A stretch of DNA of 64,000 nucleotides from Planctomycetota bacterium. GTDB lineage: Bacteria; Planctomycetota; UBA1135. A program made the position numbers and the translations under genes. The notes under the pieces are model-generated. The model was given only the letters and a program-made list of their open reading frames with translations, did no database searches and was not told the DNA's origin. Position 1 is the stretch's first letter. Every line of letters starts with the position of its first letter. Shown here piece by piece: positions 1 through 64,000 of the stretch. The stretch is taken from NCBI GenBank assembly GCA_021776925.1, contig JAJFFB010000127.1:48681-112680 (forward strand). Reading direction: 5' to 3'.

Positions 1-500
1 ACGCCGCAGAACAGCGCCGTGGCGGTGCGCCGGCTGGGGATGACCGCGTACTCCTCGAGCAGATCGAAGACCATGGTCGAGGTCGCACCGTAGCGCGAAT
101 CCACCCATTGAAAAGGGGCCTCCAGGCGGTCATCCAGAGGCCCTTCGGCCCCGTCATGATGATCGAGCACCGCCAGCAAGGGCAGTCCGCCGGGCGGATG
201 GGTGTGACTGAATCCGGGTTGCGAATCGACCAGGATCAGCCCCCGGTAAAGCCCCGGGTCGACCCCCCCCTTGGGCAAGGACTGGATGTCGAGCAGGCGC
301 CGCATGGCGACGTTTTCGGCACGACGGATGCGCCCCTCGAGGACCAGGTCCGAGGCCAGACCGAAACGGTCGGCGAGGATCTGCTGCACGCCGACCAGAG
401 CGCCGAGGCCGTCCGGGTCAGGGTGGCGATGGGTGCACAGCAGGAGGCGGCCTTCGGCAGGAAGGACCTCGGCGAACTGTTTCAGATCCGGGGTGCTCAT
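1..500 (-). CDS. DHH-family phosphoesterase (nanoRNase/RecJ-like), C-terminus runs off the window edge
   Basis: Minus-strand translation from ATG at 500: MSTPDLKQFAEVLPAEGRLLLCTHRHPDPDGLGALVGVQQIL...LLAVLDHHDG...; has the HxDPD and DHH motifs. Missed by the ORF track because it is truncated by the window edge. Confidence 0.85.
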   Translation of the reverse strand, partial: MSTPDLKQFAEVLPAEGRLLLCTHRHPDPDGLGALVGVQQILADRFGLASDLVLEGRIRRAENVAMRRLLDIQSLPKGGVDPGLYRGLILVDSQPGFSHTHPPGGLPLLAVLDHHDGAEGPLDDRLEAPFQWVDSRYGATSTMVFDLLEEYAVIPSRRTATALFCG

Positions 501-1393
501 GAAATGCCTTGGGAAGCCAGCGCGAGGCCGGCTTCCCTCCAGGCCTCTCTAGGATAGAACGGCGCCACCGCAAGCACGCGCAGGGCACTGTGTGGCAGGT
601 ATTCGCCCACCAGGCGGAAATCGACCTGACCCTCGCCGGGGAGCAGCAGATCACGCCCTTCCGCCCAGTCTTGCAGGCTCGCGCCGCAGGTCACGGCGGC
701 GAAAGAATCGAGCCACACGCCGGCCTCTTCCAGGCCGAGGTGGGCGCGTGCTTCGGCGCGGCCGCAATCGTGCCAATAGCCCAGCCAGTCGAGGCCTGCT
801 TCGCCGCGCAACTGGCTCAGGCCCGCTGGATCGAGTACTGCGGCAGGGCCTTCCGGCGTGTACAACGCCAGGTTCAAACCCGGTGCCGCCTGGTGCAGGG
901 AATGCAGGAATCGGGCCAGGGATTCCCATTGGCGTTCACGTTCCTGGTGCGCGGTGGCCAGTGGTTCCATTGCTTCGGACGCCGCCTCGGCCGAGCCATC
1001 GCGCAGCCGACCGAGCACCCGCGCGCCGCGCCGCTCGGCGGCAGCTTCTTCCAGGGGTCCGGCGTCCAGCACCAGGGTGACGGTGGAACACGCCTGCAGA
1101 CGCTGCAAAACGGCCGGGATCTGGGCGCATCCCTGCCGCCACAATTCGGCCTTCAAGGAGGCCGGAGCCCGCGCCAAGGCGGGCGCATCCGCTGGCAGCA
1201 AAGTGTCCCAGGCGGCGGCAGGGACGCCCGCAGCGCCCGTGCGCCCCTCGCTGAGGCCTTTTTCGGACCACTCGATCTGATCACCCGGCAAGGGCACGAC
1301 ACCCTGGAAGCCGGCTTCGGCCGCCGCCTCCAACTGGCGCCGGCAGGACCGCTCCTGCGGCCCGAAACAGGTCGATGCGATTTGCAATTTCAT
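497..1393 (-). CDS. putative sugar-phosphate isomerase/epimerase-like (TIM-barrel) protein
   Basis: 298 aa; N-term MKLQIASTCFGPQERSCRRQLEAAAEAGFQGVVPLPG resembles xylose-isomerase-like TIM barrels; ATGA overlap with the DHH gene. Confidence 0.5.
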   Translation of the reverse strand: MKLQIASTCFGPQERSCRRQLEAAAEAGFQGVVPLPGDQIEWSEKGLSEGRTGAAGVPAAAWDTLLPADAPALARAPASLKAELWRQGCAQIPAVLQRLQACSTVTLVLDAGPLEEAAAERRGARVLGRLRDGSAEAASEAMEPLATAHQERERQWESLARFLHSLHQAAPGLNLALYTPEGPAAVLDPAGLSQLRGEAGLDWLGYWHDCGRAEARAHLGLEEAGVWLDSFAAVTCGASLQDWAEGRDLLLPGEGQVDFRLVGEYLPHSALRVLAVAPFYPREAWREAGLALASQGIS

Positions 1394-1488
1394 GTAGGAA
1401 TGGCGTGATTTTCCGTCAACTACCCGCGTCGTTCTCAGTATGCTGGGTTTGACACGGTGTGTCCCGTGTTTTGTCCCACTCGCATGAA

Positions 1489-2934
1489 ATGCTCAGCCTT
1501 CTGACCACTGCTTTCCTCATGGCCCCTCTGGCATCCTTGCCGCAGGAGCCCGTCACAGTCCAATCCGACCAATGCGTCCAGGTCCGCGCGCAAATCGCCC
1601 AAGACAGCGATTGCGGCCAGGGCGTATGCCCGCACCCGTTGCCGGCCCAGGTTGTCTCCGTTCAACAAGCCGCGCCCTTCCGGGTTTTTGTGGTCAAGAA
1701 CGGCCGCGCCACCGACGTCTGCGCGGGCAAGTCCGGTTGCTCCGACCTGGTCTCCAAGCAGCAGGAGAGCAGCTGCGACGCCCTGGTCACCGCGGTGGCC
1801 AAAAAGGAGTCGTGCAGCAACACCGCCTTAACCACCGTCTCCAAGCAGGAGCCGGGTTGCTGCGATGAAGTTGCCAACGCCGTCTCCAAGCAGAAGGCCA
1901 GCTGCGACGCTTCCGTTCTCGTGGTCTCCAAGCAGGAGCCGGGTTGCTGCGACGAAGTGGCCAACACCGTCTCCAAGCAAAAGGCCAGTTGCGACGCCGC
2001 GGCCAGAACCGTTTCCAAGCAAGAGCCGGGTTGTGACAAGGAAGCCTCGTGTGACGCGGTCGCCACCCTCGTTCAGGTGACCAAGGACCAGGAGACCTGC
2101 TCCGCCAGCAAGACCAGCGCCCTCGCCAAAGCCGGTTGCATCGATTCCGCCCTCGCCGGCATCAGCGCCCAAATGGTCTCGGTTTCCAAGCCGAAGTCAG
2201 AATGCTGCGACGAAGCGATCACCATCGTCTCCAAGCAGAAGCCGGGCTGCGACCAGGATGCCTCCTGTGATGCGGGCATCCTTGCCGTGCAGGTGACCCT
2301 GGATGGAGCCGAGTGCTCCTCTACCGAGTCCTGTGCCTTTGCCGAAGCCGGTTGCATCGATTCCGCCCTGGCCGGCATCAGCGCCCGTATGGTTGGTCCG
2401 TCCGTGGTCCGCCTGGTCGACGTCACCGCAGGCCTCGAGTGCACCGACCAAGAGCCGGCTGGCTGCGAGGAAGCGGTCAACATCGTCTCCAAGCAGGAGC
2501 CGGGTTGCTGCGACGGCGAGCCCTGCGTCGATTGTGCTGCCCACGAGGTCGCCTATCAGGTCGCAACCTTCGGCACCGACCTAGCGGCCGAGGAGTGCTG
2601 CGAGGCCCTCAAATTGGTAGATGTCGCGGTAGATCTGGTGCCGGGCGAAGTCACCCTGATCACCGACGTCGCCATCGAGTGCGAGGGAATCGTTGAGGAG
2701 GCAATCCTGCCCTCGGCTGAATACGTGATCCTGAGTGACGTCGGAGGCGAGATCGTTGAAATCTCAGACCTGGTTGGTTCGGTGACGACCACCTCCGGAG
2801 GCCATTTTTACTCCGGCCTGGTTCAAGCCGGTGACGCCCACAACCTCAGCGCAACCCAGGAACGACTCGACGAAATCGAGCAGCGCCTGGATCGCATCGA
2901 GCAGCTTCTGATCGCGCTGTCGGCGAAGCTCTGA
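1489..2934 (+). CDS. secreted cysteine-rich repeat protein (VSKQ repeats) with C-terminal coiled coil
   Basis: Likely start ATG 1489 (MLSLLTTAFLMAPLASLPQ signal-like); repeats VSKQEPGCCDEVAN / VSKQKASCDA; C-term ATQERLDEIEQRLDRIEQLL coiled coil. Confidence 0.75.
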   Translation: MLSLLTTAFLMAPLASLPQEPVTVQSDQCVQVRAQIAQDSDCGQGVCPHPLPAQVVSVQQAAPFRVFVVKNGRATDVCAGKSGCSDLVSKQQESSCDALVTAVAKKESCSNTALTTVSKQEPGCCDEVANAVSKQKASCDASVLVVSKQEPGCCDEVANTVSKQKASCDAAARTVSKQEPGCDKEASCDAVATLVQVTKDQETCSASKTSALAKAGCIDSALAGISAQMVSVSKPKSECCDEAITIVSKQKPGCDQDASCDAGILAVQVTLDGAECSSTESCAFAEAGCIDSALAGISARMVGPSVVRLVDVTAGLECTDQEPAGCEEAVNIVSKQEPGCCDGEPCVDCAAHEVAYQVATFGTDLAAEECCEALKLVDVAVDLVPGEVTLITDVAIECEGIVEEAILPSAEYVILSDVGGEIVEISDLVGSVTTTSGGHFYSGLVQAGDAHNLSATQERLDEIEQRLDRIEQLLIALSAKL

Positions 2935-2973
2935 TCTGGCTGAGCGCGCTGGGCATTCCCAGCCGCTGAAAGG

Positions 2974-3008
2974 GGGCCGGCTCCGCAAGGAGCCGGCCCT
3001 TCCCTTTT
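2974..3008. terminator. putative (bidirectional) intrinsic terminator
   Basis: Perfect 11-bp stem GGGCCGGCTCC-GCAA-GGAGCCGGCCC followed by TTCCCTTTT, between convergent genes. Confidence 0.8.
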
Positions 3009-3026
3009 GACCCCAGCTCCGGGCGG

Positions 3027-4466
3027 TCAGACCTTGACTTCGCCGACGGCGGCTTCGACCTGGTCGCGCTCCTGAAGGATCGGAGCGACCACCGAATCCA
3101 GGAATTCATCGACCTGCTCCGGTGCCCGGCCGACGAAGGCACTGGGCTCGAGCAGATCGTGCAGGCGGTCACGAATGGCGGCAAAGGCCGGATCCTGGCC
3201 GATCCTCTCCAGGAGGTCGTTGTGCCCGTCTTCGCACTTCATTCGGGCGGCCGCGGCATGGCTGTGCTGGCGGATCTGCTCGTGCAGATCCTGGCGGTCG
3301 CCGCCGGCTTGCACCGCCGCCATAAGAATGGTCTCGGTCGCCATAAAGGGAAGTTCGCGCTCCAGATTGGCTTCGATCACCTGTGGATAGGGCACCAGAC
3401 CAGAGGCTACGTCCTGGATCAGCAACAGGATCGCGTCGGCGGCCAGAAAGGACTCTGGGATGGTCAGACGCCGGTTGGCTGAGTCGTCGAGGGTGCGCTC
3501 CAGCCACTGCGCGGCGGCGGTCTGGCCGGCGTTGGGGAGCAGGTTCATCAGATAGCGCGCCAGGGAACTCACTCGCTCAGAACGCATCGGATTGCGTTTG
3601 TAGGGCATCGCCGAGGAGCCGATCTGACGCTGGCCGAAGGGCTCCTCCAGCTCACGGCGATGCGCCAGCAGGCGGATGTCGCCGGCGAATTTGGCCGCGG
3701 AGACGCCGATACCAGCGACCGCCTGGAGGACCAGGACGTCCCATTTGCGCGAGTAGGTCTGTCCGCAGACGGCGACGCTGCGCTCGAAACCCATGCGCTC
3801 GGTCACGCGGCGGTCCAGTTCGCGGACCTTGGCATGATCACCGTCGAAGAGTTGCAAAAAGCTCGCCTGGGTCCCGGTGGTGCCCTTGGCCCCGCGGAAG
3901 GGCAGCCGCTTCAGTACCTGCTCGATCTCTTCAAGGTCGAGGAGGAAATCCTGTAGCCACAAGGTGGCGCGCTTGCCCAGGGTGGTGGGCTGGGCCGGCT
4001 GGAAATGGGTGAAGGCGAGGACCGGCAGCGCCCTTTGCTCGCGGCAGAATGCGCTCAGAGCGCGGGCCACCTGGACCAGCCGGGCGCGCAGGAGGCGCAG
4101 GCCCTCTTGCATCAGGACCAGGTCGGCGCCATCGGCGACGAAGCAGGAAGTTGCACCGAGGTGGAGGATTCCGCGTGCGGCAGGAGCCACCTCGCCGAAG
4201 GCGTGGACGTGGGCCATGACGTCGTGGCGCAATTCCCGTTCCAATTCGGCGATGCGGTCGAAATCGATCTGTTCGCGGGCCGCACGCAGCTGCGCGATCT
4301 GCTCCTCGCCGATGTCCAGGCCGAGTTCGCGCTGGCAGTCGGCCAGGGCGATCCACATGTCCCGCCACACCAGACTGCGTCGGCGGTAGGAGAAGTTGTG
4401 CTGCATCGCAGCGCTGGCGTAGCGGGCGGCCAGCGGCGAGGAGTAGCTTTGGTGCGGATCGGTCAC
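3027..4466 (-). CDS. purB: adenylosuccinate lyase
   Basis: 479 aa; fumarase/aspartase-superfamily signature GSSAMPYKRNPMRSE. Confidence 0.95.
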   Translation of the reverse strand: MTDPHQSYSSPLAARYASAAMQHNFSYRRRSLVWRDMWIALADCQRELGLDIGEEQIAQLRAAREQIDFDRIAELERELRHDVMAHVHAFGEVAPAARGILHLGATSCFVADGADLVLMQEGLRLLRARLVQVARALSAFCREQRALPVLAFTHFQPAQPTTLGKRATLWLQDFLLDLEEIEQVLKRLPFRGAKGTTGTQASFLQLFDGDHAKVRELDRRVTERMGFERSVAVCGQTYSRKWDVLVLQAVAGIGVSAAKFAGDIRLLAHRRELEEPFGQRQIGSSAMPYKRNPMRSERVSSLARYLMNLLPNAGQTAAAQWLERTLDDSANRRLTIPESFLAADAILLLIQDVASGLVPYPQVIEANLERELPFMATETILMAAVQAGGDRQDLHEQIRQHSHAAAARMKCEDGHNDLLERIGQDPAFAAIRDRLHDLLEPSAFVGRAPEQVDEFLDSVVAPILQERDQVEAAVGEVKV

Positions 4467-4966
4467 TAGGAAACGAAGGGTAGAGGTGGATCAGGCGCGA
4501 ACACGACAACCAGGTTCCAGGCCAGGCCCAGAACGATGAGCAGGAGGATCAGACGCAGGCTCGCCCCCTTCGCTCGGGGCAGGGAGAACCAGCGCGTCAG
4601 GATCAGGATGTGCAGGCAGCCGAGCAGATCGGAACCGATGTCGAGCATGCCGGAGCCGCGGTTGCGGGTGCTTTGATTCCATTCATCGAAGAACCCCATC
4701 ACCAGAACCACGGCGAGCAGTCCCAGCCAGGTCTGCCGCAGCTGGGGGGCCCGCGGCGGCAAGCGCAGAAGCGCGGTCAGGCTGAAAAAGCCATAGAGGA
4801 TCTGGTGGCCGAAATTGAGGCTGTATTCCTTATGGAAGGGGACCTCGCCACTCTCGGGGGGATGGCCGTGCTTCATCGAAACGGCCACGATCACGCCGAT
4901 CGACAGGGCCAGCAGCACTTGCCGCAATCGATTGGGCAGGCGAAAGAGTTCAGGATAGAGCGCCAT
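4466..4966 (-). CDS. VanZ-like family membrane protein
   Basis: 166 aa, hydrophobic; FFDEWNQSTRNRGSGMLDIGSDLLG motif typical of VanZ-like proteins. Confidence 0.75.
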   Translation of the reverse strand: MALYPELFRLPNRLRQVLLALSIGVIVAVSMKHGHPPESGEVPFHKEYSLNFGHQILYGFFSLTALLRLPPRAPQLRQTWLGLLAVVLVMGFFDEWNQSTRNRGSGMLDIGSDLLGCLHILILTRWFSLPRAKGASLRLILLLIVLGLAWNLVVVFAPDPPLPFVS

Positions 4967-5822
4967 CGCCCACCTCCAGCAGGAAAGAAAAATCGAGAGC
5001 CGACGCGGAATGGGTCAGCGCGCCCAGGGACACCCGGCTCACTCCAGTGTCGCCGAGGCGGGCAACGGTTTCAGGGGTGAAACCGCCGCTGGCTTCGAGG
5101 ATCGCATCGGGGAAGGCGCTGCGCAATTCCTCGACCGCACGAGGCAGGACCGAAGCCTCGAAGTTGTCCAGCAGGACGTAGTCCGCGCCATTCTCCAGCG
5201 CCGTGACCGCCTGCGGAAAATCCTGGGCCTCGGCGCCGACCAAGCGCCCGCCGGCGGCCGCCACAGCTGCCGCCACGGTGGCGGCGTAGTCCATGCCAGA
5301 GAGTGCGAAGTGATTCTCCTTCAGCAGCAGCTGGTCCGAGAGGTCGCGGCGGTGGTTGACCCCGCCGCCAGCGAGCACCGCCTGCTTCTGTGCATGGCGC
5401 AGGCCGGGCACGGTTTTGCGCGTATCCAGAACCTGCACCTCTCCGGCTGCGGCGACTGCAATCGCGGTTGCCGTTGCCACTCCGCTCAATTGCTGCAAGA
5501 AATTGAGCGCAGTTCGTTCGGCGGCCAGCAAGGCGGCGGCGGCACCTTGAACCTCAAGCACCGTGTTGCCGGACCTGACCCGGCTGCCGTCCTCGACCGC
5601 CCAGCGGCGTTGCAGCCCTGGGTCGCACAGGGCGAAGGCGGCATCGGCGTAGGCGCGACCGGCCACCACGCCGCTGGCCTTGGCCACGATGCGTCCGCAC
5701 GCCTGGCGCTGCGCTGGAACAACCGCCTGGGTGGTGGCGTCGGCTGCTGCTGCGTCCTCCTCAAGCGCCCTTCGCACCAGGTCCAGGATGGCCTGGTCAG
5801 GGGACGGCTTGGTCAGCGGCAT
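4950..5822 (-). CDS. nadC: nicotinate-nucleotide diphosphorylase (carboxylating)
   Basis: LDTRKTVPGLRHAQKQAVLAGGGVNHRRDLSDQLLLKENH is characteristic of NadC. Confidence 0.95.
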   Translation of the reverse strand: MPLTKPSPDQAILDLVRRALEEDAAAADATTQAVVPAQRQACGRIVAKASGVVAGRAYADAAFALCDPGLQRRWAVEDGSRVRSGNTVLEVQGAAAALLAAERTALNFLQQLSGVATATAIAVAAAGEVQVLDTRKTVPGLRHAQKQAVLAGGGVNHRRDLSDQLLLKENHFALSGMDYAATVAAAVAAAGGRLVGAEAQDFPQAVTALENGADYVLLDNFEASVLPRAVEELRSAFPDAILEASGGFTPETVARLGDTGVSRVSLGALTHSASALDFSFLLEVGDGALS

Positions 5823-5842
5823 CTGCGGGATTCTACCCGCCC

Positions 5843-6265
5843 CTAAGGTGGGGCTTCCATTTGGGCGTACCAGTCACTCAGGTCGCTCGCCGTTTGCTGC
5901 CCGATGCCGGCTACGAGGTGAACCGCCGCTGGCCGCAACACCGGGCCCATCCGGCTGCGCTGCTCTGCCAGGAGCTGAGCTCGGCCAGCCCCCAGACCAG
6001 GGAGCAAAGCCAATTCAGGCCATGGCGCAGTTGCCAGATCTGGGTGGTGGGTTTCCACTGCGGCCAACGGCGCCTGCCTCGCGGCCGCACCGGGCTGGGA
6101 CCAGATAGCGGTGCGCACCGCCGCGATCAACAGCACTGCGCTCGCCACTTGCATCCTGCGTCCCATACCAGTTAGACGCGTCGCTGCGCACCAGGTGACG
6201 GCAAACCAAAACAAGTGCGCCAGGACCACCCTGGGAGGTTCAATCAACACCTGCTCAGGGCCCAC
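5843..6265 (-). CDS. helix-hairpin-helix (ComEA-like) membrane-anchored protein
   Basis: N-terminal TM segments; LALLPGLGAGRAQLLAEQR and LVAGIGQQTASDL HhH-type motifs. Confidence 0.6.
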   Translation of the reverse strand: MGPEQVLIEPPRVVLAHLFWFAVTWCAATRLTGMGRRMQVASAVLLIAAVRTAIWSQPGAAARQAPLAAVETHHPDLATAPWPELALLPGLGAGRAQLLAEQRSRMGPVLRPAAVHLVAGIGQQTASDLSDWYAQMEAPP

Positions 6266-6279
6266 CCTAGAAGGAGGAA

Positions 6280-7011
6280 TCAGAGGCCTTGAGCCAAACG
6301 CATCAGGTGGTCCAAAGCCACATCCTGCTGCTCGTCATTTATTGGCCGCACCACGCTACTCGCACCTTCCTTGGTCGCCACGACCAGGCACAGTCTCCCC
6401 TCTTCCAGGTGTAGCGCCGCACGGGGGCGGCCCGCTGGACCCAGCAACAGCGGCCAATCCTCGCCCTGCGCCGACCAACCAAGGCCTTGCCGGACCAGGT
6501 GCAGAAGTCTGCGCACAAAGGCGGCGTCGGTCTCCCCCAGGCCGCTGAGGCTCTGCTCAGGAAATCCATGGTGGGGCGCGGGAACCACCATTTCCAAGGC
6601 GAAGAGATCGGGGGCACCTTCGCTGCCGACCGACCACTGGTAGCCTCGGATCGCCACCGAACCATGCAATAGGCTGACTCGCGCCCGGTCGCCCGCAGCC
6701 CACTCACGCGCCACCAGGAGAACGCGCGGTTCGCGTCCGCGCAGGAAGGCAGAATCCGCTCCCAGAGCGCCGAAGCGGAATTCGCCAGCCGCATCCAGCA
6801 GATGATCCCATGCCAGCGCGGTCGGCCGGTCGACCAGACTCACCAAGCACGGCCTTCCGCACGCATCGCTGCCGCACACGGGAACCACGCCACCGCCCTC
6901 TAGACGCAGTTCTCCGGGAATGATGCACAGCCCGGGCTCCAGCCGCTCGGGGTGCTGTTCAAGCCAGTCCTGCAGACGGGTGGAGTCCGGGGCGGTGAGC
7001 AAGGGATTCAT
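6280..7011 (-). CDS. hypothetical protein, translationally coupled to ruvC
   Basis: ATG at 7011 overlaps the ruvC stop (ATGA); MNPLLTAPDSTRLQDWLEQHPERLEPGLCIIPGELRL... Confidence 0.65.
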   Translation of the reverse strand: MNPLLTAPDSTRLQDWLEQHPERLEPGLCIIPGELRLEGGGVVPVCGSDACGRPCLVSLVDRPTALAWDHLLDAAGEFRFGALGADSAFLRGREPRVLLVAREWAAGDRARVSLLHGSVAIRGYQWSVGSEGAPDLFALEMVVPAPHHGFPEQSLSGLGETDAAFVRRLLHLVRQGLGWSAQGEDWPLLLGPAGRPRAALHLEEGRLCLVVATKEGASSVVRPINDEQQDVALDHLMRLAQGL

Positions 7012-7550
7012 GACTGCAGGGATGCGCCCGGAGGAAGGGCCGGCCCGCGCCCACGTGTGGGCGGATGCGCATGAGCCGGGGCCAACAGACCGCACAAAGC
7101 AATCGCCAGGGCGTCACTCTCGTCCTCGGCCTCGAATTCGAGGCCGCCGAACTGGGCAGAAACCAGACGCGCGACCTGCTCTTTGGTTGCAGCACCGGAA
7201 CCCGCCACCCGGCGCTTCACCAGCGCAGGTGGCAGTTCCAGAACGCCCACCTGGTATTCCTCGGCGGTGACCATGATCACCCCGCGCGACTCACCCAGTC
7301 GCAACGCGCTGCGTGCGTTCTTGCCGAAATAGGCAGATTCGAGGACCAGTTGTCGCGGCCGGTGCTGCTTGAGCAAGGCACTGATCTCGATCCGCAGGCG
7401 CTGCAAACGCGCACCCAGGCTGTGGCTTGATTCGCCCAGACGCAGCACCCCTGAGCCCAGTCGGCGCGCTTCACTGGCGGTGCCGGAGACCACCGCCCAG
7501 CCCACCTGGCGGGTTCCTGGATCGACGCCGAGCACGCAGCTTTGGCCCAT
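7008..7550 (-). CDS. ruvC: crossover junction endodeoxyribonuclease RuvC
   Basis: VLGVDPGTRQVGWAVV...LVLESAYFGKNARSALRLGESRGVIM...GSGAATKEQV. Confidence 0.95.
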   Translation of the reverse strand: MGQSCVLGVDPGTRQVGWAVVSGTASEARRLGSGVLRLGESSHSLGARLQRLRIEISALLKQHRPRQLVLESAYFGKNARSALRLGESRGVIMVTAEEYQVGVLELPPALVKRRVAGSGAATKEQVARLVSAQFGGLEFEAEDESDALAIALCGLLAPAHAHPPTRGRGPALPPGASLQS

Positions 7551-7662
7551 GCGTGCATGCTAGCGCGCAAGACCCCGCTGTTGCCACCTGCCGCACACCA
7601 TTGAGGCCTGAACGGTGCTCGCCGCGGCCACTCAAAGGGGCCAGTCGGGTAGACTCCCGCCC

Positions 7663-8361
7663 ATGTCCGCCGATGTTGCTGCCGTCGTCCTCGCCGCGGG
7701 CAATGGGCGGCGTATGGGCGGCACCAACAAGGCGCTGCTCGACCTCGCTGGGGAAGCGGTCCTCGCCCACAGCCTGCGCAGTCTGCGCGCTTGTCCCTCG
7801 GTCGCCGATCTCACCGTGGTGATGAATCCAGTCGACTGCGAGGAACTGCAGCGCCGCTGGCGGACCACGCCGGCCGCGCTCGGCGCCGATCGCGTGGTCG
7901 AAGGCGGGGACCAGCGATGGCTGTCGAGCCGCAACGGCTGCACCGCCGCCGACGCCGGCTGCGCTCTGCTGCTGGTGCATGACGGCGCCCGGCCCCTGGT
8001 GCAGCAGGCCACCATTGAAGCCGTCGCCGCGGCCGCCCGCGAGCACGGCGCCGCGCTCGCCGCCGAGCCGCTGGCCGACACCCTGAAACGCGAGGACCGC
8101 GGCGGACGCATCGCCGCAACGCTGCCGCGCGACGGTTTGTGGCGTGCCCAGACGCCCCAGGTCTTCCGCCGCGAACTGCTGCTCGCCGCCTTCGCCGCCT
8201 GGCCGCCGCACCGCGGACTGCCCACCGACGAGGCCATGCTGCTCGAGGACAGCGCCGAGGGCGTCATGCTGGTCCCGGCGCCCTCCTCCAATCTGAAGCT
8301 GACAACGCCGCAGGATCTGCTGCTGGCCGAAGCCCTGCTCGCCCAGGACGCCTTGTCATGA
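7663..8361 (+). CDS. ispD: 2-C-methyl-D-erythritol 4-phosphate cytidylyltransferase
   Basis: VAAVVLAAGNGRRMGGTNKALLDLAGEAVLAHSL; LLVHDGARPLV; start ATG 7663. Confidence 0.93.
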   Translation: MSADVAAVVLAAGNGRRMGGTNKALLDLAGEAVLAHSLRSLRACPSVADLTVVMNPVDCEELQRRWRTTPAALGADRVVEGGDQRWLSSRNGCTAADAGCALLLVHDGARPLVQQATIEAVAAAAREHGAALAAEPLADTLKREDRGGRIAATLPRDGLWRAQTPQVFRRELLLAAFAAWPPHRGLPTDEAMLLEDSAEGVMLVPAPSSNLKLTTPQDLLLAEALLAQDALS

Positions 8362-8855
8362 CCGCCGCACCCGCCCCTCCGGTTCTCGACTCTGGCGTGC
8401 CACGCATCGGCCTGGGATTCGACAGTCATCGACTCGAGGCCGGCAGGCCGTGCCGCCTCGGTGGCGTCGAACTGGAATGTGAGGTCGGCCCGGTGGGTCA
8501 TTCGGACGCCGATGCGTTGTTGCACGCACTGGCCGACGCGGTGCTCGGTGGCGCCGGCCTCGACGACCTCGGCAGCCGCTATCCCGACACCGACCCGCGC
8601 TGGCAGGGCGCGGATTCCACCGCCTTCGTGCGTGCCGCAGTGGCCGACGCAGCGGCGCAAGGCCTGCGCGTGGTCTCTGCCGACCTGGTGGTGGTGTGCG
8701 ACCGCCCGCGCCTGGCCCCCCACCGCGCGCGGATCCGTGCCGTTCTGGCCGAACTTCTGCAACTGCCGCTGGATCGCGTCAACCTGAAGGGCAAGACCAC
8801 CGAAGGCGCCGACGCGCAGCGCGTCGAGGTCACCGCGGTGGTGTTGCTGATGTGA
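8358..8855 (+). CDS. ispF: 2-C-methyl-D-erythritol 2,4-cyclodiphosphate synthase
   Basis: RIGLGFDSHRLEAG...GHSDADALLHALADAVLGGAGLDDLGSRYPDTDPRWQGADS; ATGA overlap with ispD. Confidence 0.95.
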   Translation: MTAAPAPPVLDSGVPRIGLGFDSHRLEAGRPCRLGGVELECEVGPVGHSDADALLHALADAVLGGAGLDDLGSRYPDTDPRWQGADSTAFVRAAVADAAAQGLRVVSADLVVVCDRPRLAPHRARIRAVLAELLQLPLDRVNLKGKTTEGADAQRVEVTAVVLLM

Positions 8856-8856
8856 T

Positions 8857-10725
8857 TCAGGCCGGGGGCGCTTCGCGACCCGACTGCAGCTGCCACATGC
8901 GCGCGTAGGCCCCCCCCTCCTTCAGCAGTTCGTCGTGGGCGCCCTGCTCGACGATGCACCCCTGTTCCAGCACCAGGATGCGGTCGCAGTGCTGGATGGT
9001 GCTCAAACGGTGAGCGATGACGAAAGCCGTGCGGCCGCGCAGAAGGCTTTCGATCGCGCTCTGCACCTTGCGCTCGGCCTCGCTGTCGAGCGCGCTGGTG
9101 GCCTCGTCCAGCAAGAGGATTTCGGCGTCCTTGAGCAGTGCGCGAGCGATGGTCACGCGTTGCGCCTGACCACCGCTCAGACGCGTGCCGAGTTCGCCGA
9201 CCTGGGTGTCGACGCCGTCGGGCAACCGCGCGATGAACTCGCTCAAATGGGCCGCATCGAGGGCGCCGAGCAGGTCCTCGTCACTAGCTCCCGGGCGGCC
9301 GACGCGTACGTTCTCGGCCAGGCTCGACTGGAATAGGAAGGGGCTCTGCGAGACCACCGCCAGATGATCCAGCCAATCTGCCTTGGCCAGGCCCTGCAGG
9401 TCCTCGCCGTCGACCAGGATGCGCCCGCTGGTGGGCGCGTGAAAGCGCGCCAGCAGATCGAGCAGAGTGCTCTTGCCCGCGCCGGAGGAGCCCACCAGCG
9501 CCACCCGTTCGCCGCTGCGCACCTCAAAATCGATGCCGCTCAAGGCCTCGCCCTCGCCGGCACCGTAGTCGAAACCGACGCGCTCGAAACGGATGCTGCG
9601 CTGCAGCCCGGCATAGGCCTGCCCGCTGTCGTCCTCGACCTCGGTCTCGAGATCGAGCACCTCGAACAGACGTTCGGTCGCACCGAGCGAGACGTAGATG
9701 TTGGACACCGCCTTGGTCAACCGCTTGACGTGCGCGAACATCGTGCCGATGCCGAGGAAGAACACCGTCATCGAACCGGCGTCGCTGAAGATGCGATAGC
9801 CGCGCAACTGCATCGCCGCCAGGGCCCCCACCACCAGACCGATGCCGGCGTGGGCAAGGAAGGAAGTGAAGCCCTGGCTCAGCGCCTGAGCCTTGACCAT
9901 GCGGTCGGTCTGGTGGATGAACTCGTCGTTGATGCGCCGAAATCCATTGGCTTCGCGCGCTTCCAGGCGGAACGCCTTGACCACGCGGATTCCGGTCAGC
10001 ATCTGCATCAGCGCCTGCGTGGTATCGCCGAGTTTCTGCTGCGAACGCAGACTGCGGCGGCGCACGCGCGGACCGATCTTCATCACCGGAATCGCCAGCA
10101 ACGGGATGAAGATGAGCATGCCGAGAGTTGCCTTGGGCGCCGCCGAATAGGCCAGGAACAGCGTCGCCAGGATGTTGAACGGTCCCTGGATCAATTCCTC
10201 GACCAGGATGTTGAGCAGACGCAGACTGGTGCCGACATCGGTGGTCATGCGCGAGACCATGTCGCCGAGGCGGCGGCTGGCGTGAAAGCGCGTCGGCAGA
10301 CGCAGCAAGTGCTCGGCCAGCTTCTGACGCACGTCGACCACCATCCACACGCCAATCATGCGCGACAGGCGTAGGAAGAAGTACTGCATCACCGCGAACA
10401 CCACCGCGCTGACCACCATGAACCCAACCAGCAGCAGCACCGCCGAGGCTTCGGCGGTCATGCCGTCGATCTGGTGATCGGCAAGGAAGGGGTCGAGCCA
10501 GTTCTCGCTGAAACGGTCGAGCAGCGAAGCCCCCCCCGGGGTGCCGGTGGCGACCTCTTCGCTGAACAGGATGTTGATCAGCGGCTTCAGGACCAACAGC
10601 GTGAGCCGGCCGCCGGCCGCAGCCAGCGCGCCGAGCACCACCATCAGGATCGCGGTCCGCCGGTAGCGGGCCAGAAAGGGCCCGAGCCGGCGGCTGACGT
10701 CACGGAAACTGGCGAAGCGCGCCAA
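8857..10725 (-). CDS. ABC transporter, fused permease/ATP-binding (MsbA-like)
   Basis: TM domain followed by GSSGAGKSTLLDLLARF, LSGGQAQRVTIARALL, ILLLDEATSALD. Confidence 0.93.
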   Translation of the reverse strand: MARFASFRDVSRRLGPFLARYRRTAILMVVLGALAAAGGRLTLLVLKPLINILFSEEVATGTPGGASLLDRFSENWLDPFLADHQIDGMTAEASAVLLLVGFMVVSAVVFAVMQYFFLRLSRMIGVWMVVDVRQKLAEHLLRLPTRFHASRRLGDMVSRMTTDVGTSLRLLNILVEELIQGPFNILATLFLAYSAAPKATLGMLIFIPLLAIPVMKIGPRVRRRSLRSQQKLGDTTQALMQMLTGIRVVKAFRLEAREANGFRRINDEFIHQTDRMVKAQALSQGFTSFLAHAGIGLVVGALAAMQLRGYRIFSDAGSMTVFFLGIGTMFAHVKRLTKAVSNIYVSLGATERLFEVLDLETEVEDDSGQAYAGLQRSIRFERVGFDYGAGEGEALSGIDFEVRSGERVALVGSSGAGKSTLLDLLARFHAPTSGRILVDGEDLQGLAKADWLDHLAVVSQSPFLFQSSLAENVRVGRPGASDEDLLGALDAAHLSEFIARLPDGVDTQVGELGTRLSGGQAQRVTIARALLKDAEILLLDEATSALDSEAERKVQSAIESLLRGRTAFVIAHRLSTIQHCDRILVLEQGCIVEQGAHDELLKEGGAYARMWQLQSGREAPPA

Positions 10726-10744
10726 ACCCGGCCGCGGCGGGCCG

Positions 10745-12328
10745 CTAACGGCCCATGACTTCAGCGATGTAGGCCTGGAAGCGCTGCGTCAGGTAATCGT
10801 CGCCCACCAGGAAGGCGTGGCGCTCATTGGCCTGGAAGTCGATCTCGTTGGTCGGCTGTTCCCGATTGAGCACCTTGTACAAGTAGTAGCCAAGGATGCC
10901 CTCGCGCGGACCATAGACCGCCTTTTCTTCGGCACGGAAGAAAATGTCGTCGGCCACCGAGTGGCCGGTCAGGAAGTAGGTGTAATCGTTCTCACCGAGG
11001 AACTGGCGCAGCGGATTGAGCATCTGGGCACCGAGGCGTCCGCGCTTGGGCTGCGGCATGCCCTGGGCGGACCCGCGGGTGGTTTCAGGCAGTTCGCTGT
11101 AGGCGTCGAGGACGCGCGACCAGCCGTCGCCGTCGATCAGCTTCTGTGCCACCAGTTCGGCGCGTTGCGCCGCTTTGGCGAAGCTGCCTTCCTTCGGCCA
11201 CACGCCCGAATCCAGATCGCGGGCGGAGATCAGGATGATCTCGGCGTTGACCTTGCCGCCACCGAGGAACAGCCGGCGGGCGTCGAGGTTGGCCTGCAGG
11301 TCGGCGACCGGCACCGGGTCGGGCAGAGTGTCGCGGAAACTTTCGCGCAGGCGTTTCCACTGATGGAACAACTCCATCGTCGGGAAGCCCATGAACTCGA
11401 GAGCCAGCTGTTCGTAGGTGATGTAGGACTGGACGAACTCCTTGCGCTCCTCGGTGATGATGGCCTGGGTCTCGGCGTGGGTAAGCAATTTGCCCTTCGC
11501 CGCCAGGTCGGCCTCGAGCTTGGTGATCAGTTCGGTCCAGGTGGCCGCCCATTCCAATTGCACGTCCGAAGTGATCTGCAGGGCGAATTCGACCATTTCG
11601 GCGGTGGTCACGACGGTGCCGTCGACGCGCAGACAAATGCCCTCGGGCAGGCCATCGAAGGGAAACTCAATGGTTGACTTGTCCATCAGCCAGCCGAAAA
11701 GGCGCGGCCGCAGGAACATCTTCATGACCGTCGGGTCGATCTCGCCGGGCTCTCCTTTGGCGCGCAAATCGCCGAGGGTGGTCGGCATGTCCTTGACCAG
11801 GCTGCCCCACAGCGACTGTTTGACCGCCTCTTCATCGGGGTTGTTGCCGCCGAAGACTTCCTTGAGGATGTCGGTCGGCCACTTCTCGAGGTCGTGCGGG
11901 AAGAATAGATTCTCCAGCTCGAGCTGATGGCGGATCTCGCCGCGGTAGGTCTCGTCGGTGTAGCCGAACAGCTTCACCTGGGCCCAGAAATCGAGGTCCG
12001 GATTGGTCTTTTTGAAGTCCGACAGAGTGCGTTCGATGCGCGCTTCGACGTCGAGATCGCTGACCGGGTCGCCGCCGAGCGGAATGTTGTTGTCCTGACG
12101 GCGTTTGACTTCCGAGGCCACCAGCAAGGCGTTGATCTTCTGGTAGATGTGCGATCCGGCTACCGTGTAGACCAGGGTGCGGTGGTAACGCTCGTCTTCG
12201 GAGATCTGCGGGCGCTGTTCGGTCGCGGCGGGCGCGGACGGATCAGCCCCGGACTGGGCCCGGGCGGGACCAGCGGCAAGGACGAGCAGGAGGAGAAGCA
12301 GGGAAAGACGGAATGGCACGCGGTTCAT
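10745..12328 (-). CDS. secreted protein, possibly SurA/PPIase-like
   Basis: 527 aa with signal peptide MNRVPFRLSLLLLLLVLAAGPARAQ; adjacent divergent gene is a PPIC-like lipoprotein. Confidence 0.5.
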   Translation of the reverse strand: MNRVPFRLSLLLLLLVLAAGPARAQSGADPSAPAATEQRPQISEDERYHRTLVYTVAGSHIYQKINALLVASEVKRRQDNNIPLGGDPVSDLDVEARIERTLSDFKKTNPDLDFWAQVKLFGYTDETYRGEIRHQLELENLFFPHDLEKWPTDILKEVFGGNNPDEEAVKQSLWGSLVKDMPTTLGDLRAKGEPGEIDPTVMKMFLRPRLFGWLMDKSTIEFPFDGLPEGICLRVDGTVVTTAEMVEFALQITSDVQLEWAATWTELITKLEADLAAKGKLLTHAETQAIITEERKEFVQSYITYEQLALEFMGFPTMELFHQWKRLRESFRDTLPDPVPVADLQANLDARRLFLGGGKVNAEIILISARDLDSGVWPKEGSFAKAAQRAELVAQKLIDGDGWSRVLDAYSELPETTRGSAQGMPQPKRGRLGAQMLNPLRQFLGENDYTYFLTGHSVADDIFFRAEEKAVYGPREGILGYYLYKVLNREQPTNEIDFQANERHAFLVGDDYLTQRFQAYIAEVMGR

Positions 12329-12392
12329 TTACGTTCTGGGCAACCTTCGCGGTCCAATAGTCTACCCTGTCCTGCAGTGATCGCCTGAATTC

Positions 12393-13043
12393 ATGTGCGC
12401 CCGAATCCTGCTCCTTTTTCTGCCCCTGACGGCGCTGAACTGCGGCGGCGCGGCAGAAGTCCGCAGCTACCTCCAGGTGGGTGGCGCGGTCATCGAAGGC
12501 GCCGAGCTTGAAGCAGCCGTAGACGGCCTGCGCGGCGCCTTCGCCAGTTCCGGCCGCCAGACCCTGGCCTGGGCCTTGCTCGATCAGGGATTCGGCGCCA
12601 GCGCCCTGCTGCACCACCGCCTGACCGCCGAAAGCCATGCCGCCCGTACCCAAGCCGACACCTACGCCGCGCGCCTGGATGCCGGCGAGGGTTTCTACGC
12701 GCTGCTCCAAGAAATCGGCGAGAGCGACCCGGTGATGCTGCGTTCGCCCACCCCATTCGGCCTCGGCGCGAGTGCCGCCGCCGCCGTCGGCGGCATGGAA
12801 GCGGGAGAATGGCGCGGCCCGCTGGCCTCGCTCAAGGGCTGGGAGATCATCCTGCTGGAAAAACGCCTCGAGGGGCTGCGTTCGCGTTCGGGTGTTATCG
12901 TGCGAAGACTGGTCTTTCCGGTAGGCACCGACGCCGACCGCGACCAGGCCCGCGCCGATTGGGCCCGGCTGCCGCTAGAAGGCAGTGCGGATATGCTCGA
13001 TACCCTGCCTGCGGTGTTCCGCCACGGCCGCGTTGCTTCATGA
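12393..13043 (+). CDS. parvulin (PPIC)-like peptidyl-prolyl isomerase, possible lipoprotein
   Basis: LLPLTALNCGG; LDAGEGFYALLQEIGES...FGLGASAAAAVGGMEAGEWRGPLASLKGWEIILLEKR parvulin-like. Confidence 0.65.
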   Translation: MCARILLLFLPLTALNCGGAAEVRSYLQVGGAVIEGAELEAAVDGLRGAFASSGRQTLAWALLDQGFGASALLHHRLTAESHAARTQADTYAARLDAGEGFYALLQEIGESDPVMLRSPTPFGLGASAAAAVGGMEAGEWRGPLASLKGWEIILLEKRLEGLRSRSGVIVRRLVFPVGTDADRDQARADWARLPLEGSADMLDTLPAVFRHGRVAS

Positions 13044-14323
13044 GTTCCCGTTCCATTCTTCCTGCCCTGCTGTCCGCGCTGGTCCTTGCCGGTGCCGGCA
13101 CCGCCCAGCGAACGCGCAAGGACTACGACACCGTGATCCGGGGCCGCACCGAAACCATGGAGAAGCTGGGCCTGTCCTACGGCCCCTTCCGTTTCGCCCA
13201 TAGCGACAGCGAGGCAGTCACCTTCGACATGCTGCTCGACGGCGAGATCCACTGGCTGGAAACCCCGCACTTCCGCATCGGCAGTTCGCTGCGCAAATGG
13301 AAGATCCCGGTCGCCGAGCGCAAGGCCTATCGCGCCGAGTTGACCCTGATGCAAGCGGATTACCCCGATATCGACATCAAGATCCCGGCGCTCGATTCCT
13401 GGTACCGCCTGCACATGGCGGGGTGGCGGCTGGAGCGGCTTTACGCCGAGTTCCTGGCCCACATGGGCCGCACCGACGAAGAGTTTCTAGGCCTGCCTCC
13501 CGAGGAAGTCATCGGCGCGGCTATGGAAGGGGAATTCACCGACACCATCAATCAGTTCGAACTCGACCGTGGCGGCCAGGTGCGGCCGGAAGGCTTCCCG
13601 CAGTGGGTTGGCATGGGCCATTTCCTCGGCGAGCCGTTCAAGTTCGAGGTCTTCCTATGCGAGGAAGAAGCGGTGTGGAAGGACTTCAAGCAGCGCTATT
13701 TCGGCATCACCACCACCCATCCGCAGCGCTGGAACATGAAGGTCGACACCGTCGACAAGGGGGTCACGCAGGCGCGTTCGCGCTGTCTGCTGTTCGGGCT
13801 CAGCACCGAGCAGGCCAGGGTCAAGCACGACCAGCACCTGCACAACGCGCTGCGCCATAACATGTCGATCAACTTCCTCGACGGCTACATGCTGTATCTG
13901 TTCGACATGCCGGTGTGGATCCGCGAGGGCTACGCGCACTATCAGCGGCGCCGCAATACCCCCGAATACAACTTCTATGACTCCGGCGAAGGCTCGTCCG
14001 GCATTGACCGCGACGCCAAGAAATGGAAGCCGACGGCCAAAAAGATCGCACGCAGCGGCAAGGCGCTCGACTTCGCCACCCTGGCGCGCATCAATGACTA
14101 CGTCGACCTGAACTTCGACAACCATCTCAACGTCTGGTCGCGGATCGATTTCCTGATCCAATACGACGTCAAGAAGTTCGGCCTGTTCATCACCTCGATC
14201 AAGACCCAGCCTTCGGGTGCCGGCAGCGCCGCTGCACAGCGCGAGGCCTTCAAGACGGTCTACGGCTGGACCATGCGCCAGGCCGACCAGGAATGGAAGA
14301 CCTGGGTGGCGGCCAACTACTAA
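13040..14323 (+). CDS. secreted protein of unknown function
   Basis: ATG 13040 overlaps the previous stop; signal peptide MSSRSILPALLSALVLAGAGTAQ. Confidence 0.7.
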   Translation: MSSRSILPALLSALVLAGAGTAQRTRKDYDTVIRGRTETMEKLGLSYGPFRFAHSDSEAVTFDMLLDGEIHWLETPHFRIGSSLRKWKIPVAERKAYRAELTLMQADYPDIDIKIPALDSWYRLHMAGWRLERLYAEFLAHMGRTDEEFLGLPPEEVIGAAMEGEFTDTINQFELDRGGQVRPEGFPQWVGMGHFLGEPFKFEVFLCEEEAVWKDFKQRYFGITTTHPQRWNMKVDTVDKGVTQARSRCLLFGLSTEQARVKHDQHLHNALRHNMSINFLDGYMLYLFDMPVWIREGYAHYQRRRNTPEYNFYDSGEGSSGIDRDAKKWKPTAKKIARSGKALDFATLARINDYVDLNFDNHLNVWSRIDFLIQYDVKKFGLFITSIKTQPSGAGSAAAQREAFKTVYGWTMRQADQEWKTWVAANY

Positions 14324-14334
14324 GCGGCCGCGGC

Positions 14335-15066
14335 ATGGATTCCGCCGCGCCGGAGCTGGAAGCGCTCGCCCACCGTCCGCTGCAAGGCCGCGCGGAAGCG
14401 GTCTATCTGCTGCTCGCCGCGCTTTTCGTCAGCGCCTTGGTGGTCTGCAACCTGATCGCCAACAAGTTCGTCGAGGTCGACCTGTCGCTCTTCGGGATCC
14501 ACAAGACCTTCATCCTGTCCGCCGGGGTGCTGCCCTATCCGATCACTTTCCTGGTCACCGACCTGTTGTCCGAAATCTATGGCCGCCGCCGCGCCAACCG
14601 GGTGGTGCTGGGCGGCTTCGCTGCCTCGATCTTCGTCCTTGGGGTGCTGTGGCTCGGCGACCAGTTCCCGGCGATCTCGGGTACCATCGTCGATGACGCC
14701 ACCTATAGCACCGTCTTCCGCAACGCCTGGCGCGTGATCGGGGCTTCGATGGTGGCCTATCTTGCCGCCCAGTTCGTCGACATCCGTCTATTCCATTTCT
14801 GGAAGAGGCTCACGCGGGGCCGCCACCTGTGGTTACGCAACAACGCCTCGACCGTGGTCTCGCAGCTGCTCGACACCACTCTGGTGGTGTCGGTCCTGTT
14901 CGTCGGCAGCGAACGCGGCGGCGACATTCCGCGCATGATCCTGGACGGCTGGATGTTCAAGGCCGGCATCGCCCTGCTCGATACGCCCCTGTTCTATCTG
15001 GCCACCTTCGGCCTGCAGCGCTGGCTCGGACTTGACCGCCCTGGCGGCGCCCGCCAGACTGCATGA
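14335..15066 (+). CDS. queuosine precursor transporter (YhhQ/VUT family)
   Basis: LVVCNLIANKFVEVDLSLFGIHKTFILSAGVLPYPITFLVTDLLSEIYGRRRANRVV. Confidence 0.88.
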   Translation: MDSAAPELEALAHRPLQGRAEAVYLLLAALFVSALVVCNLIANKFVEVDLSLFGIHKTFILSAGVLPYPITFLVTDLLSEIYGRRRANRVVLGGFAASIFVLGVLWLGDQFPAISGTIVDDATYSTVFRNAWRVIGASMVAYLAAQFVDIRLFHFWKRLTRGRHLWLRNNASTVVSQLLDTTLVVSVLFVGSERGGDIPRMILDGWMFKAGIALLDTPLFYLATFGLQRWLGLDRPGGARQTA

Positions 15067-15067
15067 C

Positions 15068-15895
15068 ATGGGACTGCCACGCGAGTTCGTGGTGTTTGAC
15101 ACCGAGACCACTGGCATGCCGCCGAGCGCGCGCCTGGTCGAAATCGGCGCCATCCACGTGCGCGGCAACAACATCGTCGAGCGCTGGCAGAGCCTGGTTT
15201 TTCCTGAGCAGCCGATCCCGCCGCGGGTCATCGAGGTCCACGGCATCACCGACGAAGCGGTGCGCGAGGCGCCGGTGGCGCGCGATTTGCTCCCACGCTT
15301 CTTCGAATGGCTAGGCGACCTGCCACTGATCGCGCACAACGTCTCCTTTGACGCCAGCATGCTCGCTGCCGAGTGCGATCGCCTGGGGCTGCCGCTGCCG
15401 GCCAACGCCACCGGCTGCACCCTGCAGGCGGCGCGCGCCTTGTTGCAAAGACGCTCGCACAGCCTTGGGCAGCTGGCCGCCGACCTCGGCCTGCCGCAGA
15501 AACGCCACCACCGCGCCGCCGACGACGCCGAGACCGCACTGCACCTCTATTGGCACCTGTTGCAGAACTTCGGCTCCTCCTTCAAGGCCGGGCATTTGCA
15601 ATTCGGTGCCGGCCTCGACCGCTTCCAGCCGCGCAATCCGCGCCTGCCGGTGTCGCGCCAGGTCCTTGCCGAGGCCGCGCAACAGGGTTCTGCGGTGGAT
15701 TTGCGCTACCACACAGCGCGCAACGGCATGATCCAGGCGCGGGTCAGTCCGCGCTGGTTTTTCCGCACCCGGGCCGGAGTGGTCATGGAAGCCTTGTGCC
15801 ACCATGCGTGCCATTACAAGAGTTACAAGATCGAACGCATCCAGGCCGCTCATCCCTGCCCTGATGCGCCGCCGGTGGAAGTCCGCCGCGGTTAA
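15068..15895 (+). CDS. DEDDh 3'-5' exonuclease (DnaQ-like) with WYL-like C-terminal region
   Basis: FVVFDTETTGMPPSARLVEIGAI...LIAHNVSFDASML...HHRAADDAETALHLY; C-term QGSAVDLRYHTARNGMIQARVSPRWFFRTRAGVVMEALCHHACHYKSYKIERI resembles WYL. Confidence 0.85.
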   Translation: MGLPREFVVFDTETTGMPPSARLVEIGAIHVRGNNIVERWQSLVFPEQPIPPRVIEVHGITDEAVREAPVARDLLPRFFEWLGDLPLIAHNVSFDASMLAAECDRLGLPLPANATGCTLQAARALLQRRSHSLGQLAADLGLPQKRHHRAADDAETALHLYWHLLQNFGSSFKAGHLQFGAGLDRFQPRNPRLPVSRQVLAEAAQQGSAVDLRYHTARNGMIQARVSPRWFFRTRAGVVMEALCHHACHYKSYKIERIQAAHPCPDAPPVEVRRG

Positions 15896-15909
15896 CTCTT
15901 GGTCACATT

Positions 15910-15939
15910 TAGCAAAACCTCTTGCGTCTGGATTTGCTA
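15910..15939. repeat. inverted repeat TAGCAAAACC...GGATTTGCTA upstream of the NYN gene
   Basis: 9/10 matching arms separated by 10 nt; possible operator or weak terminator. Confidence 0.35.
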
Positions 15940-16040
15940 GCATGTCAGACTTGAATCTGCTCTCGATGGGTCCGAAGAGCTGATTGACCATTTCTGGACC
16001 CTTATCCACCGGGGCCTTTTCCCGGACCTCCACCAAAAAA

Positions 16041-16766
16041 ATGACTACGAATGAAACCATGACTCCGAGCAGTTCCAGCTCGGAGGGCGAAAGCCCGATT
16101 ACCTCACCGGACTGGCCGCAGATTGATCCGTCCGAAGACGTCGAAGGCGTTGAGCGCGTTGACCTCGAGGAAAAGTACCTGGATCTCAAAGATGAAGTGT
16201 GGCGCTTGCGGCGCAAACTGAATCTGGATCCTGCCTCGGGTTCGATGCCGAACAACGGTGGCTACGCCGCCCAGGGTGGCTTCCTCAGCCGCCAACGCGT
16301 GGCCGTTTTCGTCGACGTGCAGAACATGTACCACTCGGCCAAGAAGACCTACGGCCGTAACCTGTCCTACGCCAAGATGCTGCGCGCCTGTGTGCGCAAC
16401 CGCCGCCTGGCGCGCGCCTTCGCCTACGTCATCGACCGCGACGGTGTCGAGCAGACCAGTTTCGTCGACCACCTTCAGTACTGCGGGTTCCAGGTCAAGA
16501 AACGCTCGGTGATCGAGCGCATGGATGGCTCGCGCAAGGCCGAATGGGAGCTCGCCATCGCCATGGACATGATTTCGGTGGCCGACAAGGTCGACGCCAT
16601 CATCGTCGTCTCAGGCAATGGTGTGTTCGCCGACGTGGTCCCATATCTGCGCGCCAAAGGCGTGCGGGTCGAGGCCTGCGCCTTCCGCGAATCGCTGAGC
16701 GACGTTCTACGCGAAGCGGTGGACTGGTACCACCTGCTGTCCGAAGACCACCTTTACGTCGGCTGA
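16041..16766 (+). CDS. NYN/PIN-like domain protein (LabA/DUF88 family)
   Basis: RVAVFVDVQNMYHSAKKTYGRNLSY...KAEWELAIAMDMISVADKVDAIIVVSGNGVFADVVPYLRAKGVRVE. Confidence 0.88.
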   Translation: MTTNETMTPSSSSSEGESPITSPDWPQIDPSEDVEGVERVDLEEKYLDLKDEVWRLRRKLNLDPASGSMPNNGGYAAQGGFLSRQRVAVFVDVQNMYHSAKKTYGRNLSYAKMLRACVRNRRLARAFAYVIDRDGVEQTSFVDHLQYCGFQVKKRSVIERMDGSRKAEWELAIAMDMISVADKVDAIIVVSGNGVFADVVPYLRAKGVRVEACAFRESLSDVLREAVDWYHLLSEDHLYVG

Positions 16767-16785
16767 GCGCCGACTGCGGGCGGAA

Positions 16786-18348
16786 TCACATCGACCCAGG
16801 GGGTGGCCGGCCCCAGCCACCACCCCCTGGAGTTTCGATGCGTATCCGGTCTCCGGCTTCGGCGTCCTGGCTTTCGCCCGCCTCCAGCCTGCGGCTACGA
16901 CCCTGGGCAGGGCGCAGCTGATCACGCCCCGGCGCACCCGTTGCGCCGCCGAAAGCGCCGGGAGCGCCGCTGTGGCGCCGCGTACCGGTGACCGTGACAC
17001 GAGCAGGCTGCAGCATTTCGATTTCCTTGACCAGGCCGTCGCCGCCTGGATGGTGGCCGGCTCCGCCGGAGCCGCGGCGCACGGCGAGCAGGTGCACGCG
17101 CACCGGCAGCTCGGCTTCCAGGATCTCGACCGGCGTGTTGCGGGTATTGGTCATGTGCACCTGCACCGCCGAGGCTCCGGGGCCGCCCGGACCGCCGCCC
17201 GCACCCCCCCCCAGGGTCTCGTAGTAGACGAAAGGGCTGCCATCGGCGCGCGTGCCGCCGAATAGGAGGTTGTTCATGGTCCCCTGGCTGCACGCCGGCA
17301 GGCGTCTGCCGAGCAGGCGGGCGAAGGCCTGCAGCACCACGTCGGCGATGCGTTGCGAAGTTTCGACGTTGCCCGCCGCAACCCCGGACGGCCGCTCGGA
17401 AGAAACCACGCTGGCCGTCGGCAGATGCAGATCGACGCAGCGCAAGGTGCCACTGGTCTCGGGGATCTCATCGGAGCTGAGCGCTTGCAGCACGTAGAAC
17501 ACCGCGCTGGTGGCGACCGCGGCGTGGGTGTTCCAGGAGCCGGAAACCTGGGCCGAACTGCCGGTGAAATCCAGGTGCAGGCGCCCGTTCCGGCACTGCA
17601 GAGCGCAGCGAATGCGCGCGCTGCCGGGACCGTCGAGATGGTCCGTCGCCACCACCCGACGCTGCGGCCAGGCGAGGATCTGGCTGCGCGTCAGGCGCTC
17701 GCCGTGATCGAGCAGGCCGCGCATGCCGCGCCCCACCTCGTCGCTGCCGAAGCGCTCGCACAATTCCACCAGGCGTCGCGCGCCGCGCACCAAGGCTGCC
17801 ACTTGCGCCTCCAGATCCCCGCGTCCGGCGACCGGATCGCGCACGTTGGCGGCAAACAGCCGCCAGACGTCTTCCACCGGCTTGCGCGCGCGCAGCAGGC
17901 GCATGGGCGGCAGGATCAGGCCCTCTCCGTAGATGTCGCGCGCGCCGCTCATCGAGCCCGGTTCGGCACCGCCGATGTCGGCGTGGTGGGCGCGGTCGAG
18001 CAGGTAGCCGAGCAGGCGTCCATCGCGGTAGAAAGGGGCCACTACGGTGACGTCGTTCAGATGGGTGCCGCCGCGATGCGGGTCGTTGAGCACGATGACG
18101 TCGCCGTGCTCGGGTTGAATCTCGCGCAGCACCGCGGGCACGGTCAGGTGGGCGCTGCCCAGGTGCACCGGGATGTGCGCAGCGTGGGCGACCAGCGCGC
18201 CGTCGGCGTCGAGGAGGGCACAGGAGAAATCGAGCCGCTCCTTGATATTGGGCGAGATCGCGCTGTGGCGCAGGGCTTCTCCCATCTCTTCGGTGACGCT
18301 GGCGAAGAGATGCCGGTAGACCATCAGGCGGGTGCCTTCGAGGTTCAT
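16786..18348 (-). CDS. hydantoinase B / oxoprolinase B subunit
   Basis: [16 protein letters not shown]...[27 protein letters not shown]; adjacent hyuA-like gene. Confidence 0.9.
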
Positions 18349-20411
18349 TGTTTTTCCTCCGGCTGCAACACCAGCGCTCCGTAGGCGTCGATCTCGGCCC
18401 CCCATGCGGGCGGCACCACGGTGGTCCCGGAGTACTCGGTGACCAGCGCCGGCCCGCGCAGACGGGCGCCGGCTTTGAGGTCGGCGCGGGCATGCACCGC
18501 CGCGCGCAGCCGCGGTGCCGCGCCAGCGTTGCCGGCCCTGGTGTTTCCAGCCCTGGCGTTGCCGGCACCTGCGGATTCAGGAAACACGCAGTCCTGAACC
18601 ACACGGCTCGCTGCCTGGTGGCGGCGGCAGCGGTGGCGCGGCCACAAAGCCTGCGCACGGCCCTCGGCGACCAGGCGCAGCGACGCCACCATCACCGGCT
18701 GATCCTCACGGCGGTAGCCGAAGCGGCGTTGGTGCTCGAGGTGAAAGCGCTCAAGCAGACGCGGGCCATCGGCGAGAGCGAAACAGCCGGACTGGCCGGA
18801 GCTGTGCATCTCCAACAGGCGGCGCAGGCGCAAATGACTGCGCGGCACGCCTTCGGCGGTCAACTCGGCACACGCCCGTTCTTCGAGCGGACGGAACCAT
18901 GCGCGGCGCTGGCGAGCTGCAGGAAGCACTTCCAGGATCGAGCGGATAAGCGTGCGCCGCGGCGGGGCGGCGAGCATGCCGAGGGCGGAAAAGGCGCCAG
19001 CGTGCGGGGGAATCACCACCCCGCGCATGCCCAGCCGCGCGGCCACCCACGCGGCGTGCAAGCCTCCGGCGCCACCAAAAGCATAGAGGTGGAAAGCGCG
19101 CGGGTCGTGGCCTTCGGCCAGGGATACGCGGCGCAAGGCTCGTTCCATGTCGGCGCTGGCGATTTCAAGAACCGCCGCTGCGGCCTCTTCGGCGCGGAGG
19201 CCGGCGGGTTTCCCCAGCGCGGCGAGCGCGGCGTGGGCGGCCTCGGGGTCGAGGCTGAATTCGCCACCGAGAAAGGCCTCGGAGCGCAAGCGGCCGGCGA
19301 CCAGGTGTGCGTCGGTCACCGTGACCTGGCTGCCGCCGCGGCCATAACACACTGGACCGGGCACCGCTCCGGCAGAGGCCGGCCCTACCGCGAGCGCGCC
19401 GCCAGCATCCCAGCGCACCAGGCTGCCGCCGCCGGTGCCGACCGAATGAATCGGCAGGCCGCGGGCGAGCAAGGGCAGGCCGCCGAGCGACATCGGCTGC
19501 AGAGGCATCTCGCCGGCGGGCAGCAAGGCGACGTCGGTTGAGGTGCCGCCCATGTCCAGCGTCAGCACCGCGCCGTCCCCGCGCGCGTCGGCCAGCGAGC
19601 GAGCGGCGGCCAAGCCCCCCGCCGGCCCGGACAGCGCCAGGTGCACCGGGTGGGTGGCAGCGGCCGCCGCCGCCGCGGTGCCCCCATCCGAGCGCAGCAC
19701 GCGCAGGCGCGAGCCCGCCGCCCAGCCGGATTGCAGGCTCTGTTCCAGCTGTTCCAGCGCGGGGGCGACCACCGGCGCCAGGGCGGCGTCGGCCCACGCC
19801 GTGGTCAGGCGCTCGTACTCGCGGATCTCGGGCACCAGAGCGCTGGACAAAACGCACGGCACCTTCAGGCGGGCCAGCGCGCGCGCCAGACGCTGTTCGT
19901 GCGCGTCATTGCGGTAGGAATGCAGCAGGCCGATGGCGATGGCCTGCGGTTTCAAGGCCGCGACCTTGGCCACCACGCGCTTGATTTCGGCGGCGGTCAG
20001 CCGGGTGATCACTCCGCCATCTGCGTCGAGGCGTTCGTCGACCTCGACGATCAGGCGCCGGGGCTGGGGTGGACGCGGCGGACGCGGTTCCAGTTGGTAC
20101 AGACTGTCACGGTCCTGGCGGCCGATGGCGAGCACGTCGCGCATGCCCTTGGTGGTGACCACCACGGTGCGGCCGAGGCGCCCGGTCAGCAAGGCGTTGG
20201 TCGCGTGGGTGGTGCCGTGCACCAATTCGACCGCGGCACTGGACGGCACCAGGATTTCCAGGGCCTGCAGCACGGCCCGCGCCGGCTGCTCCTGAGTGGT
20301 CGGCACCTTGTGCACATGGAATCCACTCCCGGCGTCTGCAGTGACCGCGTCGGTGAAGGTGCCGCCGGTGTCGATGCCGACCCTGCGCAAGTTCCGCGTC
20401 TGGTCGCTCAC
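18345..20411 (-). CDS. hydantoinase A / oxoprolinase A subunit
   Basis: VGIDTGGTFTDAVT...LTLDMGGTSTDVALL...HSVGTGGGSLV. Confidence 0.93.
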   Translation of the reverse strand: MSDQTRNLRRVGIDTGGTFTDAVTADAGSGFHVHKVPTTQEQPARAVLQALEILVPSSAAVELVHGTTHATNALLTGRLGRTVVVTTKGMRDVLAIGRQDRDSLYQLEPRPPRPPQPRRLIVEVDERLDADGGVITRLTAAEIKRVVAKVAALKPQAIAIGLLHSYRNDAHEQRLARALARLKVPCVLSSALVPEIREYERLTTAWADAALAPVVAPALEQLEQSLQSGWAAGSRLRVLRSDGGTAAAAAAATHPVHLALSGPAGGLAAARSLADARGDGAVLTLDMGGTSTDVALLPAGEMPLQPMSLGGLPLLARGLPIHSVGTGGGSLVRWDAGGALAVGPASAGAVPGPVCYGRGGSQVTVTDAHLVAGRLRSEAFLGGEFSLDPEAAHAALAALGKPAGLRAEEAAAAVLEIASADMERALRRVSLAEGHDPRAFHLYAFGGAGGLHAAWVAARLGMRGVVIPPHAGAFSALGMLAAPPRRTLIRSILEVLPAARQRRAWFRPLEERACAELTAEGVPRSHLRLRRLLEMHSSGQSGCFALADGPRLLERFHLEHQRRFGYRREDQPVMVASLRLVAEGRAQALWPRHRCRRHQAASRVVQDCVFPESAGAGNARAGNTRAGNAGAAPRLRAAVHARADLKAGARLRGPALVTEYSGTTVVPPAWGAEIDAYGALVLQPEEKQ

Positions 20412-20423
20412 CTGGACCGGTGC

Positions 20424-21506
20424 CTATTCGTACAACGCGGCGCAGGCTTCGCGGCGCGGACCCTTGCTGTCGCAGACGGCGAAGCGCCCACCGCCGCGCA
20501 TGTTGGCGCTACCGTAGAGGCCGTCCTTGCGCACCGCATAGAAAGTCAGGCCGAAGTTGGGGCGACCGTCCTTCCACAGCGCGGGCTGCCAGCGCGAACC
20601 GCGCTCGGCCTGGGCGGCGACGCGGCGCAGCGCATAGAGGCAGGCTTCGGTCGGCGTGTCGCCATTGCGCATGCGCTCGACGATCAGCCAGGAACCTCCG
20701 GACAGGATCGCGGCCTCGCCGCGGCCGGTGGCCCCGGCGCTGCCGACTTCGTTGTCGCAGTACATGCCGCAGCCGACCAGCGGCGAGTCGCCGATGCGGC
20801 CGGGGATCTTGAAGGCCAGCCCCGAGGTTGTGGTGCAACAACCGAGGTCGCCGTTGGGCGCCAGCACCGAGCAGTGGATCGTGCCCCACGGACGCGCCTC
20901 GCCCTGCAGCACCGGGTCGACCGGGTTGGTGTCGTTCAATGGCCACAGCCGGTCATCACCAGTGCGGGTCGAGCGCCACTTCAACCACACCTTGCGCGCG
21001 CGGTCGGTGAGCAGATCTTCGACCGGGAAGCCGTGGTCGATGGCGAATTGGCGCGCACCGGGCCCGACCAGGTTGACGTGGTCGGTCTGGTCCATGACCA
21101 GTTCGGCGACTTGCGCCGGGTGCATGATGTCTTCGATGCTGGCGACCGAACCGGCATTGTGGGTGGGACCGTCCATGCACGAAGAGTCCAGCTGCACCAC
21201 GCCGAGTTCATTGGGCAGGCCGCCGTAACCGACCGACATGTCGTTGGGGTCGGCTTCGACCACCGCCACACCGCGCACCGCGGCCGAAACCGGGCGCATC
21301 TTCTTGTCGGTGGCAAGTTCGACCGCGATGCGCACCGCTTCGATGCCATTCGCCGAGGCCACCGCAACGGCACCGGCGTTGGCCTGGGCAGAAGCGGCAC
21401 CGGATTCACTCGCGGCAGCGCGCGCAACCAGCCCGGGGACGGCACCGGCCGCCAAGCCGGCGGCGGAAGCGCGGAGCAGACCGCGGCGTGAGATTCGGGA
21501 CTCCAT
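20424..21506 (-). CDS. N4-(beta-N-acetylglucosaminyl)-L-asparaginase (Ntn hydrolase), Tat signal
   Basis: Start ATG 21506 MESRISRRGLLRASAAG (Tat-like); DLGCCTTTSGLAFKIPGRIGDSPLVGCGMYCDNEVGSAGATGRGE. Confidence 0.9.
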   Translation of the reverse strand: MESRISRRGLLRASAAGLAAGAVPGLVARAAASESGAASAQANAGAVAVASANGIEAVRIAVELATDKKMRPVSAAVRGVAVVEADPNDMSVGYGGLPNELGVVQLDSSCMDGPTHNAGSVASIEDIMHPAQVAELVMDQTDHVNLVGPGARQFAIDHGFPVEDLLTDRARKVWLKWRSTRTGDDRLWPLNDTNPVDPVLQGEARPWGTIHCSVLAPNGDLGCCTTTSGLAFKIPGRIGDSPLVGCGMYCDNEVGSAGATGRGEAAILSGGSWLIVERMRNGDTPTEACLYALRRVAAQAERGSRWQPALWKDGRPNFGLTFYAVRKDGLYGSANMRGGGRFAVCDSKGPRREACAALYE

Positions 21507-21613
21507 GGGGCCAAGATAACGGAGCGGAAGGCATCCTTGGTGGCGATACGAGCTTCCTTGGCGCGTCCGCAGCTTGCACTGGGAGCTGGGAAGCAAAGAT
21601 GGCAGAATCGGGC

Positions 21614-22105
21614 ATGTCGAAGCCCGCGGACGACACCTCGAAACTCCCTGCGGATTCCTGCCGGGTGCTTTTTTTGTGCACCCAGAACGCCTGCCGCAGC
21701 CAGATGGCCGAGTTGTGGGCGCGCCACCTGTGGGATGCGGACTGCGTGGTGGCTTCGGCCGGCACCCAGCCGGCGCTTCCCAACCCACGCATGCTGCAGG
21801 TCATGTCCGAGGCTGGGGTCGAAGTGGCCACGGCGCGCAGTGATTCGATCGAACTTTATATCGCCCAGGAATGGACCCTGTCGGTCACTCTGTGTGACCA
21901 CGCTGCGGCGGCCTGTCCGGTCTTCCATGGCGCGCACGCACGCCGTCACGTTCCCTTTGATGATCCGGCTGCGTGTCAGGGAAATGAAGAAGAGGTCTTG
22001 GCCGCCTTCCGCCGGGTGCGCGAGGAGATCCGGGCCTGGATCGTGGAATTGGGGCGCGAACTTGGGGCGCTCAGCGATACCAGCGCGCCAGGCGTTGGGG
22101 GCTGA
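21614..22105 (+). CDS. arsenate reductase / low-MW protein tyrosine phosphatase family (ArsC-like)
   Basis: VLFLCTQNACRSQMAELWARHL...ASAGTQ...VTLCDHAAAACPVF...HVPFDDPA. Confidence 0.88.
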   Translation: MSKPADDTSKLPADSCRVLFLCTQNACRSQMAELWARHLWDADCVVASAGTQPALPNPRMLQVMSEAGVEVATARSDSIELYIAQEWTLSVTLCDHAAAACPVFHGAHARRHVPFDDPAACQGNEEEVLAAFRRVREEIRAWIVELGRELGALSDTSAPGVGG

Positions 22106-22802
22106 CGCCGAGGCGGTAGAGCAGCGGGAATGTCCACCACTTGAGGGTGGTGCGGATCGGTTTGCCCTCGAAGCGGCGCGCCGAGGCTTGGACCTCGGCG
22201 GGGATGCGGCGGATCGGGCCGCGGCGGTGCAGGCGGCGGGAAAGCTCGAGGTCTTCCATCAGGGGTTGCAGGGGTACCCCGCCGACGGCGCGGTACGCCC
22301 CCCTACTTAAGAAGACGGCCTGGTCGCCGTAGGGGTACGCACTTCGCCGCGAGCGCATGTCAGCCAGACGGACCAGGCGCCGGGCGATCGGGCCGGCGCC
22401 GGAACTGCACTGGTGGCGCAGGTGGAAGGCGCCGGCGCTCCAGCGCGGGTCGGCAAGGGTGCGGCCGATCCAGCGCGCGGCGTCGGCGGGCAGGCGACAG
22501 TCGACGTGCAGGAGGAGCAGCGCCTGCACCGAGCTGTCCTCGAGCAGTGCGGCGGCGCCGGCTGCGAGTTGCGGACCGCGACCCTCAGCGCTGGGCGCGG
22601 ACGACACCGCGTCGGCATCTGTTGGGCGCAGGTTCAGGACCAGGTCGGCGCCGGCCTCGCGGGCCGCGGCGCGGGTGCCGTCGTCGCTGCCGCCGTCGGC
22701 GACCGCGATCACCCAATCGCCGACCAGGGCGCGCAGCGCGGCGATGCAGGTGCCGATCTCGGCGAATTCCTGCAGGGTGGGGATGACCACCCCGACCCGC
22801 AT
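22071..22802 (-). CDS. TIGR04283-type (arsenosugar-associated) glycosyltransferase
   Basis: VGVVIPTLQEFAEIGTCIAAL...VIAVADGGSDDGTRAAAREAGAD...GRGPQLAAGAAALLEDSSVQALLLLHVDCRLP. Confidence 0.82.
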   Translation of the reverse strand: MRVGVVIPTLQEFAEIGTCIAALRALVGDWVIAVADGGSDDGTRAAAREAGADLVLNLRPTDADAVSSAPSAEGRGPQLAAGAAALLEDSSVQALLLLHVDCRLPADAARWIGRTLADPRWSAGAFHLRHQCSSGAGPIARRLVRLADMRSRRSAYPYGDQAVFLSRGAYRAVGGVPLQPLMEDLELSRRLHRRGPIRRIPAEVQASARRFEGKPIRTTLKWWTFPLLYRLGVSPQRLARWYR

Positions 22803-24331
22803 CAGCGTGTCCAGCGGATCATCGTCTTGAGCATCTTGCTGGCGAAGGGCGTCAGCTTGCGCCGCATCGACTGGTCGCCGAGGCGGCCCCAGATCGAGAC
22901 CTGGGTCGGGTAGGGATGGATCACCGATGCCAGATCGTAGACCTTGAGGCCGCGGGTGACCGCAATCAGCACCTCGCCGAGCAGTTCACCGGCGTGCGGC
23001 GCGACCACGGTGGCGCCGCGCAGGCGGCCGCTCTTGGCTTCGAAGATGACCTTGGCGTAGCCTGCGGTCTCGCCGTCGAGGATGGCGCGGTCGATTTCGG
23101 AGAAGTCCATCTTCAGGCTGGTCAGTTCGGTGCCGGCTTCTGCGGCCTGATTCTCGTAGAGGCCGACATGGGCCACCTCGGGCATGGTGTAGGTGCTCCA
23201 TGGCATGGTCAGGGCGCTGGCCTTGGAGCGGCCGAAGAAGAAGGCGTTGCGCAGCACGATGCGCGCCATCGCGTCGGCGGCGTGAGTGAACTGCCACATG
23301 CCGGCAACGTCGCCGGCGGCGTAGATGCGACGGTTGGCGGTGCGCAATTTGTCATCGACTTCAATGCCGTTGCGGGCGGCGGCGACGCCGGCGGCTTCCA
23401 GGCCGAGGCCATCGGTGTTGGCCTTGCGCCCCATCGCCAGCAGCAACTCGTCGCATAGCACCGATCCGCCCTCCGCCGGACTTCCTTGGCGGCTGTAATA
23501 CACACGCTTGCCGCCCTCTTCGGTTTCGACCCTTTCCAGACGCGCGCCCAATTCCAATCGCACGCCATCGGCGACCATGGCGTTTTGCACGATGGCGGCG
23601 GCGTCGGCGTCTTCGCGCGGCAGCAGGTGGTCATCGAGGCTGACGATGGTGACCTCGGTGCCGAAACGGGCAAAGGCCTGCGCCATTTCGCAGCCGATCG
23701 GACCGCCCCCGACCACCACCATGCGCTTGGGAAGTTCGGTCAGCGCGAACAGCGACAGATTGGTGAGGTAGCCGGCCTCTTCCACTCCGGGCACCGGGAA
23801 GACCAACGGCCGCGCGCCGGTAGCGATCAGGGCGCGCTTGAATTTCAGCTCCACGGTGGTGCCGTCATTCCCATTCACCTCGGCACGGTCGGGGCCGCTG
23901 AATTTGCCGCTGCCAAGGAACACGTCGACGCCGAGTTCGGTGAAGCGCTGGGCGCCATCGTGGTGGCCGATCGAAGCGCGCAGACGGCGCATACGTTCCA
24001 TCACCGCAGCGAAGTCCGCGCTCGCGGGGCCATCGACCTTGACCCCCAGGCTCTCGGCGTCGCTCACCTCGCCCAGGGTTTTGGCCGCGCGCAGCAGTGC
24101 CTTGCTTGGCACGCAACCGTAGTTGAGGCAGTCGCCCCCCATCAGGTCGCGCTCGACCAGCGCCACTTTGGCGCCGAGTCCGGCGGCGCCGGCGGCGGCC
24201 ACCAGTCCAGCGGTGCCCCCGCCGAGCACGAACAGGTCGTAGCGCTCGGCCGGTTGCGGATTGGTCCAGTCGCGCGGGCCAACCTCGGCCTGCAGTTCCT
24301 GATCAAAGGCGTCGTTTTCGAGGAGCACCAT
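22802..24331 (-). CDS. FAD-dependent pyridine nucleotide-disulfide oxidoreductase (mercuric reductase-like)
   Basis: LFVLGGGTAGLVAAAGAAGLGAKVALVERDLMGGDCLNYGCVPSKALL; MVVVGGGPIGCEMAQAF. Confidence 0.9.
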   Translation of the reverse strand: MVLLENDAFDQELQAEVGPRDWTNPQPAERYDLFVLGGGTAGLVAAAGAAGLGAKVALVERDLMGGDCLNYGCVPSKALLRAAKTLGEVSDAESLGVKVDGPASADFAAVMERMRRLRASIGHHDGAQRFTELGVDVFLGSGKFSGPDRAEVNGNDGTTVELKFKRALIATGARPLVFPVPGVEEAGYLTNLSLFALTELPKRMVVVGGGPIGCEMAQAFARFGTEVTIVSLDDHLLPREDADAAAIVQNAMVADGVRLELGARLERVETEEGGKRVYYSRQGSPAEGGSVLCDELLLAMGRKANTDGLGLEAAGVAAARNGIEVDDKLRTANRRIYAAGDVAGMWQFTHAADAMARIVLRNAFFFGRSKASALTMPWSTYTMPEVAHVGLYENQAAEAGTELTSLKMDFSEIDRAILDGETAGYAKVIFEAKSGRLRGATVVAPHAGELLGEVLIAVTRGLKVYDLASVIHPYPTQVSIWGRLGDQSMRRKLTPFASKMLKTMIRWTR

Positions 24332-24334
24332 GTT

Positions 24335-25033
24335 TCAACCCTCCTGGGCGACGACCGCGGGGGCGGCATCAGCCAGCGCGCGGCGGGCGATGCGGGTGAT
24401 CCACACGGTGAGGAAGACGGTCACGGCGAGACCGACCCAGCGCATCACCTGGCCGCCGGTGCCGGCGTCGGGGGCGCCCCCGGAAACCAGTTCGGCAACG
24501 TCGCCGACGGTGGAGCCGAGGTAGACGTACATCAGGGTGCCGGGCAGCATGCCGAGGAAGGACCCCAGCACGTAATCGCGCAGCTTGACGCGGGTCAGGC
24601 CGAAAGCGTAATTGACCAGCGTGAACGGGAACACCGGCGACAGACGCACCAGGGTGAGGATCTTCAGCCCTTGCTGCTCCATCGCGCCGGCCAGCGCCTG
24701 GAACTTGGGCCGGGCTGCCATCTTGCTCTCGATCGAGTTGCGAAACAGGCCGCGGCCGAGCAGCAAGGCCAGGGTGGCGCCGAGCACACTGGCCGGCGAG
24801 ACGATGGCCAGGCCGATCCAGGGGCCATAGAGCGCACCGATCGCCAGGGTGATCAGCGAACCGGGGATCATCAGCACGGTGGCCGCTGCGTAGAACAGCC
24901 CGATCAGCAGTGCGCCCTGGAAGCCGCGCTCACGCAGCGCTTCGGCCTGCTCCAGGATTTTGTCCATCGGCAGATAGAGCCATGCGACTACGGCCACCGC
25001 CACCAGGACCAGGAGAATCAGGAGTTTACGCAT
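24335..25033 (-). CDS. TVP38/TMEM64 (VTT/DedA-like) membrane protein
   Basis: GALLIGLFYAAATVLMIPGSLITLAIGALYGPWIGLAIVSPASVLGATLALLLGRGLFR. Confidence 0.85.
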   Translation of the reverse strand: MRKLLILLVLVAVAVVAWLYLPMDKILEQAEALRERGFQGALLIGLFYAAATVLMIPGSLITLAIGALYGPWIGLAIVSPASVLGATLALLLGRGLFRNSIESKMAARPKFQALAGAMEQQGLKILTLVRLSPVFPFTLVNYAFGLTRVKLRDYVLGSFLGMLPGTLMYVYLGSTVGDVAELVSGGAPDAGTGGQVMRWVGLAVTVFLTVWITRIARRALADAAPAVVAQEG

Positions 25034-25071
25034 CACAGCCCCTTCGTTCGAAGGCGACAATTGTTACCGCA

Positions 25072-26076
25072 TCAAACCACCAAAGCGCCGCCGCAGCTCG
25101 ATCCGCTGCCGGCGGTGCAGGCAAAGCAGTGGCTGCCCACGGTGATCGGATTGCCCATCAGCCAGCCGGTGCCTTCGAGCAGGTCGGTGATCGTCAGCGC
25201 GCGGCCGTGGCCGTCCTGTTGGGGAAACCCCTGCACCAGATTGAAGTCACAGTCAAAGACGTCGCCGTCCCAGCGCAGCGAGACCGCGCTGCGGCACATC
25301 ACGCCACCGAGAGTGGCAGAGTTGTAGTTGTCACGTAGCAGCTGGGCGTATTCCTGCAGCTTGCCGCGGCGCTTCAGCTCCTTGCGGAAGCGGTGGATCG
25401 GCTGGTTGGCCAGCGTCAGCAGGGCGCTGAAGCGAATCCCGTGACGCACTTTCAATTCACGCCGGTAGTCCGATTCCAGCGGCCCCTGGGGCGGCGGCAG
25501 CGAGGCCCCGCGAGGGTTGTAGACCAGATTCAGCTCGCGCTCCGGTTGCACGCCGAAACCGATCTGATTCAGCAACTGCAGCGCCTCGATGCTGTGTTGG
25601 AACACTCCATTGCCACGCTGGGCGTCGACGTTGTCCTCGAGGTAGCAAGGCAGGCTGCAGAACAGCACCACGCCCTGTTCAAGAAAGAACTCGGGCAGAT
25701 CCTCCTGACCGGGTTGGAACTGCACGGTCAGGTTGTGGCGCACCAGCACGCGGCGGCCGAGCGCGCGCGCGCCAGCGACAAGGCGGCGGAAATGCGGGTT
25801 CAGCTCGGGCGCGCCACCGGTGATGTCCAGCGTAAGCAATGCAGGTTCCCGCTGCAGCAACTCCAGCACCTGATCAATGACCTCGCCGGATGCGTTGTCC
25901 TCAGGGCCGCTGCGCTTGGGGGAAGAATCGACGTGGCAGTGCTGGCACGCCTGGTTGCACAGCCGTCCGATGTTGAACTGCAGGGTGTCGACCTTGCCCT
26001 TGAGCAGCGGCGGGAAATGCTTCGGCGCCTCGCACGGGGCAGAAGTCAGGCGGGTGGCGGCGGACTCGGAGGCCAT
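25072..26076 (-). CDS. arsS: arsenosugar biosynthesis radical SAM protein ArsS
   Basis: LQFNIGRLCNQACQHCHVDSSPKR (radical SAM CxxxCxxC); DITGGAPELNPHFRRLV; NLVYNPRGASLPPPQ; start overlaps arsM stop. Confidence 0.9.
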   Translation of the reverse strand: MASESAATRLTSAPCEAPKHFPPLLKGKVDTLQFNIGRLCNQACQHCHVDSSPKRSGPEDNASGEVIDQVLELLQREPALLTLDITGGAPELNPHFRRLVAGARALGRRVLVRHNLTVQFQPGQEDLPEFFLEQGVVLFCSLPCYLEDNVDAQRGNGVFQHSIEALQLLNQIGFGVQPERELNLVYNPRGASLPPPQGPLESDYRRELKVRHGIRFSALLTLANQPIHRFRKELKRRGKLQEYAQLLRDNYNSATLGGVMCRSAVSLRWDGDVFDCDFNLVQGFPQQDGHGRALTITDLLEGTGWLMGNPITVGSHCFACTAGSGSSCGGALVV

Positions 26077-27215
26077 CAGCAGCAGCCGTTGGACGAACCA
26101 TTGGTGGCAGGAAGGGGGCATGAACCGCTGGACGCTTCCGCCTGGACCAGGTCCGCGTCGACGTCGTTGCCGTCGGCGTCCAGGCGGGTAAAGCTGCCGG
26201 CGTAGGGTTCGCGGCCGAACCACTGGAAAGTGCGCGAGCACACCTCGGTACGCACGCCGCGCCTATAGCTGTGGCCGTCTTCAGCAGTGATCTCGTGGAA
26301 GGGTCCGCGGTAGATCACACTCTGTCCCCTTTCGGCACAGCCGCCCTTGGTGCTCTTGTAGGCGACCACGGTCAGCGAGCGGAAGTCGATGTCGCCGACG
26401 CTGCGCCAGGCCTCGGCCTGACGTTCGAGGATTTGCACGCCGTGGAAACCGACGTCTTCAAAGGCGCGCACGAAGGCGGTCTCCTGGAGCGCGCCGCTGA
26501 TGCAGCCGGCCCACAACTCAGGATCCTGCTGCAATTCCATCGGCACCTCAGCGTCGGCGACGATGTCGGAGATCACCGCACGACCGCCCGGTTTGAGCAC
26601 CCGGAAGACCTCTTCGAATAGCTGGCGTTTGCGTTCGGGCGCGACCAGGTTGAGCACGCAGTTGGACACCACCACGTCGACCGAATCGTCGGCCACCAGC
26701 GGCTCTTCGCGGCGCAGGCGCTCGCGTTCGGCTTCGAGCGGTCCGATGCCGTCGGCGTCGGTGACCGGGTTCTCGCCCAGCCACGCACCGAGGCGGTCCA
26801 GGTCGAGCGCGAGGTCTTCAATGTGGCCGCGATGGAAGACGACGTTGTCCCAACCGATGCGCGCGGCGACCTCGGCCTGGTGACGGCGCGCCAGATCGAG
26901 CATTTCTGCGGTCATGTCGACGCCGATGACGCGACCCTCGCGCCCAACCACCTGGCTGGCGATGTAGCAGATCTTGCCACCACCACTCCCTAGGTCGAGC
27001 ACCGTCTCGCCCGGGCGCAGGTGGCGCGAGGGATCGCCGCAGCCGTAATCGCGCTGCAGGATCTCTTCGGGCAGCACCTCGAGAAAGGTCGGGTCGTAGT
27101 CAACCGGGCAACAGAGTTCTGCTTGAACGGCCTGGGCGCCCTCGGCGTAGGTCGCCGAGACCGCCCCTTGGACCGCCGCCGGGTCTAGAGAGTCGAGCTT
27201 TTCGGGGGTTGCCAT
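26076..27215 (-). CDS. arsM: arsenite/SAM methyltransferase (ArsM-like), C-terminal CC
   Basis: VLDLGSGGGKICYIASQVVGREGRVIGVDMTAEMLDLARRH; C-terminal ...SSNGCC; adjacent to arsS. Confidence 0.8.
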   Translation of the reverse strand: MATPEKLDSLDPAAVQGAVSATYAEGAQAVQAELCCPVDYDPTFLEVLPEEILQRDYGCGDPSRHLRPGETVLDLGSGGGKICYIASQVVGREGRVIGVDMTAEMLDLARRHQAEVAARIGWDNVVFHRGHIEDLALDLDRLGAWLGENPVTDADGIGPLEAERERLRREEPLVADDSVDVVVSNCVLNLVAPERKRQLFEEVFRVLKPGGRAVISDIVADAEVPMELQQDPELWAGCISGALQETAFVRAFEDVGFHGVQILERQAEAWRSVGDIDFRSLTVVAYKSTKGGCAERGQSVIYRGPFHEITAEDGHSYRRGVRTEVCSRTFQWFGREPYAGSFTRLDADGNDVDADLVQAEASSGSCPLPATNGSSNGCC

Positions 27216-28021
27216 TCGTTCAGGGACCAATCGTAACTGAGGAACTTGAGCTTCATGCGCGCGCCGCTTTGCAGGTGCTCGCGCACCGCCGGCGGACCGT
27301 GATCCTTGAGCAGCGCCGCGATCCCCCCCTTGTAGGACGAGAATTCATCCTCTGCCCAGTCGAAGATCTTGGAGACATGGAGCTTGGTGCCGGTGGGCGC
27401 CTGCCGGTTCTTGGTCGGATCGGCGAGGAAGATCCGCGCCTGCTCGGCGAGCTGGGCCTTGGCGTTGGTGGCGCTGAAGGCTTCCGCGCGCAGCACCGGG
27501 CAGCTGGCCGAGGCACAGACGATGCCGAAGTGGAACATCGGCCCCCGTTTGAGACCGAAAAGGATGTCGTGCTCGATCTCGCCCAGCGACAGCTTTTTCG
27601 AGTGCTTCGACGACAGGTGCTGCAGGGGCACGAAACGCTTGCTGAACACCGAGGAGAACAGGCCGCCCATGTCCTTGATCGACCTGACCGGATAGTTGTC
27701 GAGGATCAGCTGGATCGCGTAGACGTTGTAGGCGTTGATCCAGAATGCGAATTGCTGATCGCTCGACCAGCGCTCGAAATCGCGCGCGCTCACGCCTTCG
27801 AGAGAGGCGATGTAGTGGTCGAATTTGACCCGCTCCAGGGCGAGCCCTTTGTAGTGCACACGACCACCGGGATGGACGTTTTTCTTCAGCAGTCCGGACC
27901 ACTCGCCGTGATCATGATCGAAGCCAGCGGGCTTGGGAGCCGGAGGCGCGGTTGCGTCCTGTTGCGCGGTGACGGGCACCGCGACCAGGAGCAGGAGCAG
28001 GGCGGGAAGGATTCTGCGCAT
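27185..28021 (-). CDS. DUF547 domain secreted protein
   Basis: QQFAFWINAYNVYAIQLILDNYPVRSIKD...FHFGIVCASASCPVLRAEAF; signal peptide. Confidence 0.88.
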   Translation of the reverse strand: MRRILPALLLLLVAVPVTAQQDATAPPAPKPAGFDHDHGEWSGLLKKNVHPGGRVHYKGLALERVKFDHYIASLEGVSARDFERWSSDQQFAFWINAYNVYAIQLILDNYPVRSIKDMGGLFSSVFSKRFVPLQHLSSKHSKKLSLGEIEHDILFGLKRGPMFHFGIVCASASCPVLRAEAFSATNAKAQLAEQARIFLADPTKNRQAPTGTKLHVSKIFDWAEDEFSSYKGGIAALLKDHGPPAVREHLQSGARMKLKFLSYDWSLNEWQPPKSSTL

Positions 28022-29118
28022 CAACCGCCGTGTTCGCCCGAGCCGCCTTGGTGTGACTCGCTTTTTTCGCGATTCGGTGCCTCAGGCAGGCCCAGAACCT
28101 CTCCTTTGGGGAAGAAACCGCGCCAGCGCTGCCCCAGCCAGGCGGTGGCGGGCACCGGATCGAGCTGTTGGCCGGCCAGTTCTCCGGCCAGGCAGCGCCC
28201 GCTCATGCGCTCCCACAAGCTGCCCGTTTCGCTATCCCGCATCAGCGCCGGACCGGATGAGTGGCCGTCGCCTGCGCCTTCGGCACCGTGCTCACCGCCC
28301 TCGGCAGCCAGCGGCGCCACCGCGCTGAAGTGCAGGCGTTGCTTGCCGAGGCGGCTGGCGAAGGCAAATCCGCGCACCGCATCGGGATCGTAAACCGCCA
28401 CCACCGGTTGACCTTCGACCTCGACTTCGAGCACCGGCACGCGCTGCAACAAAGTGAAGCGCACCAGCTTGACCTGGCGTCCTTGACCGATCGACAGACC
28501 GAAGGCGCGCACGCGTTGACGCAGAGTGAAGGTGCCCATGAATCCCTCGGCCTTGTCGCCCACCAGCGCAGTGCCCATGGGGTGGCGTCTGGACCAATCC
28601 CCCCAAGTGGTGATCTCGCTAGGCAGGAATTCGAGTTTCTGGCCCTTGCGATCGCCCTTGATCGCCTCGCCGGACACGTGCACCCACAGCGATTTCGAGC
28701 CGCGGTCGTACATGATGAAGGAGTTGCGGTAGAGGATGCCCTCGTGACCGAACTCGAGAACTTCGCCGTTCAGCTTGCGGCCATACACGATGGCCGTCTG
28801 ACACAGCGGTCACCACGAAACCGCGACCGGCACCCCGCCGAGCACGTCGTTGGCGAGTTCGTGTTTGCCCATCACCGCGATGGGATAGGCGCGCGCTTCT
28901 CCGCCGACGACCAATCCGATGACCATTTCATCGGCGTCGAGGCGCCTGCCGACCTCCGAATTCAACACGGTGTCCGGATTATCGAGCACCGGGAAGGCGT
29001 CGCGCGGCGCCGCACGGCGCGCCTGGGCGTCGTAATCGGCTTCGGTGAAGGGATCCTGGGCGGTGAGGGGACTCAAAACCGTTCCCAGGGCCAGCAGCGG
29101 GAGGAGAAGGGATCGCAT
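28021..29118 (-). CDS. DUF3179 domain selenoprotein (in-frame UGA 28812..28810 read as Sec)
   Basis: The two ORFs 29118..28810 and 28788..28021 are in the same frame; joined product ...GEARAYPIAVMGKHELANDVLGGVPVAVSW-U-PLCQTAIVYGRKLNGEVLEFGHEGILYRNSFIMYDRGSKSLWVHVSGEAIKGDRKGQKLEFLP... matches DUF3179, where the position is Cys (YCPLC). SECIS-like hairpin downstream. Confidence 0.88.
28778..28796 (-). promoter_or_regulatory. putative bacterial SECIS element in the DUF3179 gene
   Basis: CGGCCAT-CGTGT-ATGGCCG, perfect 7-bp stem with GU-containing loop starting 20 nt after the UGA. Confidence 0.75.
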
Positions 29119-29195
29119 CTGTTCAGCTTCGTCGATCCCCAGCACTTGTGACATTCTTTTCGGCGCTTGCTAGGCTGGTCGCCTCCTGTCAGCGA

Positions 29196-29738
29196 ATGCC
29201 CTGGATCCAACAAATCGAAGAAGACGCGGCCGAGGGCCTGCTGGCGCGCATTTATTCCGACGCGCGCCGCCGCGCCGGCCGCATCTGGAACATCATCCGC
29301 ATCCAGAGCCAGAATCCGCGCCAGCTGCGCGCCGGGCTGGGACTTTACAGCGCGGTGATGAAGACCGACAGCGCCCTGCAGCCACGTCTGCGCGAGACCC
29401 TGGCGGTGGTCGTCAGCCGCGCCAACGAATGCCATTACTGAATCCTGGCGCACGCTTATGACCTCCGTGTCGAGGTCGGAGAACGGGAACTGGCAGACGT
29501 CCTCGAAGCCCATGGCTGGAAGGATGCGCCGCTGAGCGACGCTGAAAAAGCGCTCTGCGCCTATGCCGACAAACTCTCTCTGACCCCTGGGGAGATGGCG
29601 GCGAGTGACCTGGAGGCGCTGCGCGCCCATGGCTGGAATGAGGTCGAGATCTCCGACGCGTGTCAGGTGATCGCCTACTTCAACTACATCAACCGCATCG
29701 CCGACGGGCTCGGCATCGACCCCGAAGCGGGACTGTGA
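29196..29738 (+). CDS. AhpD/carboxymuconolactone decarboxylase-like peroxidase selenoprotein (in-frame UGA 29439-29441)
   Basis: MPWIQQIEEDAAEGLLARIY...RETLAVVVSRANECHY-U-ILAHAYDLRVEVGERELADVLEAHGWKDAPLSDAEKALCAYADKLSLTPGEMAASDLEALRAHGWNEVEISDACQVIAYFNYINRIADGLGIDPEAGL*; the CxxC redox motif becomes CHYU. Frame is open through the UGA to the TGA at 29736. Confidence 0.9.
29460..29477 (+). promoter_or_regulatory. putative bacterial SECIS element in the AhpD-like gene
   Basis: GACCTC-CGTGTC-GAGGTC, perfect 6-bp stem, GU-containing loop starting 24 nt after the UGA; same CGUGU loop as the DUF3179 hairpin. Confidence 0.75.
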
Positions 29739-30358
29739 GCGTGCGCGCCTCCCGTCATCTGGTGCGCCCGGCGCTGTTGGTGCTGGCCAAGTTCTGGGAG
29801 CAGGGACCGGTCAAGACGCGCCTCGCCGCCGACATCGGCCAGGACCGTGCGCGCAAGATCTACAAGGAACTGGCCGAAACCTTCTGGCAGGGCATCGAGG
29901 ACCTGCGCTGGGAGCGCTGGCTGTTCTGCGAACCGGCCGATTACCTGCCCGAGATGCGCAGCTGGCTGCCGCGCGCCGACCAGCTGTTGCCGCAGCCACC
30001 AGGTGACCTTGGCGCGCGCCTGGCCAGCGCCTTCCGCCAGGCCTTTGACAGCCGCCGGCCGTGGGCGGCGGTGGTGGGGACCGACGCGCCCGCACTCGAC
30101 GCCCAGCGCATCACCCAGGCCGCGCGCGGTCTGGCCAATGCCGACGTCGTCACCCAGCCCACCGAAGACGGCGGCTACGCGCTGCTGGCGCTGAAGGAAC
30201 CGGTTCCGGCGCTGTTCCAGGACATCGAGTGGAGCACCCCGCAGGTGCACGAAGCCACCGTCAGCCGCGCTCTGCGCCTGGGCCTGACCGTTTACAGCCT
30301 GCCCCCAATCCGCGACGTCGACACCCTCGACGACCTGCGGGCGCTGGGCCTGGATTGA
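29735..30358 (+). CDS. TIGR04282-type (arsenosugar-associated) glycosyltransferase
   Basis: LLVLAKFWEQGPVKTRLAADIGQDRARKIYKEL...WAAVVGTDAPALDAQRI...ADVVTQPTEDGGYALLALK; GTG start overlaps the previous stop. Confidence 0.85.
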   Translation: MSVRASRHLVRPALLVLAKFWEQGPVKTRLAADIGQDRARKIYKELAETFWQGIEDLRWERWLFCEPADYLPEMRSWLPRADQLLPQPPGDLGARLASAFRQAFDSRRPWAAVVGTDAPALDAQRITQAARGLANADVVTQPTEDGGYALLALKEPVPALFQDIEWSTPQVHEATVSRALRLGLTVYSLPPIRDVDTLDDLRALGLD

Positions 30359-30377
30359 AGAACGCGCCGGATCGGCC

Positions 30378-30668
30378 TCAGTCCTGGTCCTCGAGTTCGG
30401 CCTTCCACAGGCGGATGGCCTTGCCCATGACTTCGTTGAAGTCGTGTGGCAATTGCTCGGAGGGCACTTCGCCGGTGATGTGGTAGATGGTGCGGAACTG
30501 GTCGAGGTAGACCAGGCACAGCGGGCAGGCGGCGAAATGGTCCTCGAGTTTCAGCCGGTCGCCGTCGCTGAGGACGTCTTCCAGATAATCGCTCAAGGCG
30601 TTGGAGACCACCTGACAGGAGGGCATCTGCGACATGCTGGGGTGCGGGCAGTCGGGCGTGGAACTCAT
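30378..30668 (-). CDS. zinc-finger anti-sigma factor-like protein
   Basis: CQVVSNALSDYLEDVLSDGDRLKLEDHFAACPLCLVYLDQF (HC2-type); overlaps the ECF sigma gene. Confidence 0.8.
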   Translation of the reverse strand: MSSTPDCPHPSMSQMPSCQVVSNALSDYLEDVLSDGDRLKLEDHFAACPLCLVYLDQFRTIYHITGEVPSEQLPHDFNEVMGKAIRLWKAELEDQD

Positions 30669-31267
30669 GCCTGGCCCTCCTCGGGGAGGTTTCCGAGCGC
30701 CTGATCAGCGCAGCGCCGCACCGATTGACGGCCGCGGTGCAGGGTCTGGCGCAGGTTGTTGTAGTTCATTTCCAGGATGGTTGCGACTTCCTGGGCGGGG
30801 ATACCCTGGACGGCGAGCAGATGAAGGGCCTCGCGCTGGTTGTGGGGAAGCAGTTCCATGCAGCGGCGGACCACGTCGAGCACTTCTGCATTCTCATTCC
30901 AGGGCTGGATTGTGACACCTTTTTGCCAGCTTCCGTGGGCGTCGTAGCGGTCGCCCTCGGGGTCGCCGACCGAAAACACCGGCTCGCGCCCGCGTTTGCG
31001 CTGGGCGTCGACGATCTTGTTGCGCAGGATGCGGTACATCCAGGAACGCAGCCGCACGCGGCCGTCGAACTTGTTCATGGAACGCAGGATGCCGACCATG
31101 GCCTCTTGCAGGACGTCTTCAGCCAGGGCCGGGTCGCCGCCGAGCATCTTGCGGACAAACCCGAACATCTCGCCGGATAGATTGCGGAACAGATCTTCCG
31201 CAGCGCCTTCGTCGCCGGCGCTGATGCGTTGAGCGACGTCAAGGTCTTTAGGGTGGGAAACGCGCAC
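30665..31267 (-). CDS. ECF-type RNA polymerase sigma factor
   Basis: AEDVLQEAMVGILRSMNKFDGRVRLRSWMYRILRNKIVDAQRK; LPHNQREALHLLAVQGIPAQEVATILEM. Confidence 0.9.
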   Translation of the reverse strand: MRVSHPKDLDVAQRISAGDEGAAEDLFRNLSGEMFGFVRKMLGGDPALAEDVLQEAMVGILRSMNKFDGRVRLRSWMYRILRNKIVDAQRKRGREPVFSVGDPEGDRYDAHGSWQKGVTIQPWNENAEVLDVVRRCMELLPHNQREALHLLAVQGIPAQEVATILEMNYNNLRQTLHRGRQSVRRCADQALGNLPEEGQA

Positions 31268-31275
31268 GAACGATT

Positions 31276-31911
31276 CTAGCCGGGAATCCCGCCCTGGTTG
31301 TCCACTCTCTGGCAGTGCACCTGGCCCTTGCCCCGGTCGCCGAGGAAGGCGCTCAGGCGCTCAACCTGTTCTTCTTCGAGCGTCGCCTGACCGCTCCAGC
31401 CGGCGCTGTCGAAATCTCCCGCGAAGACGATGCCCGGAAACAGGCTCTCCATTTCCCCGCGCAAGCCGAGCAGGGAGAAGGGCAGGCGCAGATCCAGGCA
31501 GGCGAATCGAGGCAGCCGCCGCATTCCGGCGCACTCGACCGCGCGCGCGGTGGCGCCACCATAGGCGCGCACCAGGCCACCGGTGCCCAGCTTCACTCCG
31601 CCGAAGTAGCGCACACACACCGCTGCGACACGGTGGTATCCCCCGCCTTCCAGCACCTGCAGCATCGGCCGGCCGGCGGTGCCACCGGGTTCGCCGTCAT
31701 CATTGAAGCGGTAGTCCGGGCCGATCTTCCACGCCCAGCAGTGATGTCTGGCTTTGCCGTGTTCGAGGCGCAGTTCCTCGAGGCGGGAAAGAAAACCGGC
31801 CTGGTTTTCCAGGTCGAAGACCCAGGCAATGAAACGCGAGCCGCGGTCTTGGTATTCGCCGCGGCCTTCTTGCGCGGGCACTTGCAGCGCGGAGGCGGCG
31901 CCCTCGCTCAC
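31276..31911 (-). CDS. IMPACT/YigZ family protein
   Basis: ARHHCWAWKIGPDYRFNDDGEPGGTAGRPMLQVLEGGGYHRVAAVCVRYFGGVKLGTGGLVRAYGGA. Confidence 0.92.
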   Translation of the reverse strand: MSEGAASALQVPAQEGRGEYQDRGSRFIAWVFDLENQAGFLSRLEELRLEHGKARHHCWAWKIGPDYRFNDDGEPGGTAGRPMLQVLEGGGYHRVAAVCVRYFGGVKLGTGGLVRAYGGATARAVECAGMRRLPRFACLDLRLPFSLLGLRGEMESLFPGIVFAGDFDSAGWSGQATLEEEQVERLSAFLGDRGKGQVHCQRVDNQGGIPG

Positions 31912-31938
31912 GAAAGTGGCCCACTCATCGTTTCCCGG

Positions 31939-32808
31939 TTACTCGGAGTTGGGGCGGAACAAAGCGGCGGTGCGCTCGACCGCGTGGGCGCTGCGTGCCT
32001 CAGGTGCGGTCAGCACCGCGCTATCCAGAACGTGGGCCCACGGCGAAGGTCCGAGCATGCCGAGTTTGGGCAGGCTGCGGCGCAGCAGCTCACGCACGTG
32101 GTCGGCGTTCTGGTGCACGATGCGCAGGATCTGTTCGATGTCGACGTCGCCGTGATCCGGATGCCAGCAGTCGTAGTCGGTGACCATGGCAATGGTGCAG
32201 AAACCGAGCCCGGCCTCGCGCGCGAGCTTGGCCTCGGTGACGTTGGTCATGCCGACCAGTTTGGCCCCCCACGAGCGGTACAACTCGCTTTCGGCCAGGG
32301 TCGAGAATTGCGGGCCTTCGATGCATACGTAGGCCCCCCCTTGGTACACGGTCAGGCCGGCGAGTTCGGCGGCTTGCGCGGCAACCACCGCCGACATCTC
32401 GGCGTCGACCGGTTCGGCCATCGGCACGTGGGCGACCAGCCCGTCACCGAAGAAGGTCTGCCGACGGCGATAGGTGCGGTCGATGAACTGGTCGACCAGG
32501 ACGAAGTCGCCCGGTGCGAACTTTTCGGTCAACGAGCCCACCGCCGACACCGACAGCAGGCGGTCGACGCCGAGCATGCGCAGCGCATAGACGTTGGCAA
32601 GATAGGGAACCTCGCTCGGCGTGTGCTGATGGCCGCGGCCGTGGCGCGGCAGGAAGGCGATGTCGACGCCATCCAGACTGCCGAGTACGAAGGAATCCGA
32701 CGGCGCCCCCCACGGCGTCTGCACGGCGACATCGCGGCGGTTTTCGAGACCGTCGAGATCGTAGACCCCGGAACCGCCGATCACGCCCAGGGCGGCACGC
32801 TCCTTCAT
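31939..32808 (-). CDS. S-methyl-5'-thioadenosine phosphorylase (MTAP)
   Basis: GVIGGSGVYDLDGL...PWGAPSDSFVLGSLDGVDIAFLPRHGRGHQHTPSEVPYLANVYALRMLGV. Confidence 0.93.
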   Translation of the reverse strand: MKERAALGVIGGSGVYDLDGLENRRDVAVQTPWGAPSDSFVLGSLDGVDIAFLPRHGRGHQHTPSEVPYLANVYALRMLGVDRLLSVSAVGSLTEKFAPGDFVLVDQFIDRTYRRRQTFFGDGLVAHVPMAEPVDAEMSAVVAAQAAELAGLTVYQGGAYVCIEGPQFSTLAESELYRSWGAKLVGMTNVTEAKLAREAGLGFCTIAMVTDYDCWHPDHGDVDIEQILRIVHQNADHVRELLRRSLPKLGMLGPSPWAHVLDSAVLTAPEARSAHAVERTAALFRPNSE

Positions 32809-34382
32809 CGTTCGCGCCCTCCGGGCCGGCGCGGCTGGAAGGGCGACCCCCCCCCACGGTTGGGACCGCCGCGGTTGGGTCCGCCACGATTAGGGCCGCC
32901 ACGGTTGGGACCGCCGCGTTGCGGGCCACTGCCCTTGGGGCCGCCAGGACCTTTGCGCGGCCCATCCCACTTGCCTCTGGGAGAGCCACCCCCCGGACGG
33001 GGCCCGCGATCGCGGTCGCGATCATGGTCGCGGCCTCGGTCGCCCTCGCGGCCGCCATCACGGCCGCCCCTGGTATCGCGGCCCCGGTCACGGTCCTCGC
33101 GGCTCTTGGCTTCGAACACGCGTGGGTTGCCATCATCGTCGGGCCATACCAGGGGGTGGCGCGAGATCCACATCACGTGGCGGCGGGTATCGGGTTCCGT
33201 CGGCATCAGCAGGCGCTTCAAGATCAGCGTTGGGTAGTGCCCGCGCGGCAGGGTGAAGCGCACGCGCATGCGCCGCGCGCGCGGATAGAGGTCGTCGCGC
33301 TCGGCCGGTGCGGCGCGCAGGAACTCGGGGCGCACCAGCACCGGACGGTCCTCGGCCAAGGGCCGGAAGCCGGGGATGTCGAGGCCGAGGAAGTCGTCGA
33401 GCGAGAAGCCTTCGCTGTCGAAGACCGGCTGGTAGAAACGCCGCGCCACGTCATCGAACAGCGGCCCGGCGCCGGGCAGCGGCAGGAACTCGGGGCCGAG
33501 GGCGGCGCGCACCGGGCCGGCGTCGCTTTCTTTGGGCAGCTCACGGTAGACCGGTAAGGTGCCGGCGTCACCCGGCAGCCACGCCAGGTTCTCGCCCCTG
33601 ACCTGGCGCTTGACCAGTACCGCCACCGCGCGGTTCCACAGGTGCGACTGGAAAGCGAACAGGTGGATGTTGCGCTCGCGCGTCGAGAAGCCGACGCGCA
33701 GCCCCCCCTCAAAGTCGCCAGGATTCTCCGCCAGGTGTTTGAACAGGCTCATGCCGCGACGGTCGCGGCAATAGGAGATCAGTTCCTTCCAGTCGCCCCA
33801 GCGCTGTCGGATGCCGTGTTTGAAGCGTTCGACGGTGTCCGAACCATAGGGCGAGGCCGCGCACAGCATCGACTTGGCCACCTCCTCGAAGCGGCCCTTG
33901 AGCAGGTTGCGCATGATGAAGCCCTGACCATGGCGCAAGCAGCCGAAGCGCGGGTCATCGAAATAGTTGGGCATGCCGATCTCGCGCATTTGCGCGAGGT
34001 TGTGGCGCAGGCGGCGCATGTCGTCGCCGGACAGGTCGCGCACGATCACCTCATAGGCGTCGGCGGGTACGTCGTCGGGTGTAATCGCCCGCGGCGCGTG
34101 GCCGACCACCGCGGCGCGCACGTCGGGCAGGCTGAGCTGCGCCACCCCGCCGCCGTGCACGGTGAAGTACTGGCTGGCGAGACCGCCACGGTCCTTGCCG
34201 CCGGCCCAGCTCACCTGATCGGGTTGGACCTTGGCCGACTGGGCAAGCGCCGACGCCACCTGCTCGGTGGACATGCTCTTCCAGGTCGCGCGCACCACCT
34301 GGTACTCACCCTGCGTTTCGAGGAAGGCGCGATCGAGCTGCTCGACCACGCGGAAATCAGTCGGTGTACGTTGCAGGCGCAC
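32805..34382 (-). CDS. truD: tRNA pseudouridine(13) synthase TruD with disordered RG-rich C-terminal extension
   Basis: GGKDRGGLASQYFTVHG, FGCLRHGQGFIMRNLLKGRF; likely GTG start 34382; tail ...GGPNRGGPNRGGPNRGGPNRGGGSPFQPRRPGGRER. Confidence 0.88.
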   Translation of the reverse strand: MRLQRTPTDFRVVEQLDRAFLETQGEYQVVRATWKSMSTEQVASALAQSAKVQPDQVSWAGGKDRGGLASQYFTVHGGGVAQLSLPDVRAAVVGHAPRAITPDDVPADAYEVIVRDLSGDDMRRLRHNLAQMREIGMPNYFDDPRFGCLRHGQGFIMRNLLKGRFEEVAKSMLCAASPYGSDTVERFKHGIRQRWGDWKELISYCRDRRGMSLFKHLAENPGDFEGGLRVGFSTRERNIHLFAFQSHLWNRAVAVLVKRQVRGENLAWLPGDAGTLPVYRELPKESDAGPVRAALGPEFLPLPGAGPLFDDVARRFYQPVFDSEGFSLDDFLGLDIPGFRPLAEDRPVLVRPEFLRAAPAERDDLYPRARRMRVRFTLPRGHYPTLILKRLLMPTEPDTRRHVMWISRHPLVWPDDDGNPRVFEAKSREDRDRGRDTRGGRDGGREGDRGRDHDRDRDRGPRPGGGSPRGKWDGPRKGPGGPKGSGPQRGGPNRGGPNRGGPNRGGPNRGGGSPFQPRRPGGRER

Positions 34383-35451
34383 GGCGCCATTTCTCCAATT
34401 TGGCCAGAAGGACGCGTAGGTCCTTCGGGTAGGGTGCCTCGATCTCGACGCGGCCGCCCTGGAATGCAGGCAGTGCGATCGTCGTGGCGTGTAGCGACAA
34501 ACGGTCGAGCAGCGGCTTTTCAACGCGCCCGGCTTTGGCCCGGTAGCCGGGCTTGATCTCGGACAGCAGCACCTGCGGCCGCCCGCCGTAAAGCGGATCG
34601 ACCATCAGCGGATGGCCGACCGAGGCCAGGTGCACGCGAATCTGGTGCATGCGGCCGCTGCGCGGGCGCGCCTCGACCAGGGTGAAGCCGCGGAAGATGC
34701 GCAGCGGGGTGTAGTCGGTGTACGCCGGCTTGCCACCCTTGCGCGCCAGCTGCATGCGCTTGCCGCCCTGGATCTCTTCCAGGGCTGCGTCCACGCTGCC
34801 ACCATGGCGCATCTCGCCGATGACCAGCGCGTGATAGACCTTGTCGACCTCGCGCTGCTCGAATAGGCGGCGGTAGTGGCGCTCGGCATCCAGGCTCAGC
34901 GCGTACAGGATCACACCGCTGGTGCCGAGGTCGAGCCGGTGCAGCGCGCGCGGGCGTTTCTCCAGCACGCCATCGACCGCCAGCTCGCGTTCCGCCCACG
35001 CCAGTACCGCGCCGCCGAGGTGGTCGGGGTGCTCGCCCCAACGGCTTGGTTCGACCGGCAAGCCAGCGGGTTTGTTCACCGCCAGCAGGTGCTCGTCCTG
35101 GTACAGGACCTCAAGGTCGAGGCGGTGGCGGCGCTGGCGTTTGACCCCGAGCTCCGAAAGCGGCTGCTCCAGGATCACCACCTGGCCGGAGCGCAGCGAA
35201 TGTCCGGGCAGCGCCGGTCGGCCATCGACGGTGACCAGGCCTTCGCGCACCAGCCGCCGCAGCGTGCCCTTGGCCACGTCGGGCCACAGCCAGCTGATGT
35301 ATTCGTCGAGCGGCACGCCGCGGTGCTCATCGGCGACAACGAAGGCTTCGTCGCCGGGCGAAGACGCGGCCGGGTTCAAACCTGGACCTCGGCCTCGAGC
35401 GCGCACAACTGCGGCAGATTGCGGTAGCGCCCGGCGTAGTCCAGGCCGCAA
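34357..35451 (-). CDS. RluA-family pseudouridine synthase (start uncertain; may begin near 35380)
   Basis: LAVNKPAGLPVEP...ALHRLDLGTSGVILYALS...RPRSGRMHQIRVHLASVGHPLMVDPLYGG. Confidence 0.9.
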   Translation of the reverse strand: MRPGLRRALPQSAAVVRARGRGPGLNPAASSPGDEAFVVADEHRGVPLDEYISWLWPDVAKGTLRRLVREGLVTVDGRPALPGHSLRSGQVVILEQPLSELGVKRQRRHRLDLEVLYQDEHLLAVNKPAGLPVEPSRWGEHPDHLGGAVLAWAERELAVDGVLEKRPRALHRLDLGTSGVILYALSLDAERHYRRLFEQREVDKVYHALVIGEMRHGGSVDAALEEIQGGKRMQLARKGGKPAYTDYTPLRIFRGFTLVEARPRSGRMHQIRVHLASVGHPLMVDPLYGGRPQVLLSEIKPGYRAKAGRVEKPLLDRLSLHATTIALPAFQGGRVEIEAPYPKDLRVLLAKLEKWRRAPATYTD

Positions 35452-35930
35452 CCGACCAGAAACAGGTCTTCTTCGACGCGCACCATGTAGTCGTCGGCTT
35501 CGATCGGCAGCTGGCGCCGCGCCGGTTTGTCGACCATGACCACGCTGAGGACCTCGGCGGCGCCCATTTCTTCGCGTAGGAAGCGCTGCGCTTCAGCCAT
35601 CGTACGGCCGGTATCTAGGATGTCGTCGAGCAGCAGCACCTGATGCCCACGAATGTTCTCGGGGTGCGGGCGCCAGTCGACCAGCGGCTCCTTGAGCGGT
35701 ACGCGACCGTCGCCGTAGGTCTGGATGCGCAGGAATTCCAGCATCAGCACCGGCGGCAGCAGCCGGATCAGGTCGACCGCAAACACCACCGCCCCGCCAA
35801 GAATCGGCACCACGGTGACCTGATCCTGGGCGAGTCTCGGGGCCAGCCGGGCGGCCAGCGCGTGCATCCGGTGGCCGATCTGCTCAGCATCGAGCAGCAC
35901 GCGGCGGCGAACCTCCTCCATCGTGGACAT
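35376..35930 (-). CDS. hpt: hypoxanthine phosphoribosyltransferase
   Basis: VVPILGGAVVFAVDLIR...VLLLDDILDTGRTMAEAQRFL. Confidence 0.92.
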   Translation of the reverse strand: MSTMEEVRRRVLLDAEQIGHRMHALAARLAPRLAQDQVTVVPILGGAVVFAVDLIRLLPPVLMLEFLRIQTYGDGRVPLKEPLVDWRPHPENIRGHQVLLLDDILDTGRTMAEAQRFLREEMGAAEVLSVVMVDKPARRQLPIEADDYMVRVEEDLFLVGCGLDYAGRYRNLPQLCALEAEVQV

Positions 35931-35968
35931 TCTACCCGTTCCGAATCCGGACCACCCCGGCGCCGGGT

Positions 35969-36796
35969 TTGCAATCCGCCCTGCGGAGAGCCAAGAATGG
36001 GTGGGTGCACCCCCGTCTCAAGGACGTTGGTCGACTGCTGGACCACTTCCACGCACGCGTCGCCACCGGATTCGTACCCGAAGGCCTGCCCCCCGAACTG
36101 CTCGAGGATCAGGCCTTCCGGGAGCTGCTGGTAGAGCAGGTCGCGTTGTGCGGCTGCCCCCAGGACCAGGCCGAGCGCGTCGCCGAGCGCGTTCTCGACG
36201 AGGTCCCGCTGTTGCGCCAGGCGCTGCAGGAAGACATCGATTCGGCGCTGCGCAACGACCCTGCGGCCCAGTCGCGCGAGGAGGTCGAGGCCTGCTACCC
36301 GGGTTTCCGCGCGGTGGTCGCCTATCGCCTGGCCCATCGTCTGCGCCAGCTCGGGGTGCCGATGCTGCCGCGCATGCTGTCGGAAAAGGCCCATTCGCAG
36401 ACCGGCATCGACATCAATCCAGGCGCCCAGATCGGCCGCCGCTTCTTCATCGACCACGGTACCGGCGTGGTGATCGGCGAAACCACCGTGATCGGCGACG
36501 ACGTCACTCTCTACCAGGGAGTCACCATCGGCGCCCGCAATCTGCCGCGCGACCCCGACGGCCAGGTTTCACGCGGCCGCAAGCGTCACCCCACCGTGGG
36601 GAATAATGTCGTGATTTATGCGAATGCCACCCTGCTCGGGGGCGATACCAATATTGGCGACGATTGTGTGATCGGCGCAGGTGTGTGGCTGGCGCGCAGC
36701 GTCCAGACCGGCACCACCGTCCTGCAGGAAGCGCCCCGCGTTCTTCACCGCACGCGGGCGCACATCGACCTGCCCCCTCCAAAACCTCCCCAGTGA
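35969..36796 (+). CDS. serine O-acetyltransferase (CysE/EpsC-like)
   Basis: ARMLSEKAHSQTGIDINPGAQIGRRFFIDHGTGVVIGETTVIGDDVTLYQGVTIGA. Confidence 0.92.
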   Translation: MQSALRRAKNGWVHPRLKDVGRLLDHFHARVATGFVPEGLPPELLEDQAFRELLVEQVALCGCPQDQAERVAERVLDEVPLLRQALQEDIDSALRNDPAAQSREEVEACYPGFRAVVAYRLAHRLRQLGVPMLPRMLSEKAHSQTGIDINPGAQIGRRFFIDHGTGVVIGETTVIGDDVTLYQGVTIGARNLPRDPDGQVSRGRKRHPTVGNNVVIYANATLLGGDTNIGDDCVIGAGVWLARSVQTGTTVLQEAPRVLHRTRAHIDLPPPKPPQ

Positions 36797-37806
36797 TTCA
36801 GAAACTTCCCGACCGGCCCGCAGTCCTCCTGGTCGAAGATGATGAAGAACAGGCCGATCTGGTCCTCCGCGGACTGGAACGGCAGGGCTTCCGTGTGTCG
36901 ACGGTGCGTGACGCCCGCAGCGCGCTGCACTGTCTTTCGCTCGAAGATTTCGAGGTCATCGTCTCGGATCTGTCGCTGCCCGGCATGAACGGGGACGAAC
37001 TCCTGCGCCACATCCGCCAGCTCAAGCCGGCGCTGCCCTTCCTGATGCTGACCGGCTCCCAGGACGTGCAGGTCGCGGTGCAGTCGATGCACGACGGCGC
37101 CGATGAGTACCTGACCAAGCCGGTCACGCCGAACACGCTGTCCGGCAAGATGCTCGCTGCGATCGAGCGGCGCCAGCAGTACGTGGCCGACGCGCGGCGC
37201 AGCGACAACGCGGACCGCTCCCAGATGGTGGCGTTCCTGCGCAGCCTGCGCTCGCTGGTCAACGCGCTCGAGACCAAGGACCAGTACACCCGCGACCACT
37301 CGCGCAAGGTCGCGCAGACCGCGGTGATGATGGCCCGTCACGTGCCCGGCATGACCAAGCGCGGACTGCGTGAGATCCGCATCGGTGCGCTGCTGCACGA
37401 CATCGGCAAGATCGGGATTCCGCTGACCATCCTGCACAAGGATGGTCCGCTGGACAGCGAGGAATGGGAAGAGATCAAGCGCCACCCGGTGTACGGCGCG
37501 CGCATTCTCGAACCCTTGCGCGGCACTTATCCCGAGGTCCTCGCCATCGTGCGCCACGAGCACGAACGCTGGGACGGCGCCGGCTATCCCGATGGCAAGG
37601 CCGGCAATGACATTCCGCTCGGCTCGCGTTTGATCATGATTGCCGATACCTACGACGCGATCTGCTCGACGCGGCCCTATCGCAAGGCGCTGTCCAAGGA
37701 CAAAGCCCTCGAAGTCATCCGCGAGGGCGCCGGTGGCCAGTTCGATCCCGGTCTGGTGCCGGGATTCGAAGCGGTGCTTCCCGATCTGCCGCTGCCGCGT
37801 TACTAG
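36793..37806 (+). CDS. response regulator with HD-GYP phosphodiesterase domain
   Basis: Receiver VLLVEDDEEQ...VSDLSLPGMNGDELL; HDIGKIGIP, RHEHERWDGAGYPDG. Confidence 0.92.
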   Translation: MIQKLPDRPAVLLVEDDEEQADLVLRGLERQGFRVSTVRDARSALHCLSLEDFEVIVSDLSLPGMNGDELLRHIRQLKPALPFLMLTGSQDVQVAVQSMHDGADEYLTKPVTPNTLSGKMLAAIERRQQYVADARRSDNADRSQMVAFLRSLRSLVNALETKDQYTRDHSRKVAQTAVMMARHVPGMTKRGLREIRIGALLHDIGKIGIPLTILHKDGPLDSEEWEEIKRHPVYGARILEPLRGTYPEVLAIVRHEHERWDGAGYPDGKAGNDIPLGSRLIMIADTYDAICSTRPYRKALSKDKALEVIREGAGGQFDPGLVPGFEAVLPDLPLPRY

Positions 37807-37860
37807 AGCCGCAGAAAATCGCCGAAAACCGTGTCAGAATCGTTCCTGGCTCGCGAGAGC

Positions 37861-39564
37861 ATGTTTATGGAAACGATTCGCCGCCTGTTTCTTTCCGCCT
37901 CCGGCCTCATGTGGGCCGCTGGCACCGTGCTCGCCGTGCCGCTCACCGCCCAGGGTGGCAACTGGCAGACCCGCTTCTTCGAGGATGGTCCGTTCGGAGC
38001 CAGTTACGGCCTCGGTCAGGCGGTGGCCCAGTGCGGCGATATGAACGGGGACGGGGTCGGTGATTTTGCCGTTTCTGCCCACGACTTCGATAATGGCGGC
38101 ACCGTCTTCGTCTATTCCGGGCTGGACCAGAGTTTGATCTGGCAGGACCAGGTCTTGGGAGTCGGCAACCGCTACGCGTTCCGGCTGCAAGCTGCCGGGG
38201 ATTGGAATGGTGACGGCCTGGCAGACGTGCTGGTCACCCATCCCTATGCCAGCACCGCTCTCGGCAACTTCACCGGGGCGGTGTATGTCCGTTCCGGACC
38301 GGACGGAGCGATCCTGGGCTCCTTTGAGGGCCTGGCCGCCGGAGAGCAGTTCGGCCAGTCGGCTACGGTGGCCGGTGATCTGAACGGCGATTCCTTCCCC
38401 GATCTGTTCATTGGTTCCGCATGGACCAACAACGGCAGCGGTGCGTGGGGAGGAATCTACGCGATTTCCGGAGCCGACGGCGGGGTTCTCTGGTACCACG
38501 CTCCTCCGCCCTCGTCGTTCTCCGACAACGGCAACACCGTCGCCGCCCTCGGCGATCACAACCAGGACGGAATCAACGATGTCCTGGTGTCCTTCTATCG
38601 CGCTACCGACCCCGCGACCGGGTACGCCGAAGCGGGGGTGGGCAAGGTGTTGTCGGGAATCGATGGCAGCATCCTTGTTGAAATCTACGGCCTGTTTCCC
38701 TCTTCAAACCTCGGAGTCTACGCTGCCTCCGCGGGAGACACCAATGCGGACGGTGTCGATGACCTCCTGCTCTACGAGTATTGGGCTTACCCCTTCTTCC
38801 AGGCGCAGACCCACCTCTACTCCGGGGTCGACGGCAGCCTGATCCGCAGCCACGTTCTGGAAAGCCCTGGGCCCGCGGTCGGGGTGGGCGATCTCGATCT
38901 GGACGGACGTTGCGACTACGCCCTCAGCGACGTGACGTTCAATAGCGGCGCCGGTCGCGTGTTGCTGATCTCCGGCGTGGACGGGCGGGTCCTGCTGGAG
39001 GAACTGGGCAGCCTTCCGATCGAGGGGCTCGGCAGGGCCATTTCCGGCCGCCAGGACTCAACCGGCGATGGTCAGGTCGACGTGCTGATCGGAGCTCCGT
39101 TCTCCTTCAACACCGGCCCACCGACCTCGGACCGGGCCGGCCACTGGCGCCTTCTGAATGCAGACGGATGGCTGATTGCAACCACCACCGAGGTCTCGCT
39201 TGCAGCAGGCGGTACGGTCGACTACTCCTTCGACTTCCCTGACGATGCTGCAGGGGACACCTATCAGGTACTAGCTTCGGCTTCGGGCACCGGAGTCACC
39301 ACCCTGCCCAACAACATCCCGATTCACCTGACCCTCGACGCCACCCTGGCGGAGACCTTCCTGGGCCGTTATCCGCCAGTGCTCAACAACCCGGTGGCCA
39401 CCTTGGATGCCAATGCCGCCGGCACGGTGGCCCTGACCTTGCCTGCGGGAAGCAATCCCGCCCTGCTCGGATCGGTCTTTTACCTGGCCGTTGCCTGCCG
39501 CCGACCAGGAACACTCCTGTACCGCTACAGCACCCGACCCGTTCCGCTGCAACTGGTTTTGTAG
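37861..39564 (+). CDS. secreted FG-GAP/VCBS repeat (integrin-alpha-like) protein
   Basis: Repeats GDMNGDGVGDFAVSA, GDWNGDGLADVLVT, GDLNGDSFPDLFIGS, GDHNQDGINDVLVS. Confidence 0.85.
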   Translation: MFMETIRRLFLSASGLMWAAGTVLAVPLTAQGGNWQTRFFEDGPFGASYGLGQAVAQCGDMNGDGVGDFAVSAHDFDNGGTVFVYSGLDQSLIWQDQVLGVGNRYAFRLQAAGDWNGDGLADVLVTHPYASTALGNFTGAVYVRSGPDGAILGSFEGLAAGEQFGQSATVAGDLNGDSFPDLFIGSAWTNNGSGAWGGIYAISGADGGVLWYHAPPPSSFSDNGNTVAALGDHNQDGINDVLVSFYRATDPATGYAEAGVGKVLSGIDGSILVEIYGLFPSSNLGVYAASAGDTNADGVDDLLLYEYWAYPFFQAQTHLYSGVDGSLIRSHVLESPGPAVGVGDLDLDGRCDYALSDVTFNSGAGRVLLISGVDGRVLLEELGSLPIEGLGRAISGRQDSTGDGQVDVLIGAPFSFNTGPPTSDRAGHWRLLNADGWLIATTTEVSLAAGGTVDYSFDFPDDAAGDTYQVLASASGTGVTTLPNNIPIHLTLDATLAETFLGRYPPVLNNPVATLDANAAGTVALTLPAGSNPALLGSVFYLAVACRRPGTLLYRYSTRPVPLQLVL

Positions 39565-39575
39565 GGACTGCCGTC

Positions 39576-40181
39576 ATGAATCCTGAATCGCCGTCCTACG
39601 CTGGATCCATGGCTTCCACCGAGGTGAAGCAACTCCTGCTCCAGCACCGCGATGAACTGCGCGGTTTCGTCCGCCGCCACGCACCGGCTCCCTTGCTGGC
39701 ATGTGAGACGGTCGAGGATCTGTTGCAAGGAATCGCCACCCGGGCGCTCGAATCCGAACGCAATTTCGAGTCCCGGGATGCGGCACAGGGGCGCGCCTGG
39801 ATCTACCGCGTGGCCCGCGCCTACCTGGTCGACCGCACCCGCTACTGGACCGCGCTCAAGCGCCGTTCCTCGCAGGTGCTGCGCTTCGAATTGAGCCGCC
39901 CCGGCGCTGATTCATCGCGCATGTTCTTCGATCCGGCGGCGAGTCAGACCAGCCCATCCCAGTTTGCGGTGCGCAAGGAGCAGTTGATGCTCGCCGCCAA
40001 AGCCCTTGACCTGCTGCTCGAGCGTGACCGTGACCTGGTGACGTGGGCGGCTCAGGATATTCCCTTGAAGGAGCAGGCCGAGCGGCTGGAGTGCAGTCAC
40101 GAAGCCGCGACCCAGGCCAGTCATAGAGCCCGGAAGCGCTTCCGCAAGGTCATGATGCTGATGCAGAACGCAAGCGACTGA
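39576..40181 (+). CDS. ECF-type RNA polymerase sigma factor
   Basis: CETVEDLLQGIATRALESERNFESRDAAQGRAWIYRVARAYLVDRTRY; located directly upstream of a Ser/Thr kinase. Confidence 0.8.
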   Translation: MNPESPSYAGSMASTEVKQLLLQHRDELRGFVRRHAPAPLLACETVEDLLQGIATRALESERNFESRDAAQGRAWIYRVARAYLVDRTRYWTALKRRSSQVLRFELSRPGADSSRMFFDPAASQTSPSQFAVRKEQLMLAAKALDLLLERDRDLVTWAAQDIPLKEQAERLECSHEAATQASHRARKRFRKVMMLMQNASD

Positions 40182-40235
40182 GCGCGATCAGGCCAAGTTT
40201 CATCGATGCCACCCAATGGCATAAGATAGAAACCG

Positions 40236-43200
40236 ATGGACGTGCCCGCCACCCGGGAAGAAGTCTACGGCGCCTATCTGGATGAGTTGCTGGCCGGAAG
40301 GCTTCCCGATCCGCAGCAGTTCCTCACCAAGGCCGGGGTCGAAGATGCGCAACTGTTGCGCAAGCTGCGCGCATTGTTCGTGGCGTCCAAGATCGTTCCC
40401 AAACCCGCTACGCCGGAACCCGCCGACGCCGGTGAGGAGATTCCTTTCCAGCGCCTGGGCGACTACCGACTGATCCGGCGCCTGGGTGAAGGTGGCATGG
40501 GCACGGTTTTTCTCGCCGAACAGGAAGCGCTCGGCCGCCAGGTGGCGCTGAAGGTGATCCGCGCCGACCTGTTCGGTTCGACCACGACCTCGCAGCGGTT
40601 TCAACGCGAAGCGCGCAGCCTCGCTCGCCTGCAACACCCGGGGGTGGTCACGGTGTTTGATTTCGGGGTGGAACAAGGGGTGCACTATCTGGCCATGGAA
40701 CAGGTTCCGGGCCGCGACCTGGCTGAGCACTTGGTGCAACAGGACCAGGAAGGGACCGCAATCCCCCCCTCCGAAGCGGTGCGCTGGATTGCCGAAGTCG
40801 CACGTGCTCTGCAGTGCGTACACGAGGCCGGCATCCTGCACCGCGACGTCAAGGCTTCCAACATCCGCATCACCCCGGAAGGCAAGGCGGTCCTGGTGGA
40901 TTTCGGCCTGGCCATCGATCAGGGCGGCGAGGGCCCAACCTTGACCCAGTCATTCCTTGGCTCGCCGGCCTACGCGTCACCTGAACAGATCCGCGGAGGT
41001 CGGAGTCTGGATCCGCGCGCCGACGTCTATTCCCTCGGGGTCACGCTCTACCGATGCATAACCGGCGTGATGCCGTTCGCAGCCGATGACCTGAAGGTGC
41101 TGTTCCGCCGCATCCTCGAGTCTGATCCACCCCCCCCCAAGCACCACAGTCCAGGGATTCCGCGCGACCTCGACGTGGTCATTCTTCACGCGTTGGAGAA
41201 GGATCCGGAGCGACGCTATTCCAGCGCGGCGGAGCTGGCCGACGATCTGGAAGCGCTGCTGCGTTTCCAGCCGATCCGCGCGCGCCCGCCCTCGCGCGTG
41301 CGCCTGTTGCAGCAGTGGGCCAGGCGTCACCGCGCCAGCGCCGCCGCCATGTTGACCGCCGCTGTGGCGGCCTTGATCGCGGTCATCTTCCTGGCAACCC
41401 AGGCGAGCCGCAACGCCGCGCAGATCAGAACCGACGCGGCCGGCCTGATCCGCTCAGCCGCTGAACGGGTGCAGGAGTACCTCGAGATGCGTCAGGACAT
41501 GCTGGCCCAAGAGCGCATGGTGCACACCATCGAAGAGGCGATGGAAACGCGGTACCTGTCCCCGCTTGAACTGCGCCAGTTGGACGGTGCGCAGAATGAA
41601 GCGCGTCAATCCGCTCTGCAGCGCGAGCGGCTGTTCCATCAGATCCTCGATCAACTGGACCAGGCGGAGAGCATCGACGCGCAGGTCGCCGGAGCCGATG
41701 CGGTGCGCGCCGAGCTCTATCTCACCCGTTTTCTGGAATCGGAAGAGGTCTACGATTCGGCATCCAGCACCTTTTACCGGGAACAGGCCGAACGATTTGA
41801 CGACGGCACCACCTGGAATCGCTTGCGGCCACCGGCCCGGCTGGCCCTCGAAGTCCAACCGCCGGGCCCGGTCGAGATCCACACTTTCCTGCTCGCCGAA
41901 CAGGCCGACATCGTTGCACAGGGTGAGCACCGCCTGGTGCCCTTCCACCCCACCGATGAAGATGCCCTGGTCGCACCCGGGACCTGGTGCCTGAGGGTAC
42001 TGCATCCCGGCAAGGGAGTGCTGCGCGAGGACCTGATCTACCGCCTGGCCGGCTGGCCGATCGAAGGCTGCGTGCTGGTGGCAGAGGACCGTGGACGGCT
42101 GCAACGTGGCGACCGTTTGCTGGCCGTCGATGGCATTCCGATCCTGGGAGACTTCGAACGCGACCTGTTGATCGCCGGCGAATCGCCTGACGGAGATCCG
42201 GACCGCGTCGTTCCGCCGTTGCGAATTTTCGAATTCGCCCGCGGCGAGCAGCACTTCGAGCTCCAGGCACCGAACTGGACGTCCCTCGGAGCACGCCTGC
42301 TGCTGCCCGAAGAAATGGCCTTGGAGGGCGACTGCGAGGCACAATTGTGGCGCGATGGCCAGGTGCTGACGACCTCGCTCGCCGCCGGGACCAGGGTCCG
42401 CATCACCACCGTGCCTCTGCTCAGCGATTCGCGGGCTTGGACCAGGCATGTTCCAGGAGAGATGCTCGCTTTCGAACCCGGTCTGCGCGTGCTGCTGTTG
42501 CGCCGTCCTGGGTTTGAGGACCTGCGGCTGCCCTTGCTGTTGGAATCCGACCTCGAGACCAGCTACCGGGTCGAGATGAACCCGATCGGAACCACCCCGG
42601 ATGGGTTCCGCCTGGTGGACCCGGGGTCCTACTGGCATGATTACCAGCCTTACTGGATCATGGAGCACGAGGTGACCAGCGCGCAATACCTGAAGTTCCT
42701 CAACCATGCGGCGACCCAGGCGCGCATCGCCCAATCCGCACAGCCGGCGCTTCATCCGCGTACTTTCGACACCGCAGCATCCGGAGGTTTGTGGCCACGG
42801 CTTGGCAACGGAAGCTACCAACTCCCCGCAGACTGGCAGCCGGACTGGCCGGTGTTCGGAGTCTCCTGGCACGACGCGGTTGCCTACGCCGAGTGGCGCA
42901 CCACCCAGGCGCAAGCCGCCGGTCTCCGCCATCGATTCCGCCTTCCGATCCTCGGCGAGTTCCGCATTGCCGCGCGCGGCCTGCCGAAATGGCTCTATCC
43001 CTACGGCTCGCGCTTCCGCCCCAATTGGTCGAACTGCTGTTTCTCCAGGCCGCGCCCGCGCCCGGAACCGATCCTGCGCTACCCGGTGGACGAATCCATC
43101 TATGGCGTCTTCGACTGCTCGGGCAGCGCCTTGGAGTGGCTCGACGCGTGGTGGGGTCAGGAACAAGCGCAACGCTTCGCCGGCGGAGGGAGCTGGGCTC

Positions 43201-43307
43201 AGGGGGGCGCTATTGCTGCCAAGCCCTCTTCGGGCCTGGGCATGCTGCCTGACGCGACCTCGATGGAGACTTCCTTCCGCCTGGTGCTCGAAATCGAAAG
43301 AGATTAG
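40236..43307 (+). CDS. Ser/Thr protein kinase fused to TM region and SUMF1/FGE-like domain
   Basis: VALKVIRADLFG...GILHRDVKASNIRITPEGKAVLVDFGLA; TM AAMLTAAVAALIAVIFLAT; C-term YWIMEHEVTSAQYLKFLNH...PVFGVSWHDAVAYAEW. Confidence 0.92.
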   Translation: MDVPATREEVYGAYLDELLAGRLPDPQQFLTKAGVEDAQLLRKLRALFVASKIVPKPATPEPADAGEEIPFQRLGDYRLIRRLGEGGMGTVFLAEQEALGRQVALKVIRADLFGSTTTSQRFQREARSLARLQHPGVVTVFDFGVEQGVHYLAMEQVPGRDLAEHLVQQDQEGTAIPPSEAVRWIAEVARALQCVHEAGILHRDVKASNIRITPEGKAVLVDFGLAIDQGGEGPTLTQSFLGSPAYASPEQIRGGRSLDPRADVYSLGVTLYRCITGVMPFAADDLKVLFRRILESDPPPPKHHSPGIPRDLDVVILHALEKDPERRYSSAAELADDLEALLRFQPIRARPPSRVRLLQQWARRHRASAAAMLTAAVAALIAVIFLATQASRNAAQIRTDAAGLIRSAAERVQEYLEMRQDMLAQERMVHTIEEAMETRYLSPLELRQLDGAQNEARQSALQRERLFHQILDQLDQAESIDAQVAGADAVRAELYLTRFLESEEVYDSASSTFYREQAERFDDGTTWNRLRPPARLALEVQPPGPVEIHTFLLAEQADIVAQGEHRLVPFHPTDEDALVAPGTWCLRVLHPGKGVLREDLIYRLAGWPIEGCVLVAEDRGRLQRGDRLLAVDGIPILGDFERDLLIAGESPDGDPDRVVPPLRIFEFARGEQHFELQAPNWTSLGARLLLPEEMALEGDCEAQLWRDGQVLTTSLAAGTRVRITTVPLLSDSRAWTRHVPGEMLAFEPGLRVLLLRRPGFEDLRLPLLLESDLETSYRVEMNPIGTTPDGFRLVDPGSYWHDYQPYWIMEHEVTSAQYLKFLNHAATQARIAQSAQPALHPRTFDTAASGGLWPRLGNGSYQLPADWQPDWPVFGVSWHDAVAYAEWRTTQAQAAGLRHRFRLPILGEFRIAARGLPKWLYPYGSRFRPNWSNCCFSRPRPRPEPILRYPVDESIYGVFDCSGSALEWLDAWWGQEQAQRFAGGGSWAQGGAIAAKPSSGLGMLPDATSMETSFRLVLEIERD

Positions 43308-43380
43308 GCGCCGAGGCGCTCTTGCATGCCCATCAAGCGATCACTCTGCAAATCAGGCACGATTTCACCGCGGCGCGGGG

Positions 43381-44004
43381 TCAGCGCCTGACATAACGCC
43401 GGTAGCGTATTCGCACCGGATCGGAGTCCAGGGAAACTAACCGGCCGATCAGGTTCAAGGACAGACACACGCTGATCGAGAGGATGGTGATTGGGTGAAG
43501 AGCAAATCCCCATTCACCGATCATCACCCCACCGACGACACCCACGCTGCACGCCGCGATCTGGGCAAAACGGGCTTGTCCGTCCTGAAAAAACCTGGTG
43601 TTGAGCGCACCAAAGCGAAACAACAGCAAGAGAAGGACGCCATTCACCATGTTCCAGACCGGGAAAACCATCAACCAACGTGGATCTTGACCGAGCCCGT
43701 GATTCCATCCTTCGTATCCAACCAAACTGCATGCCATAACACCGAAAGCCAGCAGCATAATTTTTTCCAACGTGCTCTTATGCCTACGCGTCAGGATGTG
43801 AAAGAGGCTCAAGGCCGTGCCGATTCCCGCCAGGACCAACGGAATGCCGGATGCCAGGCCGGTCTCACCCTGAAGGAAATAGTCCCTGGCGTCGGGACTG
43901 ATCCCCCAGAGGGTGCCCACGGAAAGACAGATCGCGAAGAGGCTGACCTCGTTGAATCGAGGAATGAAAAAGACCAGGATCGAAAGACCTGCGCCGGAAC
44001 TCAT
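43381..44004 (-). CDS. integral membrane protein of unknown function
   Basis: 207 aa, about six hydrophobic segments. Confidence 0.6.
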   Translation of the reverse strand: MSSGAGLSILVFFIPRFNEVSLFAICLSVGTLWGISPDARDYFLQGETGLASGIPLVLAGIGTALSLFHILTRRHKSTLEKIMLLAFGVMACSLVGYEGWNHGLGQDPRWLMVFPVWNMVNGVLLLLLFRFGALNTRFFQDGQARFAQIAACSVGVVGGVMIGEWGFALHPITILSISVCLSLNLIGRLVSLDSDPVRIRYRRYVRR

Positions 44005-44027
44005 GACGGATCCACGTTAGCAATCCA

Positions 44028-44573
44028 TCACAAATACAGCCACAGAAAGAAGAGAGGAAGTGCCACGCCGGCGCCGGCGAACCATTTGCCGCGTCCGGAC
44101 AGGCCTTTGCGGCCCTTGATCATGAACAGGCCGGTGATGGCGAGCAGCGCCAGTGAGATGGCAAACAGGTCGGCGATCCAGGTCCAGGCCTTTTTGGCGT
44201 GATTCAGGTGCAGGAAGTTGGTCTCGTAGACCAGCGGCCGCGTGCTGCTGGTCTCTTGCTGCACCTGCCCGGTGGGCAGATCGACGGTGAAGGTGCTGCC
44301 GTCGGTGAACACCTGCAAGGTGCGCCGATTGGGGCGGAAGGTCGACTTGTGCGTGGGTGGCTGTCCCAGTCGTTGCAACACTTCCTCGGCCGAAAGGCCG
44401 GCGGCGGGGCCGATCTCATGAACGAAGCGCTCGATCTTGACGTTTGGATTCCAATCCTGAACGTGGTTCACAGCCACACCCGAGATCGCGTAGACCAGCG
44501 TCAGCCCCGCGCACAGATAGCCGAGGTCGCGGTGGATCACGCGGATCCATTTGCGTAGGCGGTTCTTGGCCAT
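44028..44573 (-). CDS. PepSY-associated TM helix protein
   Basis: LRKWIRVIHRDLGYLCAGLTLVYAISGVAVNH...LNHAKKAWTWIADLFAISLALLAITGLFM. Confidence 0.85.
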   Translation of the reverse strand: MAKNRLRKWIRVIHRDLGYLCAGLTLVYAISGVAVNHVQDWNPNVKIERFVHEIGPAAGLSAEEVLQRLGQPPTHKSTFRPNRRTLQVFTDGSTFTVDLPTGQVQQETSSTRPLVYETNFLHLNHAKKAWTWIADLFAISLALLAITGLFMIKGRKGLSGRGKWFAGAGVALPLFFLWLYL

Positions 44574-44605
44574 GGGCTGATTCCTGATCGCAGGGTGGTC
44601 CAGGC

Positions 44606-45112
44606 TTAGACGTCGATGACCGCGCCTAGACCCTTGAGCTGCCAGCCGATGTAGGGCTCGCTGATGCTCTGTGGATCGAATTCCTCGCCGGCCTCGGCGG
44701 CCTTCTTCGCTTCATTGGCCCGCAGTTCCTCGACTGGGACAACGATCTTGGTCCACACCCCTTCGGCGCGCACGCTGCTGCCCTTGGCCGCCATCGGGAA
44801 CACCATTTCGCCGTCGTTGACCTTGAAGCGGATGCTTTCGCCGTCTTCTCCACCGATTTCGATCCAGCAGCCGCGCATCGCACAGACGCCGACCACCGTG
44901 CCTTCGACCTGAAGCGTCTCGCCGACGAAGGACTCCTTGTCTTTGAGGAGGTCGTGGATCGCAGTGGTTTCGGACGCACTCAGAGATGCTCCATAGGAAT
45001 CGCCGGCCGCCTGGCCGGCATTGCTTGGCGTGCCACCGTCTGGGCTGGGAGCCTCTTCTGAAGTGCAGGCGAAAAGGAAACTGGCGACCAAAAGGGAGAG
45101 GCACGATTTCAT
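44606..45112 (-). CDS. DUF4920-like lipoprotein
   Basis: LLVASFLFACTSEEA lipobox; GETLQVEGTVVGVCAMRGCWIEIGGEDGESIRFKVNDGEMVFPMAAKGSSVRAEGV. Confidence 0.82.
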   Translation of the reverse strand: MKSCLSLLVASFLFACTSEEAPSPDGGTPSNAGQAAGDSYGASLSASETTAIHDLLKDKESFVGETLQVEGTVVGVCAMRGCWIEIGGEDGESIRFKVNDGEMVFPMAAKGSSVRAEGVWTKIVVPVEELRANEAKKAAEAGEEFDPQSISEPYIGWQLKGLGAVIDV

Positions 45113-45146
45113 GCACAGGATTATCGCTCTTCGCATGGACATCGAG

Positions 45147-45178
45147 GAGGGTATGAAATCATTTTCATCTCATTATTG
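45147..45178. promoter_or_regulatory. possible Fur-like box upstream of the DUF4920-PepSY genes
   Basis: AT-rich imperfect palindrome ATGAAATCATTTTCAT (45153-45168); minus strand reads AATAATGAGATGAAAATGATTTCAT, resembling NAT(A/T)AT arrays. Confidence 0.35.
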
Positions 45179-45246
45179 AGATCCCGTCTCGGCAACACAA
45201 ATTCTCAGAAAGAAAATTTGCATCACTGGGTTCCGAAATACGAGAA

Positions 45247-45260
45247 TTAGGTTTACCTAA
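45247..45260. promoter_or_regulatory. palindrome TTAGGTTTACCTAA (DtxR/IdeR/MntR-like operator candidate) upstream of the multiheme cytochrome
   Basis: 6-bp perfect arms TTAGGT/ACCTAA; resembles TTAGG...CCTAA operators. Confidence 0.4.
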
Positions 45261-45331
45261 GCCGCCGCTTCGTTCTCCCTTTCCGCCTGACCATCGCTCC
45301 ATCATTCGATCTCCAAGGGATCGTCTCTCCA

Positions 45332-47191
45332 ATGCTGGGTAGCCTTCCTGTCATTCTGGGCCTGCTGATGGGCGCACCATTGGCGACCGCCCAGGACCCC
45401 CCCCACAACCAGGACAATGGCATTTCCTGCACGACTTGCCACGTCTTCGATTTCTTCTTCCAGACCGACCCAGACACCACGTGTCTGTCGTGCCACAACC
45501 CGCTCGGGGTGATTCCGGTGACCACCCACGGGACGGCCGGGAATGCTTTGCAGTGCATCACCTGTCACGATCCACACACTCAGGAGCAGGAAGCCGCACA
45601 CGGTTCTACCTATTCAAAACTGATTCGAACCCTGGTCGCCACCCCGTTCAGCGGCGACCGGCCGGTCAAGTTGATGGCATCGAGCGGTCCGCACTCCTTT
45701 GCCGACGGCGATGGCGAATACGACGGCATCTGCGAGGTGTGCCACACCCAGACCGACTATCACCGCAACAATCCGACCGGCAACCATGAGCACAACGTTG
45801 CCAAGCGCTGCACCGCGTGTCATATCCACGGCGCCGGTTTCCTGCCGGTGGGCGGCGACTGTCTTGACTGCCACAACCAAGAGCAACCGCCGGCGGGTCT
45901 GTACCGACGCCAGGTGGTCGAGAACATGGGCGACGGCGGCGGAGATTTCATTCGTGCAGCGCACCACGTCAACGACCTTTCTGGCACCGAAATCGTCACC
46001 GGCGGAGACTGCATCGTGTGTCACGATCAGTCGCGTCACCAGGCCAATCAGGATCCAGGTGTTTATCTGAACGATCCTGACGGCGGACCTCCGCACACCT
46101 ACACCGGCAGTTCCGGCGGCATGGCGGTTGAATTCTGCGTCGCCTGTCACGACGACGACGCCCAGGGCGGCAACCTGCAGCCATTCTCGTCGGGCCGTTC
46201 GCCTGTCAATATCGACCAGCACTGGTCGAACCCGGCCAAGCACGGCGAAGCTGCGGTCGGCGTTGCCTGTCTCGACTGCCACGCCAACGGGCACGGCGGC
46301 GACAACCCGTCGATGCAGCTCAATATGGAAGAACTGTTGTGCCTCAGCTGCCACACCCTCAGCTACGGCATCACCGATATCGAGGGCGAGTTTGCCAAGG
46401 CCTGGCACCACCCGGTCGAAGCCCAGTCCGGCACGCACGCCATCGGCGAAGATCCGTACACCATGGCGCGCCACGTCGAATGCGCGGACTGCCACAACCC
46501 GCATGCGGCCAATCTTGATCTGACTTCGCTGCCGCCCGCCACTCCCGGCGGCATGCTCGGGGTCTCCGGCATCGACGGCAGCGGCAATCTGCTCGCCGCG
46601 GCTGCCAATGGCTACGAGGTCTGCTACAAGTGCCACGCCGCCACAAATCCCGGATCGGCGGCGCTGCCCCGCATCGAGATCGAAACCGACGTCAGCGTCG
46701 AATTTGACCCAGGACGCGCTTCCTACCACCCAATCGAGGCGGCGGGCAAGAACGCGATCGTGCCGAGCCTGATGGCGGGCTGGAGCGAGGATTCGATCGT
46801 TCGTTGCGAAAACTGCCATGCCGGCGACAGCGACATCCGCGGGCCGCACGGTTCCAGTCACCGCTGGATCTTGAAGGAGAACTACACCGTCACCGACGAA
46901 TGGCCGGAGTTCCCCTTCACCTACGCACTTTGCTACACCTGCCACGACCGGGACTCGATCCTGAATAACGATTCCTTCCCGTTGCACTACAAGCACGTGG
47001 TCCTGGAACAGGCTCCGTGTTCGGCTTGCCACGATGCGCACGGATCCAGCAACACCCACCTGATCAATTTCCGCAGCGATCTGGTCACCCCCAACGGCAA
47101 TGGGGATCTGTCGTTCCAGGACGACGGCGACCTCAAGGGCACTTGCAACCTCCATTGCCACGGTAAACCCCACATCGACAGGAAGTACTAA
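45332..47191 (+). CDS. exported multiheme c-type cytochrome (15 CXXCH plus one CX3CH)
   Basis: Counted CTTCH, CLSCH, CITCH, CEVCH, CTACH, CLDCH, CIVCH, CVACH, CLDCH, CLSCH, CADCH, CYKCH, CENCH, CYTCH, CSACH and CNLHCH; signal peptide MLGSLPVILGLLMGAPLATAQ. Confidence 0.93.
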   Translation: MLGSLPVILGLLMGAPLATAQDPPHNQDNGISCTTCHVFDFFFQTDPDTTCLSCHNPLGVIPVTTHGTAGNALQCITCHDPHTQEQEAAHGSTYSKLIRTLVATPFSGDRPVKLMASSGPHSFADGDGEYDGICEVCHTQTDYHRNNPTGNHEHNVAKRCTACHIHGAGFLPVGGDCLDCHNQEQPPAGLYRRQVVENMGDGGGDFIRAAHHVNDLSGTEIVTGGDCIVCHDQSRHQANQDPGVYLNDPDGGPPHTYTGSSGGMAVEFCVACHDDDAQGGNLQPFSSGRSPVNIDQHWSNPAKHGEAAVGVACLDCHANGHGGDNPSMQLNMEELLCLSCHTLSYGITDIEGEFAKAWHHPVEAQSGTHAIGEDPYTMARHVECADCHNPHAANLDLTSLPPATPGGMLGVSGIDGSGNLLAAAANGYEVCYKCHAATNPGSAALPRIEIETDVSVEFDPGRASYHPIEAAGKNAIVPSLMAGWSEDSIVRCENCHAGDSDIRGPHGSSHRWILKENYTVTDEWPEFPFTYALCYTCHDRDSILNNDSFPLHYKHVVLEQAPCSACHDAHGSSNTHLINFRSDLVTPNGNGDLSFQDDGDLKGTCNLHCHGKPHIDRKY

Positions 47192-47193
47192 CG

Positions 47194-48066
47194 ATGCAAC
47201 GATTCTCACTGATCATCGTTCTTGCGGTTTTGGTCGTCGTCGGCGGCTCGATGGCTCCCAGCGGGGCTGCGGTCCGCGCCGGCCTTTTCTACCCATCCAG
47301 CGCCGCGCGTCTGGCTGGCTTCAGCACCGGTGGCGGCGACCTGCTGCTGATGAGCTTTCCGCAGGAAGACCTCCTGCGCCTGGTCAACGACCAGGGCCAA
47401 TTGGTGCGCGAATTCATCGAAGTGCGGCAACCAGTGGGCCTGGCGATCAGCACCGACCGCGTTTACGTGGGTTCTTCCAAGACCGGAGCGGTCGAGATCT
47501 ATGATCTGCAAGGAGCAGCTCTGGGGCACCTGGGTGCCGGCACCGGCGAATTCGGCCGGCCGACCGATATCGAGGTCTCGCCCCTCAGCGGCGAGATCTA
47601 CGTCGTCGACGCCTCCCGTCAGGAGATCCGCATTTTCGACCCGCTCAGCTTGTTGCAGGTCGGCGTTCTGGGCGATGGTTACCTGACCAGGCCGGCCAGC
47701 CTTGACATCGCTGCCGACGGCAGCGTGTTGGTAGGCGACCTGATTCAAGGCAGCGTCGAGGAGTTCGACCAGGCGGGTATGTACCGCGGCTCCTTCACTA
47801 CTGCCGGGCACGCAGACGCCGAGACCAGGCGGCCGACCGGCATCACCCGCGACCAGTTCGGCAGGGTCTATGTCAGCGACGCACTGCTCAACAAAGTGGT
47901 GGTCTACGAAACCGATGGCACCTTCATCACCACCTTGGGCAGTTATGGTTCCGGTCCAGGTTTGATGCGCAATCCGCTCGACACCTGGGTCAGCCCCAGT
48001 AACGGCTTGGTGGTGGTCGCCGATCTCGGAGACCGCGAGGTCGAGGTGTTTCCGGCGGTTCCCTGA
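47194..48066 (+). CDS. secreted NHL-repeat / six-bladed beta-propeller protein
   Basis: GTGEFGRPTDIEVSPLSGEIYVVDASRQEIRIFD; DQFGRVYVSDALLNKVVVYETDGTFITTLGSYGSGPGLMRNP. Confidence 0.88.
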   Translation: MQRFSLIIVLAVLVVVGGSMAPSGAAVRAGLFYPSSAARLAGFSTGGGDLLLMSFPQEDLLRLVNDQGQLVREFIEVRQPVGLAISTDRVYVGSSKTGAVEIYDLQGAALGHLGAGTGEFGRPTDIEVSPLSGEIYVVDASRQEIRIFDPLSLLQVGVLGDGYLTRPASLDIAADGSVLVGDLIQGSVEEFDQAGMYRGSFTTAGHADAETRRPTGITRDQFGRVYVSDALLNKVVVYETDGTFITTLGSYGSGPGLMRNPLDTWVSPSNGLVVVADLGDREVEVFPAVP

Positions 48067-48212
48067 AGCGCGCGAACGGATTCACTCCCTGGTCGGCCGG
48101 GCAATCAGCAGACGATCGCTCCCTGCTCGGACATTGGAATCCTGGTAAGCGAGCGCAGCTGGGGCTTGCAACGCTTTCATCAAACCGCCGGGTCTGATCG
48201 CGAAGAATCCCT

Positions 48213-48566
48213 TCACGTTTTTCTATCCGATCCTCCGGGTCGTGTGACGACCGCGGCGCGGATCAGGTCAACCAAGGCCTGATCCGGGAGATGACTCAGA
48301 CTGGCCAATCTTACGTGGCGCTTAGATTTTCCTTCGCCGCGCAGCAATCCCTGAGGATCGGACAGCAGGACTCCGTGGATGAAGCCCAGTTCCACTTCTT
48401 CACCCTTCATGGCAATCTGGCATACCGCGCCCTTGACCCGGCCTCCGAGCTCGGGCAGATGATAGGAGAGCCCGTCCCAAACCTCGCTCTCTATCGCTTC
48501 GGGCGCCGCTTCGCGGACCAGGATGCGTAGCGCTTCGACCAGGCGCTGGCTGTCACTCAGGTTCAT
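48213..48566 (-). CDS. DUF1801-like protein
   Basis: MNLSDSQRLVEALRILVREAAPEAIESEVWDGLSYHL...KGEEVELGFIHGVLL. Confidence 0.65.
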   Translation of the reverse strand: MNLSDSQRLVEALRILVREAAPEAIESEVWDGLSYHLPELGGRVKGAVCQIAMKGEEVELGFIHGVLLSDPQGLLRGEGKSKRHVRLASLSHLPDQALVDLIRAAVVTRPGGSDRKT

Positions 48567-48914
48567 CGGGATCCTCAGGATCCTCGCGAATCTGAACCGG
48601 TGGTTCGTGAACGACCGCGCCGACGTGATCCTCAAGGCCAAGCGGGAAGAAAAACTTGTAGAAGAAATAAACCGCCAACAGGAAACAACTGAAGGTTGGA
48701 TAAGAAGGGAAAAAAGCGAAGGCAATTCCAAGGGCCAGAGCCAGGCTCCTGCCAAAGTGGAATGGGGCTGGAGTCGCTGACGCAGGGGCCTGATGCAACG
48801 GGGAAGTCATCGTCTTCACATCCTATCTCGTTACTGGGCAAGGTTTATGAGGCAATCCGCTTCGCTTTCGGCAAAATTCCAGTTTTTGATTACAGTGTAT
48901 ACTGAGGCCAATCC

Positions 48915-49931
48915 ATGAAATCCCCCCTGCTGTTTGTTTCGTCCCTGCTTTTGTCCTTGCTCTGCGCTGGTTCCTTGGCAGCCCAGACGGTTTACGACCA
49001 CTTTGACGACGGCGACCGTGACGGTCCGCAATGGGATTTCCCAGAGTTCCTCGAGCAGAACTTCACCGAAGCCAACAGCCTGCACATCGTCGATGGCCCA
49101 CCCAGCCAGGTGCACGCCAACATGACTTCGACTCAGCACTTCCGCGGCGATTTTGAAATCTTGATGGACTGGCGGGAATTCTCATCGAGCGCGACTTCCT
49201 TCGTCATGAACGAGCCTGGATTCGGCATCGACATCCAAGCCGCCGACGGCGGTGACTGGGCGGCGATCACTCGTCGCGGTGGCCCCAATGGCGGGCATAT
49301 CGATTCCGAGGCCGCCATCGGCGGAAGCATGCACTGGGGCGACTCACTGGGAACCAACGATCCTGACGGACTGTTCAAGGTAACGCGCGTCGGCGACGTC
49401 ATCGAAACCTGGTACGACCTCGGCGGTGGCTGGGTCAAGCAGTACACATTCCCCAACGCCTTTACCAGCGACGTGCGCATTCAATCCAGCTCCTACACCG
49501 GCGACAACGGCACCTTCCACGCCGCCAGTGATTATTTCAGTTTTGTCGGCACCGAGATGTTCCCCAACGTCGGTATCCAGATCAATGGTTCCGATGGTCC
49601 GGTCACGGTTGCCCAGGGGACTGCGGTTGAACTCACGGTGTCGATGAGTCCCAACCTCCTCGCCGGCCGCAGCGGCGACTGGTTCAGCTGGGCCTTCACC
49701 CCCTTCGGTCTTTACTGGCTGGACGGGAGCGGCAACTGGGTTCCGTCCCTGATCCCGATATTGGGGTTTCAAGGCGCCTTCCGCAACCTGCCCTCCTACA
49801 CCACCCTCGACACCTCACAACTGCCGCTCGGAGACTACGAGTTCTTCTTTGCGGTTGACCCGATCGCCAACGGAACCCCCGACGAGGTCGACGGCTTCCG
49901 CTGGGACGTCGTGCACCTGAAAGTGCAGTAG
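48915..49931 (+). CDS. secreted protein of unknown function (LamG/DUF1349-like N-terminal half)
   Basis: Signal peptide MKSPLLFVSSLLLSLLCAGSLAAQ; TVYDHFDDGDRDGPQWDF... Confidence 0.6.
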   Translation: MKSPLLFVSSLLLSLLCAGSLAAQTVYDHFDDGDRDGPQWDFPEFLEQNFTEANSLHIVDGPPSQVHANMTSTQHFRGDFEILMDWREFSSSATSFVMNEPGFGIDIQAADGGDWAAITRRGGPNGGHIDSEAAIGGSMHWGDSLGTNDPDGLFKVTRVGDVIETWYDLGGGWVKQYTFPNAFTSDVRIQSSSYTGDNGTFHAASDYFSFVGTEMFPNVGIQINGSDGPVTVAQGTAVELTVSMSPNLLAGRSGDWFSWAFTPFGLYWLDGSGNWVPSLIPILGFQGAFRNLPSYTTLDTSQLPLGDYEFFFAVDPIANGTPDEVDGFRWDVVHLKVQ

Positions 49932-49940
49932 CTGCTCCCC

Positions 49941-52358
49941 ATGAGTTTTCGCCACCACACCCTCTGCCTGACCAGCAGCCTTGTTCTGGCTGTCTGCGCA
50001 CTCTCCTCTGCGGTTCCCTGCCAAAGCGGCAATTCTCTCCCCTTCATTGAGAATCAGGGCCAATGGAGCGGGAGCCACGGCTTTCTTGCCGCCCGCGGCC
50101 ATTCCATGGTCAAGGTCTACACCGATGGATTCGAGCTCATCCGCTTGGATCCCGGTTCCGCCCCCCCGGAAGTCCTGCGCCTCACCTTCATCGGTGGTGG
50201 CGAGAAAACTTCCTTGCACGGCAGGGAAGTGCAGCAGGCCTACTTCAACTACCATCCCGGCAAGGGCCAAGCCCCCGTCACGCGGGTCCGTGCCTGGCGT
50301 GGAGTGGATTATCGCGACCTTCATCCAGGGGTCCAGCTGTGGTTACGCTTCGAGGACGGCCTGTTGGAATACGACTTGGAGGTCCAATCGGAGGCCGCCC
50401 TGAGTCAAATCTCGATCCAATGCGATGGTGCCCGATCTATCGAACTCGCCGAGGACGGCGCGCTTTTGATTGCCATGGGCCAGGATCAGATCCGGCAAGC
50501 CCCCCCCTTGACTTGGATTCAAAATGCAGACGGCTCCCGCCGGCTGGTGTCCTGTTCTTATCGCATCCTCGGCGAACACCAATTCGGATTCGAGGTGATC
50601 GGATGGAACGGAGAAGGGAATCTAGTGATCGATCCCGGGCTGGAGTGGTCCACCTTCCTCGGTGGCTCCTCCCCCGACGTTGCCCTCGACGTGATCACCG
50701 ACCCCGCCGGGGTCATCTGGGTCGCGGGGGACACTTTCTCGGCAGATTTCCCTGCCTCCGCCGGCGCCTTGCAAGGGCCCTCGGATGCCTTCGTGGCCAG
50801 GTACGAAGCCGACGGCAGTCTTGCCTGGGCAAGCTACCTGGGCGGCAGCGGTGAAGAAGACGGGCAGGCTCTCGCCTTGGGACCCGGCGGTTCGGTCCTG
50901 GTCGCCGGCATAACCGGATCGCCGGACTTTCCAGTGACTGCTGGAACGCTGGACCAGACCTTTGTCAACGGCGAGGCATTCGTCGCCCGTCTTTCGGCGG
51001 ACGGAACTACGCTTGAGTGGGCCACCTTCCTCGGCGGAGGCCTGGGCGATGAGATCTGGGCCATGCAAAGCGATGCGAGCGGACAGATCACCCTCGCAGG
51101 ACAAACCGAGTCGGACGATTTCCCCACCACCGCTGGTGCCTATGACAGGATCTTCAACGGCAGTCCATGGGATCTTTTCATCACCCGGTTCGATGCCACA
51201 GCTGAGAACATTCTCTGGTCGACCTTGATCGGCGGATCTGCCCAGGAAGAAATCCGAGATCTCGCGGTCGACTCTGCGGGCAACGTCACCGCAGGGGGTT
51301 GGACCAGTTCATCCGATTTCCCGACCACCCCGGGTGCCTACTCCCAGACTTTTCTCGGCGGCGGCAGCAATCAGGAAGATGGGGTGGTGTTTCAAGTGAG
51401 TGCGGACGGCTCCGATCTGAACTGGTCGACCTTCCTCGGCGGGACCGATGAAGATGAGGTCCTCGGTCTGGTTTTGGATGCCAATGAAAACGTGGTCCTT
51501 AGCGGGTGGACCTCCTCAACCGATTTCCCGCTGGCTCCTGGCTCGTACGATGTGAGTGCCAACGGAGACAAGGACGCCTTCCTTGCCGCCCTCAGCAGCG
51601 ATGGCTCAACCCTTATCTATGGGAGCATGTTCGGGGGTTCCGGCCTCGATGAAGCCCAGGCCTTGACCTTGAACGGAAGCGGCGCGGCCATTCTGGCTGG
51701 CAACACCGCGTCGGCGGATCTGCCGGTCACGCTGGGGTGCTACGACTCCGTGTACAACGGCGGCGGTTTCGGCGCGGATGCCTTTGTGGCGGTTATCGAC
51801 ATGGGTCTGAATGGAAGGAGGGATTTGATTTACACCACCTATTTCGGAGGAGCTGGCGGAATCGACGCCATTCAAGGCCTGGCCACCACTCCGAGCGGGA
51901 GTGCGATCCTGGCGGGCTTTACTTCATCAGATGATTTTCATACCACCCCGGGCGCCGCGATGGAGAATCCTGGTGGCAGTGTCGATGCCTTTCTCAGCGT
52001 GCTCGACCTTGCTCCTGGTCCGATTTTGTCGCAGACCACCTTGTTCCGTGGCCAGACTGCGGATCTTACCGTGATCAACCTCGCCAGCGGCGAAACCGTC
52101 CACTTCGTCTACAGCCTGGCGGGCCAGGGCAACGGCCCGTGCGTGTCCCAACTCGGAGGCCTGTGTCTGGACGTGCGATCGCCCGTGACGGTACTCGGCC
52201 AGGCCGACGCCGATGCCGGAGGTACCGCCGTTTTCGCGGCCATGATTCCGAACAACGCGCCCTTGGTGCCGGTCACAACCCAGGCCCTGGTGGTGCGCGG
52301 AACTGCCGGTGGGCAAAGCGTCAAATCCAACCCGGTCAACGACTTCATCCGGCCATAG
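49941..52358 (+). CDS. secreted SBBP-repeat beta-propeller protein
   Basis: N-term FIENQGQW; repeats WSTFLGGSSPDVALDVITDPAGVIWVAGDTFSADFP, WASYLGGSGEEDGQALALGPGGSVLVAGITGSPDFP, etc. Confidence 0.9.
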   Translation: MSFRHHTLCLTSSLVLAVCALSSAVPCQSGNSLPFIENQGQWSGSHGFLAARGHSMVKVYTDGFELIRLDPGSAPPEVLRLTFIGGGEKTSLHGREVQQAYFNYHPGKGQAPVTRVRAWRGVDYRDLHPGVQLWLRFEDGLLEYDLEVQSEAALSQISIQCDGARSIELAEDGALLIAMGQDQIRQAPPLTWIQNADGSRRLVSCSYRILGEHQFGFEVIGWNGEGNLVIDPGLEWSTFLGGSSPDVALDVITDPAGVIWVAGDTFSADFPASAGALQGPSDAFVARYEADGSLAWASYLGGSGEEDGQALALGPGGSVLVAGITGSPDFPVTAGTLDQTFVNGEAFVARLSADGTTLEWATFLGGGLGDEIWAMQSDASGQITLAGQTESDDFPTTAGAYDRIFNGSPWDLFITRFDATAENILWSTLIGGSAQEEIRDLAVDSAGNVTAGGWTSSSDFPTTPGAYSQTFLGGGSNQEDGVVFQVSADGSDLNWSTFLGGTDEDEVLGLVLDANENVVLSGWTSSTDFPLAPGSYDVSANGDKDAFLAALSSDGSTLIYGSMFGGSGLDEAQALTLNGSGAAILAGNTASADLPVTLGCYDSVYNGGGFGADAFVAVIDMGLNGRRDLIYTTYFGGAGGIDAIQGLATTPSGSAILAGFTSSDDFHTTPGAAMENPGGSVDAFLSVLDLAPGPILSQTTLFRGQTADLTVINLASGETVHFVYSLAGQGNGPCVSQLGGLCLDVRSPVTVLGQADADAGGTAVFAAMIPNNAPLVPVTTQALVVRGTAGGQSVKSNPVNDFIRP

Positions 52359-53037
52359 TTTCCTGGAACGCACAGTGGTCGGCCGCGAGCACACACCCGT
52401 TGCAGTGGGGTTTGCTGTTCTTGCACAGAGTCTGGCCGTGATGGCGCAGCAGGCGGTGCAGTGAAACCAATGGAATGAAATCCGCAAGGTCGGCGTCGGC
52501 GGTCGCAGCGCGAACGCTGCGATAGCTCTGGTCATAGCTCTTGCCTTCTTTTCCGTAGCCTATGCGCAAAAGCACCCGTAGGCCATTGGAGTCCAGCGCC
52601 AAAATGGGGAAGGTGTGAGTCAAGAGGAGGAACTTTTCGGCACCTGGTTTGCCGATCATCGGAAACCACATGAGTTCGCGCAGCGCTTGTTTCAGAGGCA
52701 ACATGAGGACCTGCCCCAGGTCGCCGGCCCATTGCTCCAGCACGCGCTTCCCGGATTCCTGCATGCGAACGGCGCGCAATTTCACCGCCACGCCGCCTCC
52801 GAGAGCCGCGATGCCCTCGAGCCGGCTGAGCGACGCCGCTACCAGGTCTGCAGCAGCCAGGCCGACTTGATCGCGGAGGGCTGTAAAGGCGGCCGCGCGT
52901 TTGCGGTCGTTGGCGAGATAGGCAACCTGCTCCCACAGGATCATCTCAAAGGGTCCGTGCAGATTCAGTGGCGGAAGCGAGCCGTGCTGCTTGTCCAACA
53001 GGGCGCGGATCAGGTGCAGAGGAGGAGGTGCTGCCAT
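52345..53037 (-). CDS. endonuclease III-like HhH-GPD protein with [4Fe-4S] motif
   Basis: C-terminal CKNSKPHCNGCVLAADHC = C-x6-C-x2-C-x5-C. Confidence 0.8.
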   Translation of the reverse strand: MAAPPPLHLIRALLDKQHGSLPPLNLHGPFEMILWEQVAYLANDRKRAAAFTALRDQVGLAAADLVAASLSRLEGIAALGGGVAVKLRAVRMQESGKRVLEQWAGDLGQVLMLPLKQALRELMWFPMIGKPGAEKFLLLTHTFPILALDSNGLRVLLRIGYGKEGKSYDQSYRSVRAATADADLADFIPLVSLHRLLRHHGQTLCKNSKPHCNGCVLAADHCAFQETMAG

Positions 53038-53177
53038 GATTGAATTCGGCGCGCAGTCTTTATGTCCCCCACCACGGCCAGGTGAAGTTGAGCAAGGAGA
53101 CCTTCATCCTAGCTAGGGTCAGCTAGCAATGCTATTTCCTGGGTCCGCAATGGTGGATCCAGGACTAGAATGCCTTG

Positions 53178-54578
53178 ATGCTATTTCTTCCGCTGTTGCT
53201 GACCACCTGCTTTGCGTCCTATGCCGCCCCCGATGCTGCGCCGGCGCAGAAAGAAGCCGACGCCATCGTCGAGCCGGGTCGGCGGGCACCAGGCGGCAAG
53301 GTCCTGGAATGGAAATCCGACGAGGACAAGACCTATTGGTATCGCGTTCCCGAAAAAATCAGTGAGAAGAAGCCGCCGGCCTTGATCCTGATGCTCCATG
53401 GCACCGGCCTTCCCTGGGGATGGGCCTTCTGGAACTATCCCATCGCCACTGGCCAGTTCCGCGGCGATGACATCGTGGTCGCGCCCGAGGGAATGACTCC
53501 AGGTGCCAACAACACCTTCAATTTCGTTCAGTCCAAAAACGACGGCGATCACATCGCCGGACTCATCCGTTTCTTCAAGAGCAAGTATCCGATCGGCAGG
53601 GTCTACCTCTACGGCCACAGCCAGGGTGCTTTTTTCTGCTACTGGTTCGCCGGCGAATACCCCGAACTCATCGACGGCATCGTCGCCCACGCCGGCAACG
53701 TGCTCAGCGTGAATCACTCCCAGCTGGCCAAGGACAAGGTGGCGATCGGAATCCTCCACGGCAAGGCCGACGCCGTGGTCACCGTCGAGTGCGCCTATCG
53801 CACCAACGAGATCTACCTCAAAGAGGGCTACAAAAAGGTCAAGCTCTACGTCGTCGAAGGCCTCACAGCGAAGTCCGGCCACTGGCCTCTTCCTTTCCAG
53901 GTCGGCGAGATGTTCGAATGGCTGGATTCGGTATCGGTCGCCACTCCCGGACAGGCTCTGGCGGTGGTCGAAAAGGAACTCCAGGGTGAAGATCCCGATC
54001 TGGCGCTGATCGCCGAATCTCTGCGCCAGAGCCAGAGCCTGCTCAAGCGCTACAAAGAGGACGACCGCGAGGAACTGCAATCCAAGCTGGCCACCTATCA
54101 AGGGTTCATGCAACAGGCCCGTGCCGAGCATGAAGCGAGCTTGCTCGAGACCGCCGGGGTCGTCAAATCAAAGACTCCATTCGCACCCTGGGTCGAACAC
54201 TTCCGCGCTGTGGATGCGGCATTTGCCGAGGACCCGGCATGGAAGAAGTCCATGAAGAAAGCGCGCACCCTCGCCGCCAAGCATCACAAGCAGGTCGAAA
54301 AGGCACTGAGCGGCCTCGGCGTCAACAACCGCAAGGCCTTCGCTGCCGGCTACGAGGCCTTGGAGCAGGGTTTTCTGTCGCGGCGCTACGCCGAGTTGGA
54401 GAGCCGCATTCTCAAGCTGGCCGAAAATCCCCCCAAGGGCGTCGAGACCGCACAGATTAACGCCTTGCGCGATCTGATTGAGACGCGCAAGGTGGACCTG
54501 TCCAAGGGTGCCAACGCCGCCGTTTCGATCACCAGCAAGGCCGTCGATCTGTTTCGCGCCAAGCATCCAGGCTCCTAG
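53178..54578 (+). CDS. secreted alpha/beta hydrolase (esterase-like)
   Basis: PALILMLHGTGLPWG...RVYLYGHSQGAFFCYWFAGEYPELIDGIVAHAGN (GHSQG nucleophile elbow). Confidence 0.85.
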   Translation: MLFLPLLLTTCFASYAAPDAAPAQKEADAIVEPGRRAPGGKVLEWKSDEDKTYWYRVPEKISEKKPPALILMLHGTGLPWGWAFWNYPIATGQFRGDDIVVAPEGMTPGANNTFNFVQSKNDGDHIAGLIRFFKSKYPIGRVYLYGHSQGAFFCYWFAGEYPELIDGIVAHAGNVLSVNHSQLAKDKVAIGILHGKADAVVTVECAYRTNEIYLKEGYKKVKLYVVEGLTAKSGHWPLPFQVGEMFEWLDSVSVATPGQALAVVEKELQGEDPDLALIAESLRQSQSLLKRYKEDDREELQSKLATYQGFMQQARAEHEASLLETAGVVKSKTPFAPWVEHFRAVDAAFAEDPAWKKSMKKARTLAAKHHKQVEKALSGLGVNNRKAFAAGYEALEQGFLSRRYAELESRILKLAENPPKGVETAQINALRDLIETRKVDLSKGANAAVSITSKAVDLFRAKHPGS

Positions 54579-54605
54579 CCGCCCCCCCCCTGAATCGTTT
54601 CACGC

Positions 54606-57600
54606 ATGAAAGGTCCCCAGTGCGATGTAGCCAGTTCCAGCAGCGTCTTCCTCAGTTATGGGCGGGCGGATGCCGAGGAGTTCGCCAAGAGACTTGCTCA
54701 TGACCTGAAGGAGAAGGGCGGTCACCGGGTTTTTCTCGATCTGACTGGGATCGAATCCGGCGGTCTGTTTGAAATCCGGATCGAACAAGGCATCCGTAAC
54801 AGCTCGGTGCTGCTCGCGGTCATGACCCCGCATTCGCTGCGGGATGAAAGCGTGTGCCGTGACGAGGTGGTGTTCGCCTTGAACGAAAAAAAGGACATCG
54901 TGCCGATTCAACTCGACCCCGAAGTCCGCCCCTCGCTGCTGTTGGCGCGCCGCAACTGGGTTGATTTTTCTCGCGACTACGATCGCGGCCTGAAAGACCT
55001 GCTGCGTTATCTCGGCGGCGACCAGAAGTGCCTGCGCAAACCGGTTCTCGGCCTGGTCGGAGGCGTCGTCCCCTTGGATTTCGGCACCGAGATCGCCAAT
55101 CACGCGCAGAACTTCTGCGGGCGCACCTGGCTGCTCAAAGAGATCGACGCATGGCTGGCCAAGCCCTCGGCCAAGCCCTTCCTCATCGTCGCAAAACCCG
55201 GCATGGGCAAGAGCGCGATCACCGCATGGCTGAGCTTGGAGCGCGCCGAAGCGGTGCTCGCCACCCATTTCTGCACCCAGCAGAACCTGCGCTCCAAGAA
55301 CCCCTTCGATTTTGTTGCCAACCTCGTCGGCCTGCTGCACGTCCGCCTGCCCGGTTTCCACGAAGAGGTCGACAAACGCCATCCGGAGCTGCGCCGCTCT
55401 TCTGCTTCGGACATGTTCCGCGAGCTGATCATTGATCCCTGTCTGGTGCTTTCCAACAAGGAAGCCCACCCCGAGCCAATGATGATCCTGGTCGACGCGC
55501 TCGATGAAGCCGAACTGACCGAAGGGGAAACCATCGTCGACGTGATCCGTAGTCAGGCCAAGAGCCTGCCGCCTTGGCTGCGGCTGGTGATGACCAGCCG
55601 TCCCGAACCGAGCGTGATGTCCAAGCTCAGCGGGCTCGGCACCCACGAGATCCGCGCCGAGGGCAATGCCAACCAGAAAGACCTGCGTGATTTCGTGGAG
55701 TCACGCATCGCCACCCTCACAACAGACGTCGCCGAGGCCAACTGGGGTTCCTTTGCCACCGATCGCATCTGCGAACTGGCCCAGGGCAATTTCCTCTACG
55801 CACGGCTGGTCCTGGATGCGCTCCGCGACGGCGACCTCGATGTGGATGCACTCGAGCGTCTCAGCCCTTCTCTCGATGGACTCTACCTGGATGCCTTCAA
55901 TCGGCGTTTCTCCGCTGCGGACCGCTATCAGGACGAGACCTCGGCGGTGTTGTGCCCGCTGGCGGTTGCCGAGTCGCCCCTGTCGTTGGAAGACCTGAAA
56001 CAGATCAGCGGCCTGCCGGGTGGCAAGGTCAATTTGCAGCTGCAAAAGGTCAAGTCCTTCCTGCGCACCAGTGGCAGCGGGAAGGATACAGTGTATTCGC
56101 TCTTCCACCGGTCCATGCAGGATTGGCTGCTTGACCCAGAAGTCTCTGGAATCTATTACTGCGACGAGAGCCTAGGCCATAGAGCCCTGGCCGAATACGG
56201 CTGGAGCCTCTACCAAACGAGTGAGCTGGATGGGCACGCCTATTTTCAGGTCTATCTTCCAGATCACTTATTGGCCGGAGGTTTCGAAGACCGTCTGCTC
56301 ATCTTCCTGGCCGATCTGCACCAATTGGAGCTGGCGGTCGACCGCGGCAGCGGCCACAACTGGATGCGTTTCCTGTGTCTGCTATCGGACCGCCTCGACC
56401 CGGCCGAGGAGTTCCGCAAGGCGCTCGACCAGACGCGCCTTGAGGGCGCCGCCCTGGGCACCATCGGCGGTTTTGCCAACAAGGTGGCGCGCCTGCTACT
56501 GGAATACGGGCTTTTCGAAGAGGCCGAATTGTTCGCCCAGGAAGCTGTGCACTGCACAGAACAGGAAAACGGCCCAGACCACCCGCGCCTGGGTGAATGC
56601 TTGCGCGACCTCGCCGAAATCCACCGCAATCTTGGGCAGCTCGGACCTGCGCACCAAGGATTCGAACGCGCGCTGCGCATCGCCACCAAGAATTTTGGCG
56701 AGAACAGCCGCCAGGTCGCGCGGCTGCTCAATGACTTTGCCAACTACCATCGCAATTCTCATGATCTGAAAGAGGCGCTGATCTGTAATCAACGCGCCAC
56801 CGAGATCCTGGAAAAGCTGGCCGAGCCCGACCTTGCGGCTCTTGGAGACAGCTACAACGACCACGTGGTTCTTTGTGAGGCCGCGGGCATCGAGGTCGAT
56901 TCCTTTGCCGGCTACCATCACGCTCTCGAATTATTCCAGCAGGAGTTTGGCGAGGAGCACCCGTTGATCGCGATCGCCCTCGCCAACATCGGCTGCGTAT
57001 TCCAGAAGCGCTCCGAATACCAGGTCGCCGAGCGCTATTTCCGCCGCTCGCTCGAAATATTGCTCAAGTTCTGTGTTTCCAGCCACCCCAACTGCCAGGG
57101 AGTGCGCCGTTTTCTCGCCAATTGCCACAACCGCCAGGACCACACCCGAGATGCACTGAAGCTGCAGCTGGACATCGTCGCCAGCACCCCGCCAGGAACC
57201 GTAGCGGCGCTGGGCGGGCGCCTGCAGATCGCCAAGATGAAGGAACAGTGCGGGGAGCCGCAGAATCTGGCCGAGGTGCTGCGCGAGATCCGCAAGGACT
57301 GCGACTCGGTGAGCGACAGCGGGCCGATCCGTGCCGCGCTGCGCAGCTTCGGCAACGAACTGAACGGCACCGCGCTCCACCTGAAGAACGTCGAAGCGGG
57401 CTACCAGGAAGCCGAACGACACTACCGTGCGGCCATTGCGTGCGTTCCCGAGGCGCCCATCTTCCTGAACAACCTGGCCCAGCTCCTGGCAACGGTCGAC
57501 GAGCGCTACAGCGAAGCCGAAGTCTTGTTCCAGCACGGCCTCGAAATCGACCCCGAGGAACAGACCTTGCACTCCAACTACGGGCTCCTATTGCAGAACG

Positions 57601-58085
57601 TGCGTCGTGATTTCGACGCGGCCGAATCGCACTATCAACTGGCACTGGCCAAAGAACCGAACTGCCCGTGGTTCCGCGGCAACTACTCCACCCTGCTGCT
57701 GATCAAAGGTGAGATCGAAGCAGCGCGAGTGCTGGTCACCGAAACCTGGTCGCGATTCCCCAACCGCCTGAACCGGGCCTGTCTGCGCCATCTCTTCGTG
57801 CGCGCCTTGATTGCCGAACTCGATGGCAAGGGCGAGCAACTCTTCCTGCGCCAGCTGAAGACGCATTTGTGTTCCAAGCTTCCGCACGCTCCGTGGCCGG
57901 TGAGCGCGCTGCTCGATGAACTGGCCCCGCGCCTGGGCGAAGCCACCAGTGCCTTCTTCCGCGCGCTTTCTACCGCCATAAACGACCGCCGCGCCGTGGT
58001 CGGCCTCGAAGCCTTCCCGCTGTGGATCAGCCTCGCAGAGGAAAGCCTGGACACCCCCTGGCCTGCAGCCACGCGACAGGAATGA
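54606..58085 (+). CDS. TIR - STAND/NACHT NTPase - TPR protein
   Basis: TIR: VFLSYGRADAEEFAKRLAHDL...SVCRDEVVFALNEKKDIVPIQL; Walker A AKPGMGKSAI; Walker B MMILVDALDEAE; RLVMTSRPE; C-terminal TPR arrays. Confidence 0.92.
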   Translation: MKGPQCDVASSSSVFLSYGRADAEEFAKRLAHDLKEKGGHRVFLDLTGIESGGLFEIRIEQGIRNSSVLLAVMTPHSLRDESVCRDEVVFALNEKKDIVPIQLDPEVRPSLLLARRNWVDFSRDYDRGLKDLLRYLGGDQKCLRKPVLGLVGGVVPLDFGTEIANHAQNFCGRTWLLKEIDAWLAKPSAKPFLIVAKPGMGKSAITAWLSLERAEAVLATHFCTQQNLRSKNPFDFVANLVGLLHVRLPGFHEEVDKRHPELRRSSASDMFRELIIDPCLVLSNKEAHPEPMMILVDALDEAELTEGETIVDVIRSQAKSLPPWLRLVMTSRPEPSVMSKLSGLGTHEIRAEGNANQKDLRDFVESRIATLTTDVAEANWGSFATDRICELAQGNFLYARLVLDALRDGDLDVDALERLSPSLDGLYLDAFNRRFSAADRYQDETSAVLCPLAVAESPLSLEDLKQISGLPGGKVNLQLQKVKSFLRTSGSGKDTVYSLFHRSMQDWLLDPEVSGIYYCDESLGHRALAEYGWSLYQTSELDGHAYFQVYLPDHLLAGGFEDRLLIFLADLHQLELAVDRGSGHNWMRFLCLLSDRLDPAEEFRKALDQTRLEGAALGTIGGFANKVARLLLEYGLFEEAELFAQEAVHCTEQENGPDHPRLGECLRDLAEIHRNLGQLGPAHQGFERALRIATKNFGENSRQVARLLNDFANYHRNSHDLKEALICNQRATEILEKLAEPDLAALGDSYNDHVVLCEAAGIEVDSFAGYHHALELFQQEFGEEHPLIAIALANIGCVFQKRSEYQVAERYFRRSLEILLKFCVSSHPNCQGVRRFLANCHNRQDHTRDALKLQLDIVASTPPGTVAALGGRLQIAKMKEQCGEPQNLAEVLREIRKDCDSVSDSGPIRAALRSFGNELNGTALHLKNVEAGYQEAERHYRAAIACVPEAPIFLNNLAQLLATVDERYSEAEVLFQHGLEIDPEEQTLHSNYGLLLQNVRRDFDAAESHYQLALAKEPNCPWFRGNYSTLLLIKGEIEAARVLVTETWSRFPNRLNRACLRHLFVRALIAELDGKGEQLFLRQLKTHLCSKLPHAPWPVSALLDELAPRLGEATSAFFRALSTAINDRRAVVGLEAFPLWISLAEESLDTPWPAATRQE

Positions 58086-58104
58086 ACGATTCCTTGGCAC
58101 CCCA

Positions 58105-59163
58105 ATGAAACAGCATCCCTACCGCGTATTCCTCAGCTATTCGCGTGAAGATTCTGCCCTGATGGAGGTCATTCATGATCATCTGTCACAGGAGCTCGGC
58201 TGCATTCCGGTGGTCGATCAGAAGAATCTGGTGGTCGGGCGGCCCTTCGATGACCGTATCCGGGAGTGCATCGAGCAGGCCCACGTCTTTCTCCCTCTCC
58301 TGACCCAAAACTCCAAATCCCGCCCCTGGGTTCATCAGGAAATCGGCTACGCCATGGGCAAGAACGTGCCCATCCTGCCGCTGGCGCTGGACTCCCTTCC
58401 GGATGGAATGCTGGGTCATCTGCAAGCCCTGCAGGTCAAATTTGATCTCACCGACCTGGCCGATTGCCTCACGCGGGAGACCGTCCACAATCTGGTCGAT
58501 CCTGATTGCGGCTTCCCTCCGCGGCCGGTCTATGAATACTCACGCAGCTTCGAAGAACGCACCGAGGTCCTGGTTTCGTGGGCTCAGCGTGCGCTTAATT
58601 CACAGCCCGGACGGGTGCGGATCCAGGCAGCCTTTTCGTCCTTTTCCATTCCCAAGGAGTTGCCCACTGACTCGGTCTGGCAGCAACGCGAAGGCACCCG
58701 GACGGTCGGAGAATACGCCCGCGGCCTGCTGCACAAGGAACGCATGACCCTCATGAAACATGCCGCCAAAGCTGGTTGCGACCTGATCTTGAACCCGGAA
58801 TCGGTCCCCAGGACCAACCACAGCCCGTGGTGGGATTCGCGGCTGAATGCAATGATCCATTCTCTGACCGAAATCCGCTCGAGTGCAGGGCCTCCTTCAA
58901 GGGTGGTGGTCACCTCGCACGATCAGAAACGCAACTTGTGCATTCTCAGCGATGCCTTCCTGGCCGAGGCCGTGGTCCCCTTCGGAGGCGGACACTTCCG
59001 CAACACCATGTTCACCCGTCACGCTCCGACCGTGCTCGAACGAATCATGGAATTTGAAGGACTGATGGAACATCTTCTGGAAGAGCAGGGCGTTGCCGCC
59101 GAGGACTCTTTGGACCATTCACTGGAGGCGCTCGAAGCCCTGCGCCCCAAGACCATCTCATGA
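58105..59163 (+). CDS. TIR-domain protein with uncharacterised C-terminal domain
   Basis: YRVFLSYSREDSALMEVIHDHLSQELGCIPVVDQKNLVVGRPFDDRIRECIEQAHVFLPLLTQNSKSRPWVHQEIGYAMGKNVPILPLALD. Confidence 0.9.
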   Translation: MKQHPYRVFLSYSREDSALMEVIHDHLSQELGCIPVVDQKNLVVGRPFDDRIRECIEQAHVFLPLLTQNSKSRPWVHQEIGYAMGKNVPILPLALDSLPDGMLGHLQALQVKFDLTDLADCLTRETVHNLVDPDCGFPPRPVYEYSRSFEERTEVLVSWAQRALNSQPGRVRIQAAFSSFSIPKELPTDSVWQQREGTRTVGEYARGLLHKERMTLMKHAAKAGCDLILNPESVPRTNHSPWWDSRLNAMIHSLTEIRSSAGPPSRVVVTSHDQKRNLCILSDAFLAEAVVPFGGGHFRNTMFTRHAPTVLERIMEFEGLMEHLLEEQGVAAEDSLDHSLEALEALRPKTIS

Positions 59164-60944
59164 CCGCATCAGAATCAAAGGACGCGGCAGATCCCGCAAT
59201 CAGTGGGGTTCCGTTGGTGATCGGAGTCACTGGGCACCGCGATCTGGTGCCGGAGCAGACCGGCCGCATTCAGAGCGCGGTGGTGAAGATTCTGGAGCAG
59301 CTTGCCGAGGATTATCCCAACACTCCTCTGCTCCTGCTCACTCCGCTTGCCGAAGGGGCCGACCGGCTCGCTGCCGAGGCCACCTTGGAGTGGAACCGCC
59401 AGCGCCGGGAAGCTGGCAGATCCACGGTCCGGATCGCGGCTCCTCTGCCATTGCCCCTCGAGGCCTATCGAGTCGACTTCGAGCAGGAAGATTCTGAAAC
59501 TGAATTCCAACGCCTTCTCGATCACCCAGACGTTGAGTCATTTTTGCTGGAGTCGGCAACTCCACCGTCGGTCCAAGATCTGATCCAGTCGCCCGAGCTG
59601 CGCACCCAGGCTTATGACCACCTGGCCCATTTTCTGGCGCGCAACTGCCACGTTCTGATCGCCATGTGGGAAGGGAACCACCCCGAAAAAAGCTCCCTGA
59701 CCGGTGGCACCGAAGACGTCGTCAACCGCTTTCTCCACGGAGTCGCCGCCAACCCTTCTTCGGCGGACGATCCCTTGGACCCACCGGACGGTTTGCTGCT
59801 GGTCGATCTCCGCGTCGCCCGCCAACGCCATGCCTCGCCCCCGGAATTCGCCTGGCAAGGAACCCCCTGCGGAGAAAACCACACCGAGATCCTGCGCCAG
59901 ATCAATACCTTCAACGTCGACGTACAAGAATCCGGCCAGCTGGGTGCTGCCCAAAAGCAGTCCCGCGAGTGGCTGCTGCCGGCCAAGGTACAGGAAGAAT
60001 ACAAGACCAGGCTTGAAGACTACCTGTCCGTATTCGGCATGGCCGACGCCCTCTCCATCCACCGCTTCCAGCGCGCGTGGTTCCGCTACGTCGGTCTGCT
60101 CGTCGTACTCCCCTTTGTTGCCATCGTCTGCTTCGAGGCATATTGCCACCTTTTCCCGGGCACCCACCCATTGCTCGCGTCTTACCTTGCCGTTTTTGGC
60201 GCGGCCGCCTGCGCCTACGTCATCGCCGACAAGAAGCGGTTTGAAAACAAGTACCTGGTCTACCGTTCCTTGGCCGAGTCCCTGCGCGTACAGGTTGCCA
60301 TGTGCCTCGCCGGAGAATGCCAGTCGGTCGGGCGATTCTATGACCGCATGCACCGCCGTGACATCGAGTGGGTGCGTCAGGCTCTGAAAGGCGTTCATGT
60401 GCGACAACTGATTCGCCGAGGCAAGGCGCAAGGGGCGGGCATCGAGCAGCTGCGTCTGACGATTGAACACTGGGTCGTGGACCAAAAAAAATGGATGAAG
60501 AAGCGGTCTTTGGAACTTGCACCCAAGCACGTGCGCTACCGAACGGGATCCCGCTTCCTCGTTGGCCTCAGCATCGGCCTTTCGATCGTGCTGTTGTTCT
60601 TCGGTTTCCGTGAGTCCGCGGCTGAGTCGATCCCCAGCCACTCTCTGGAACATGCTGCGATCGTCCTGATCGTCCTCTTGCTCGCCGCGGCTGCGATCAC
60701 CCACGAGTTCACCCGGCGCATGGGGCACGCGGCCCTCGCCCAGCGCTACCATGCGATGAGCGATCTCTTCACTCGCGCTGAAGTTCGCATCCAAGCCATT
60801 TTGGACCAGGAGCATTCAGGTCCAAATGAACAGATGGAACAAGCGCGCAGCATCCTGCAATCCCTTGCCCGCGAAGCACTCAGCGAAAACGTGGGCTGGC
60901 TCCTCTTCCGCCGTGACCACCCCCTCGAAATCCATACTCCCTGA
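59160..60944 (+). CDS. SLOG-like Rossmannoid domain plus 4-TM (SLATT-like) membrane protein
   Basis: VIGVTGHRDLVPEQ...LLLLTPLAEGADRLAAEATL...CHVLIAMWEG; two TM hairpins (YVGLLVVLPFVAIVCFEAYC / LASYLAVFGAAACAYVIA and FLVGLSIGLSIVLLFFGF / AAIVLIVLLLAAAAITHEF); ATGA overlap with the TIR gene. Confidence 0.78.
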   Translation: MTASESKDAADPAISGVPLVIGVTGHRDLVPEQTGRIQSAVVKILEQLAEDYPNTPLLLLTPLAEGADRLAAEATLEWNRQRREAGRSTVRIAAPLPLPLEAYRVDFEQEDSETEFQRLLDHPDVESFLLESATPPSVQDLIQSPELRTQAYDHLAHFLARNCHVLIAMWEGNHPEKSSLTGGTEDVVNRFLHGVAANPSSADDPLDPPDGLLLVDLRVARQRHASPPEFAWQGTPCGENHTEILRQINTFNVDVQESGQLGAAQKQSREWLLPAKVQEEYKTRLEDYLSVFGMADALSIHRFQRAWFRYVGLLVVLPFVAIVCFEAYCHLFPGTHPLLASYLAVFGAAACAYVIADKKRFENKYLVYRSLAESLRVQVAMCLAGECQSVGRFYDRMHRRDIEWVRQALKGVHVRQLIRRGKAQGAGIEQLRLTIEHWVVDQKKWMKKRSLELAPKHVRYRTGSRFLVGLSIGLSIVLLFFGFRESAAESIPSHSLEHAAIVLIVLLLAAAAITHEFTRRMGHAALAQRYHAMSDLFTRAEVRIQAILDQEHSGPNEQMEQARSILQSLAREALSENVGWLLFRRDHPLEIHTP

Positions 60945-60963
60945 GCACGAGGACCCGACTGCG

Positions 60964-63552
60964 ATGGACCTGGCCACGGCACGCCCCGTCCACGTCCTCG
61001 TCGTCGGTGACGTTTTGCGCCATCACCGGATCTACCGGGGTCACCGGAGCACGCCGGACATGGTCGACAGACCACCTTCGCGCGCCCGCCTGAGCCTCGG
61101 CGGTGCGCCGATGTTGGCCGACCTCCTGCAAGGCGCCCTGTCCGGCGCCGCAAACGCTCGCGTCGAAACCCCGTTAGAGGCCAGCAGCGAAGCCTTGAAT
61201 CCCGCGCTGCCGACCTGTTTTTCCGAGTGGCGGGCCACCGCGACGGAAGCTGGCGAGAGCGAAGGGGTATGGCGCCTGGACCGGGTTCTTGGCTTTGACG
61301 ACTGCGATCTCGATCGCTGTGTCCTCCCGCCATTGATTGCTGGGGAAGCTCCGACCCTGACCGTTTTGCAGGACCGTGGCTGGTCCTTCCGACACGGCCG
61401 CTGCCAGCAGGCCTGGCCCGCATGGCTGCGCGATTCTGACGCCGAGCTGCCAGAGTTCCTCGTCTTCGAACACGCTGGTCCGCTGGCGCAGGGCGACTTG
61501 TGGCGCCAAGTTCTGGCGCGCGCCGCCGATCGCACCGTGGTCCTGACTTCGATCGAAGACGTGCGTCACGAATCGGTGCGCGTTTCGATCGCCTCCTCGT
61601 GGGAACGCACCGCCACCGAACTGGTGCAGGAGCTGCTGGAAAATCCCGCCTTGAACCCATTGCTCGCTTGCCGCGCGGTGGTCATCGGCCTGGGGTACGC
61701 CGGCGCGCTGGTGGTGGCGCGCAACGGCTCCGAGTTGCAGGCGCGCCTGGTCTACGACCCTGGAACGCAGTGCGGAGAATGGAGCCCCGCCACGGATTCG
61801 GTGGCCCAGGTTCCGATGCGTGCTCTTAGCGGAGGAGTGGCCGCGTGCATGGCACGGATTGTGGCGAATCCTTCGGCCAAGGAGCGAGGCCGGGCCTGGA
61901 TTCCTGATTCCCTGTGCGCCATGGTGCGGTCTGGACTCGGTGCGATGCGGGCAGAGTTCCTGCTCGGCCACGGGCCTGCCAGCGAGGCGCCACAATACCC
62001 TGTCGCGCGAATCGCCGCCGCGATGCAGGATGATCACGACTGCTTCGCCATCGCCCCGGTACCGCTCGAGCCCCCCCCGCCGACCTGCGCCTCGCCGTGG
62101 ACCTTGCTGGCGGCTTCGGCCGGCGCGCTCGACGCACCCTTGTACGGCTTGGGCATGCGCACCGCGCTGCAAGGCCGCCAGGCCCTCACTCAAGTGCCCG
62201 GCGAATCTTTCGGCAAGCTGTTCACGGTCGACCGCCAGGAAATCGAGAGCCTGCGCACCATTCGTCAGCTGATCCGCGACTACGCCGGCTCGGGCGCGCA
62301 ATCCAAGCCGTTGTCGTTGGCGGTCTTCGGCCCTCCGGGCTGCGGCAAGTCGTTCAGCGTGAAACAGATCGCGCGCGATGCCATGGGGAAACAGGGCGCA
62401 TTCCTCGAATTCAACCTGTCCCAGTTCCACGGGCCTGCCGACCTGATCGGCGCCTTCCACCAGGTGCGCGACGAGGTGCTCAAGGGCGGCGTGCCGCTGG
62501 TGTTCTGGGACGAATTCGATTCGCGTGGCCATAAGTGGCTGCAGTATCTGTTGGCGCCGATGCAGGACGGCGCCTTCCAAGAAGGTCCCCTCACCCACCG
62601 CATCGGCAAGTGCGTTTTTGTCTTCGCCGGCGGAACCAGTTTTGATTTTCAGAATTTCGGCCCGGCTCCAGACAGCCCGGACGCCGCTGAATTCCGTCGT
62701 CTCAAGGGGCCGGATTTTCGCAGCCGCATCTCCGGATACCTCAACGTGCTCGGCCCCAACCGACGCTGCACGCGTGCGCCCGGCCAGGAAGAATGGGAAC
62801 CGTGCCCGGAGGACACCTGCTTCCCGGTGCGCCGTGCGATTTTGTTGCGCAATCTTCTCGGCCTGCACGGCAACGACCCGCTCGACATCGACCTCGGCCT
62901 GTTGCAGGCTCTGCTCGAGATCCGCAGCTTCGAACACGGCATTCGCTCGATGGAAAAGATCCTCTCTGCGGTACGCCGCAAAAGTCCTGGACCGCGCCTG
63001 GAACGGTCGGCCATTCCGGATCAGGAGGAACTGGCGCTTTACCTCGACGCCGACGAATTCATGTCCATCGTGCGCCGCGATCTGCACTATCAGCAGGTGG
63101 CGGAGAAAATCGCTCCGGCGATTCACGCTTTTTACAACGCCCACGTCGGTGAAGCCTCACAGCAGACTCCTTACGTGATGCCCTTCGAAGAACTGCCGGC
63201 TGACATCCAAGAAGACAATCGCGCCGCCGCCCGCCGCATCCCCGAAGTCCTCAGCCTGGTCGGCCTGGAACTGGTCGCCGACCCGGAGAGTCGCGGCAGC
63301 GATCCGGCCTGCCTGCAGCAGATTCAGGACAACCTCGAAGTGTTGGCCGAGGCCGAGCACGACGGCTGGATGCTTGCTCGCAGGCGCAACGGCTGGCGTG
63401 CCGGGCCGCGCGACAACGACAACAAGATCCACCCCCTGCTGGTGCCTTATGTGCAGCTTCCCAACGAGGAACAGGACAAGGATCGCGACGGCGTCCTGAC
63501 CTACGCCGCCAAGGTGGAGCCGGCCGGCTTCCGCATCGCGGCCAAGACCTAG
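60964..63552 (+). CDS. AAA+ ATPase with N-terminal sugar-kinase-like region and C-terminal RyR-like domain
   Basis: N-term VHVLVVGDVLRHHRIYRG...GGAPMLADLL; Walker A FGPPGCGKSFSVK, Walker B LVFWDEFDS, sensor FVFAGGTS; C-term LAEAEHDGWMLARRRNGWRAGPRDNDNKIHPLLVPYVQLPNEEQDKDRDGV resembles RyR repeats. Confidence 0.82.
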   Translation: MDLATARPVHVLVVGDVLRHHRIYRGHRSTPDMVDRPPSRARLSLGGAPMLADLLQGALSGAANARVETPLEASSEALNPALPTCFSEWRATATEAGESEGVWRLDRVLGFDDCDLDRCVLPPLIAGEAPTLTVLQDRGWSFRHGRCQQAWPAWLRDSDAELPEFLVFEHAGPLAQGDLWRQVLARAADRTVVLTSIEDVRHESVRVSIASSWERTATELVQELLENPALNPLLACRAVVIGLGYAGALVVARNGSELQARLVYDPGTQCGEWSPATDSVAQVPMRALSGGVAACMARIVANPSAKERGRAWIPDSLCAMVRSGLGAMRAEFLLGHGPASEAPQYPVARIAAAMQDDHDCFAIAPVPLEPPPPTCASPWTLLAASAGALDAPLYGLGMRTALQGRQALTQVPGESFGKLFTVDRQEIESLRTIRQLIRDYAGSGAQSKPLSLAVFGPPGCGKSFSVKQIARDAMGKQGAFLEFNLSQFHGPADLIGAFHQVRDEVLKGGVPLVFWDEFDSRGHKWLQYLLAPMQDGAFQEGPLTHRIGKCVFVFAGGTSFDFQNFGPAPDSPDAAEFRRLKGPDFRSRISGYLNVLGPNRRCTRAPGQEEWEPCPEDTCFPVRRAILLRNLLGLHGNDPLDIDLGLLQALLEIRSFEHGIRSMEKILSAVRRKSPGPRLERSAIPDQEELALYLDADEFMSIVRRDLHYQQVAEKIAPAIHAFYNAHVGEASQQTPYVMPFEELPADIQEDNRAAARRIPEVLSLVGLELVADPESRGSDPACLQQIQDNLEVLAEAEHDGWMLARRRNGWRAGPRDNDNKIHPLLVPYVQLPNEEQDKDRDGVLTYAAKVEPAGFRIAAKT

Positions 63553-63556
63553 ACCC

Positions 63557-64000
63557 TTACCAGGGTGCCACCACCGCCCGACCGGGAGCGGCGAGGTACT
63601 TCTCGATCCGGCGGCGGGTTGCCGGTGAGGTTCGTTCCGGCAAGGCCTCCATCGAAAAACTCGCGACTTGCTCGATCTCGCAGTCGCGCGTGGGCTCTCG
63701 CTGGAATTGTCGGCTGGCAAAGATCGTGATGTGATCCGATTTTCCTTCGTGGCAACTGTGATAGAGGCCGTGCAATTGCAATTCCTGCACGCTCGCCCCC
63801 ACTTCTTCCATGGCCTCACGGCGGGCCGCCTGCTCGAAACTTCCGCCGCGCTTGACAGCCCGTGGACAAAGTCATTCCGCGCCTCGCCGGCGCTTTCGCC
63901 TACCTGCGGCGTCAGCAGAACCCGCCCCTATCCACGGATAGGGGCCGAACCCGCTTCCTTGCCGGAAGACGAAACCACTCGCCAAGCCACGAAAGCACTT
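63557..64000 (-). pseudogene. Nudix hydrolase, apparently frameshifted and truncated by the window edge
   Basis: Intact Nudix C-half: CPRAVKRGGSFEQAARREAMEEVGASVQELQLHGLYHSCHEGKSDHITIFASRQFQ...; N-terminal pieces RVLLTPQVGESAGEARNDF and RVRPLSVDRG lie in other frames with intervening stops. Confidence 0.6.
63924..63945. repeat. perfect 10-bp inverted repeat GCCCCTATCC-AC-GGATAGGGGC
   Basis: Direct reading; palindrome inside the broken Nudix region. Confidence 0.6.

Follow-up and report, generated by a model that had tools for sequence, protein, structure and literature searches.

A planctomycete TIR operon pairing a SLOG membrane protein with an AAA-RyR protein: a candidate Thoeris-like signalling system

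What would a ryanodine receptor (RyR)-like domain do in a bacterium, next to TIR enzymes and a protein with a putative nucleotide sensor? The question is raised by four co-directional genes in the window, by which we mean the whole 64,000-nucleotide stretch of a planctomycete contig that was analysed. The initial annotation had read these genes as one operon, and the open reading frame positions bear out the layout, with spacings of 19 nt, −4 nt (a 4-nt overlap), and 19 nt:

54606 to 58085, plus strand: gene 1, 1159 aa, TIR, STAND NTPase, and TPR; predicted sensor and signal synthase
58105 to 59163, plus strand: gene 2, 352 aa, TIR and an orphan C-terminal domain
59160 to 60944, plus strand: gene 3, 594 aa, SLOG fused to two transmembrane (TM) hairpins; predicted ligand-gated membrane effector
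60964 to 63552, plus strand: gene 4, 862 aa, PfkB-like fold, AAA+, and tandem RyR repeats

Support for the gene 4 start at 60964 comes from 19 homologues, whose own starts line up with its Met. Since the window ends with the contig (112680 nt long) and the operon lies close by, additional genes past position 64000 could be missing. On the upstream side, an alpha/beta hydrolase gene (53175-54578) lies 27 nt ahead of gene 1. It was considered as a fifth member and rejected, since relatives that give no RyR match also have it. Convergent to the operon, on the minus strand, lies a possibly truncated ORF with a Nudix box (63557-63880; GGSFEQAARREAMEEVGA); its place in the system is not supported, as it sits on the opposite strand and, close to where the contig ends, has an in-frame stop upstream of it. 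PADLOC returned only partial HEAT-ARM, ThsA-type, and LmuA matches among ten flanking genes and no clear defence island. Farther away, a large ORF with many CxxCH motifs (45332-47191) is likely a multiheme c-type cytochrome and is followed by a repeat-rich protein (47194-48066).

The domains, key residues, folds, and linkage described here were established by computation, and together they point to what is probably a Thoeris-like TIR nucleotide-signalling immune system in which a SLOG protein would be the membrane effector and AAA-RyR would act as a second receiver or as an eraser. We infer the identity of the signal, the pore activity, and the choice of role for AAA-RyR, and an antiphage role is suggested purely by the family context. 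The argument begins with the two proteins that could make a signal. Pfam recovers the two TIRs, the STAND module with TPRs, the AAA domain, and the RyR domain that had been proposed earlier; in genes 1 and 2 the features are as follows:

54645 to 55004, plus strand: TIR domain of gene 1 (Pfam TIR_2, 2e-24), Glu at the catalytic position conserved (CRDE)
55125 to 56285, plus strand: STAND/NPHP3-type NTPase module of gene 1, P-loop AKPGMGKS (Pfam NPHP3_N, residues 174-332, 1e-16)
56463 to 57770, plus strand: TPR array of gene 1 (Pfam TPR_12 at 1e-26, TPR_10, TPR_NPHP3, and others)
58555 to 59160, plus strand: orphan C-terminal domain of gene 2, to which no Pfam or NCBIfam family was assigned

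The NPHP3_N match scores 62 bits against a cut-off of 24.8 and is followed by TPRs, which identifies gene 1 as a STAND NTPase. Homologues of its TIR-STAND architecture occur at two other loci, L060 (27% identity, 7e-50) and L011, which share a profile match over residues 161-560. The TIR of gene 2 matches Pfam TIR_2 (2e-18) and reaches 21.2 bits with ThsB_TIR, exactly the cut-off of that model. Of 393 genomes of the phylum, no more than three have its orphan domain: G000, G402, and, with a weak match, G374. The only good homologue among these genomes is the G402 protein, itself a TIR protein that matches gene 2 over its full length (31% identity, 3e-45) and is encoded elsewhere in the genome from the AAA and SLOG-4TM genes, which have no adjacent TIR there. 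A Glu occupies the catalytic position in 26 of 28 linked TIRs, both window TIRs included.

The TIRs can be read in two ways. The PDB entries nearest to the gene 1 TIR are the SPARTA TIR-APAZ and SARM1 TIRs, which are NADases, and TIR-STAND fusions resemble depletion-type systems. Moreover, one AAA-RyR gene has a DUF4062-NACHT-TPR protein near it (L023:14851-17685), DUF4062 being a TIR-like NADase family (PMC13174449). These observations favour a scheme in which the TIRs would be plain NADases that kill by depleting NAD+, in the manner of SPARTA or DUF4062 systems, while SLOG-4TM and AAA-RyR would sense the breakdown products and only modulate the outcome. We regard that scheme as improbable: the TIRs are linked time and again to two nucleotide-receptor modules, which speaks for signalling, and the presence of a second small TIR is reminiscent of ThsB-type systems. 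In the signalling reading that we prefer, the TIR-STAND-TPR protein would detect an infection cue and assemble, and one or both TIRs would then convert NAD+ to a cyclic-ADP-ribose-type signal.

A signal of this kind requires a receiver, and gene 3 is the first candidate:

59214 to 59729, plus strand: SLOG-like Rossmann domain with VTGHRxL ... LAEGADRL ... GGT (hhalign, Foldseek)
60090 to 60227, plus strand: TM hairpin 1, residues 311-329 and 338-356 by hydropathy; weak SLATT_3 match over residues 291-376
60552 to 60701, plus strand: TM hairpin 2, residues 465-483 and 496-514 by hydropathy

Pfam gave no SLOG match for gene 3, only SLATT_3 and DUF4231 below threshold. The SLOG call of the initial annotation is instead supported by hhalign and Foldseek. 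By hhalign, gene 3 aligns with DprA at 80% probability (E 1.5e-5, 139 columns in register), as compared with 6% for TIR and 0.1% for RyR used as controls. The AlphaFold model (mean pLDDT 77) has a five-strand alpha/beta N-terminus followed by long helices, and its Foldseek matches at a probability of at least 0.95 are DprA, ShosA, TM1055, and the BcThsA SLOG with 3'cADPR, at weak E-values of 3e-3 or worse; TRPM channels also appear, at low to moderate probability. The conserved G-rich motif block GVTGHRxL...LAxGADRL...GGT is present in a family alignment of 13 relatives and in a separate one of the SLOG parts, and the block also exists as standalone proteins that adjoin AAA-RyR genes and give sub-threshold YpsA/DprA Pfam matches. 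The two hairpins claimed earlier correspond to the four TM segments found by hydropathy. Scores against the SLATT models fall under their cut-offs (19.9 bits vs 45 for SLATT_3; 13.2 vs 26.3), which places gene 3 outside SLATT, and the predicted pore role therefore draws on hydropathy and analogy. From sequence and model, gene 3 can be called SLOG-4TM, a well-supported assignment that falls short of final. Its SLOG domain would bind the signal, whereupon the two TM hairpins would open or disrupt the membrane, leading to cell arrest or death.

Gene 4 is where the RyR question is most acute, and its architecture proved richer than first described:

60988 to 62223, plus strand: N-terminal ribokinase (PfkB)-like fold, a putative ligand-binding pseudo-kinase without GAGD (Foldseek)
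62236 to 63072, plus strand: AAA+ ATPase, Walker A GPPGCGKS, Walker B VFWDEFD (Pfam AAA, 5e-6)
63097 to 63276, plus strand: RyR repeat 1, degenerate; H721 kept, N752 at the position of the catalytic Asp
63319 to 63498, plus strand: RyR repeat 2; H799, W802, H823, and D840 correspond to RyDEP H75, W78, H100, and D117

The AlphaFold model (pLDDT 83) resolves into three matched folds, PfkB/ribokinase, AAA+, and a RyR tandem of the Repeat12 type; the PfkB-like N-terminus and the tandem go beyond the earlier description. For the N-terminus, Foldseek returns fructose-1-P kinase, LacC, HldA, and ribokinase (3e-7 to 5e-6), yet GAGD, the PfkB catalytic motif, is absent from 20 of 20 homologues despite the fold match. 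The AAA+ part matches FtsH, ClpA, and RuvB, and nearly all of the 20 homologues retain Walker A and B. The RyR-like domain is firmly present, at 49.1 bits (7e-13) with PF02026 against a gathering threshold of 27.4, and it also matches the R12 sequence and fold in the PDB. It is a tandem pair rather than a single domain, a reading supported by the Repeat12 match spanning 174-194 columns of the tandem (Foldseek; 6uhi, RyR3) and by two separate RyR matches in relatives. H721 and N752 are invariant columns in repeat 1 of the homologues.

The second repeat aligns directly with RyDEP at 48% identity over 46 aa. This phage protein, described in a 2026 preprint, counters TIR signalling by binding and hydrolysing 2'/3'cADPR with the catalytic dyad H75/D117 (PMC13232231). 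Because the residues for binding and cleavage in RyDEP are kept, AAA-RyR is a candidate for either receiving or erasing the signal from the TIRs, which sharpens the earlier and vaguer suggestion that it regulates or remodels. We lean slightly toward a second receiver. The alternative is that the RyR repeat hydrolyses TIR-made 2'/3'cADPR in the way of RyDEP, setting a threshold or ending the response, with SLOG-4TM as the only effector. The complete His/Asp dyad, H799 and D840, invariant across 20 AAA-RyR homologues, would fit such an eraser. So would a contrast at Anaerolineae loci that carry both types of RyR protein, where the TM-TrkA_N-RyR repeat has Asn in place of Asp at the catalytic position and AAA-RyR keeps the Asp, a pattern that would fit a pure sensor in the first case and a possible cleaving enzyme in the second; at the level of sequence, this hints at a division of labour between sensing and clearing. 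However, apart from RyDEP itself, every homologue tested failed to cleave even though sequence conservation is high, and other phage homologues bind without cleaving (PMC13232231), so the residues are insufficient for hydrolysis and their conservation in gene 4 predicts binding but not necessarily cleavage. An eraser would also leave the AAA+ and PfkB-like modules unexplained, and we consider it rather unlikely. With AAA-RyR as a receiver, its RyR pair would bind the same or a sister signal and ATP would switch a partner; with AAA-RyR as an eraser, the signal would be cleaved and the response would end.

A scan of genome contigs found 22 loci with gene 4 relatives at 33-43% identity in Actinomycetota, Anaerolineae, Bacteroidia, Verrucomicrobia, Fibrobacteres, Planctomycetota, Alphaproteobacteria, and an archaeon. 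One distant relative from another family of the same phylum, L060, holds all four components (AAA-RyR, SLOG-4TM, TIR-STAND, and TIR-FHA) inside about 10 kb, in an order that differs from that of the window. Other loci, those of Actinomycetota, Anaerolineae, and Bacteroidia among them, keep subsets of the four: TIR, AAA-RyR, and SLOG occur together in three actinobacterial loci, and four Anaerolineae loci combine AAA-RyR and SLOG with a RyR protein bearing TM segments, three of them with TIR genes as well. Among the 22 AAA-family genes with usable flanks, 13 have TIR or SLOG no farther than 6 kb away. Of 12 informative SLOG-4TM loci, 9 have a TIR gene at most 6 kb away, where about 0.01 would be expected per locus (binomial, about 1e-15); the loci found by SLOG-4TM homology alone give 6 of 8 (about 8e-11). 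These values, based on 114 TIR_2 matches in about 131 Mb from 23 genomes (0.87 per Mb), are upper bounds on surprise because random placement and independence of loci are assumed. The linkage of TIR and SLOG-4TM far exceeds chance. The association is also loose in places: AAA-RyR has neither TIR nor SLOG close by at L008, L019, L020, and L023, and RyR is not essential to the AAA family, since AAA proteins at L106 and on the plasmid L078 are without it. What the initial annotation proposed as domains, as an operon, and as a nucleotide-centred conflict system is borne out; the neighbourhood is conserved, and the structure predictions for genes 3 and 4 support SLOG and RyR folds. The sequence of events it suggested, from a sensing STAND-TIR through a TIR-made nucleotide to a SLOG-4TM protein that would permeabilise the membrane, is compatible with these results.

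Conservation also bears on what the system responds to. An operon context with no demonstrated phage cue or defence island, next to an upstream hydrolase that is an ordinary chromosomal gene, could suit a system for regulated cell death or stress that has nothing to do with phage, answering, for example, other cellular damage. We find this quite unlikely: the distribution is scattered, with 6 of 151 relatives having RyR, the spread across phyla at the identities above is wide, and there are occurrences on plasmids. In addition, at least 273 phage records have RyR-like matches (E up to 1), and one such protein counters TIR signalling (PMC13232231). A phage origin of the operon itself was rejected: viral contigs gave a single AAA relative whose match stops short of RyR, and the phage collection gave no match across the AAA part of gene 4. 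An immune role for the operon remains our preferred reading.

RyR and SLOG are present on other proteins as well. RyR membrane proteins occur at L018, L022, L024, L025, L012, L061, and L066 (e.g., L022:5527-7332), and those of Anaerolineae are placed between the AAA-RyR/SLOG and TIR genes. Several have TrkA_N (RCK) between the TM and RyR parts and resemble RyR-gated K+ channels; for the Anaerolineae proteins, TrkA_N was shown at the single locus examined, L022. RyR is fused to a RelA/SpoT synthetase domain at L067:6771-9698, with a TIR gene directly upstream, and L068:514-3027 encodes RelA/SpoT-LSDAT-RyR, the LSDAT (SLOG) match being just under its cut-off. An RyR-TPR-S-SLOG-guanylate cyclase-like protein (L057:9309-11666) is followed by a Neur_chan_memb protein resembling a pentameric channel (11898-12935), and L063:9435-10850 fuses RyR to DUF4231, also a weak match of gene 3. 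At L019 and on a Methylobacterium plasmid (L077), AAA-RyR adjoins a gene for a SIR2_2-TPR protein of 2082 aa, encoded on the opposite strand. Found on several effector types, SLOG and RyR therefore recur as alternative or joint sensors.

There is also a broader proposal, to which we give an even chance. In it, the RyR domains of bacteria would serve as built-in receivers, or else erasers, of the cADPR-type immune signals that TIRs make; RyR and SLOG domains could replace each other on various effectors, and the window operon would hold both a membrane effector gated by SLOG and a receiver of the AAA-RyR type. The link between cADPR and the ryanodine receptor has long been debated, and the proposal, if true, would give it a bacterial context. 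It would place the TRPM SLOG and RyR Repeat12, modules of animal ADPR/cADPR-linked Ca2+ channels, in one bacterial TIR immune pathway, and it would bring membrane and AAA+ receivers into the scope of TIR immunity. Phage RyR proteins were recently found to bind the cADPR signals that TIRs make, or to cleave them (PMC13232231); in hosts, RyR function is directly testable because RyR repeatedly adjoins TIR and SLOG genes with its ligand residues intact.

How does the operon compare with known systems? No PADLOC or NCBIfam system model fits it. None of the papers compared joins RyR, SLATT, and SLOG, and the four-gene architecture is a candidate for an undescribed one, its priority uncertain relative to Burroughs et al. 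2015 (NAR) and to the TIR-system survey by Yirmiya et al. 2025 (doi 10.64898/2025.12.03.692087). RyDEP (phage DyoEdafos gp78), an RyR-domain glycosidase, has a homologous RyR repeat with the four ligand and catalytic residues, but it is a small phage counter-defence homodimer, whereas gene 4 joins an RyR tandem to an AAA+ ATPase in a host TIR operon. Gene 4 likewise shares the tandem R12 fold of animal RyR (6uhi, RyR3) but has no channel domain; the likeness is in fold, with no Ca2+ role implied. The SLOG and TM arrangement of gene 3 recalls TRPM, through the weak matches noted above. With SLATT/DUF4231 proteins, gene 3 shares paired TM hairpins beside a nucleotide-sensor domain; it differs in scoring under the family cut-offs, in having two hairpins rather than one, and in carrying SLOG in the same chain. 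DUF4062 systems and TIR-STAND proteins similarly fuse a TIR-like enzyme to a STAND/NACHT NTPase with repeats, but the DUF4062 systems are described as NADases, with SLOG and RyR unmentioned there (PMC13174449). CBASS was rejected, as Pfam and PADLOC found no CD-NTase among the four genes. Thoeris, which we take to consist of a ThsB TIR and a SIR2-SLOG ThsA, or a Macro-TM protein in type II, is closest in logic. The window TIRs keep the catalytic Glu beside a separate SLOG-bearing receiver, and the structural neighbours of gene 3 include the ThsA SLOG in its form with 3'cADPR. Thoeris itself was rejected: gene 2 has a ThsB-like TIR, but there is no ThsA-type effector, the four proteins giving no SIR2 or Macro domain in Pfam and no ThsA model match in PADLOC. 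Instead, the window operon puts its SLOG domain on four TM helices and adds a STAND-TPR protein and an AAA-RyR protein.
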